A stretch of DNA of 40,336 nucleotides from Myxococcales bacterium (GTDB lineage Bacteria; Myxococcota; Myxococcia; Myxococcales; JAKAPL01): the NCBI GenBank assembly GCA_021783235.1, contig JAJXUD010000040.1, positions 1 through 40,336 of the forward strand. The letters run 5' to 3'. How positions within the stretch are numbered: position 1 is the first letter of the stretch; each line of letters starts with the position of its first letter. Below, piece after piece: positions 1 through 40,336 of the stretch. The notes beneath the pieces are model-generated. The model made no database searches, was not told the DNA's origin, and saw only the letters and a list, made by a program, of their open reading frames with translations. A program made the position numbers and the translations under genes.

Positions 1-2
1 CC

Positions 3-20
3 GGCAACCAGGGCCCGTAG
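3..20 (+). CDS. 3' end of an upstream gene (partial, five codons)
   Basis: Reading from base 3 gives Gly-Asn-Gln-Gly-Pro followed by a TAG stop, with every codon ending in G or C, as in the real genes of this window. A strong terminator hairpin follows about 60 bases later, which fits the end of a transcription unit entering from the left. Nothing can be said about function, and such a short match could be chance. Confidence 0.25.
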   Translation, partial: GNQGP

Positions 21-81
21 TTCCTGGTGCGGCACGGCGCGGTCCGTGCAACGTGCGGGCTGCCCACGGGATGGCAGTCGG

Positions 82-118
82 CGGGCCCGGGAGAGCGATC
101 TCCCGGGCCCGTGTCGTT
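82..118 (+). terminator. Rho-independent terminator with GNRA loop
   Basis: Positions 82-94 and 99-111 form a perfect 13-bp stem closed by the tetraloop GCGA, extended by a G-T pair (81/112), and followed by the moderately T-rich TGTCGTTTG. This is the cleanest intrinsic terminator in the window. It probably ends the transcript that enters from the left edge. The T tract is weak, so it may stop polymerase only partly or act in both directions. Confidence 0.6.
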
Positions 119-191
119 TGGAAGGCTCCCGGGGAGCGACCCAGGGCTTCATCGCCGTCAGCGGCCGAACAGCCCCCCGAGGCCGCGCAGG

Positions 192-563
192 ATGAAGCCC
201 AGGGAGCGCTCGAGCAGCGCTCCATGGGGCGGCGCCTGGACCCGCTTCGCGGGCGAGAAGCGGCTCGCGGGCGAGGACGCCGCGCGAATGGGTGCGCCCT
301 CGCCCTCGGAGCTCGAGGCCGCCGAGCGCGACTGGCTCGGCTCGACCGAGGGCGGCCGCGAGCGGCGGCTGCGCCAACTCGGCATGGACGACGGCGAGGC
401 GCGCGAGCTCGTGGAGACGCTGGCGCTCGAGCGGCTCGCGCTCGACCACGCCGCGCGGCTCCTGCCCGACGGCCCGTCGCCGGCCGAGGCGAGAGCGAGC
501 GAGGCGCGCCGCCGGCCCCAGCGAGCGACCAGCGGCCGTCGGCTCCCCTCGGCCCCGACGTAG
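192..563 (+). CDS. Small hypothetical protein, 123 residues
   Basis: The frame is open from before the terminator hairpin, so translation more plausibly begins at the ATG at 192 (MKPRERSS). No good ribosome site is visible there. The middle (about residues 38-90) is a charged, helix-prone stretch rich in Glu, Arg, Leu and Ala (for example LERLALDHAARLL), with nearly all third positions G or C, which argues for real coding. The opposite strand reads as a Ser/Arg-rich shadow. The last 25 residues are low-complexity Arg/Ala/Pro and may be poorly conserved. No family is recognised. It stands alone between a terminator and a gene-free stretch, so its context gives no functional clue. Confidence 0.4.
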   Translation: MKPRERSSSAPWGGAWTRFAGEKRLAGEDAARMGAPSPSELEAAERDWLGSTEGGRERRLRQLGMDDGEARELVETLALERLALDHAARLLPDGPSPAEARASEARRRPQRATSGRRLPSAPT

Positions 564-1036
564 GGCCTCCCGCGCCCGGGCGTCCGCGGCGAAGCTCCGC
601 GGCCCCGGCTCGCGGGCAACCCCGCGCCCACGGCGCAGCCCAGAAGTTCGTGGTCCACGTGACATTCCTCCGAGCCGGCGCAAGGCTGCCGCCCGGCATG
701 GATCCTTCGGCCCTGACGCGGCCGGGCTGTCTCCAAAGCCTTCGACCGATTCCTCCCTCCGCTTCGCGGCCTCGAGAACCCCCCGCGACGCTCTTCCGCC
801 ACCCCACGGTTCCCTCGCCAGCCCACTCCGGTAGACTTCGAACTTGATGCTCGACCTGAACCTTGTCCTACACGCAAAGCGCTGGTGCAGGGGTCCCTCG
901 CGACTTTGCCGAGGCCCTGCTTCCCTGCCCTGGATGAGAATAGACGAAGCCGGTTCTCGAGCGCAGCTCACGAGCACGAGCGTTCGCATTGATTTTCCAG
1001 TTCATCCGTGTGTAGCGTGCCCATAGGAGGTTGCGC
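564..1036. other. Gene-free stretch with lower GC
   Basis: No convincing gene is seen over about 470 bases. A short hairpin (CCGCGG at 584-589 and 597-602, 7-base loop) directly follows the small ORF and could end its transcript, but it lacks a T tract. From about 640 onward the GC content drops and codon-position bias disappears in all frames. A 60-codon plus-strand frame (847-1026) exists but uses many A/T-ending codons and resembles nothing known. TAGACT at 832-837 looks like the -10 motifs used elsewhere in the window. TTGATT (989-994) with TAGCGT (1013-1018) at 18-bp spacing is a weak promoter candidate for the lipoprotein that follows. Confidence 0.4.
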
Positions 1037-1681
1037 GTGTCCGCCTTGCTCTTGCTCTTAGGCCTCACCGCTGTCCTGCCGCCCGGATCGTCGCCCGGAA
1101 GGCGCAGTCTCTTTCGGCCGGTCCCGTCCTCCGGCTCGCGGAGCATCATCCCGTTGCTCGTGCTCGTGATCGCCGCGTTCGGTTGCGGCAGCGAGCCGAC
1201 GGCGGCTTCCGGCGCCCCGCTCGGGGTCATCGCAGAGGACGCGGGCTTTAGCGCGCTCGATGCCGGCGCCTTCGGGCCCTGGAGCTGCGGGCTGTTCGAC
1301 GACTGCCTCACCCGCTGCGCGGGGGGCGCCGTCCCCGCGACCCCGTCGGACGATCGGCAGTCGGGCGACGACCCATCGGCGATGAGCGCTCCCTACCCCA
1401 AGGCCTGCGCCTGCGAATTCGGGACGATCGACCTGACGGTTGGCTGCGAGATCGATTCGGACTGCGCCATGGTTGCCGCCGACCTGGCGAGCTGCGCCGG
1501 CGGCGGAAGCTCGGCCGCCGTCTTGCGCGCGAACGCCGATGCGTGGGGGCTCGCGATGTCCTCGGAGCCCGTCTCGGTCAACCCACCCACATCCAAGAAC
1601 GTGGGGTTCATCTGGGATCTTTGCGGCAACAGCCGCGCCGCCTGCCGCTCCGGCCGCTGCCTCGTGGAGTGGGCGCCCTGA
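1037..1681 (+). CDS. Putative secreted Cys-rich lipoprotein
   Basis: A GTG at 1037 is chosen because AGGAGG (1025-1030) lies six bases upstream. A TTG at 1031 would abut that site. The product is about 214 residues. A hydrophobic run at about residues 37-49 ends in AAFGC (Cys50), a plausible lipoprotein cleavage site, although the first hydrophobic run at the N-terminus makes the true start uncertain. The mature part holds many cysteines in short motifs (CGLFDDC, CACEF, CEIDSDC, CGNSRAACRSGRC), a spacing seen in small secreted disulfide-rich lipoproteins of myxobacteria. The C-terminal block is the most family-like part. The job is unknown, and it is probably anchored in the envelope. The first 35 codons include A/T-ending codons such as TTA, unlike the rest, which could mean that the real start is further in. 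Confidence 0.6.
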   Translation: MSALLLLLGLTAVLPPGSSPGRRSLFRPVPSSGSRSIIPLLVLVIAAFGCGSEPTAASGAPLGVIAEDAGFSALDAGAFGPWSCGLFDDCLTRCAGGAVPATPSDDRQSGDDPSAMSAPYPKACACEFGTIDLTVGCEIDSDCAMVAADLASCAGGGSSAAVLRANADAWGLAMSSEPVSVNPPTSKNVGFIWDLCGNSRAACRSGRCLVEWAP

Positions 1682-1864
1682 GCGCCCGCCGAGACCCTGC
1701 CGAATGCATCAGGCGGCAGCCGCTCGAGCCGCCAGCCCGCGTCTCGCCGTCCAGCGACCCGCGTCTCCGCGAGGCCGCGAAGACCGGCCCGCCCTCATCG
1801 ACGGATCGGGGCGGCCGATTCCGCGTTGCCGGAGGCGGCGGGGGGATGCAGAATCACGAGCTCC

Positions 1865-2761
1865 ATGAGCCCGCTCCTCGTCCTCCTCCTCCTCGGCCAG
1901 GCCAATCCCCCCTCCTCCGTCGGCGCCGCGCCGTCGCCCGAGATGCCCGTCGGCGCCTACCCGGCCGACGAGCCGAAGGTGACGAAGAAGGACGGCCGGC
2001 GGGCCATCGAGATCGACCTCTACGTCGGCCCGTCGTACTCGAGCTCCGGCGACGCGGGGCTCGGGCTGCGGGCCTCGATCGTGAACCACGAGGCGACGCC
2101 GAAGAGCTTCGGCCTCAAGTGGTTCGCCTCGGGCGGCGGCGGCTGGTACGCGCTCGGGCCGGGCGTGCAGAACCAGGTCGAGCTGCTCGGCAACGCCGAG
2201 ATCGGCGTCGGCTACCTCGGCATCAAGGGGCTCGAGGACGGCACGGCGCCGCAGGCCTTCCTGAACTTCCTCTCGCTTGGCGCCGACGTGCTCACGCAGG
2301 TCCAGTCGATCTACAGCTACACGCCGAACCTCCAGGTCGGCGTCCTCGGCCGGAGCGCCGCGACCGCCTCCTCCTGGAACTTCCACCTCCACCTCGGCGG
2401 CAACGTCTCCTACGTCACGGGGATCCTCGCGAAGCTCGGCCCCGCCGGGCAGCCCGTCGACTGGCTCGTCGATCCGTGGGCGCAGCTCTCGCTCTCGTCC
2501 GATCTCCATCTGTCGAACACGGTCTTCCTCCGGCTCGGCGCCAACGTCGGCGACACGGTGGACTCCCTCGGCGCGGCCGGGCTGCGCCACCTCATCGAGG
2601 CTCGGCTACACGCCTACCTCAAGATCGGCAAGACGCTCTGGACCGGCCCCGCGCTGGTCTTCGACGACTTCGGCCGCGAGGCCGACTTTGCGACAGGCAC
2701 CTATGTCCCCGCAGCACCCATCTACACCTTGACCTGGCTCGTTGGCGGAGCCCTGGGGTAA
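1865..2761 (+). CDS. Secreted beta-rich envelope protein of unknown function
   Basis: The ATG at 1865 opens a clear signal peptide (MSPLLVLLLLGQA), which an upstream TTG would bury, so this start is preferred. The product is 298 residues. After a Pro-rich spacer (about residues 14-45) the protein consists of alternating short strands rich in Gly, Ser, Leu and aromatics (IDLYVGPSY, AEIGVGYLG, SIYSYTPNLQVGVLG, FHLHLGGNVSYV), as expected of an outer-membrane barrel or porin-like protein. The chain ends LTWLVGGALG, not in the terminal Phe typical of BAM substrates, so a barrel is inferred and not shown. The stop is three bases before the next gene, so the two are probably co-transcribed. Confidence 0.65.
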   Translation: MSPLLVLLLLGQANPPSSVGAAPSPEMPVGAYPADEPKVTKKDGRRAIEIDLYVGPSYSSSGDAGLGLRASIVNHEATPKSFGLKWFASGGGGWYALGPGVQNQVELLGNAEIGVGYLGIKGLEDGTAPQAFLNFLSLGADVLTQVQSIYSYTPNLQVGVLGRSAATASSWNFHLHLGGNVSYVTGILAKLGPAGQPVDWLVDPWAQLSLSSDLHLSNTVFLRLGANVGDTVDSLGAAGLRHLIEARLHAYLKIGKTLWTGPALVFDDFGREADFATGTYVPAAPIYTLTWLVGGALG

Positions 2762-2764
2762 CCG

Positions 2765-3397
2765 ATGGCAGACGACCAGCCGCACGATCACTCGCACGGC
2801 CCGCACGGCAAGCGCTTCGATCCGGCGCGGCGCCACATGCTCTTCTCGCCCGAACGGATGGCGCGCTTTCCCCCCGCGGCGTTCCTGCGGGCGCTCGCGC
2901 CCACCCCCGCGATGCGCTTCGCGGACCTCGGCGCCGGCACGGGCTACTACACGCTGCCGGTGCTCGACGCGCTGGCGGGCGAAGGCGATTTCGTCGCGGT
3001 CGACGTCGCCCCCGAGATGCTCGAGGCGCTGCGGGAGCGAATCGCCTCCCACCCGCACGGCGCGAAGGTGCGGCTCGTGCGCAGCGTGCACGGCGAGGTG
3101 CCGCTGCCGGACGGCTCGGTCGACGCCGCCGTGATGGGCAACTTCCTCCACGAGGTCGAAGACCCGCTCGCCTACCTCATCGACGTGCGGCGCTCCCTCG
3201 CCCCCGGCGGCCGGCTCCTCGTCGCCGACTGGGACGCGCCGGTGGCCCGCGCCCCCGGCGAGGAGCGCGTGGGCCCGCCCGACGAGCATCGCATCCCGCT
3301 CGCGAAGGCGAAGGCGCTGCTCGTCGAGGCGGGCTTCTCGAGCGTGACCGAGGCGCCCGGCTTCCGCGAGGCCTACCTCCTCGTCGCCCGCCGCTGA
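2765..3397 (+). CDS. Class I SAM-dependent methyltransferase
   Basis: This 210-residue protein carries the S-adenosylmethionine-binding motif I FADLGAGTGYYT (residues 52-63), an acidic end of strand 2 (VAVDVAPEML), and the later motif PGGRLLVADW. These are the hallmarks of the Rossmann-fold methyltransferase 11/25 group. A His-rich N-terminus (HDHSHGPHG, residues 7-15) could bind a metal and recalls similar leaders on other small methyltransferases. The substrate cannot be told from the sequence. Its start is three bases after the stop of the secreted protein, so the two are probably translated from one message. The length is normal for the family and no truncation is seen. Confidence 0.85.
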   Translation: MADDQPHDHSHGPHGKRFDPARRHMLFSPERMARFPPAAFLRALAPTPAMRFADLGAGTGYYTLPVLDALAGEGDFVAVDVAPEMLEALRERIASHPHGAKVRLVRSVHGEVPLPDGSVDAAVMGNFLHEVEDPLAYLIDVRRSLAPGGRLLVADWDAPVARAPGEERVGPPDEHRIPLAKAKALLVEAGFSSVTEAPGFREAYLLVARR

Positions 3398-3500
3398 CCC
3401 AGGGCCGCCGAGCAGCGGTGAGGCGGCTGGGAGACGCCTCCCGCGAGCCGCTCCACCGCCAGGACCGAAGACGAGGCAGCGCGAGCGGCTGGCAAGCTCG

Positions 3501-3550
3501 TTGACAGCCTGGGCGATCGTGCTCTGTTCGTCCAATCGCTGAACGATCGC
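3501..3550 (+). promoter_or_regulatory. Candidate promoter with overlapping operator-like inverted repeat
   Basis: A consensus -35 TTGACA lies at 3501-3506. The 8-bp arms GCGATCGT (3513-3520) and ACGATCGC (3543-3550) form a perfect inverted repeat with a 22-base spacer, and the left arm falls between the expected -35 and -10. The -10 (CTGTTC at 3524-3529, 17-bp spacing) is poor, so promoter strength may depend on a regulator. It would drive the lysozyme gene at 3644. A bulged GC hairpin at 3423-3451 after the methyltransferase has no T tract. Confidence 0.3.
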
Positions 3551-3643
3551 AGGCCCCGCCGGCCCGCTTGTTTCCGAAGGACAATCAACCACTTGAGCGG
3601 CTGGCATGCCCGATGCTGGGTGAGACTGGTCATGGAGATCACC

Positions 3644-5935
3644 ATGAACCGGACTGTCATTGGCGCGGTCGCCCTCGGCCTCTTCGCCGCCTGCGGCCAG
3701 GGCGAGGTCAGCGCGAACGAGCGCGCGAAGCAGGGGCACCTCGCCCAGGCGGTGACGAGCTGCGGCTCGGGGCCGACCGTCCAGGGGATCGACGTCTCCT
3801 CGGTCCAGGGCGACGTGAACTGGCAGCAGGTGGCGGCGTCGGGGCGGGCCTTCGCGTTCATCAAGGCGACCGAGGGGACGGGCTACGTGAACCCCACCTT
3901 CGCGAACGGTTGGGCGGGCAGCAAGGCCGCGGGCGTCCTGCGCGGCGCCTACCACTTCTTCCATCCGGGCGAGGATCCGATCGCGCAGGCGAACTTCTTC
4001 GTCCAGACGATGGGGCCGCTCGAGGCGGGCGACCTGCCGCCGATGATCGACTGGGAGGTGACGGACGGCAGCTCGAACGGCGCCGACGCGGCGGCGGGCG
4101 CGGCCTTCCTCGCCCGAGTGCAGCAGCTGACGGGCCGCGTGCCGATTCTCTACACCTACCCGGGCTTCTGGTACGGGCTCGGCGCGCCCTCGGGCTTCGC
4201 GCAGTATCCGCTCTTCATCGCCGACTACGGCGTCTCCTGCACCGACCTGCCGCCGCCCTGGGGCCGCTGGCAGCTCTGGCAGGACGGCTCGACGGGGAAC
4301 GTCCCCGGCGTCGGGGGACAGGTCGACACCGACGTCTTTCAGGGCTCGCTCGACGACCTGCGCGCCTTCGCGCAGAGCTCGGCGGCGCCGCCAGCCATCC
4401 CACCGACCACCAAGACGGGGATCGCGGCCCGGCCGGGCGGCGGCTACTGGCTCGTGCAGGCCGACGGCGGCGTCTTTTCCTACGGCGGGGCGCCGTTCTT
4501 CGGCTCGATGGGCGGCAAGACTCTGAACGCGCCCGTGGTGGGCATCGCGGCGGCCCCCGACGGCCAGGGCTACTGGCTCGTCGCGCAGGACGGCGGCGTC
4601 TTCGGCTTCGGCTCGGCCGGCTTCTTCGGCAGCACGGGGGCCATGCGACTCGCCGCGCCGATGGTGGGCATCGCCGCCACCCCGACCGGCAAGGGCTACT
4701 GGCTGGTGGGCGCCGACGGCGGCGTCTTCTCCTTCGGCGACGCCGGCTTCTTCGGCTCGACGGGCGGCAAGGCGCTGAACGCCCCGGTGGTCGGCATCGC
4801 CGCGGCGCCGGACGGGCGGGGCTACTGGCTCGTCGCCGCGGACGGCGGCATCTTCAACTTCGGCTCGGCCGGCTTCTTCGGCAGCATGGGCTCGACGAAG
4901 CTCGCCGCGCCGGTCGTCGGCGTCGCCGCGACCGCCACCGGCAAGGGCTACTGGCTGGTCGGCGCCGACGGCGGCGTCTTCAACTTCGGCGACGCGGCCT
5001 TCCAGGGCTCGCTCGGCGGGCAGAAGCTCTCCTCGGCGGTGACCGGCATCGCGCCCGAGGGCGAGGGCTATCTGATCGTCGAGGCGGACGGCACGGTGTC
5101 GACCTTGGAGCCCGCGCCCGCGGGCGGCACCGGCTCGGGCAGCGGATCGGCCGGCGGCGGTTCGGGAACGGGGAACGCCCCGGCGCCCTTCTACGGATCG
5201 ATGGGCGGCAAACCCCTCGCGGCCCCGGTGGTGGGAATGGCAGCCCGGCGCGACGGCGCCGGCTACTGGCTCGTCGCCGCGGACGGCGGCGTCTTCAACT
5301 TCGGCGCGGCCGGCTTCTTCGGCTCGATGGGAGGGAAGACCCTGAACGCGCCGGTGGTCGGCCTCGCCGCGACGCCTTCGGGCAATGGCTACTGGCTCGT
5401 CGCCGCGGACGGCGGCATCTTCTCCTTCGGCGACGCACGCTACTTCGGCTCGATGGGAGGCACGAAGCTGAACGCCCCGATCGCCGCCATGGCGGCCGCG
5501 CCCGACGGGGCGGGCTACTGGCTCGTCGGCGCGGACGGCGGCGTCTTCAACTTCGGCTCGGCCGGCTACTTTGGCTCGATGGGGGGCAAGACCCTGAACG
5601 CGCCGGTGGTGAGCCTCGCGGCGACGCCCTCGGGGGCCGGCTACTGGCTCCTCGGCGCCGACGGCGGGATCTTCTCCTTCGGCGACGCGCGCTACTTCGG
5701 CTCGATGGGCGGCGTTCCGCTCGCGAAGCCGGCCTGCGCCATCGTCGCGACGGAGACCGGGGCCGGCTACTGGATCGTCGCTCGGGACGGCGGCGTCTTC
5801 AACTACGGCGACGCCGCCTTCCACGGCTCGCTCGGCAACACGGCCCTCAACGCCCCGGTGGTCGGCGCGGCCGCCGACCTCGCGTCGACGGGCTACTGGC
5901 TCGTGGGCGGCGACGGCGGGATCTTCGCGCTGTAG
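3644..5935 (+). CDS. GH25 lysozyme-type lipoprotein with twelve C-terminal 42-residue repeats
   Basis: The ATG at 3644 has GGAG six bases upstream and gives a lipoprotein leader ending LFAAC (Cys17). Upstream in-frame starts lack this arrangement. The product is 763 residues. Residues 46-245 match glycoside hydrolase family 25, which cleaves the MurNAc-GlcNAc bond of peptidoglycan: GIDVSSVQG with Asp50, the block AFIKATEGTGYVNP, GAYHFFHP, and the catalytic D-x-E as IDWE (Asp136, Glu138). From residue 259 to the end run twelve repeats of about 42 residues built around GYWLVxxDGGxF and FFGSMGG. Repeat 6 is degenerate and holds a Gly/Ser-rich linker. Such repeats are familiar from secreted actinobacterial proteins, where they probably bind surfaces or form a beta-propeller-like array (inference). 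The enzyme would act in the periplasm or at the cell surface. A secreted lysozyme on a lipid anchor could serve remodelling or predation. Confidence 0.9.
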   Translation: MNRTVIGAVALGLFAACGQGEVSANERAKQGHLAQAVTSCGSGPTVQGIDVSSVQGDVNWQQVAASGRAFAFIKATEGTGYVNPTFANGWAGSKAAGVLRGAYHFFHPGEDPIAQANFFVQTMGPLEAGDLPPMIDWEVTDGSSNGADAAAGAAFLARVQQLTGRVPILYTYPGFWYGLGAPSGFAQYPLFIADYGVSCTDLPPPWGRWQLWQDGSTGNVPGVGGQVDTDVFQGSLDDLRAFAQSSAAPPAIPPTTKTGIAARPGGGYWLVQADGGVFSYGGAPFFGSMGGKTLNAPVVGIAAAPDGQGYWLVAQDGGVFGFGSAGFFGSTGAMRLAAPMVGIAATPTGKGYWLVGADGGVFSFGDAGFFGSTGGKALNAPVVGIAAAPDGRGYWLVAADGGIFNFGSAGFFGSMGSTKLAAPVVGVAATATGKGYWLVGADGGVFNFGDAAFQGSLGGQKLSSAVTGIAPEGEGYLIVEADGTVSTLEPAPAGGTGSGSGSAGGGSGTGNAPAPFYGSMGGKPLAAPVVGMAARRDGAGYWLVAADGGVFNFGAAGFFGSMGGKTLNAPVVGLAATPSGNGYWLVAADGGIFSFGDARYFGSMGGTKLNAPIAAMAAAPDGAGYWLVGADGGVFNFGSAGYFGSMGGKTLNAPVVSLAATPSGAGYWLLGADGGIFSFGDARYFGSMGGVPLAKPACAIVATETGAGYWIVARDGGVFNYGDAAFHGSLGNTALNAPVVGAAADLASTGYWLVGGDGGIFAL
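4418..5932 (+). repeat. Twelve tandem 126-bp (42-codon) repeats in the lysozyme gene
   Basis: Each unit encodes a block of the form G-(I/L/V)-A-A-x-P-x-G-x-GYWLV-xx-DGG-(V/I)-F-x-(F/Y)-G-xA-xFFGSMGG-xx-LNAPVV. Units 1-5 and 7-11 are close copies. Unit 6 (about residues 472-533) has lost GYWLV to GYLIV and carries a Gly/Ser linker, which splits the array into two halves. Unit 12 is cut short at the stop codon. DNA similarity between units is high, so unit number may vary between strains by recombination. Confidence 0.9.
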
Positions 5936-5949
5936 AGCATCGGCCCGGG

Positions 5950-5978
5950 TTGTGGCGCCTCGGCCGTTGGCGTAGACG
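5950..5978 (+). promoter_or_regulatory. Promoter for the ABC-2 exporter genes, probably leaderless
   Basis: TTGTGG (5950-5955) and TAGACG (5973-5978) are separated by 17 bp. The -10 ends only six bases before the GTG start at 5985, so transcription should begin at or next to the start codon. The same geometry recurs before other genes in this window. Confidence 0.4.
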
Positions 5979-5984
5979 ACGGGC

Positions 5985-6656
5985 GTGGCCGCCTTCGAGC
6001 TCAGCGGGGTCGAGAAGCGCTTCGGCGCCGCCGTGGCCCTCGCGGGGATCTCCTTGCGGGGCGAGCCCGGCGAGCGGATCGCGCTCGTCGGCCCGAACGG
6101 CTCGGGCAAGAGCACGCTCCTGCGGCTGCTCGCGGGGCTCCTGACGCCGGAGGCGGGCCGGGTCCGGGTGCGCGGCGAGGACCCCGCGCGCAGCGGCCGG
6201 GCGCGCGGCGCCGTCGGCCTCTCCTCCGGCGACGAGCGGAGCCTCGTCCTGCGCCTCACGCCGCGCGAGAACCTGCGCTTCTTCGGCGCGCTCGCGGGGC
6301 TCGCCCGGCGCGAGCTGCCCGCGGCCATCGAGCGGACCGCGGAGGAGCTCGGCCTCTCGCCCTCGCTCGATCGGCCCAGCTACGAGCTCTCGAGCGGCAA
6401 CCGGGCGAGGCTCCTGCTCGCCCGGGCGCTCTTGCACCGGCCCGCGCTCGTCCTGCTCGACGAGAGCAGCCACGCGCTCGACGCGGCCGGCGCCTCGCTG
6501 CTGCGCGCCGCGCTCGCGAGGCGCACGGGCGAGGGAGCCTGCCTCGTCTTCGCGACCCACGACGCCGCGGAGGCGCACGCCCTCGCGACGCGGACCGTGG
6601 CGCTCGAGGCGGGCCGGAGCTGCACCCCGCCCGCGGCCCGCGCGGAGGCGGTCTAG
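5985..6656 (+). CDS. ABC transporter ATP-binding protein (ABC-2 exporter type)
   Basis: This 223-residue nucleotide-binding domain shows Walker [10 protein letters not shown] (36-44), a signature motif LSSGN (135-139, with Asn where LSGGQ has Gln) and Walker B LVLLDE (155-160), followed by the D-loop SSHALD and switch His in FATHD. It energises export through the membrane partner whose gene starts three bases after its stop. CcmA-type heme exporters have a similar small size and order, but no other cytochrome c maturation genes are nearby, so the substrate stays open. GTG is taken as the start because the frame has no upstream alternative after the lysozyme stop and a promoter ends just before it. 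Confidence 0.85.
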
Positions 6657-6659
6657 CCC

Positions 6660-7448
6660 GTGGGGCTCGCCCTCGCCTGGCTGCGCCGCGCCGCGCTCGA
6701 GGAGCTCTCCTACCGGGGCCACCTCGCGCTCCAGGCGGTCGGCGGGCTCGTCACCCTCGCGGGGGTCTACTACCTCGGCCGCCTCGTGCCCCTCTCGGCG
6801 CTCGGCGGCGGCTACTTCGCCTTCGCCTGCGTCGGGCTCGCGGCCTACCTGCCGGCGCGCGCCGCGCAGGCCGAGATCGCTCAGGGGGTGCGGCAGGCGC
6901 AGCTCGTGGGGCTCCTCGAGCCGCTCGCCGCTTCGCCGGCGGGGCTCCCCGCGCAGCTCTGCGCCATGGGGATCTGGCCGACGATCGGCGCGCTCGCGCG
7001 GGCGGCCTCGACGCTCGCCGCCGGCGCGCTCGTCTTCGGGCTCTCGCTCTCGCTCTCGCCGCGGTCCCTCGCGATCGCGCTCGCGGCGGGGTTGCTCGGC
7101 GCGGTCGCCTCGCTCGGCCTCGGGCTCCTCTCGGCGGCGCTCGTCCTGCACGTGCGCCGCTCCGACCCGATCGCCTACCTGCTCGACTCGGCCGCCTGGC
7201 TCGGCTCGGGGCTCCTCTTTCCGACCCGGCTCCTCCCCCCCTGGGCGCGGCGCGCGGGCGAGCTCCTCCCGGCGACCCACGTCCTGCGCGTCGCCCGCGC
7301 GGCGCTGCTCCCATCCTCCGGCGGCGAGGCGCGGGGCTCGATGCTCGCCCTGGGGCTCCTCGCCCTCTCCTGCCCGCTCCTCGGCGCGGCGGCCCTGCGC
7401 CTCTCCATCCGCGCGGCGAGGAGGCGGGGCAGCTTCGCCATTCCGTAG
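6660..7448 (+). CDS. ABC-2 type transporter permease
   Basis: The 262-residue protein is almost entirely hydrophobic with about six membrane helices (for example [19 protein letters not shown] at 22-40, and the Leu/Ala-rich run at 130-165). The stretch [11 protein letters not shown] is the cytoplasmic coupling segment typical of ABC-2 permeases (compare LL-T-P in the family), and the run [22 protein letters not shown] resembles the re-entrant region near helix 5. It starts with GTG three bases after the ATPase stop, so the two form a complete two-gene exporter. The substrate is unknown. Confidence 0.85.
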
Positions 7449-7452
7449 GATT

Positions 7453-7488
7453 GACGCGGCTCTTCTTGCGATCCGCGTCGCTTTCTCT
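7453..7488 (+). terminator. Hairpin after the ABC permease, possible terminator
   Basis: GACGCGG (7453-7459) and CCGCGTC (7473-7479) form a 7-bp stem with a 13-base loop, four bases after the permease stop, followed by the pyrimidine-rich GCTTTCTCT. It could end the exporter transcript. It overlaps the -35 of the next promoter, so the same inverted repeat might instead be an operator for prkA. Confidence 0.45.
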
Positions 7489-7493
7489 ATACA
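7466..7493 (+). promoter_or_regulatory. Sigma70-type promoter of the prkA operon
   Basis: TTGCGA (7466-7471), 16 bp, TATACA (7488-7493). TATACA is the best -10 hexamer on the plus strand of the window and sits in a locally AT-richer stretch. Transcription would start near 7500, leaving an untranslated leader of about 85 bases before the favoured prkA start. No sigma54 (GG-N10-GC) site was found here. Confidence 0.55.
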
Positions 7494-7584
7494 CTCGATC
7501 TCACGCGGGAAGCGGGGCGGCGCCGCGGCAGTTATCCAACCGTTCGAGACCCCCATGGGCACCAAAGACAGGAGCGTTCCCCAG

Positions 7585-9654
<2,070 letters not shown>

Positions 9655-9689
9655 CCAGATGATGCGACCGCAACCCACGCGCAGCGCCC

Positions 9690-9780
9690 GCCGCTGGGTC
9701 TCGGGGGCCCCGGCAAGGGCGCGGGGCGCGGGGGCATCGGAGGAGCGGAGCCCGAAGGGCGAGCACCGCACGGGCCCCCG
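9690..9780 (+). repeat. Palindromic repeat element between prkA and yeaH
   Basis: This intergenic stretch shares an ordered set of motifs with the insertion in the glutamate-cysteine ligase gene: CTCGGGGG (9700-9707; 39710-39717), then GGGGGC(C)ATCGGAGGA (9730-9744; 39742-39757), then a GCG/GAGC-rich middle, then GGGCCCCC (9772-9779; 39783-39790). The spacing agrees within three bases. An internal hairpin GCCC-GAA-GGGC spans 9750-9760. It looks like a non-coding REP/MITE-sized element. It separates prkA from yeaH, which are usually closer, and could affect the message between them. Confidence 0.5.
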
Positions 9781-9786
9781 GACCTA

Positions 9787-10893
9787 ATGTCTCTCAAGAT
9801 TAAGCAGGACCACGCCCGCTTCAAGAACATCGTCCGCGGGCGGATCAAGCAGAACCTCAAGAAGTTCATCCAGAAGGGCGAGCTGCTGGGCAAGCGGGGC
9901 GGCGAGACCGTCACCATCCCGCTGCCCACCATCGACATCCCGCACTTCCGCTACGGCCACAAGCAGCAGGGCGGAGTCGGCCAGGGCGAGGGCGAGGTCG
10001 GCTCCTCGCTCGGGCCCGGACAGGTCGAGCCCGGCAAGGGGCAGGCCGGCGAGGGCGAGGGCGAGCACGTCCTCGAGGTCGAGGTCTCGCTCGAGGAGCT
10101 CGCCGCCATCCTGGGCGAGGAGCTCGAGCTGCCGCGCATCCAGCCGAAGGGGCGCGACCGGGTGGTGGCGACGCGGACCCGCTACACCGGCGTCAACACC
10201 ACCGGCCCAGAGTCGCTGCGCCACTTCAAGCGGACCTACAAGCAGGCGCTCCGGCGGCAGATCGCGAGCGGCACCTACGACGCCCGCGCGCCCGTGATCG
10301 TGCCGACGCACGAGGACCGCCGCTACCGGAGCTGGAAGCTCCAGCCGCTGCCCGAGAACAACGCGGTCATCATCTACATGATGGACGTCTCGGGCTCGAT
10401 GGGGGACGAGCAGAAGGAGATCGTCCGCATCGAGAGCTTCTGGATCGACACCTGGCTGCGCTCTCAGTACAAGGGCCTCGAGTGCCGCTACATCATCCAC
10501 GACGCCGTGGCGCGGGAGGTCGACCGCGAGACCTTCTTCCACACGCGCGAGAGCGGCGGCACGATGATCAGCTCGGCCTACAAGCTCTGCCAGGAGATGA
10601 TCGACGCCGACTACAGCCCGTCGGCCTGGAACATCTACCCGTTCCACTTCTCGGACGGCGACAACTGGTCCGCCGACGACACGCGGCTCTGCCTCGAGAT
10701 CCTGCGCGACCGGATGCTGCCCGCCGTGAACCTCTTCTGCTACGGGCAGGTCGAGAGCCCCTACGGCAGCGGCCAGTTCATCAAGGACCTGCGCGAGGGG
10801 TTCGACGGGCAGGAGAACCTGAGCCTCTCGGAGATCGCCGACAAAGAGGCGGTCTACGGCTCCATCAAGGAGTTTCTCGGAAAGGGCAAGTAG
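9787..10893 (+). CDS. yeaH: YeaH/YhbH (DUF444) protein with von Willebrand-type MIDAS
   Basis: At 368 residues this is a full-length DUF444 protein, the standard partner of PrkA. The N-terminus (residues 1-60) is basic and conserved ([18 protein letters not shown]), then comes a Gly/Glu-rich linker (about 60-95), and the C-terminal half holds the metal-ion-dependent adhesion site DVSGSMG (200-206) of a von Willebrand A fold. The protein is thought to work with PrkA and SpoVR in stress and sporulation physiology, though its biochemical activity is not settled. The ATG at 9787 directly follows the palindromic element and has no clear ribosome site. The stop abuts the GTG of spoVR. Confidence 0.92.
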
Positions 10894-12384
<1,491 letters not shown>

Positions 12385-12397
12385 CGAGGAGGGGCCC

Positions 12398-14331
12398 GTG
12401 TCCTTCCGGACCAAGCTCACCCTCGCCTTCCTCTTCGTCTCGGTGGCCGGAGCGGGGCTCACCGGCGCCGCGCTGGTCTACGGCAGCTACGAGGCGCAGA
12501 TGGAGCAGATCGCCGAGAAGGAACTCCTGCTCGCGCAGAACCGCGCCCACACCCTGCAGGACGACCTTCAGCTCGTGGAGGCCGAGCTCTCCCGCCTCTC
12601 GGCGCTCGCCGAGGTCGACCTCGCCGACGGCGACCTCGAGCCCGAGAAGCGCGTCCTTCGGTACGCCCGCAAGGACTCGAGCCTCTTCCAGATGGCGATC
12701 CTGCTCCTCGACGCCTCCGGCACCTGTCTCTGGGCCGAGCCCTCGGGCGCCTGCGCGCTCGGCTCGGGCTTCGGCGGCGACGCCTGGTTCCGCCGACTCG
12801 CGGCGGAGGCGCGGCCGATCGTCCAGCACGAGGAGAGCTCGACCTCGGGGCCGCAGGTCCGCGTGGCGGTGCCGATTCGGCGCAACGACCGCTTCTCGGG
12901 CGCGCTCGTCGGGCTCCTCTCCACCGAGCGGGAGGCGAGGCTGCGCGCGGCGCTCGACCTGCCGCTCGCCCCGAGCGGCGCGGTGGCCGTGCTCGACGAG
13001 TCGGGCCGGCCGCTGCTCTCCCTCGGAAGCGAGGCGAGCGTTCGGGCCATCGCCGAGGATCGGGCGACGAGGGCCGCGCTCGGGGGTCAGCTCGGCCGCG
13101 CCTGGGAGCGCGACCCCGCCGGGCGCTCCTGGCTCGAGGCCTACGCGCCGGTCCCGGCCGCCGGCTGGGCCGTCGTCATCCGCCAAGCGCGGGACGAGCT
13201 CGACGACGACCTCGACCGGGAGCTCCGCATCTTCTCCGCGCTGCTGCTCCTCGGCGTCAGCCTCGCCGTCGTGGCGGGCTGGTTCCTCGCCCGCCTCGTG
13301 ACCCGGCCGCTGCTCGCGCTGCGGGCCCGAGTGCAGGGCATCACCCGCGGCGAGCTCGGCCGCGGCCCGCCGCCCCCCGCGACCGGCGGCGACGAGTTCG
13401 CGGACCTCGCGCGCGCCTTCCACCAGATGGACCAGAGCCTGTCGGCCCGCGACAAGGAGATCCGCGCGCTCGCCTCCACGCTCGAGGCGAAGGTGGAGGC
13501 GCGGACGGCCGAGCTGCGGCGCGCCCAGGAGGAGCTGCTCGTCTCGAACCGCTTCGCCGCCATGGGAAAGACCGCCGCCGCCATCGCCCACGAGCTCAAG
13601 AACGCGCTCAACGGCCTGGGCGTGGCCGTGGACCTGTTGGCCTCGGGAAACGCAGACGCGGCGCACGCCGCGGCCATCCGCGTCCAAGTGCGCGAGGAGG
13701 TGGCGCGGCTGCGCGACATCTCGGACAACCTGAACCTCTTCGCCGGCGAGCCTCGACTCCACGTGACGCCGACGGATCTCGCCGCGCTCGCGCGCCGCTC
13801 GCTCGAGGTCTTGCGACCGCTCGTCGAGCAGAGCGGCGTCGAGCTTCGGCTCGAGCTCGGCGTCGAGCCGCTGATCGTCCCCTGCGACGCCGCGAAGATC
13901 CAGTCGACCATCGTGAACCTCTGCAAGAACGCGCTCGAGGCGATGGAGCCTCAGGCGTTCGGGGAGGGGCTCGACGGCCCGCGGACCGAGCGGAGGCACA
14001 CCCTCTTCGTCCGCGCCCGGCGCGACGGGCCCGAGGCGATCCTCGAGGTCCTCGACACGGGCGCCGGGATCGCCCTCGAGGTGCTGCCGCGGCTCTTCGA
14101 GCCGTTCTTCACGACGAAGCGGACCGGCACGGGCCTCGGGCTCGCCATCGCGCGGCGGGTCGTCGAGGCCCACGGCGGCCGACTCGCCGCCGAGCCGCTC
14201 GAGCGGGGCGCGCTCTTCCGGATCGCCTTGCCGGCCACGGGGCGACCCGCCGTGGCCGATCCGAACAAGACCGCCCGGACCAGGGCCACGCCGCCGGCCG
14301 AGGTCAGGCAAGCGAAGGCTCGGGGGCTCGA

Positions 14332-14335
<4 letters not shown>
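12398..14335 (+). CDS. Membrane sensor histidine kinase (NtrB type)
   Basis: The GTG at 12398 has GAGGAGG just upstream. The 645-residue protein has a membrane helix at about 7-28, an extracytoplasmic sensor of about 240 residues (30-275, probably a double-Cache fold), a second helix at about 279-299, a HAMP linker, a coiled coil at 350-385, and the kinase core: His398 in AIAHELKNALNGL, N box NLCKNALEAM (507-516), G1 LDTGAGI (552-558), FEPFFTTK, and G2 GTGLGLAIA. About 18 extra residues (517-534) sit between N box and the next strand. The stop overlaps the regulator start as ATGA, so the two are a cognate pair. Position after spoVR suggests that it senses the condition that calls on the PrkA pathway, which is inference. 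Confidence 0.93.
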
Positions 14336-15738
<1,403 letters not shown>

Positions 15739-15772
15739 TCCGCGCGTCCCAAGGGCTCGTCGGGTGGCGCGC

Positions 15773-15820
15773 GGTCCTCCGAGTCCGCGGCCGGCGCCGC
15801 GTCGGCCGACCGGTTTTTTT
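15773..15820 (+). terminator. Candidate terminator ending the prkA operon
   Basis: A GC-rich inverted-repeat region (arms CGGTC at about 15773 and GACCG before the T run, with an inner GCGGC-CGGC-GCCGC hairpin) is followed by seven consecutive T residues at 15814-15820. A T7 run is rare in this sequence, which supports an intrinsic terminator after the response-regulator gene. The exact pairing is ambiguous. The end of the T run also provides the first bases of the next -35. Confidence 0.5.
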
Positions 15821-15848
15821 GCCAGCGGCACGGACCTCTTGCTAACAT
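15819..15848 (+). promoter_or_regulatory. Promoter of the M23 peptidase gene, short leader
   Basis: TTGCCA (15819-15824), 18 bp, TAACAT (15843-15848). The start codon is at 15859, only ten bases beyond the -10, so the message would have almost no leader. No Shine-Dalgarno is present, which agrees. Confidence 0.5.
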
Positions 15849-15858
15849 CGAGGCGCCG

Positions 15859-17022
15859 ATGCTCGCTCCCCTCCTCGCCTCGCTCCTCGCCGCCACGCCG
15901 ATCCCCGCCTGGACCGTCGACACGATCACCGTCCGGTCGGGGCAGACGCTCGCGGCGGCGCTCTACGGCGACGGGCTGTCGACCGGCGAGGTCGACGGGG
16001 CGCTGGCGGCGCTGCCGAAGACGCTCGACCTGCGCAAGGTCCGGGACGGCACCGGCCTGCGAATCGAGCGGAAGAGCGGCGCGCTCAGCTTCCTCGAGAT
16101 CCACGAAGGGCCCGTCGCCGAGTGGAGCGTGCGGCGGGACGGCGCCGCGTTCGCGGGCTCGCAGCGAGAGTTCGTCGTCGAGAAGCGGGTCGTCGACGTC
16201 GACGCCACCGTGACCTCGAGCCTCTGGCAGGCCTTCACCGACGCCGGCGAGGACCCGCAGCTCGCCCTCGCCATCGCCGACGTCTTCGCCTGGGACGTCG
16301 ACTTCTACCTCGACCCACGCAAGGGCGACCGGATCCGCGCGGTCGTCGAGCGGATGCAGGTCGGCGACCGGGTGATCGGCTATGGCGAGCTGCTCGCCGC
16401 CGAGTACGCGGGCGCCGAGGGCGACCACCAGCTCTTCCGCTACGTCGACCGGACCGGCCGGGCCGACTACTTCGACGCGAAGGGGGGCTCGGCCCGCAAG
16501 GCCTTCCTCAAGTCGCCGCTCAAGTTTGCCCGCATCAGCAGCAAGTTCGGGATGCGGATGCACCCGACGCTCCACTACCTGAAGCAGCACGAGGGGATCG
16601 ACTACGTGGCCCCCACCGGCACGCCGGTCTGGGCCATCGGCGACGGGACGGTGCTGGCGGCGGGCTACAAGGGGGCCAACGGCAACTACGTCGGCATCCG
16701 CCACAAGAACGGCCTCGAGACCTTCTACTGCCACCTCTCGGCCATCGCCTCGGGCATCCGCGCCGGCGCGCGGGTGGCGCAGAAGAAGCTCATCGGCTAC
16801 GTCGGCATGACCGGCCGCGCCACCGGGCCGCACCTCCACTTCGCGCTCAAGAAGGCCGGCAGCTTCATCAACCCGCTCACCTTCCACGTGCCGCGCGCCG
16901 AGCCGCTCCCCGCCAAGGAGCTCCCCGACTTCCGCGCCGCCATCGGCCCGCTCCTCGAGCGGCTGCATGGCGAGCCCGTGGCTTCGACGCTCGCGCCGCC
17001 GATCGTCACCGCGGCGAGGTAG
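15859..17022 (+). CDS. M23 family peptidoglycan endopeptidase (MepM-like)
   Basis: This 387-residue protein has a short signal peptide (MLAPLLASLLAATPIPA), a LysM-like/OapA-type segment (about 20-75), a middle domain (about 90-215) and a C-terminal LytM zinc peptidase domain. The zinc and catalytic residues are visible: His244 and Asp248 in HEGID, His292 in YCHLS, and His325/His327 in GPHLHF. Such enzymes cut peptide cross-links to allow wall growth or division and act in the periplasm. The architecture and length are like MepM/YebA. The HIT gene starts 18 bases after the stop and is probably co-transcribed. The gene is preceded by a terminator and its own promoter, so it is independent of the prkA operon. 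Confidence 0.9.
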   Translation: MLAPLLASLLAATPIPAWTVDTITVRSGQTLAAALYGDGLSTGEVDGALAALPKTLDLRKVRDGTGLRIERKSGALSFLEIHEGPVAEWSVRRDGAAFAGSQREFVVEKRVVDVDATVTSSLWQAFTDAGEDPQLALAIADVFAWDVDFYLDPRKGDRIRAVVERMQVGDRVIGYGELLAAEYAGAEGDHQLFRYVDRTGRADYFDAKGGSARKAFLKSPLKFARISSKFGMRMHPTLHYLKQHEGIDYVAPTGTPVWAIGDGTVLAAGYKGANGNYVGIRHKNGLETFYCHLSAIASGIRAGARVAQKKLIGYVGMTGRATGPHLHFALKKAGSFINPLTFHVPRAEPLPAKELPDFRAAIGPLLERLHGEPVASTLAPPIVTAAR

Positions 17023-17040
17023 CGCCTCCCGAGGGCTCCC

Positions 17041-17394
17041 GTGTCCGACTGCCTCTTCTGCCGCATCGTCGCGGGGACCATCCCCTCGAAGAGGCTTTTC
17101 GAGGACGACCGCTGCGTCGCCTTCGAGGACGTGAACCCGCAGGCCCCGACCCACGTCCTCGTCGTCCCGCGCCGGCACGTCGCGACCCTGAACGACCTGC
17201 CCGCGCTGGGAGAGGAGGGCGAGGGCCTCGCGGGCCACCTGCTGCGCGTCGCCGCCGAGGTGGCGAAGGGCCGCGGCCACGACGGCCCCGGCTACCGCCT
17301 CGTCCTCAACTGCAACGCCCAGGCGGGTCAGACCGTCTTCCACCTCCACGTCCACCTGCTCGGCGGCCGTCAGCTGGGTTGGCCGCCGGGCTGA
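17041..17394 (+). CDS. HIT (histidine triad) family nucleotide hydrolase
   Basis: The 117-residue protein matches HINT-type HIT proteins: CLFCRIVAG with Cys4/Cys7, the middle strand HVLVVPRRHVATLNDL, and the triad HLHVHLL (His101, His103, His105; His103 is the expected nucleophile) near the end. HINT enzymes hydrolyse phosphoramidates such as AMP-lysine and act in the cytoplasm. GTG at 17041 places the start exactly where homologues begin. It faces the minus-strand operon: a GC-rich palindrome (around 17397-17411) lies between the convergent stops and may terminate both. Confidence 0.9.
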   Translation: MSDCLFCRIVAGTIPSKRLFEDDRCVAFEDVNPQAPTHVLVVPRRHVATLNDLPALGEEGEGLAGHLLRVAAEVAKGRGHDGPGYRLVLNCNAQAGQTVFHLHVHLLGGRQLGWPPG

Positions 17395-17416
17395 CGACGC
17401 CGCGCGGCGGCGGGCT

Positions 17417-17767
17417 TCACTCCCGGGGCACGAGCCTCGCGAGGCCCGAGGCCATGGACAAGGCCAGCTCGGGGCGGCCGTCGGGCTCGCTCAGGTAGTG
17501 GAGCCTGAGCTGCAAGCGACCGGTCTCGGGTAAGACGATCAGCCGGTGGCCGCCCGGCGCCTCGAAATCCCAGACCGAGGGCAGCCGCGTGTGGTCGACG
17601 AAGCCACCGCCGACCAAGGCGTCGCGAAACGACGGCCAGGAGCGCGGCGGCTCTCCCAGATGAATCTCCCAGGTCAGGCGGCGAAAGCAGCCGTGGCCGC
17701 GGACGACCGTCACGCCCTCGCCCGTGAGGGACTCGGGATCGTCGTCGTCGGCCTCAGGCGCCGACAT
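17417..17767 (-). CDS. Small protein of unknown function, last gene of the V4R/Roadblock operon
   Basis: This 116-residue protein is not recognised. An acidic head (EADDDDPES) is followed by alternating strand-like stretches (GVTVVRGHG, LTWEIHL, HRLIVLPETGRLQLRLHYL) that suggest a small beta-rich domain. It has no signal peptide or membrane helix, so it is probably cytoplasmic. Its ATG lies 14 bases inside the end of the tandem-V4R gene, so translation is likely coupled and the protein may belong to the same complex. Third-position GC is high throughout, supporting real coding. Confidence 0.65.
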   Translation of the reverse strand: MSAPEADDDDPESLTGEGVTVVRGHGCFRRLTWEIHLGEPPRSWPSFRDALVGGGFVDHTRLPSVWDFEAPGGHRLIVLPETGRLQLRLHYLSEPDGRPELALSMASGLARLVPRE

Positions 17768-19049
17768 GCGTGACGACGACCTCGGAGAAGGGATGTCCCA
17801 TCGCCGTCGACTGGGTCTGCTCCACCTTCCAGGGAAGCGCGCCGCCGTGGAAGAGCGCCTCGTAGACCTCCGCCGTCAGGTGCACCGGCTCGGTCCACTT
17901 GACCCGGTGGGCCAGCTGCGCGATCGCGAGCGCGGCCCCCTGGAAGAACAGCTCCGGGCCTCGCTTCGCGACGCCGTGCCGGCTGAGGTAGTAGACGCTC
18001 TCGTAGGTGGCGGGGGCACGCACGACCAGGGTCTTGTTCGGCACGAACTCCTGCAGCGTCCAGTGGCCGAAGCCGAGGGCCCTCGCGATCGCGAGCGAGC
18101 CGGCGACGATGGGCCTCGGATCGCCGCTGTGCTTGCCCACCATCCCCTCCCACTCCGGGGAGGCCAGGATGCCGCCGAAGGTGTTGAAGACGCAGACGTG
18201 CCCCGACTCCCGGAGCAGCTCCTCCAGGACTCCCACCGAATCGGGGGCGCGCTTCTCCGTCGCGGCCAAGGCGTCGAACGAGATCCGGTTGTAGTAGCCG
18301 GCGAGGTGCATGGTCACGAACACGCCGAACGCCTGCACGAGGCCGCGCTCGTCGCCGCTGACTCCCGCGGTGAAGTCGCGCAGTCCCTTGGCGATCCCGG
18401 CGATGGTCTCCTCGTCTCCGCCGTTGAAGGTGGGCCTCAGCTGCGCCCGGACCTCGGTGTCGCGAACGGGGGCGACCTGGGCGGGCGGCGAAGCCGACTG
18501 CTTCAGCTCGAAGCGACACTGCTCGGCACGGGTGGCGACGCAGGCGATCTCCGCCGTGTCCATGGTCTCCCGCGGGACGCCGAAGGCCACCTCGACGGCC
18601 GCGGCGGCGTAGCCGGCGGCGAAGGCGTCCGCCGGGCTTCGCCGGCGAACCTTCTGCCCGTACTTCTGCATCCAGGAGTAGCCGTAGTGGAGGAACTCCC
18701 CGATGGCCGCGCCGCCCGCGGCCGCGGCCCCGACCTGGAGCTTGCCGTGCCCCATCGCCGCGAAGGTCTCCATGGCGCACTGCATCTTCTCGACCGGGGT
18801 CACCGCGCCCTTCCGGACGCAGAGCTGCTGCAGAAACGTGTGGGCCGACTCGCGAGCCGCGTTGAAACGAAGCTGAGCTCCCCCTTCCCGTCCGAGGGCA
18901 TCGTCGACGGTCTGGTCGAGGAAGAGATTGAAGTGGTGGCAGTGATAGACCGCGGGGGCTCCCGCCATCGCCATCAGATCGTGGTCCGGCAGGTAGACGC
19001 GGAGAGATTCGGACGCGGAAGCAGGAACCGTCGACATGGTCGTCCCCAT
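17754..19049 (-). CDS. Tandem V4R-like domain protein
   Basis: The ATG at 19049 overlaps the previous stop (TGATG). ATG 19037 is an alternative. The product is 431 residues and reads as two similar halves. The first (about 30-182) ends in IACVATRAEQCRFEL with Cys170 and Cys178, the strand-turn signature that closes V4R (4-vinyl reductase) domains. The second (about 235-428) has the helix ARALGFGHWTLQEF, strand TLVVRAPATYESVYY, helix GAALAIAQLAHRV and the closing EQTQSTAMGHPFSEVVV, where the cysteines are replaced. V4R domains bind small hydrophobic ligands or metals, and the domain has been proposed as the ancestor of the Bet3 subunits of the eukaryotic TRAPP vesicle-tethering complex. A CHH motif (37-39) and Cys77/Cys91 could bind a ligand. 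Assignment is by eye, and the second domain is the less certain. Confidence 0.65.
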   Translation of the reverse strand: MGTTMSTVPASASESLRVYLPDHDLMAMAGAPAVYHCHHFNLFLDQTVDDALGREGGAQLRFNAARESAHTFLQQLCVRKGAVTPVEKMQCAMETFAAMGHGKLQVGAAAAGGAAIGEFLHYGYSWMQKYGQKVRRRSPADAFAAGYAAAAVEVAFGVPRETMDTAEIACVATRAEQCRFELKQSASPPAQVAPVRDTEVRAQLRPTFNGGDEETIAGIAKGLRDFTAGVSGDERGLVQAFGVFVTMHLAGYYNRISFDALAATEKRAPDSVGVLEELLRESGHVCVFNTFGGILASPEWEGMVGKHSGDPRPIVAGSLAIARALGFGHWTLQEFVPNKTLVVRAPATYESVYYLSRHGVAKRGPELFFQGAALAIAQLAHRVKWTEPVHLTAEVYEALFHGGALPWKVEQTQSTAMGHPFSEVVVTHVGA

Positions 19050-19627
19050 CAGATGGAAAGCGTCTCGAGACCCAGGATGTCCTTCACCGACTCTTCGAAC
19101 GCGTCGAGCTGCGGCGCGGAGAGCGCCTCGGGCTTCCTCAGGGCGTCGAGCGAGATGCCCGTGCGCAGCGAGACGCGGGCGAGCGCGGCGTGCGGATCGG
19201 GCGCGTACTTCTCGAGGAATTCGCGGACCCGGATGCTGCGGGGCCGCTCCTTGGCCTCGAGGCGGGGCAGCACGCCGTCGAGGCGATCCAGCAGCCGCTT
19301 CGTGTACATGCGGACCATCCCGAGCGGCGCCTCGCGCTGGAAGGCGAGCGTCACGACGAAGTCGCTGCGCAGCTCCTTGAGGACGAGGAGCAGGTCCGCC
19401 GACTCGATGGTGACCTGCATCTCCGACGACCAGGACTTGAGCGCCTTGAGCCCCTCCCGGTTCGCGCGGACCAGATCGCCGAAGAACGACGCGGTGTCCT
19501 CGGGGATCCACGTCTCGTTGGGCAAGATCCAGGCGTCGAAGAGCAGGCAATCGGGCATCGCGGTCACGAAGACCCCGCGCAGCGACGGCACATCGGCGAC
19601 GACGTCCTTCAACTGGGACCGTTCCAT
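19049..19627 (-). CDS. Roadblock/LC7-like protein with C-terminal extension
   Basis: The ATG at 19627 has GAGGAG seven bases upstream and overlaps the previous stop by one base. The 192-residue protein starts with about 115 residues of Roadblock/LC7 pattern: helix SQLKDVVADVPSL, strand pair GVFVTAMPDCLLFDAWI, a helix with ANREGLKAL, strands EMQVTIESADLLLVLKEL and DFVVTLAFQ, and a final helix RMYTKRLLDRLDGVL. These dimeric folds act as platforms or regulators for NTPases, as MglB does for MglA. A 70-residue helical extension follows (REFLEKYAPDPHAALARVS). It sits between another Roadblock-like gene and the V4R gene, so a heteromeric complex is likely. No GTPase gene is nearby, and the ParA ATPase of the operon is the only candidate partner. 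Confidence 0.65.
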   Translation of the reverse strand: MERSQLKDVVADVPSLRGVFVTAMPDCLLFDAWILPNETWIPEDTASFFGDLVRANREGLKALKSWSSEMQVTIESADLLLVLKELRSDFVVTLAFQREAPLGMVRMYTKRLLDRLDGVLPRLEAKERPRSIRVREFLEKYAPDPHAALARVSLRTGISLDALRKPEALSAPQLDAFEESVKDILGLETLSI

Positions 19628-20343
19628 CAGGCTTCTCCTCGGATGCTCATGGACAACTGGGTGATTTTTCGGATTCGACGCACCATGGTCTGATCGAGCG
19701 CTCCGCCGAGGACCAGACCGACGGCCAGTCGGCCGGCGGCCGTGTCGGACCAGATCACCTGAAGCACGTTCTGGTGATCGAGCTCCACGGTGCTGCTGCC
19801 CGCCTCCGGCGAGGGGACGAAGCGCGCGATGGTCTCCTGGGCCCGGCCGAGCGGACCGATGGCCGCGAGGTAGGACTCCGGGGCGTTGCGGTTCGTGAGG
19901 GGCAACCCCTCGGTATCCGCGACGAAGGCCGCGAAGGCTCCCGTCCCGCCCATGAGCCACTGCACGAAGGCGCCGAGCCTCTCCTCGGTCGGCATCGACT
20001 CGAGGTGGGGGCCGAAGATGGAGGCCTGCAGATCGGCCTCGCTCATCTCCGCGATCGTCGGCAGGCTGCCCGAGTCCGCCGGCTCCTCCGGCGGAGCGGA
20101 CGCGATCACGTCCGAGAAGTCGCCGTGCTCGGTCTCACCGAAGGCTCTCGGAGCGATCGGCGCGCCCGCGGAGACCGGCGAGGCGGCTCGCGCCCTTGGG
20201 CCGTCCGAGGGCTCGGCGGCGAGGATGCTGATGCGATCCGACGGCGCCGCGAACGGCCCCGCGGGGCCGTTCGACGTGACGCCGGCCCGGTACAGCAGCC
20301 GGCTCAACGTCTCGGCGTCAGGCAAAGAGCGGTATGGGGCCAT
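19627..20343 (-). CDS. Roadblock/LC7-like protein with long disordered N-terminus
   Basis: The 238-residue product has a short helical head ([15 protein letters not shown]), a Pro/Ala/Glu-rich linker (about 22-98) and a C-terminal domain (about 117-238) of Roadblock pattern: helix [12 protein letters not shown], strand pair [18 protein letters not shown], helix [16 protein letters not shown], strands [17 protein letters not shown] and GRLAVGLVL, and a closing helix [15 protein letters not shown]. The phrase VADTEGLPL resembles the conserved D-x-x-G hairpin of MglB-like proteins. Its start lies 26 bases inside the ParA gene, and its stop overlaps the next start as TGATG. It is probably a partner of the second Roadblock-like protein. 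The linker may bind other proteins. Confidence 0.68.
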
Positions 20344-21121
20344 CGTCCTTTTCGTCCTTCGCGAGGCCGATGCGCGCCTCGAGTTCCATCGCCGCCTGCT
20401 CGAAGAGCGCCGCGACCGGCGGCGGCTGGTGGCTCAGCAGACCGACCGGAACGCCCGCCCCGCTCGCCCGCAAGAAGAGGGGGTCGCGCGGGATCGTCGT
20501 CTGAAACACCACCGCGTTCGGGAGGTCCGACCAGGCCTCCATCGCCACGCCGAGCGAGTCGGCGTTGTGAAGATCCAGCATCGTGAGCAAGAAGCCGCCG
20601 AGCGTGAGGGTGGCGCCCTCGGCGCGCAGCGCCGCCAGCACCTCCAGGAGCTGCGAGGCCGATCGCATCGCCAGCGGCTCGGCCTGCAGCGGGCTGACGA
20701 CCGCGGTGGAGACCCGCATCGCGCCCAGCGTCACGCCGGTGAAGCCCGAGGGCGTGTCCAAGACCAGGATGCCGTAACGCGGGCCGGCGTCGGAGACCAG
20801 GCGCCGCAGCTCGGCGCCGTCGACCAGGCGGGCAGCCAGCGCGTGCGTGTCCTGAATGGCGATGTTGCCCATCGGCAGGACGTCGAACTCCGGCAGCCGC
20901 GTCTTCACCACCACGCTCTCGAGTGGAAGCTTTCGCGCGACGTATCCCGCGAAGCCGGGCCCCGGCTGGAGCCGCTGGAGGGAGAGCCCGACGCCGCCCT
21001 GGGGGTCGGTGTCCGCGAGCAGCACCCGCTGTCCGCGACGGGCCAAGGCATACGCCAGGTTGAGGGCGACGGTCGTCTTTCCGACGCCCCCTTTCTGGCT
21101 CACGACGCCAATGACCTTCAT
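20318..21121 (-). CDS. ParA/MinD family ATPase
   Basis: The 267-residue protein carries the deviant Walker A KGGVGKTT (10-17) with signature Lys10, the A' motif DTDPQGG (37-43) and Walker [11 protein letters not shown] (117-126). ParA/MinD ATPases dimerise with ATP on a surface (nucleoid or membrane) and position cargo. There is no parB or other chromosome-partition gene nearby, and no N-terminal DNA-binding extension, so this is an orphan positioning or assembly ATPase, as PomZ, ParC or MipZ are. No MinD-type amphipathic C-terminal helix is evident: the tail is acidic ([14 protein letters not shown]). The ATG overlaps the stop of the TPR gene (ATGA) with AGGAG close upstream. Confidence 0.88.
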
Positions 21122-22032
21122 GTGCTCCTCATCCGTTGTTGGAGACGCTCGATGTTGTGCGCGACGCGCCGATCCTCGGGGCGCTCCTTCTGACAGCGGA
21201 GAAACAGCTCGAGCGCGCGCCCGAGATCGCGCCGGAGGTAGGCGTGGGTGGCCTCCCGAAAGAGATCCTCGTAAGCGTCTCCTCCCGCCTCGGGCGCCGG
21301 CGCCTCGGCGGGCGGCGCCTCCGAGACCAGGTTGAGCAGCTTCCCGGGCGGCGTTGGGCCGCCCATCACCAGGACGCCCTTCTCGACGAGGCGCGCCAGG
21401 GAGCGGGCGGTCGAGAAAGGCCCGGCGCTCGACGAGGCGAGGATGTCCTCGGCGGTGGCGATGCCGTCGACGAGCCGCAGCACCGCGTTGTCGGACGGGG
21501 TCGGCAGATCGGCGGCCAGTAGCTGCGCCGCGGCGGCGGCCTTCGTCGGCACCTGGCCCAGGTGGCCGATGGCCGCGAGGTGCTCCCCGTGGAGCTTGTC
21601 CTTGAGCAGCTGGATGGCCCTGGAGACCGAGGCGTTCGCCGGCGCCACGTCGCGAACCCGGTAGAGGACGTCCAGCGCCTCCTCGAGCTTCCGGTCGCGG
21701 AGCAGCGCGAGGAAGCGGGCCTTGTCGAACGAGGCCCCGCCCGGGGCAGCGGCCCCTCCAGCGAACTGGTCGATGATCTCGCGGAGGCCGGAGGGCGAGC
21801 TCTCGCGCCGTTCGATCCGAACCGGCGCCTCTTCGGGGGGAGGCGGGACCGGCGGCCCATGCCCCTCCAAGGCCAGCGCGGCGAGGTACTCCTTGGCCCG
21901 AGGATCGGAGCCATCGAGCGCCAACGCGTCGGTCCAACAGCGGGCCGCGTCCTCCCACCGGTTCATGGCGTAGAAGTCCAGTCCCCGTTGGAGCAGCTCT
22001 TCGAGCGAGTCCTTGGAGATCGCGGCGGCCAC
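21118..22032 (-). CDS. TPR protein with internal winged-helix-like segment
   Basis: Start is the GTG at 22032 with GAGGAA nine bases upstream. The 304-residue protein has a TPR-like pair near the N-terminus (about 8-48: [27 protein letters not shown]), a Pro/Glu linker, another helical repeat (about 103-148), a segment [17 protein letters not shown]...[15 protein letters not shown] (about 183-222) like the winged helix that closes DUF4388/PATAN-type myxobacterial proteins, and a final TPR (about 254-300: [22 protein letters not shown]). TPR proteins hold complexes together. As first gene of the operon it may be the scaffold. The winged helix here is more probably a protein-binding module than a DNA reader. 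Confidence 0.72.
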
Positions 22033-22070
22033 CTGAACGCTTTCCTCTGGGAGCGACCCAGCGAGAGGAC

Positions 22071-22140
22071 TGTATCCTGCGCGACAGAGATCGTGTCAAC
22101 CGTCTCGGCGGGGCCGAACCGCCTCTCACGGGGGCCGAAC
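22071..22140 (-). promoter_or_regulatory. Promoter of the six-gene V4R/Roadblock operon with upstream direct repeats
   Basis: On the minus strand TTGACA (22099-22094), a consensus -35, is 17 bp from GATACA (22076-22071), giving a leader of about 30 bases. Upstream, the 10-mer GTTCGGCCCC occurs twice (22140-22131 and 22119-22110), 21 bp apart, which is two helix turns. That places both copies on one DNA face, in the position of a class I/II activator site. The malG stop is at 22152, so the repeats occupy nearly all of the gap. Confidence 0.6.
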
Positions 22141-22151
22141 GCGCCAGCCGC

Positions 22152-22991
22152 TCAGCCCTTCACGCCGCCCGCGGTGAGCCCCGCGACGAGGTGCTTCTGC
22201 AGCGCGAAGAAGACCAGCATCACCGGGATCGAGACCACGATCGCGCCGGCCGCGAAGTGGCCCCACTCGGTGTGGTACTCGCCCACGTAGCTCTGCAGCG
22301 CCACGGGCAAGGTGTACTTGCGCGCGTCGCCGAGGAAGGTCGCCGCGAGGATGTACTCGTTCCAGGCGGAGAGGAAGGCGAAGAGCGCGGTCACGGCGAG
22401 CGCCGGGCGAGCGAGCGGCAGGATCACCTTCCAGAAGATCTGCCAGCTCGTCGCGCCGTCGATGCGGGCCGCCTCGTCGAGCTCGCGCGGCAGGGTGTCG
22501 AGGTAGCCCTTGAGCGACCAGACGCAGAAGGGCACCGAGGTGGTGCTGTAGACGAGGACGAGTCCCGTCAGGCTGTCGAGCAGCCGCAGGTCGTCGAGCA
22601 GGATGTAGAGCGGGATCGCCATCATGATCCCGGGGAACATCTGCGTCGCGAGGAAGAAGGCGAGCGAGGCCTGCCGTCCGCGGAAGCGGAGCCGGCTGAA
22701 GGCGAAGGCGGCGGTGGCCGAGGAGAGCAGGCCGACGAGCGCCGTCGCCACCGCGACGATCAGGCTGTTGCCGAGCTCGCGCCAGAGGTGCCCCGTGCCC
22801 CCGAGGCCCCAGAGGTCGCGGAAGTTCTGCAGCGAGACGACGCGCGGCCAGGGGCTCGGGCTCGGGTCGAAGGCCTGACCCGGCGAGAGCGCCATCTTGA
22901 TGACCCAGAGCACCGGGTAGAGCGCCGCGCCGGTCGCCGCCACCACGGCGGCGTGTCCCAGCGCGTGGCGGACCGCGGAGGGGCGGCTCAC
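22152..22991 (-). CDS. Sugar-type ABC transporter permease (MalG family)
   Basis: The 279-residue permease has about six membrane helices and the EAA loop [27 protein letters not shown] near the C-terminus that docks on the ATPase, as in MalG-type importers of sugars. The final residues ([13 protein letters not shown]) are the usual MalG tail. The GTG start overlaps the stop of the fused binding-protein/permease gene as GTGA. It completes an importer with the fused protein and the ATPase: together the three genes encode all five functions. The substrate cannot be read from the sequence, and maltose or another oligosaccharide is only a family-level guess. Confidence 0.9.
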
Positions 22992-25174
22992 GCGCTCTCC
23001 CGCCGCGCGAGCAGCTTCTGCGCCCCCACCGAGTAGGCGGCGAGGAGGACGAAGATGATCGCCGCGTAGGCCGCCGCGTAGCCGTACTGGGCCTGGCGCG
23101 CGAAGGCCCAGCGGTAGGCCTCGCTGATGAGGATGTCGGTGGTGCCGCCGGGCTCCCCGCCGGAGACCAGCCAGACGATGTTGAACATGTTGAAGGTCCA
23201 GACGCTCCCGAGGATCACCGCCGGCAAGAGCGCGGGCCGAAGCAGCGGCCAGGTGACGTGCCGGAAGCGCTGCCAGGCGGTCGCGCCGTCGAGCGTCGCG
23301 GCGTCGTGGAGCTCCTGCGGGATCGTCGAGAGCGCCCCCAGGGTCACGACCATCATGAACGGAAAGCCGAGCCAGACGTTCGTCGCGACGTCGGCGCCAA
23401 AGCTCGTCGCGAAGTGCGAGAACCACGAGACCGCCGGGAAGCCGAGCCTCCGCAGGATCCCGTTGATGGCGCCGTACTGCCGGTGGAACATCCCCTTCCA
23501 GATGAGCGCCGTCAGGTAGTTCGGCACGGCCCAGGGGACGACGAGCAGCACGCGGAACAGGCCGCGCAGCCGAAGCCACGGCGCGTGGAGGAGCAGCGCG
23601 AGCGCGACGCCGAGGCCGACGTGCAAGACGAGGTTCGCCCCGGTCCAGAGCAGGGTCACCGCGAGGGTGAAGTAGAACGAGGGCGGCTCGATGATGGCGT
23701 AGCCGCGCGAGGCCAGGATGTCCGCGAAGTTGCCGAGCCCAACGAAGTCGTAGCCGCCGTCCGCCCGGTGGTGGAAGAAGGCGAGGCCGAGCGAGAAGAG
23801 GATCGGAAGGAGGACGAGCGCCACGGTGGCGAGGGCCGCGGGCAAGACGAAGGCATAGGCCGTCCGGCTGCCGCCCTCGGCCGTCCCGGGGCGGCGGCGG
23901 GCGAAGAAGAGCCCCGCGCCGGCGAGGCAGAGCACGAGGGCCAGCGTGGCCCACGGCGCCGCGCGCGGCGGCGGCGGCCGCTGCAGCGCCCGGAGCTGCC
24001 GGTCGGCCCCGGCGAGCGCGACCTTCGGCGACTCGCCGCGCAGCGCCGCTCGCAGCGCCGACTGCCCCGGCTCCCAGACGAGCTGCATGCGCGGCGAGGC
24101 GTCCATCGGGATCGCCAGGGCGGCAGCGGCGCGGAACGCCTGGAGCACCGGATCCTTCGCCACCGACGGGTCGTCGTAGGCCGCCCGGTTCGCGACGAGC
24201 TGGCGGGCGACCTTGGCGCGCAGGAGGGCCGAGTCGTCCGAGACGAGGAAGGCGAGCGCCTCGCGAGCGCCTTCGGGCTCCAGCGCGTGGGCCGAGAGGT
24301 AGAGCCCCTCGACCGTCAAAAAGGGCCGCGCCGGCCGGCCCGTCGCCGAGACGACGGGGAGCGGGGCGACGCCGTAGTCGAGATCCTTCGGCAGCTCGCC
24401 GACGAACCAGGGGCCATTGATCGCGAACGGCGCCTTCCCCTGCGAGAAGAGCTCCGTCACGAGCGCCGAGGTCGCCTCCTGCGGCACGAACCCCTCCGCC
24501 TGGAGCTTCGCCACGAAGGCGAGCGAGGCCTCGGCCCCGGGCGTGTCGAGCTCGAGCCGCCCCTCCGAGCCGGCGCGGCCTTCGGCCTCGTCTCGCCTCG
24601 GGCCCGAGCCGCCCTCCTCCGGCGCGAAGAGGCTCCCGCCGAAGCCGAAGAGCCAGGCCGCGTGGTAGTAGAAGTCGCCGCTCTGGTAGGCGAGCAGGAA
24701 CCGACCCTGGGCGGGATCGGCGAAGCGGCCGCCGAGCGCGAGCAGCTCGTCGGTGGTCTTCGGCGCCGAGGCGACGAGCCTCCGGTTGAAGAAGAGCGCG
24801 AGCGTCTTGAACGCGAGCGGCGCGCCGAGCTGCCTCCCCTCCCAGCGGAACGCCTCGGCGGTGCCGGGCAAGAACCGGGCGGCGTCGACCGCGACCGGCG
24901 CGAGCAGACCGCTCGGCGCCCAGCTCCCCACCCGCTCGTGGGCGAAGACGAAGAGGTCCGGCCCGTGGCCGCGCGGGATCGCCGCCGAGATCTTGGCGGA
25001 CATCGCGTCGAAGGGGATCGAGAGGAGCTCGAGCCGGTAGCGATCCTGGGAGGCGTTGAAGCGGTCGGCCAGCGACTGGAGCGCCTGGGCCTCCTCGGAC
25101 CGGTAGCTGTGCCAGAGCGCCACCGGCCGCGGCGCGACGAGCGCGAGCGCGAGGAGCGCCGCGCTAGCCGACAT
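22988..25174 (-). CDS. Fused solute-binding protein and permease (MalE-MalF fusion)
   Basis: One 728-residue frame joins two proteins that are normally separate. Residues 1-18 are a signal sequence ([10 protein letters not shown]). Residues 19-395 are a sugar-binding lipoprotein-type domain ([47 protein letters not shown]). After a Pro-rich joint (399-406) come membrane helices from about 407, with the MalF core and EAA loop [25 protein letters not shown] (621-645). Tethering the binding domain to the channel would keep it at the mouth of the transporter and remove the need for a free periplasmic protein. About 21 low-complexity residues (186-206) are inserted in the binding domain over a palindromic DNA segment. 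The ATG overlaps the ATPase stop by 11 bases. Confidence 0.9.
24557..24619 (-). repeat. Palindromic GC-rich in-frame insert in the binding-protein domain
   Basis: This segment encodes [14 protein letters not shown]-type low-complexity residues (186-206) within an otherwise family-like domain. It contains the perfect 12-bp palindrome CTCGGGCCCGAG (24597-24608) and a GGCC-GAA-GGCC hairpin. It may be a decayed palindromic element, but it does not clearly match the prkA/ligase element. Confidence 0.3.
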
Positions 25175-26306
25175 GGGCCCGCGCGCCCTTCCCGGCGGCG
25201 GCGAGCGCCGGCTCGGCCCCGCCCCCTTCCGCCGACCGCTCGAAGATCCGAAGCCCCTCGGTCCGCACCTCGAGCGAGAGGGGCGCGCCGGGGCGCAGCG
25301 CGCCGAGGCGGGCGGCCTCGGCGCGAGCCGTCACGGTGCCGTCGCCGACGCGCAGCTCGACGTGGGCCTCCCAGCCCAGGATCTCGACCGCGTCCACCGA
25401 GCCCCGCAGGAGCCGGCCCTCGGGCGCCACCGGCGCGAGGGCGAGATCCTCGGGCCGAACGCCGAGCCAGATCTCGCGGCCGTCGTGGAGCTCGAACGAC
25501 CCGGGCAGCTCGAGCGAGAAGCCGCGCCCCTCGGCGCGGCAGCGGCCCCCGCCCGCGCCGTCGACGCGCGCCGTGGCGGCGAGGAAGCTCATCGGCGGCG
25601 CCCCGAGAAAGCCTCCGACGAAGCGGTTGCGCGGCTGCTCGTACAGCTCCAGCGGGGGGCCCGCCTGCATCAGCTCGCCCGCGCGCAGAAGCGCCATCCG
25701 GTCGGCCAGGGTCATCGCCTCGACCTGGTCGTGGGTCACGTAGATCATCGTGCTGCCGAGCTGCCGGTGGAGCTTGCCGAGCTCGAGCCTCACCTGGTGC
25801 CGCAGGGCCGCGTCGAGGTTCGAGAGCGGCTCGTCGAAGAGGAAGACCTGGGGCCGCCGCACGATGGCCCGCCCCATCGCGACCCGCTGCCGCTGCCCGC
25901 CCGAGAGCTGCCGCGGCCTGCGATCGAGCAGCGCGCCGAGCTCGAGCAGGGCCGCGGTCTCCTCCACCCGCCGGTCGATCTCGACCCGCGGCAGCTTCTT
26001 CAGCGTCAGCCCGAAGGCCATGTTCTCGCGCACCGTCATGTGCGGGTAGAGGGCGTAGCTCTGGAAGACCATGGCGACGTCGCGCTCGGCCGGCGGGAGC
26101 GCGTCGACGCGCCGGCCGCCGATCCAGATCTCGCCGCCCGAGAGCTCCTCGAGCCCGGCGACGAGCCGCAGGAGCGTGGTCTTGCCGCAGCCCGAGGGCC
26201 CGACGAGGACCAAGAGCTCGCCGTCCGCCACCGCGAGGTCGATCCCCCGCAGGATCGCGTTGCCGCCGAGCTCCTTGCGGATTCCCTTGAGTTCGACCTC
26301 TGCCAT
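25164..26306 (-). CDS. Sugar-type ABC transporter ATPase (MalK/UgpC family)
   Basis: At 380 residues this is a full MalK-type subunit: Walker [10 protein letters not shown] (36-44), Q-loop Gln82 in FQSYALYPH, signature LSGGQ (134-138), Walker B FLFDEP (155-160), switch His192 in VTHDQ, and a C-terminal OB-type regulatory region (about 235-370, including [14 protein letters not shown]). It powers the importer formed by the two downstream genes and heads their operon. The ATG at 26306 follows a promoter by only nine bases and has no ribosome site. The last 25 residues (after IFERSAEGG) are Ala/Gly-rich and probably not conserved. Confidence 0.92.
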
Positions 26307-26315
26307 GGGCCCGCC

Positions 26316-26345
26316 AGGTTAGCCCATCGGCTCCCAAAACCTCAA
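26316..26345 (-). promoter_or_regulatory. malK operon promoter, leaderless geometry
   Basis: On the minus strand TTGAGG (26345-26340), 18 bp, TAACCT (26321-26316). The ATG at 26306 comes nine bases later. The -10 is embedded in CCAGGTTAGCC (26314-26324, plus strand), which is repeated exactly in inverted orientation before the divergent phosphoesterase gene. Confidence 0.5.
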
Positions 26346-26387
26346 CCGCCCGACACGCGATCGACACACGCCGGGCACCCGCGCGGG

Positions 26388-26416
26388 TGGCCAGGAGCCC
26401 GCCCAGTGGCTAACCT
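26388..26416 (+). promoter_or_regulatory. Phosphoesterase gene promoter
   Basis: TGGCCA (26388-26393), 17 bp, TAACCT (26411-26416), inside GGCTAACCTGG (26408-26418). That 11-mer is the exact inverse copy of the one at the malK -10, 84 bp away. AGAGGAGG (26431-26438) then serves the ATG at 26445. Confidence 0.5.
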
Positions 26417-26444
26417 GGGGCCGACCCGCCAGAGGAGGCGAAGG

Positions 26445-27860
26445 ATGCGGCGAACCCCGACCGGACTGCTGCTGCTTTTCGCCGGCGGTTGCTGCCTCCA
26501 CCCGGTGGCGGTCGGTGGCGGCGCGGACGGCGGGAGCCCCATCGACGGCGGGGGCACGGCCCGAGGCAAGATCGAGCACGTCTTCGTCATCTTCCAGGAG
26601 AACCGCTCGTTCGATCACTACTTCGGCACCTTCCCCGGCGCCGACGGCCTCGAGGCCCTCCCGGACGGCGGCTTCGGCGTCTGCCTGCCGAAGGTCGACG
26701 GGGGCTGCGTGCCCCTCTACCACGACACCTCGGACGTCAACGGCGGCGGACCGCACGGCCACGCGAACTTCCTCGCGGACCTCGCGGACGGCGGCATGGA
26801 CGGCTTCGTCCGCGAGCAGCAGAAGGGGAGCCGCGACTGCCTCAACGCGACGAACCCCGCCTGCACGAACGGCGGGGTGCTCGACGCCGCCGGCTACCAC
26901 GACGAGCGCGAGCTCCCGAACTACTGGGCCTACGCCCGCCGCTACGTCCTGCAGGACCACCTCTTCGAGTCGGACTCCTCGTGGAGCCTGCCCGCCCACC
27001 TCTTCATGGTCTCCGACTGGTCGGCCCACTGCGCGAGCGCCGACCCCACGAGCTGCGTGAGCGACCTCGACCTCTCGCTCAAGACGCAGAGCTACGTCTA
27101 CGCCTGGACCGACCTCACCTACCTGCTCCACGCCCGCGGCGTCAGCTGGAAGAACTACCTCGTGCAGGGGAGCGAGCCCGACTGTGACGAGGGCGAGATG
27201 GACTGCTCGCCGACCCCCCAGGCGGCGAACGTCCCCTCCATCTGGAACGTCCTCCCGCAGTTCACCGACGTGAAGAGCGACGGCGAGCTCGGCAACGTCG
27301 TCGACTTCGACCAGTTCTACCGGGACGCGGCGGCCGGCACGCTCCCCCAGGTCGCCTGGTTCTTCCCCTCGGGCGAGCTCAGCGAGCACCCGCCCGCGGC
27401 GGTGTCGATGGGGCAGGCGTACGTCACCGGCATCGTCAACGCCATCATGCAGAGCTCGGCCTGGCCCACGAGCGCCATCTTCGTCGTCTGGGACGACTGG
27501 GGCGGCTTCTACGACCACGTCGTGCCGCCGCGGGTCGACGCGAACGGCTACGGCTTCCGCGTTCCCGCCCTCGTCATCAGCCCCTGGGCGAAGCCGGGCT
27601 TCGTCGACCACCAGACCCTCTCGTTCGACGCCTACTCGAAGCTCATCGAGGACCTCTTCCTCGGCGGACAGCGGCTCGACCCCGCGACCGACGGCCGGCC
27701 GGACTCCCGGCCGGACGTGCGAGAGGACGCCCCGGGCCTCGGCGACCTGATGGCCGACTTCGACTTCGAGCAGCAGCCGCTCCCGCCGCTCATCCTGCCG
27801 CAGTGCCCGGGCGGCGACTTCGACGACGGCGGGGTGGCCTGCGCGGACGCCGGCTTCTAG
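26445..27860 (+). CDS. Phospholipase C / acid phosphatase-type phosphoesterase, secreted lipoprotein
   Basis: The ATG at 26445 has AGAGGAGG six bases upstream. The frame is open far upstream, but only as a shadow of malK. The product is 471 residues. A leader [10 protein letters not shown] suggests lipidation at Cys16, though the box is not ideal. The domain is the phosphoesterase family of phospholipases C and acid phosphatase Acp[15 protein letters not shown] near the N-terminus (metal and nucleophile region), then [15 protein letters not shown], and the C-terminal [30 protein letters not shown]. It would release phosphate or diglyceride from phospholipids outside the inner membrane. The next gene begins 34 bases after its stop. 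A substrate choice between phospholipid and phosphomonoester cannot be made here. Confidence 0.88.
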
Positions 27861-27894
27861 GCGCGGGCGGCGGGCAGGGGCTAGATTGGCGGGC

Positions 27895-28395
27895 ATGGGT
27901 TCGCGCCTGGTCGGAGTCGGCCCCTCCGAGGGCGCGGAGATCCTGGCGGTCTTCGCCTTCGGCCTCCTCCTCGCGATCGCGAGCGACGCGGCGGCCCTCT
28001 CGGCGGCGGCCCGGCGGCGCGGCGGGCGGACCGGGGCGGTCGGCTGGGCCGTCGCGCTCGCCTCGGAGCTCTTCAGCCAGGCGCTCGCCGCCTCGTCCGT
28101 CTTCGTCTGCGCCTCGCTCTGGCCCAACGCCTCCGACGCGCGGCTGCTCGCGATCGCCCTCTTCCCCGTGGCGCTCGCGCGGCTCGCCGCCGGGGCGCGC
28201 CTCTGCCGCTCCGGCCCGGCGACGCTCGCCTTCGCCCTGGGCTTCACCCTCCCCTGGCAGGGCGCCCTCTCGATCCGCCTCCAGGCGGGCGCCCTCCTCG
28301 CCCTCGCCGGCCTCTTCTTCCTCGGCCTCCTCATGCTGGGCCAGCTCTCGGCAGGACGCGCCCCCGCGCGGCGGCTGCGCGTGATACCCAAGTAG
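27895..28395 (+). CDS. Small membrane protein of unknown function
   Basis: Start is taken as the ATG at 27895. A TTG nine bases earlier is less likely. The 166-residue protein has four or five hydrophobic segments (GAEILAVFAFGLLLAIASDAAAL, AVALASELFSQALAASSVFV, LLAIALFPVALARLAAGA, TLAFALGFTLP, ALLALAGLFFLGLLMLG). It is not recognised. It is three bases upstream of the RNase J gene and probably co-transcribed with it. TAGATT (27882-27887) lies seven bases before the ATG and resembles the -10 motifs seen elsewhere here, but no -35 is visible. Confidence 0.7.
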   Translation: MGSRLVGVGPSEGAEILAVFAFGLLLAIASDAAALSAAARRRGGRTGAVGWAVALASELFSQALAASSVFVCASLWPNASDARLLAIALFPVALARLAAGARLCRSGPATLAFALGFTLPWQGALSIRLQAGALLALAGLFFLGLLMLGQLSAGRAPARRLRVIPK

Positions 28396-28398
28396 TCG

Positions 28399-30042
28399 AT
28401 GACCATCAAACTGCTCCCCCTCGGCGGCCTCGGCGAGATCGGCATGAACTGCCTCGTCGTCGAACGGGGCGGCGACGCCCTCCTCGTCGACTGCGGCGTC
28501 CGCTTCCCCGGCCCCGAGGCGCACGGCGTCGACCTGATCCTCCCCGACTTCGGCCCCCTGCGCGCCCGCGCCGGCGCGCTGCGCGGCCTCGTCCTCACCC
28601 ACGGCCACGACGACCACATCGGCGCCGTCCCCTACCTGCTGCGGGAGCTGCCGCTGCCCGTGTACGGCTCGCGGCTCACCCTCGCGCTGCTCCGGCCGCG
28701 GCTGCTCGAGCTCGGGGTGACCGCCGAGCTGCACGAGCTGACGCCGCGGCAGCCCATCCGGCTCGGCGACTTCGAGATCGAGCCCATCGCCGTCGCCCAC
28801 AGCGTCCCCGACGCCTGCGCGCTCGCCATCCGCACGCCCGAGGGGACGATCGTCCACACGGGCGACTTCAAGGTGGACCACGCCCCCATCGACGGCCGGG
28901 TCACCGACCTCGCGCGGTTCGCCGCGCTGGGCGACGAGGGCGTCCTCTGCCTGCTCTCCGACAGCACGAACGCCGACGTCCCCGGCGCCTGCCCGGGCGA
29001 AGCGTCCGTCGCCCCGGGGCTCTGGGCCGCCGTCACCGGGGCGAAGGGGCGCGTCGCGGTGGCGCTCTTCGCCTCGCACCTCCACCGCGTCCAGCAGCTC
29101 CTCGTCCTCGCCGACGCCGAGCGGCGCAAGGTCGCGCTGGTCGGCCGCAGCCTCACCCAGAACGTCGCCCTGGCGCAGGAGCTCGGCGCCCTGCGCGTGC
29201 CGCCGGGGATCCTCGTCTCGCCGGAGGCCGCGCGGGGGCTGCCGCGGAAGGATCTCCTCATCATCGCCACGGGCGGCCAGGGCGAGCCGCGCAGCGGCCT
29301 CGTCCGCATCGCCTTCGGCACCCACCCGACGCTCTCGCTCGACGAGGGCGACCGGGTCATCCTCTCGTCCTCCTTCATCCCGGGCAACGAGCTCGCCATC
29401 GGCGCGCTCCAGAACGCGCTCGCCCGCCGCGGCATCGACGTCCTCGCCGAGCCGCTCCACCCGGTCCACGCCTCGGGCCACGCCTACGCCGAGGACCTGC
29501 GGCTCGTGCTGCGGCTCACCCGGCCGCGCGGCTTCGTGCCGATCCACGGCGAGGCGCGCCACCTGCGCCGCCACCGCGAGCTCGCCCTCGCCTCGGGCGT
29601 CGCCCCCGAGCGGGCGATCGTCGCCTACGACGGCGACCTCCTCGAGGTCGACGAGGCGGGGCCCCGCGTCGTCGAGCGGGTCCCGCTCGGCCACTTCTTC
29701 GTCGACCGCTGGGGCGGCGGCGACGTGCCCGAGGACGTCGTGCGCGACCGCCGGCTCATCGCCGAGACGGGCATCGTCACCGTGGTCATCACCATGGACC
29801 GCTCGAACGGCACGCTCCTGCGCCCCCCCGAGATCCTCGCGAAGGGCATCCGCCCGCCCGACCCCAAGGCCTTCTGGCGCGAGGCGCAGCGGCTCGTCCT
29901 CGAGGAGCTCGAGAAGATGCCCCCGATGCTGCGGATGGACGGCCCCGCGGTGGAGGAGGTCGCCGCCCGCGCCGTGCGGCGCCACTGCAAGAAGACGCTC
30001 GAGCGAAAGCCCGTGGTGATGCCGGTGCTCGTCGGGTTGTGA
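28399..30042 (+). CDS. rnj: Ribonuclease J
   Basis: The 547-residue product is a complete RNase J: metallo-beta-lactamase fold with the zinc motif HGHDDH (68-73), then HTGDFKVD, the beta-CASP helices with SSSFIPGNE and VHASGHA, and PIHGEARHL, which close the active site, followed by the C-terminal domain. RNase J degrades and matures RNA by 5'-3' exonuclease and endonuclease action. The N-terminus MTIKLLPLGGLGEIGMNC is the family's own start, so ATG 28399 is secure. It follows the small membrane gene by three bases. A GC hairpin (30047-30079) follows the stop. Confidence 0.94.
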   Translation: MTIKLLPLGGLGEIGMNCLVVERGGDALLVDCGVRFPGPEAHGVDLILPDFGPLRARAGALRGLVLTHGHDDHIGAVPYLLRELPLPVYGSRLTLALLRPRLLELGVTAELHELTPRQPIRLGDFEIEPIAVAHSVPDACALAIRTPEGTIVHTGDFKVDHAPIDGRVTDLARFAALGDEGVLCLLSDSTNADVPGACPGEASVAPGLWAAVTGAKGRVAVALFASHLHRVQQLLVLADAERRKVALVGRSLTQNVALAQELGALRVPPGILVSPEAARGLPRKDLLIIATGGQGEPRSGLVRIAFGTHPTLSLDEGDRVILSSSFIPGNELAIGALQNALARRGIDVLAEPLHPVHASGHAYAEDLRLVLRLTRPRGFVPIHGEARHLRRHRELALASGVAPERAIVAYDGDLLEVDEAGPRVVERVPLGHFFVDRWGGGDVPEDVVRDRRLIAETGIVTVVITMDRSNGTLLRPPEILAKGIRPPDPKAFWREAQRLVLEELEKMPPMLRMDGPAVEEVAARAVRRHCKKTLERKPVVMPVLVGL

Positions 30043-30046
30043 CCGC

Positions 30047-30079
30047 GGCCCGCCCCGGGCCCTCGCGCTTGGGCGGGCC
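30047..30079 (+). terminator. GC-rich hairpin after RNase J gene
   Basis: GGCCCGCCC (30047-30055) pairs with GGGCGGGCC (30071-30079) in a 9-bp stem, five bases after the stop, loop 15 bases. There is no T tract directly after it, so it may be a Rho-independent terminator of low efficiency or an RNA-stabilising 3' structure. Confidence 0.35.
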
Positions 30080-30143
30080 TCGCTTGCCCGGGCGCTGGAT
30101 TTCTGCTTGATCGAGGCGCGTTTCACGAGCCGCCGAGGTCCCC

Positions 30144-30635
30144 ATGCCTTCCTTCGACATCTTCAGCAAGGTCGACCTGCAAGAGGTCGACAACGCCGTG
30201 AACCAGACGGGCAAGGAGATCGCCCAGCGCTACGACTTCCGCGGCACCGACACCCGGGTCAGCGTGGGCGAGGACAAGAAGTCCATCGTCCTCGTCGCGA
30301 ACGGCGAGGGGCGGATCGAGGCGGCGGCCGAGATCCTGCGCGTCAAGCTCGTCAAGCGCGGCGTGCCGCTCGCGGCGGTCGAGTTCGAGAAGCCGGAGCC
30401 CATGGGCGGCATGAAGGTGAAGCAGGTCGCGAAGCTCCAGGAGGGGATCCCGACCGAGAAGGCGAAGGAGATCGTGAAGCTCATCAAGGAGAGCAAGATC
30501 AAGGTCCAGGCGTCGATCCAGGGCGAGGAGCTGCGCGTCACCGGCAAGTCGAGGGACGACCTCCAGAGCGCCATGCAGCTCGTGCGCGGCCACGACTTCG
30601 GCGCCGACCTGCAGTTCGGCAACTTCCGCGACTAG
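30144..30635 (+). CDS. yajQ: YajQ family nucleotide-binding protein
   Basis: At 163 residues this is a normal-length DUF520/YajQ protein: MPSFDIFSKVDLQEVDNAVNQ at the start, YDFRGT (30-35), and the closing HDFGADLQFGNFRD. YajQ-type proteins bind nucleotides, and the Xanthomonas homologue is a cyclic di-GMP effector. Two ferredoxin-like halves are expected. It sits between RNase J and RimO and its TAG directly abuts the ATG of rimO, so they are translated together. The presence of a PilZ gene just beyond rimO is a second possible c-di-GMP reader, though no synthase is in the window. Confidence 0.93.
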   Translation: MPSFDIFSKVDLQEVDNAVNQTGKEIAQRYDFRGTDTRVSVGEDKKSIVLVANGEGRIEAAAEILRVKLVKRGVPLAAVEFEKPEPMGGMKVKQVAKLQEGIPTEKAKEIVKLIKESKIKVQASIQGEELRVTGKSRDDLQSAMQLVRGHDFGADLQFGNFRD

Positions 30636-32021
30636 ATGAGCGCGCTCTACCTCCTCACCCTCGGCTGCCCGAAGAACCGGGTCGACTCCGAGGTGATGCT
30701 CGGCGGCTTTCTCGAGAAGGGCTACGAGCTCGTCCAGGACCCGGCGAAGGCCGAGGTCATCGTCGTCAACACCTGCGCCTTCATCGGCCCGGCCAAGGAG
30801 GAGTCGGTCGACGCCATCCTGGAGCTCGGCCGCTACAAGGATCCCGAGGCGGGCCGCTGCGAGACCTTCGTCGTGACGGGCTGCCTCACCCAGCGCTACG
30901 GCGAGGAGCTGCAGCGCGAGATGCCCGAGGTCGACCACTTCGTCGGCACGAGCGGCTACGCCGAGCTGCCCGACCTGCTCGCGGCGCGGCGGCTGCCGAA
31001 GGCCGTCATCCCCGACCCCGAGTACCTCCACGACGCCGAGACGCCCCGGGTCAACTCGCTCCCCTCGTACACGGCCTACGTCAAGATCAGCGAGGGCTGC
31101 GACAACCAGTGCCAGTTCTGCATCATCCCGAAGCTGCGCGGCGCCCAGCGCAGCCGCCCCATCGCCGACGTCGTCCGCGAGGCCAAGGGGCTCGTCGCGC
31201 GGGGCGCGGTGGAGCTGAACCTCGTCGCCCAGGATCTCACCGCCTACGGCTACGACCTGGCCGGCCGGCCGCGGCTCCACGACCTGCTCGAGGCGCTCGC
31301 GGACTGCGGCGCGCGCTGGCTGCGGCTCCACTACGCCTACCCGCGCGACTTCCCCGACCGGCTGATCGACGTGCTCGCCAAGCAGCCGAACGTCGTCCGC
31401 TACCTCGACATGCCGATCCAGCACTGCTCCGACCGGCTCCTGCGGAGCATGCGGCGCGGCCGCGACAGCCGGTTCTTGCGCGATCTGCTCGCCGAGCTGC
31501 GCGCGCGCGTCCCGGGCCTCGTCCTGCGGACCTCGCTCATCGCGGGGCTCCCCGGCGAGACCGAGGACGACTTCCGCGAGCTCTGCGAGTTCGTGAAGGA
31601 GCAGCGCTTCGAGCGGCTCGGCGTCTTCGAGTACTCCGACGAGGAGGGGACCGGCGCCTTCGAGATGGACGGCAAGCTGCCGCAGAAGCTCATCCGGCGG
31701 CGGCGGCGGGAGCTGATGGCGATCCAGCGCAAGGTGAACCGCGAGCAGAACCGCGCGCTCGTCGGCCGCACGCTCGAGGTGCTGGTCGAGGGGGCGTCGC
31801 CCGAGACCGAGCACCTGCTCGTCGGCCGGCACGCCGGCCAGGCGCCCGAGATCGACGGGCAGGTCTACATCAACGCCGGCGAGGCGAAGCCGGGCGCGAT
31901 CGTGCGGGTCCGGGTGGAGCAGGCGGCGGACTACGACCTCGTGGGCGGCGTCGTGGAGGGCGCGCCGCTCTTGCCCCCGCCCGCGCCCACGCTGCCGCGC
32001 AAGCTGCGCGTCGTCTCCTGA
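30636..32021 (+). CDS. rimO: Ribosomal protein S12 methylthiotransferase
   Basis: The 461-residue radical-SAM enzyme adds a methylthio group to the conserved Asp of ribosomal protein S12. The N-terminal UPF0004 domain supplies Cys11, Cys47 and Cys83 for the second iron-sulfur cluster. The radical-SAM motif CDNQCQFC gives Cys155, Cys159 and Cys162. A TRAM domain (about 380-440) follows. [13 protein letters not shown] and the [10 protein letters not shown] block fit RimO better than MiaB. The start codon abuts the yajQ stop with no gap. The Pro-rich tail is slightly longer than usual. It converges with the PilZ gene. Confidence 0.94.
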
Positions 32022-32048
32022 CGCCTCCGCGGCGAGCGAGGAGCCCGC

Positions 32049-33401
32049 CTAGCGCAGCTCGATCAGCTCCTTCGACTTCAGGCCGAAGAGCAGCTTGCGG
32101 ATCCGATCCTCGGCGATCCGGTCGCCGATCTGGGCGAGGAGCGTCGCGAAGGTCGGCGAGGCCCCGACGAGATCCGCGATGGTCGCCTCGTCCTCCTCCA
32201 CCGGCCGGTGCTGCCAGAGGCCGTCGGTGCCGATGAGCCGGGTCTTCGGCCCGAGCCGCCGGACGAACTCGTCGAAGGCGGGCCCCGCGGCCTCGTCGGC
32301 CTCCCCGGCGTCGAGCGGCTTCGCCCCGGCCTCGTCGTCCTCGCTGCCGAGGTCGAGGTCGTCGAGGCCGAGCTCGAGCCCCGAGTCGTTCCCCTCGATC
32401 TTCACCTCCTCGTCGAGCGCTTCGTCGGCGTCGGCGTCGATCGACAGCTCCTCGCCCCCGTCCGGCTCCTCGTCGGCCTTCGCGGGCGCGGCGTCGAGAT
32501 CCTCGACGATGACCTCCTCCTCCTCGTCGTCCCGATCCCTCGCCGGCTCAGGCCTCGGCGGGCGCGGGGGCGGCGGGCCCTTGCCCGCGCCCTTGATGCC
32601 GGCCTTCGAGAGGAGCCGCTGCAGCTCCCCGTCGCGCGCCTGGTTCTTCTGGAGCTCGGCCGAGAGCCGCTCCGCCTCCGCCCGCGCGGCCTTCACCTCC
32701 GCCCGCGCGGCCTTCACCTCCGCCCGCGCGGCCTTCGCCTCCTCGCGGGCCGCCGCGGCCGCCCGCTTCTCGGCCGCGAGCTCGGACCGAAGCGCCTCGA
32801 GCTGCCCCTCGAGCGCCGACAGCTTCTCGCGGGCCGCGTCGAGCTCGTCCCGCGCCTCGCCGAGCGCCGCCGCGTGGTCGCTGAGCGCCTGGATCTGGCC
32901 TCGCGACTCGATGAGCTCGTTCTCGAGCGACGAGGATCTCTCGCGCAGCTGGTCGAGCTCGGCGACGAGCGCCTCGATCTGGGCGACCGAGGCCGACGGG
33001 GGCTCGCCCGCGGCTCCGGCGCCCTCCTCGGAGGCCTCGCCCGCGTCGTCCGGGTCGCCCCCGAGCTCTCGCACGAGCTCCTCGAGCCGCCGCTCGATCT
33101 CCGGCGGCACGCTGACGAAGCGGACGGCCATGCCGGCCGGAGAGTCGGCCGTGGCCTTCGCCGCCTCGACCGCCCGCACCACCTTCGCCGAGATCTGCGC
33201 CGGCTCGCTCCAGCCCGGGGGCCAGAGCTCCAGCATGATGAAGGCGCCGACCGGCAAGGTCTTCGGGGCCTTGATGAAGAGGCCGCCGTCCGAGAGGTCC
33301 TTCAGGTAGTTGGCGCGGAAGCGGTCGACGCTGGGGATTCGCACCACCACGCGGGGCGCGTCGGCGCGTGGCCCCTTGCGCTTGTCGCTCGGTTCGCTCA
33401 T
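32049..33401 (-). CDS. PilZ - coiled coil - winged-helix protein
   Basis: The ATG at 33401 is chosen over a GTG at 33407 because the AGGTGG box lies upstream of it. The 450-residue product begins with a PilZ domain of the myxobacterial type (about 10-108): basic residues before a strand (PRVVVRIPSVDRFR), DLSDGGLFI (35-43) supplying the DxSxxG half of the c-di-GMP site, and GMAVRFVSVP. A coiled coil follows (about 135-265) containing KAARAEV heptads, then an acidic Asp/Glu-rich region, and a C-terminal winged-helix-like module (about 395-450, ATIADLVGASPTFATLLAQIG...KLLFGLKSKELIEL). The layout suggests a c-di-GMP-responsive structural or signalling protein. The DNA-binding role of the last module is unproven. 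Confidence 0.82.
   Translation of the reverse strand: MSEPSDKRKGPRADAPRVVVRIPSVDRFRANYLKDLSDGGLFIKAPKTLPVGAFIMLELWPPGWSEPAQISAKVVRAVEAAKATADSPAGMAVRFVSVPPEIERRLEELVRELGGDPDDAGEASEEGAGAAGEPPSASVAQIEALVAELDQLRERSSSLENELIESRGQIQALSDHAAALGEARDELDAAREKLSALEGQLEALRSELAAEKRAAAAAREEAKAARAEVKAARAEVKAARAEAERLSAELQKNQARDGELQRLLSKAGIKGAGKGPPPPRPPRPEPARDRDDEEEEVIVEDLDAAPAKADEEPDGGEELSIDADADEALDEEVKIEGNDSGLELGLDDLDLGSEDDEAGAKPLDAGEADEAAGPAFDEFVRRLGPKTRLIGTDGLWQHRPVEEDEATIADLVGASPTFATLLAQIGDRIAEDRIRKLLFGLKSKELIELR
32675..32737 (-). repeat. Three 21-bp tandem repeats encoding coiled-coil heptads
   Basis: The 21-mer beginning CCTCCGCCCGCGCGGCC occurs three times head to tail (32675-32695, 32696-32716, 32717-32737), with one changed base in the last. 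Each encodes one heptad (K-A-A-R-A-E-V), so unit gain or loss would lengthen the coiled coil without breaking frame or register. Confidence 0.85.
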
Positions 33402-34616
33402 GACCACCTCGGAGGAATCCTACACGCCCCCTTCCCTTCGTCCAAATTCGTTCTCTCGGCGCACGGGCTGGTCGAACCGCCCGAACGAGCTGTCGCGCGC
33501 CCTCGCCCGCCGGGGCGGCGCGCCGCCGCTCGACCTGACGGCGACGAACCCCACGGAGGCCGGGCTCGCCTACGACGGCGACCGGATCCGGGCCGCGCTC
33601 TCGTCGGGGGCGGCGCTGCGCTACCGGCCCGAGCCGTTCGGCCTCCCCGCGGCGCGGGCCGCGGTCTCGGCGTCTCTCGCCGCGCAGGGGCGGGCGGTGC
33701 CGCCCGAGCGGATCGCGCTCACCGCCTCGACGAGCGAGGCCTATGGCTTTCTCTTCAAGCTCATGGGCGATCCCGGCGACGCCGCCGCCATCCCCGCCCC
33801 GAGCTACCCCCTCTTCGACTACCTCGCCGAGCTCGAGGGGCTCTCGCTCGCCCGCTACCGGCTCGTCCACGAGGGCGACTGGCGGCTCGATCGCGACTCC
33901 TTCGACGAGGCGCTCTCCCAGCCCGGGGTCCGCGCGGCGATCGCCATCCAGCCGAACAACCCGACCGGCTCGGTCCTCGGCGAGGACGAGCTCGACTTCA
34001 TCGCCGGCCGCTGCCGCGAGCGCGGCGTCGCCCTCGTCTCCGACGAGGTCTTCTGGGAGTACCCGCTCGAGTCGACGGCCCGCTGGAAGAGCGCCGCGTC
34101 AGTCGCGGACTGCCTCTCGTTCACGCTCGGCGGCCTCTCGAAGCTCGCCGGGCTGCCCCAGCTCAAGCTCGCCTGGATCGCGGTCGCGGGACCCGACGGG
34201 CTGGTGGACGAGGCGCTCGGTCGGCTCGAGCTCGTCGCCGACAGCTACCTCTCCGTCGCCTCTCCGGTGCAGGAGGCGCTGCCCGAGATCCTCGCGCTCG
34301 CCCCGGCGTTCCAAGCGCGGCTGCGCGAGCGGCTCTCGCTGAACCTCGCCGCGGCGGGGCGCGCCTTCGCGCCGCCGAGCCCGGTCTCGCTGCTCCGCCC
34401 GCAGGGCGGCTGGTCGCTCGTCGTGCGCGTCCCCCGGCTCGCCGGCCGCGAGAGCGGCGAGGCCTGGGCGCTCGCGCTCCTCGAGCGGGACGACCTCCTC
34501 GTGCAGCCCGGCTACTTCTACGACTTCGAGGGGGAGGCCTACCTCGTCCTCAGCCTGCTCACGCCGCCCGAGCTCTTCGCCGAGGGCGTCCGCCGCCTCG
34601 CCGCGCGCGCGGCGGA

Positions 34617-34620
<4 letters not shown>
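33400..34620 (+). CDS. PLP-dependent aminotransferase, class I/II
   Basis: The 406-residue fold-type I enzyme shows PNNPTG (185-190), SDEVFWEY with Asp215 in the pyridine-binding place, and the Schiff-base lysine Lys248 in LGGLSKLAGLPQLKLAW. The amino-acid substrate is not evident: the opening FSRRTGWSNRPNELSRAL...LDLTATNPTEAG is typical of a bacterial branch of unassigned aminotransferases. The ATG at 33400 shares the tetramer CATG with the divergent PilZ start, so the true start could be later, near residue 18 where the family homology begins. The stop overlaps the speA stop within CTAG. Confidence 0.85.
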
Positions 34621-36605
<1,985 letters not shown>

Positions 36606-36628
36606 GGCAGCTCCTGCCTTTCGCAGAT

Positions 36629-36645
36629 CGCGTGCATACAACGCG
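36629..36645 (-). promoter_or_regulatory. Operator-like inverted repeat before speA
   Basis: CGCGT (36629-36633) and ACGCG (36641-36645) flank seven bases (GCATACA) about 25 bases before the speA start. On the minus strand the centre reads TGTATG, the only AT-rich hexamer in the leader and a plausible -10. No convincing -35 is seen. Confidence 0.3.
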
Positions 36646-36693
36646 CGGACCGGCGGGGGAAGAGTTCGAAAGGAGAAACGGGCGCGCGGCCGC

Positions 36694-37041
36694 TCAATAG
36701 TTGTCGATGCCGCGCATCCGGTAGACCGGATCGTCGTCTCCCTCGGTGACGAGGAAGCGGTCCTCGACGAGATCGTCGAGGAGCGGCCGCAGATCCTTCG
36801 GCGAGAGCCCGATCCGGGCGGCGAGCTTCTCGCGGGTGAGCCCGCGGTACTCGCCCCGCATCAGCCGGACGATCTCGTCCTTCACCTTGCGCCGCTCGGC
36901 GGGGCCGAGCTCGCGGGCGTCGCTGAGGACCCGCGTCACCGCCCAGAGGATCGCGAGCCCGACGACGGCGAGGGCGACGAGGTAGAGGACGGTGCCGTGG
37001 CCCTCGGCGAGCCGGGCGAGCTGATCTTCAAACGGCAACAC
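36694..37041 (-). CDS. Membrane-anchored winged-helix protein
   Basis: The GTG at 37041 lies 14 bases inside the end of hflX, so translation is likely coupled. The 115-residue protein has one membrane helix (about 17-38, TVLYLVALAVVGLAILWAVTRVL) and a cytoplasmic part (about 48-108) that reads as a winged helix: ERRKVKDEIVRLMRGEYRGLTREKLAARIGLSPKDLRPLLDDLVEDRFLV. The helix-turn-helix is in REKLAARIGLSPKDLRPLL. It may be a membrane-bound transcription regulator or a fold used for protein contact. No family name is recognised. Its link with hflX is the only context. Confidence 0.75.
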   Translation of the reverse strand: MLPFEDQLARLAEGHGTVLYLVALAVVGLAILWAVTRVLSDARELGPAERRKVKDEIVRLMRGEYRGLTREKLAARIGLSPKDLRPLLDDLVEDRFLVTEGDDDPVYRMRGIDNY

Positions 37042-38806
37042 GGTCGACCTCGGGCGCGGCGGGGAGGGAGTCGACGCGCGGCGCCCCGGTGGCGGCGCGG
37101 CTCGCGCCCCAGAGGATCGCCTCGAGGGCGCCGAGCAGCGGCTCGAGCCCCTCGCGGCGCTCGGCCGAGACGGGCACCGCGCCGAGCCCGCGGGCGAGCG
37201 CCTCCGCCTCGCCGGGCGGCAGGAGGTCCGCCTTGTTCAAGGCGAGGAGGCGCGGCTTGTCGCCGAGCTCGAGGTCGCCGAGGAGCGCCTCGACGGCCGC
37301 GAGCTTCGCCTCGTGCTCGGGGTCGGCGCCGTCCAGGACGAGCACGAGCGCGTCGGCGTCGTGCAGCTCCTCGAGGGTCGCTCGGAAGGCGGCGACGAGG
37401 TCCTTCGGGAGGTCGCGCAAGAAGCCGACGGTGTCCGTGAGCACGACGTCCCGCGACGAGCGGCCGCCCCGGCCCGCGGCCTCCGCCCGCCGGCCGGCGG
37501 AGCCGTCCTCGGGCTCGGGGAAGCGCAGCCTCCGGCTCAGCGGATCGAGCGTCGCGAAGAGCTTGTCCTCGGCGAGCGCCGAGGCGTAGGTGAGCGCGTT
37601 CAGGAGCGTGCTCTTGCCCGCGTTCGTGTAGCCGACGAGCGCCACCGCGGGCAGCTCGAGCCGGCCGCGGCGCGAGCGGCGCAGCGCGCGGACGCGCGAG
37701 AGGCCGTCGATCTCGCGCTCGAGCCGGGCGATCCGGTCGCGGACCCGCCGCCGGTCGATCTCGAGCTTCGTCTCGCCGGGGCCCCGGCCGCCGATGCCGC
37801 CCATCAGCCGCGAGAGGCTGTCGCCGCGGCCGGTGAGCCGCGGCAGCCGGTAGCGGAGCTGCGCGAGCTCCACCTGGAGCTTGCCGTCCCGCGAGGTGGC
37901 GCGCTGCGCGAAGATGTCCAGGATGAGCTGCGTGCGGTCGAGGATCTTGAGGTCGGTCTCGGCGGCGATGGCGGCGGCCTGCGCCGGCGAGAGATTCCGG
38001 TCGAAGACGAGGAGGTCGGCGAAGCGCTGCATGCTGCGCAGCACGACCTCCTGGAGCTTGCCCTTGCCCATCACGTAGCGCGGGTCGAGCTCTTTGCGAA
38101 GCTGCACCACCTCCTCGAGCGGCTCGACGCCGGCGGTGCGGGCGAGCTCGCGCAGCTCGGCGAGCGAGCTCTCCGCCGCGGCGCGGCCGCCGGTGGAGAC
38201 CGAGAGCAGGATGGCGCGCCCCGCGCCCGTCACCGGCCGCGCGCGCGCCGAGGCGGCGAGCTCGTCCTCGAGCGCCTGGATGCGGGAGAGGAACGTCGCC
38301 GGCAGCTCGTGGACCGAGCGGTGGTCCTCGAGCTGCCAGAGGTCGCCCGCGGGGTTCTCGGGCAGCAGCGTCGCGAGCTGGACCGCGCCCGGGAGGCCGT
38401 CGTCTCCCGTGACCGCGATCGCGGCGACGAGATCGAGCCGGAGCAGCGCGAGGTCGGTGAGGTCGTCCCGCGTCAGCGGCTCGCCGCGCAGGTGGGTGTG
38501 GACGAGCCGCAGGCCGCGGAGCCGGCTCTGGCCGGCGCGGGCGCGGCCGATGTCCGGGAGGACGAGCCGGCCCGCGTCGCCGACGACCAGCGCCTCCACC
38601 TCGCCCTTGCGCGAGATGAGCAGGCCGATCTGCCGGTTCAGCTCGTGGGAGAGCTCGGTCAGGTGGCGCGCGAGATCGGGCCCGACGAGCTCGCCCGGGG
38701 GGACCCGGCGCCGGTAGGTCGCCTGGAGTCGGTGGAGCTGGCTCGGCTTGAGGCCGAGGGTGTCGCCGTGGATCTCTCGAATGGGTCTCTCCTCCTTCGC
38801 CATCAT
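37028..38806 (-). CDS. hflX: GTPase HflX, long form
   Basis: The 592-residue product has the HflX core and an N-terminal extension of about 190 residues (PSQLHRLQATYRRRVPPGELV, then HTHLRGEPLTRDDLTDLALLRLD) known from the long HflX forms of some bacteria. The HflX domain includes ELDPRYVMGKGKLQE and RGPGETKLE. The G domain has G1 GYTNAGKST (392-400), G3 DTVGF (458-462) and G4 NKADLL. HflX splits stalled ribosomes under stress. Between the switch I region (LFATLDPLSRRLRFP) and G3 about 22 residues (431-452) are added over a strongly palindromic DNA segment, which is unusual for this conserved place. Two ATGs (38806, 38803) are equally possible. Confidence 0.94.
   Translation of the reverse strand: MMAKEERPIREIHGDTLGLKPSQLHRLQATYRRRVPPGELVGPDLARHLTELSHELNRQIGLLISRKGEVEALVVGDAGRLVLPDIGRARAGQSRLRGLRLVHTHLRGEPLTRDDLTDLALLRLDLVAAIAVTGDDGLPGAVQLATLLPENPAGDLWQLEDHRSVHELPATFLSRIQALEDELAASARARPVTGAGRAILLSVSTGGRAAAESSLAELRELARTAGVEPLEEVVQLRKELDPRYVMGKGKLQEVVLRSMQRFADLLVFDRNLSPAQAAAIAAETDLKILDRTQLILDIFAQRATSRDGKLQVELAQLRYRLPRLTGRGDSLSRLMGGIGGRGPGETKLEIDRRRVRDRIARLEREIDGLSRVRALRRSRRGRLELPAVALVGYTNAGKSTLLNALTYASALAEDKLFATLDPLSRRLRFPEPEDGSAGRRAEAAGRGGRSSRDVVLTDTVGFLRDLPKDLVAAFRATLEELHDADALVLVLDGADPEHEAKLAAVEALLGDLELGDKPRLLALNKADLLPPGEAEALARGLGAVPVSAERREGLEPLLGALEAILWGASRAATGAPRVDSLPAAPEVDRVAV
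37451..37516 (-). repeat. Palindromic in-frame insert in the HflX G domain
   Basis: The segment encodes the low-complexity EPEDGSAGRRAEAAGRGGRSS between switch I and G3. It contains the perfect 14-bp palindrome at 37487-37500 (centre CCGGCCGG), flanked by CTCCGC/GCGGAG arms (37481-37486 and 37497-37502). It looks like a decayed palindromic element but does not clearly match the ligase element. Confidence 0.35.
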
Positions 38807-38825
38807 GGAACAGTCGGCGAGCCGG

Positions 38826-38854
38826 TTTCAATGGCGGCGGCGCCGGGATAGACT
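38826..38854 (+). promoter_or_regulatory. Promoter of the glutamate-cysteine ligase gene
   Basis: TTTCAA (38826-38831), 17 bp, TAGACT (38849-38854), then GGAGGAG (38872-38878) and a TTG start seven bases later. It lies in the 79-base gap shared with the divergent hflX start. Confidence 0.5.
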
Positions 38855-38885
38855 CGCCGGTCTTTTACAACGGAGGAGCAGCCGC

Positions 38886-40336
38886 TTGTCGCTCGACAAA
38901 AGCGCCCCGCCCCAGGAGCCCGTCCGGGACGTCGAAGAGCTCGTCGCCTACTTCCGCGCGGGCGAGAAGCCGCGCGAGGCCTTTCGCGTCGGCATGGAGC
39001 ACGAGAAGATCGGCCTGCGGGCGGGGACGTTCGACCCCATCCCCTACGCCGGCCCCCGCGGCATCGGCGAGCTCTTGCGGCGGCTTCCCCGCTTCGGCTA
39101 CGAGCTCTTCCTCGAGGGCGAAACGCCCATCGCGGCCACGCACGGCCCGCTCGCCGTGACCCTCGAGCCGGGCGGGCAGCTCGAGCTCTCCGGCCGGCCG
39201 TTCGAGTGCCTCCACGACCTCGACCGCGAGCTGCGGCGCCACCTCGCCCTCGGCCGCGCGCTCGCCTCCGAGCTCGGCCACGTCTGGCTCGGCGTCGGCT
39301 ACCGGCCCTGGGGGAGCCCCGCGAGCGCGGAGTGGATGCCGAAGGGGCGCTACGCCCGGATGCGCGAGAAGCTCTCGCGCACGGGCGCCTACGGCCTCGA
39401 CATGATGACCATGACGGCCACCGTCCAGGCGAGCTTCGACTACGCCGACGAGGCCGACATGGCGCGGCTGCTGCGCGGCGCCACCGCCGTCTCGCCGCTC
39501 GTCGCCGCCCTCTTCGCGAACAGCCCGCTGCGCGACGGCAAGGAGAGCGGCCTCCTCTCGATGCGCACCGAGGTCTGGCGGGCGGTCGACCCCGCCCGCT
39601 GCGGCCCGCTCGCCGCCGCCTTCGAGCCCGGCTTCGGCTACCGCGCCTACGCCGACTGGGCCCTCGACGTGCCGATGATCTTCCTGCGCCGCCCCGCCGG
39701 GCGGCGGGCCTCGGGGGTTCCGACGTCCGGCGTGGCGGCTCGGGGGCCATCGGAGGACGCGAGCGCCAGCGAGCGCCCGGACGGCCCCCCCGCCTCGAGC
39801 GCCGAGTACCGCGACCCCCGCGGCCTCACCTTCCGCCGCTTCCTCGCCGAGGGGCTCGACGGCGAGCGCGCGACGATCTCCGACTGGGAGGACCACCTCA
39901 CCACGCTCTTCCCCGAGGTGCGGCTCAAGCGGGTCATCGAGATGCGCAGCGCCGACATGGGGAGCCGCGACATGTGCGTGGCGCTGCCGACCCTCTGGAA
40001 GGGGATCGTCTACGACCGCGACGCCCTCGCCGCCGCCGAGCAGCTCGTCCCGCTCCCCTTCTCCGAGCGGCTCGCCCTTCAGGGCGAGGTCGCCCGCCAC
40101 GCGCTGCGCGCCAAGGCCGGCCGCCACCTCGCCCTGGAGCTCTGCCGCGAGCTCGTCGAGATCGCCGACGCCGGCCTGCGCCGCCAGGGCCGCTGCGGCG
40201 CGGACGAGACCCGCTTCCTCGCCCCCCTGCGCGAGCTGCTCGAGCGCGGGAAGTGCCCCGCCGAGATCGCCCTCGACCGCCTCCACGGCGAGTACCACGG
40301 CGACGCGGGGAGGCTCGTGGAGCACTGGCGCGTGGC
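38886..40336 (+). CDS. gshA: Glutamate-cysteine ligase, plant/alphaproteobacterial type (3' end missing)
   Basis: The TTG at 38886 is preceded by GGAGGAG at seven bases and opens MSLDKSAPPQEPV. At least 483 codons are present before the window ends. Plant-type (GCS2) glutamate-cysteine ligase, the first step of glutathione synthesis, is shown by FRVGMEHEKIGL, LEPGGQLELSG, MTMTATVQASFDY, the block WEDHLTTLFPEVRLKRVIEMRSADMG, and ALPTLWKGIVYD. Between YADWALDVPMIFLRR and YRDPRGLTFRRFL about 38 residues (270-307) are added. Related enzymes go directly from one to the other. The insert is Ser/Ala/Pro/Arg-rich and is encoded by a palindromic repeat. The enzyme probably remains active if the loop is exposed. 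The remaining C-terminus lies outside the window. Confidence 0.92.
   Translation, partial: MSLDKSAPPQEPVRDVEELVAYFRAGEKPREAFRVGMEHEKIGLRAGTFDPIPYAGPRGIGELLRRLPRFGYELFLEGETPIAATHGPLAVTLEPGGQLELSGRPFECLHDLDRELRRHLALGRALASELGHVWLGVGYRPWGSPASAEWMPKGRYARMREKLSRTGAYGLDMMTMTATVQASFDYADEADMARLLRGATAVSPLVAALFANSPLRDGKESGLLSMRTEVWRAVDPARCGPLAAAFEPGFGYRAYADWALDVPMIFLRRPAGRRASGVPTSGVAARGPSEDASASERPDGPPASSAEYRDPRGLTFRRFLAEGLDGERATISDWEDHLTTLFPEVRLKRVIEMRSADMGSRDMCVALPTLWKGIVYDRDALAAAEQLVPLPFSERLALQGEVARHALRAKAGRHLALELCRELVEIADAGLRRQGRCGADETRFLAPLRELLERGKCPAEIALDRLHGEYHGDAGRLVEHWRV
39693..39806 (+). repeat. Palindromic repeat element inserted in frame in gshA
   Basis: This is the second copy of the element seen at 9690-9780. 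CTCGGGGG (39710-39717) and GGGGGCCATCGGAGGA (39742-39757) match the other copy, as does the closing GGCCCCCC (39783-39790). Inner ends GGGGGCCATC (39742-39751) and GACGGCCCCC (39780-39789) pair at nine of ten positions, and the loop holds the direct repeat GCGAGCGCC / GCGAGCGCC. At 114 bases (38 codons) it keeps the reading frame and has no stop in it. Confidence 0.6.

Follow-up and report, generated by a model that had tools for sequence, protein, structure and literature searches.

Six overlapping genes on the minus strand of a Myxococcales contig (JAJXUD010000040.1; the whole analyzed stretch of 40,336 nucleotides is referred to as the window) seem to specify a single signalling machine not described before, whose ParA-type ATPase would be controlled by a small-molecule sensor, a pair of polarity-switch-type (Roadblock) proteins and an adaptor. 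As judged from sequence profiles and structure models, our analyses show that the genes for a ParA ATPase, two Roadblock-fold proteins, a tandem V4R protein, a TPR protein and an orphan protein form an overlapping, co-inherited unit. This unit is most likely a ligand-responsive switch, with the Roadblock pair controlling ParA in place of a Ras-like GTPase. We assign a probability of roughly 0.45 to the reading of the unit as a self-contained signalling module with an NTPase switch at its core, in which a signal passes from the V4R protein via the Roadblock platform to ParA. No published description of the combination of ParA, Roadblock and V4R proteins was found in the open-access literature.

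Organization and conservation of the gene cluster

The cluster spans positions 17417–22032, and its genes overlap at every junction with the sizes given in a preliminary description of this locus. The TPR and ParA genes share 4 nt (ATGA), ParA and RB1 overlap by 26 nt, the RB1-RB2 and RB2-V4R junctions each share 1 nt within TGATG, and V4R and F6 overlap by 14 nt. The 26 nt at positions 20318–20343 (minus strand) code for both the C-terminal tail of ParA and the N-terminus of RB1. Among related loci, the ATGA overlap was kept in 12 of 12, and the ParA-RB1 overlap measured exactly 26 nt in nine loci and 29–41 nt, with unchanged phase, in five more. A putative promoter on the minus strand (positions 22071–22099), read from the sequence as TTGACA (22094–22099) and GATACA (22071–22076) separated by 17 nt, lies approximately 40 nt upstream of the GTG start of the TPR gene. 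A stricter, consensus-based promoter scan found no site, and the single promoter proposed earlier for the six genes is at most a candidate.

Our conclusions on conservation derive from HMM searches of all open reading frames. Uncultured and distantly related Myxococcota and Acidobacteriota carry homologues arranged in the order seen here, and every matching public contig is labelled MAG. All six genes were present in 14 of the 21 independent loci that were long enough for the comparison; RB2 adjoined V4R in each of these 21 loci, F6 adjoined V4R in 18, and ParA was found in 17. ParA was absent from four loci (L024, L035, L045 and L055), two of which also lacked RB1, and is therefore a usual but not a universal member. 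The cluster is patchily distributed and its flanks are unrelated between loci; across the loci, no further conserved neighbour was detected next to it, and no cargo, membrane or envelope gene. The divergence of ParA, RB1, RB2 and V4R was correlated (r = 0.57–0.76, permutation p = 0.001), and three gene trees showed shared clades; mirror-tree correlations do, however, also arise from co-inheritance alone. The survey of co-occurrence across Myxococcota called for in the preliminary description thus found genes that stay together even across phyla. The protein families were only partly visible to Pfam and had to be identified by profile and structure comparison, by which every domain assignment stands. 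Since the assignments hold and the genes co-occur, neither of the two outcomes named beforehand as counting against the description, namely membership of the Roadblock-like or V4R-like proteins in unrelated enzyme families or separation of the six genes in related genomes, was observed.

Predicted properties of the encoded proteins

The ATPase (positions 20318–21121, minus strand; 267 aa) matched AAA_31 (2.6e-25), and its profile matched ParA/Soj structures with values of 1e-37 to 7e-41, which places it in the Soj/ParA branch. It is short, without an N-terminal HTH, and ends in a conserved C-terminal tail, (D)DxPIxL. Lys10, Asp37, Asp39 and Asp122 were kept in all 18 family members and Lys15 in 17, with one K15R substitution. 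With the deviant Walker A signature Lys, the Walker A' Asp and the Walker B Asp that define ParA/Soj proteins all in place, the protein is, by its sequence, a true ParA with the full catalytic set. The DNA-binding arginines of Soj, R189 and R218, are not conserved: the R218 position holds Arg or Lys in none of the 18 members, and the R189 position holds Arg in 11 of 18 and His in the window. In the ParA/Soj family, basic residues serve non-specific DNA binding (PMC9178275), and other basic residues could substitute for these arginines in the ATPase described here. No ParB was found among the cluster neighbours, the host genome has a separate parA-parB pair, with the two genes side by side, on contig C35, and no small Ras-like GTPase occurs among the clustered genes.

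Both proteins initially described as Roadblock/LC7-like retain this assignment, RB2 by its profile and RB1 by its predicted fold. RB2 (19049–19627, minus strand; 192 aa) is, at the profile level, an MglB-like member of the Roadblock/LC7 family. Its profile matched the MglB structures of Myxococcus xanthus (1.6e-4) and the MglB profile in hhalign (90%), and in reciprocal genome comparisons its next-best match in most Myxococcota genomes coincided with MglB loci; Pfam alone remained below cut-off. The host genome contains a separate Robl_LC7/MglB-type gene outside the cluster, and the RB2 profile matches genes of this kind in relatives. At its C-terminus, RB2 is extended by about 60 strongly conserved residues (YAPDPHAxLxRVSLRTGI...ILGL). 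RB1 (19627–20343, minus strand; 238 aa) consists of a short N-terminal helix motif, a disordered linker and a C-terminal domain (approximately residues 102–232), which AlphaFold2 predicted as a Roadblock fold (helix-strand-strand-helix-strand-strand-strand-helix; domain pLDDT >90). All top Foldseek matches were MglB/Roadblock proteins (E = 1e-5, TM to target ~0.7) with MglB as the closest structure, and RB1 relatives weakly matched LAMTOR5 and Robl_LC7. The RB1 profile produced only noise against PDB sequences, and the assignment of RB1 comes from structure prediction. No sequence-level relation between RB1 and RB2 was found by profile comparison, and single-sequence searches of Pfam and NCBIfam yielded no usable match for RB1, RB2 or F6.

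The tandem V4R protein (17754–19049, minus strand; 431 aa, or 427 aa from an alternative start at 19037) was modelled as two V4R domains in a single chain (AlphaFold2 pLDDT 94.4, pTM 0.93). Its closest Foldseek matches were the phenol-sensor domains of PoxR, MopR and DmpR (E = 3e-5 to 1e-3), and Pfam V4R recognized six of seven relatives (best 8e-10); phmmer with this protein alone against the PDB produced only noise. The tandem architecture proposed earlier is thereby confirmed, and the two halves are homologous (hhalign 96%, E = 1.2e-9). In DmpR, the zinc ligands are Cys151, Glu172, Cys177 and Cys185. The N-terminal half of the V4R protein keeps a putative metal-site motif, ExxCx7C, with the Cys177-Cys185 spacing, and E163, C166 and C174 were present in all cluster members; unlike in DmpR, the expected first position has no Cys, which leaves the fourth ligand away from its DmpR position, and the C-half motif is decayed in this protein and in many members. 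Elsewhere, tandem V4R relatives adjoin histidine kinase and receiver genes; they either immediately precede the gene of a histidine kinase or form part of a histidine kinase protein. Given the phenol-sensor fold and these gene neighbourhoods, the earlier term "ligand-responsive" is well founded for the V4R-containing system, with binding of a small hydrophobic ligand as a prediction.

The TPR adaptor (21118–22032, minus strand; 304 aa, GTG start) combines an N-terminal TPR, a winged-helix-like middle part and a C-terminal TPR hairpin. Its own matches to several Pfam TPR models stayed below cut-off (E 5e-4 to 1e-2), which makes its TPR repeats putative; its relative in L057 passed clearly (1.4e-9). 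Across 15 relatives, only the C-terminal TPR is conserved; in place of the N-terminus, relatives of other lineages carry a receiver-like, DUF4388 or kinase domain. F6 (17417–17767, minus strand; 116 aa) represents an orphan family without a Pfam or NCBIfam match, in which C27, R84, R88, R98 and A102 are invariant (alignment of 23 sequences). Small proteins adjoining V4R in L025, L027 and L028 were considered as F6 members and rejected after comparison showed no relationship.

Proposed mechanism and relation to known systems

In the proposed module, the V4R pseudo-dimer would bind a small molecule, either hydrophobic or aromatic, in a pocket equivalent to that of PoxR, MopR and DmpR, with one half metal-supported and the other degenerate. 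RB1 and RB2 would form a Roadblock platform that relays the V4R signal to ParA and determines whether ParA adopts its ATP-bound dimeric state, and the TPR adaptor with its swappable front end would link the assembly with further proteins of signal transduction. The N-terminal RB1 helix on its disordered linker may act as an ATPase-activating peptide comparable to those of ParB, MinE and PomX; ParA activators in general work via a short N-terminal peptide, and the partners in orphan ParA systems act through short peptides (PMC13170346). The RB1 N-terminus, whose sequence is partly dictated by the overlap with the ParA tail, carries basic residues in the majority of members, though their number does not exceed expectation, and a basic peptide is at this stage hypothetical. 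As output, the module would set how much ParA-ATP is present and where, much as MglA-GTP does in motility polarity; spatial positioning may be the outcome.

This model is supported by the co-occurrence of the genes across phyla, the conserved order and overlaps, the correlated divergence, the MglB-like RB2, the Roadblock-fold RB1, a ParA with all catalytic residues and no adjacent ParB, the V4R sensor fold and the histidine kinase context of V4R relatives, the swapped signalling domains of the adaptor and the lack of any other conserved neighbour. The ParA-less loci, the unrelated RB1 and RB2 profiles, an RB1 peptide that is not especially basic and the fact that co-inheritance can by itself account for the correlated divergence speak against it. 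The initial interpretation is supported in part. The replacement of a Ras-like GTPase by ParA is still reasonable but weakened by the clusters without ParA. A role in spatial positioning or envelope trafficking found no direct support, with Soj R218 gone family-wide, R189 gone in the window, and no conserved cargo or membrane neighbour.

Small GTPases are known to be regulated and scaffolded by Roadblock proteins, whereas the known drivers of ParA-type ATPases are ParB, MinE or PomX-like partners; an operon that conserves both Roadblock and ParA would connect these principal classes of bacterial spatial switch and indicate a route by which a small-molecule signal could reach ParA. The cluster resembles the MglA/MglB system of M. 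xanthus (with RomR, RomX and RomY) in pairing a P-loop NTPase switch with Roadblock proteins, which in MglAB regulate it directly, in its MglB-like RB2 and in the shared phylum, but its NTPase is a ParA ATPase rather than a Ras-like GTPase, and it additionally has a second, distinct Roadblock protein, a V4R sensor-type protein and F6. As in the orphan ParA positioning systems PomX/Y/Z and McdA/B, its ParA ATPase stands alone and the dedicated partners are proteins other than ParB, here Roadblock and V4R proteins; the Soj-type arginines are not conserved. In contrast to PoxR, MopR, DmpR and XylR, whose sensory domain (XylR_N-V4R) is the nearest solved fold for each V4R unit, the V4R protein has two units per chain and no AAA+ or DNA-binding domain. 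Streptomyces conservons (CvnA-D) are likewise operons in which a sensor is combined with a Roadblock protein of the MglB type and with a P-loop NTPase (PMC13343842), but their sensor is histidine-kinase-like, the switch is a Ras-like GTPase, and the four core proteins include no ParA, V4R or TPR protein. The overlap and motif data supply directly testable peptides and residues.

Alternative explanations

A plausible though less favoured alternative is that the Roadblock, V4R and TPR proteins are the actual machine, a cytoplasmic ligand-sensing scaffold, and that ParA is an accessory which switches assembly without nucleoid positioning. The four ParA-less clusters, two also without RB1, hint at an optional role for ParA; the altered Soj sites, the signalling domains at the front of the adaptor and the V4R homologues that feed two-component systems point in the same direction. 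On the other hand, ParA is present in most loci with a conserved RB1 overlap and complete catalytic residues, the genome containing L024 (G016) holds a ParA-RB1-RB2 copy on a different contig, and other ParA-type proteins bind DNA through different basic residues.

V4R/Bet3 and Roadblock folds around a P-loop NTPase also occur in the TRAPP core, in Ragulator and in Asgard TRAPPC3/Roadblock proteins, and the cluster would place these folds, central to eukaryotic TRAPP and Ragulator, in a bacterial setting with an NTPase of another class. We regard it as somewhat unlikely that the cluster represents a new class of bacterial switch, spatial or signalling, whose ParA-type ATPase is regulated by a heterodimer of Roadblock proteins together with a V4R ligand-sensor core, as a prokaryotic counterpart of TRAPP/Ragulator with ParA for the small GTPase. 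A strict analogue, whose Bet3-like V4R, Roadblock/longin-like and TPR subunits would serve a P-loop NTPase of envelope or membrane trafficking as its platform or exchange factor, is improbable. The V4R protein does have the TRAPPC3/Bet3 fold (Foldseek probability 0.97–0.99, E ~0.05–0.2), RB1 matches Ragulator and Rag Roadblock domains, and the same three fold families occur in Asgard archaea (PMC10933270). However, PoxR, MopR and DmpR are clearly nearer than Bet3, which is a secondary match, the client is a ParA and not a Rab, Rag or Ras GTPase, and neither a membrane link nor a conserved membrane or envelope gene nearby was seen.

Still less probable, and disfavoured, is a ParABS-type partition cassette, carried by a plasmid or mobile element, in which the other proteins stand in for ParB. 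Its Soj/ParA-branch ATPase and patchy distribution would suit such a cassette, but no ParB homologue lies beside the cluster, the parB of the genome adjoins a different parA located on a separate contig, the partner proteins yielded no DNA-binding domain, and the flanks consist of housekeeping genes (ABC transporter, HIT, M23 peptidase and PrkA-DUF444-SpoVR). Finally, although overlaps are common in compact bacterial operons, chance overlap or hitch-hiking of unrelated genes is refuted by the cross-phylum locus survey and retains a negligible probability, because genes, order and overlaps are shared across phyla despite the patchy distribution and unrelated flanks.

Conservation of the six-gene operon

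The six minus-strand genes encode, in transcription order, a TPR protein (TPR, 21118-22032), a ParA ATPase (20318-21121), two Roadblock/LC7-type proteins (RB1, 19627-20343; RB2, 19049-19627), a tandem V4R protein (17754-19049) and an orphan family (F6, 17417-17767). Their coordinates and overlapping junctions matched the sequence as claimed in the preliminary description, and its domain calls were right. Upstream, the cluster is preceded by an operon for a sugar-type ABC transporter, with 120 bases between the end of that operon and the TPR start; downstream lie an M23 peptidase gene and a HIT gene in convergent orientation. A TTGACA-17-GATACA pair was read immediately upstream of TPR; since a stricter promoter scan did not list it, one promoter for all six genes is still an assumption. 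Elsewhere in the window, a 728-aa solute-binding protein-ABC permease fusion (22988-25174, minus strand; SBP_bac_8/SBP_bac_1 plus BPD_transp_1) is followed by a second permease (22152-22946), and consecutive PrkA kinase, DUF444 and SpoVR genes occupy 7585-12384 (plus strand).

A protein scan of 195 genomes of the phylum detected V4R homologues in 13, six of them with the cluster type, and a contig scan yielded 28 loci, including Myxococcota and Acidobacteriota, all titled as MAGs. Duplicate removal left 29 cluster loci, 21 of which had enough flanking sequence. All 21 contained RB2 and V4R; RB1 was present in 19, F6 in 18, and ParA and TPR in 17 each. The complete set was present in 14/21, confirming the co-occurrence across related genomes for which a survey had been proposed. 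The gene order was TPR-ParA-RB1-RB2-V4R-F6 in Myxococcota, with TPR shifted to the end in Acidobacteriota. TPR and ParA overlapped by 4 nt in 12/12 loci and ParA and RB1 by exactly 26 nt in nine; thus, across phyla, the C-terminal tail of ParA and the N-terminus of RB1 share one short coding stretch. ParA, RB1, RB2 and V4R diverged in step with one another, and no further gene family was conserved among the neighbours. The gene content, folds and co-inheritance of this unit are shown by sequence or structure prediction, and the cluster is a real, conserved and apparently undescribed signalling operon. A reduced cluster in a 2.1-Mb genome (L111:8992-10589, minus strand) comprises RB2-like and TPR-like genes; ParA, RB1, V4R and F6 were not recognisable there.

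ParA and the Roadblock proteins

Judged by sequence, the identity of ParA is unambiguous (Pfam AAA_31, 2.6e-25; family profile to ParA/Soj structures, best 7e-41), and catalytic residues were retained across 18 relatives except for one K15R. The chromosomal parA and parB lie together on a different contig of the genome, so the cluster ParA is an orphan. Of the two Soj arginines, R218 had no basic counterpart anywhere in the family and R189 was lost in the window, which counts against nucleoid-based positioning. Four of the long-enough loci lacked ParA, which argues against an obligatory core role; the genome of one of them (L024) carries ParA-RB1-RB2 on another contig.

By its profile, RB2 is MglB-like: the profile, built from 27 members, matched M. 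xanthus MglB structures (1.6e-4) and aligned with that of MglB at 90%. RB2 matches occurred in 150/195 Myxococcota genomes, those outside cluster genomes being mostly weak and falling, for example, on the MglB loci that PF03259 detects. The most conserved stretch of RB2 is a C-terminal extension (residues about 130-192; YAPDPHAxLxRVSLRTGI...ILGL) outside the Roadblock domain and without known relative. Sequence searches with RB1 gave no significant match; its AlphaFold2 model showed Roadblock topology (pLDDT above 90), with MglB and other Roadblock proteins as best Foldseek matches. Both proteins are additional to a resident MglB-type gene, as a separate Robl_LC7 gene lies on contig C109.

Known ParA activators act via a short N-terminal peptide (PMC13170346). 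In RB1, a short conserved helix at the N-terminus sits on a disordered linker and would suit such a role; the peptide's charge is not distinctive, and the overlap with ParA limits the residues it can have. In the proposed mechanism, V4R would bind a ligand, RB1 and RB2 would form a Roadblock platform, the ATP state of ParA would be controlled, and the TPR protein would serve as adaptor. The suggested spatial-positioning output is a plausible hypothesis; envelope trafficking found no support.

The proposed V4R sensor and TPR adaptor

The V4R model (pLDDT 94.4) contains two V4R units, structurally closest to PoxR, MopR and DmpR, then TRAPP Bet3, and its halves are homologous (hhalign 96%). All cluster members keep an ExxCx7C motif in the N half; the C-half motif is preserved in some members (e.g. 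L031, L024, L044, L061) and has decayed in others, the window among them. The zinc ligands of DmpR are Cys151, Glu172, Cys177 and Cys185 (PMC7264223); V4R has the same Cys-Cys spacing but lacks the first Cys. Distant tandem V4R relatives lie beside histidine kinase and receiver genes (L026, L030), are fused to a histidine kinase (L033, matching XylR_N and V4R), adjoin hemerythrin-like genes (judged from the neighbourhood in L025, L027 and L028, with the domain itself tested in L025), or, in L032, are divided between two neighbouring genes that lie beside a KAP NTPase. From these contexts it follows that V4R is an input module. The split genes (L032:7931-9080, minus strand), whose products have 178 and 199 aa and whose neighbour encodes a P-loop NTPase of the KAP family, are possibly a two-subunit form of the same sensor. 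In L025, L027 and L028, the hemerythrin-like and tandem V4R genes form a three-gene cassette with a small orphan protein (conserved EVRKACRDELK motif), for which profile comparison showed no relationship with F6.

Across 15 relatives, the C-terminal TPR is the sole constant part of the TPR protein. In the window, its front end combines TPR with a winged-helix-like part; in the Acidobacteriota member L051 it is receiver-like (weak match), in L042 a Ser/Thr kinase domain and in others DUF4388, variation of the kind that signalling adaptors show. DUF4388 is presumably related to PATAN-type domains. In cyanobacteria, the latter couple type IV pili to signals (PMC7690835); no pilus genes were conserved beside the cluster. 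In L042, the kinase-TPR fusion spans 4062-5882 (plus strand), and a receiver-Hpt protein (9402-10976) is inserted between V4R and F6.
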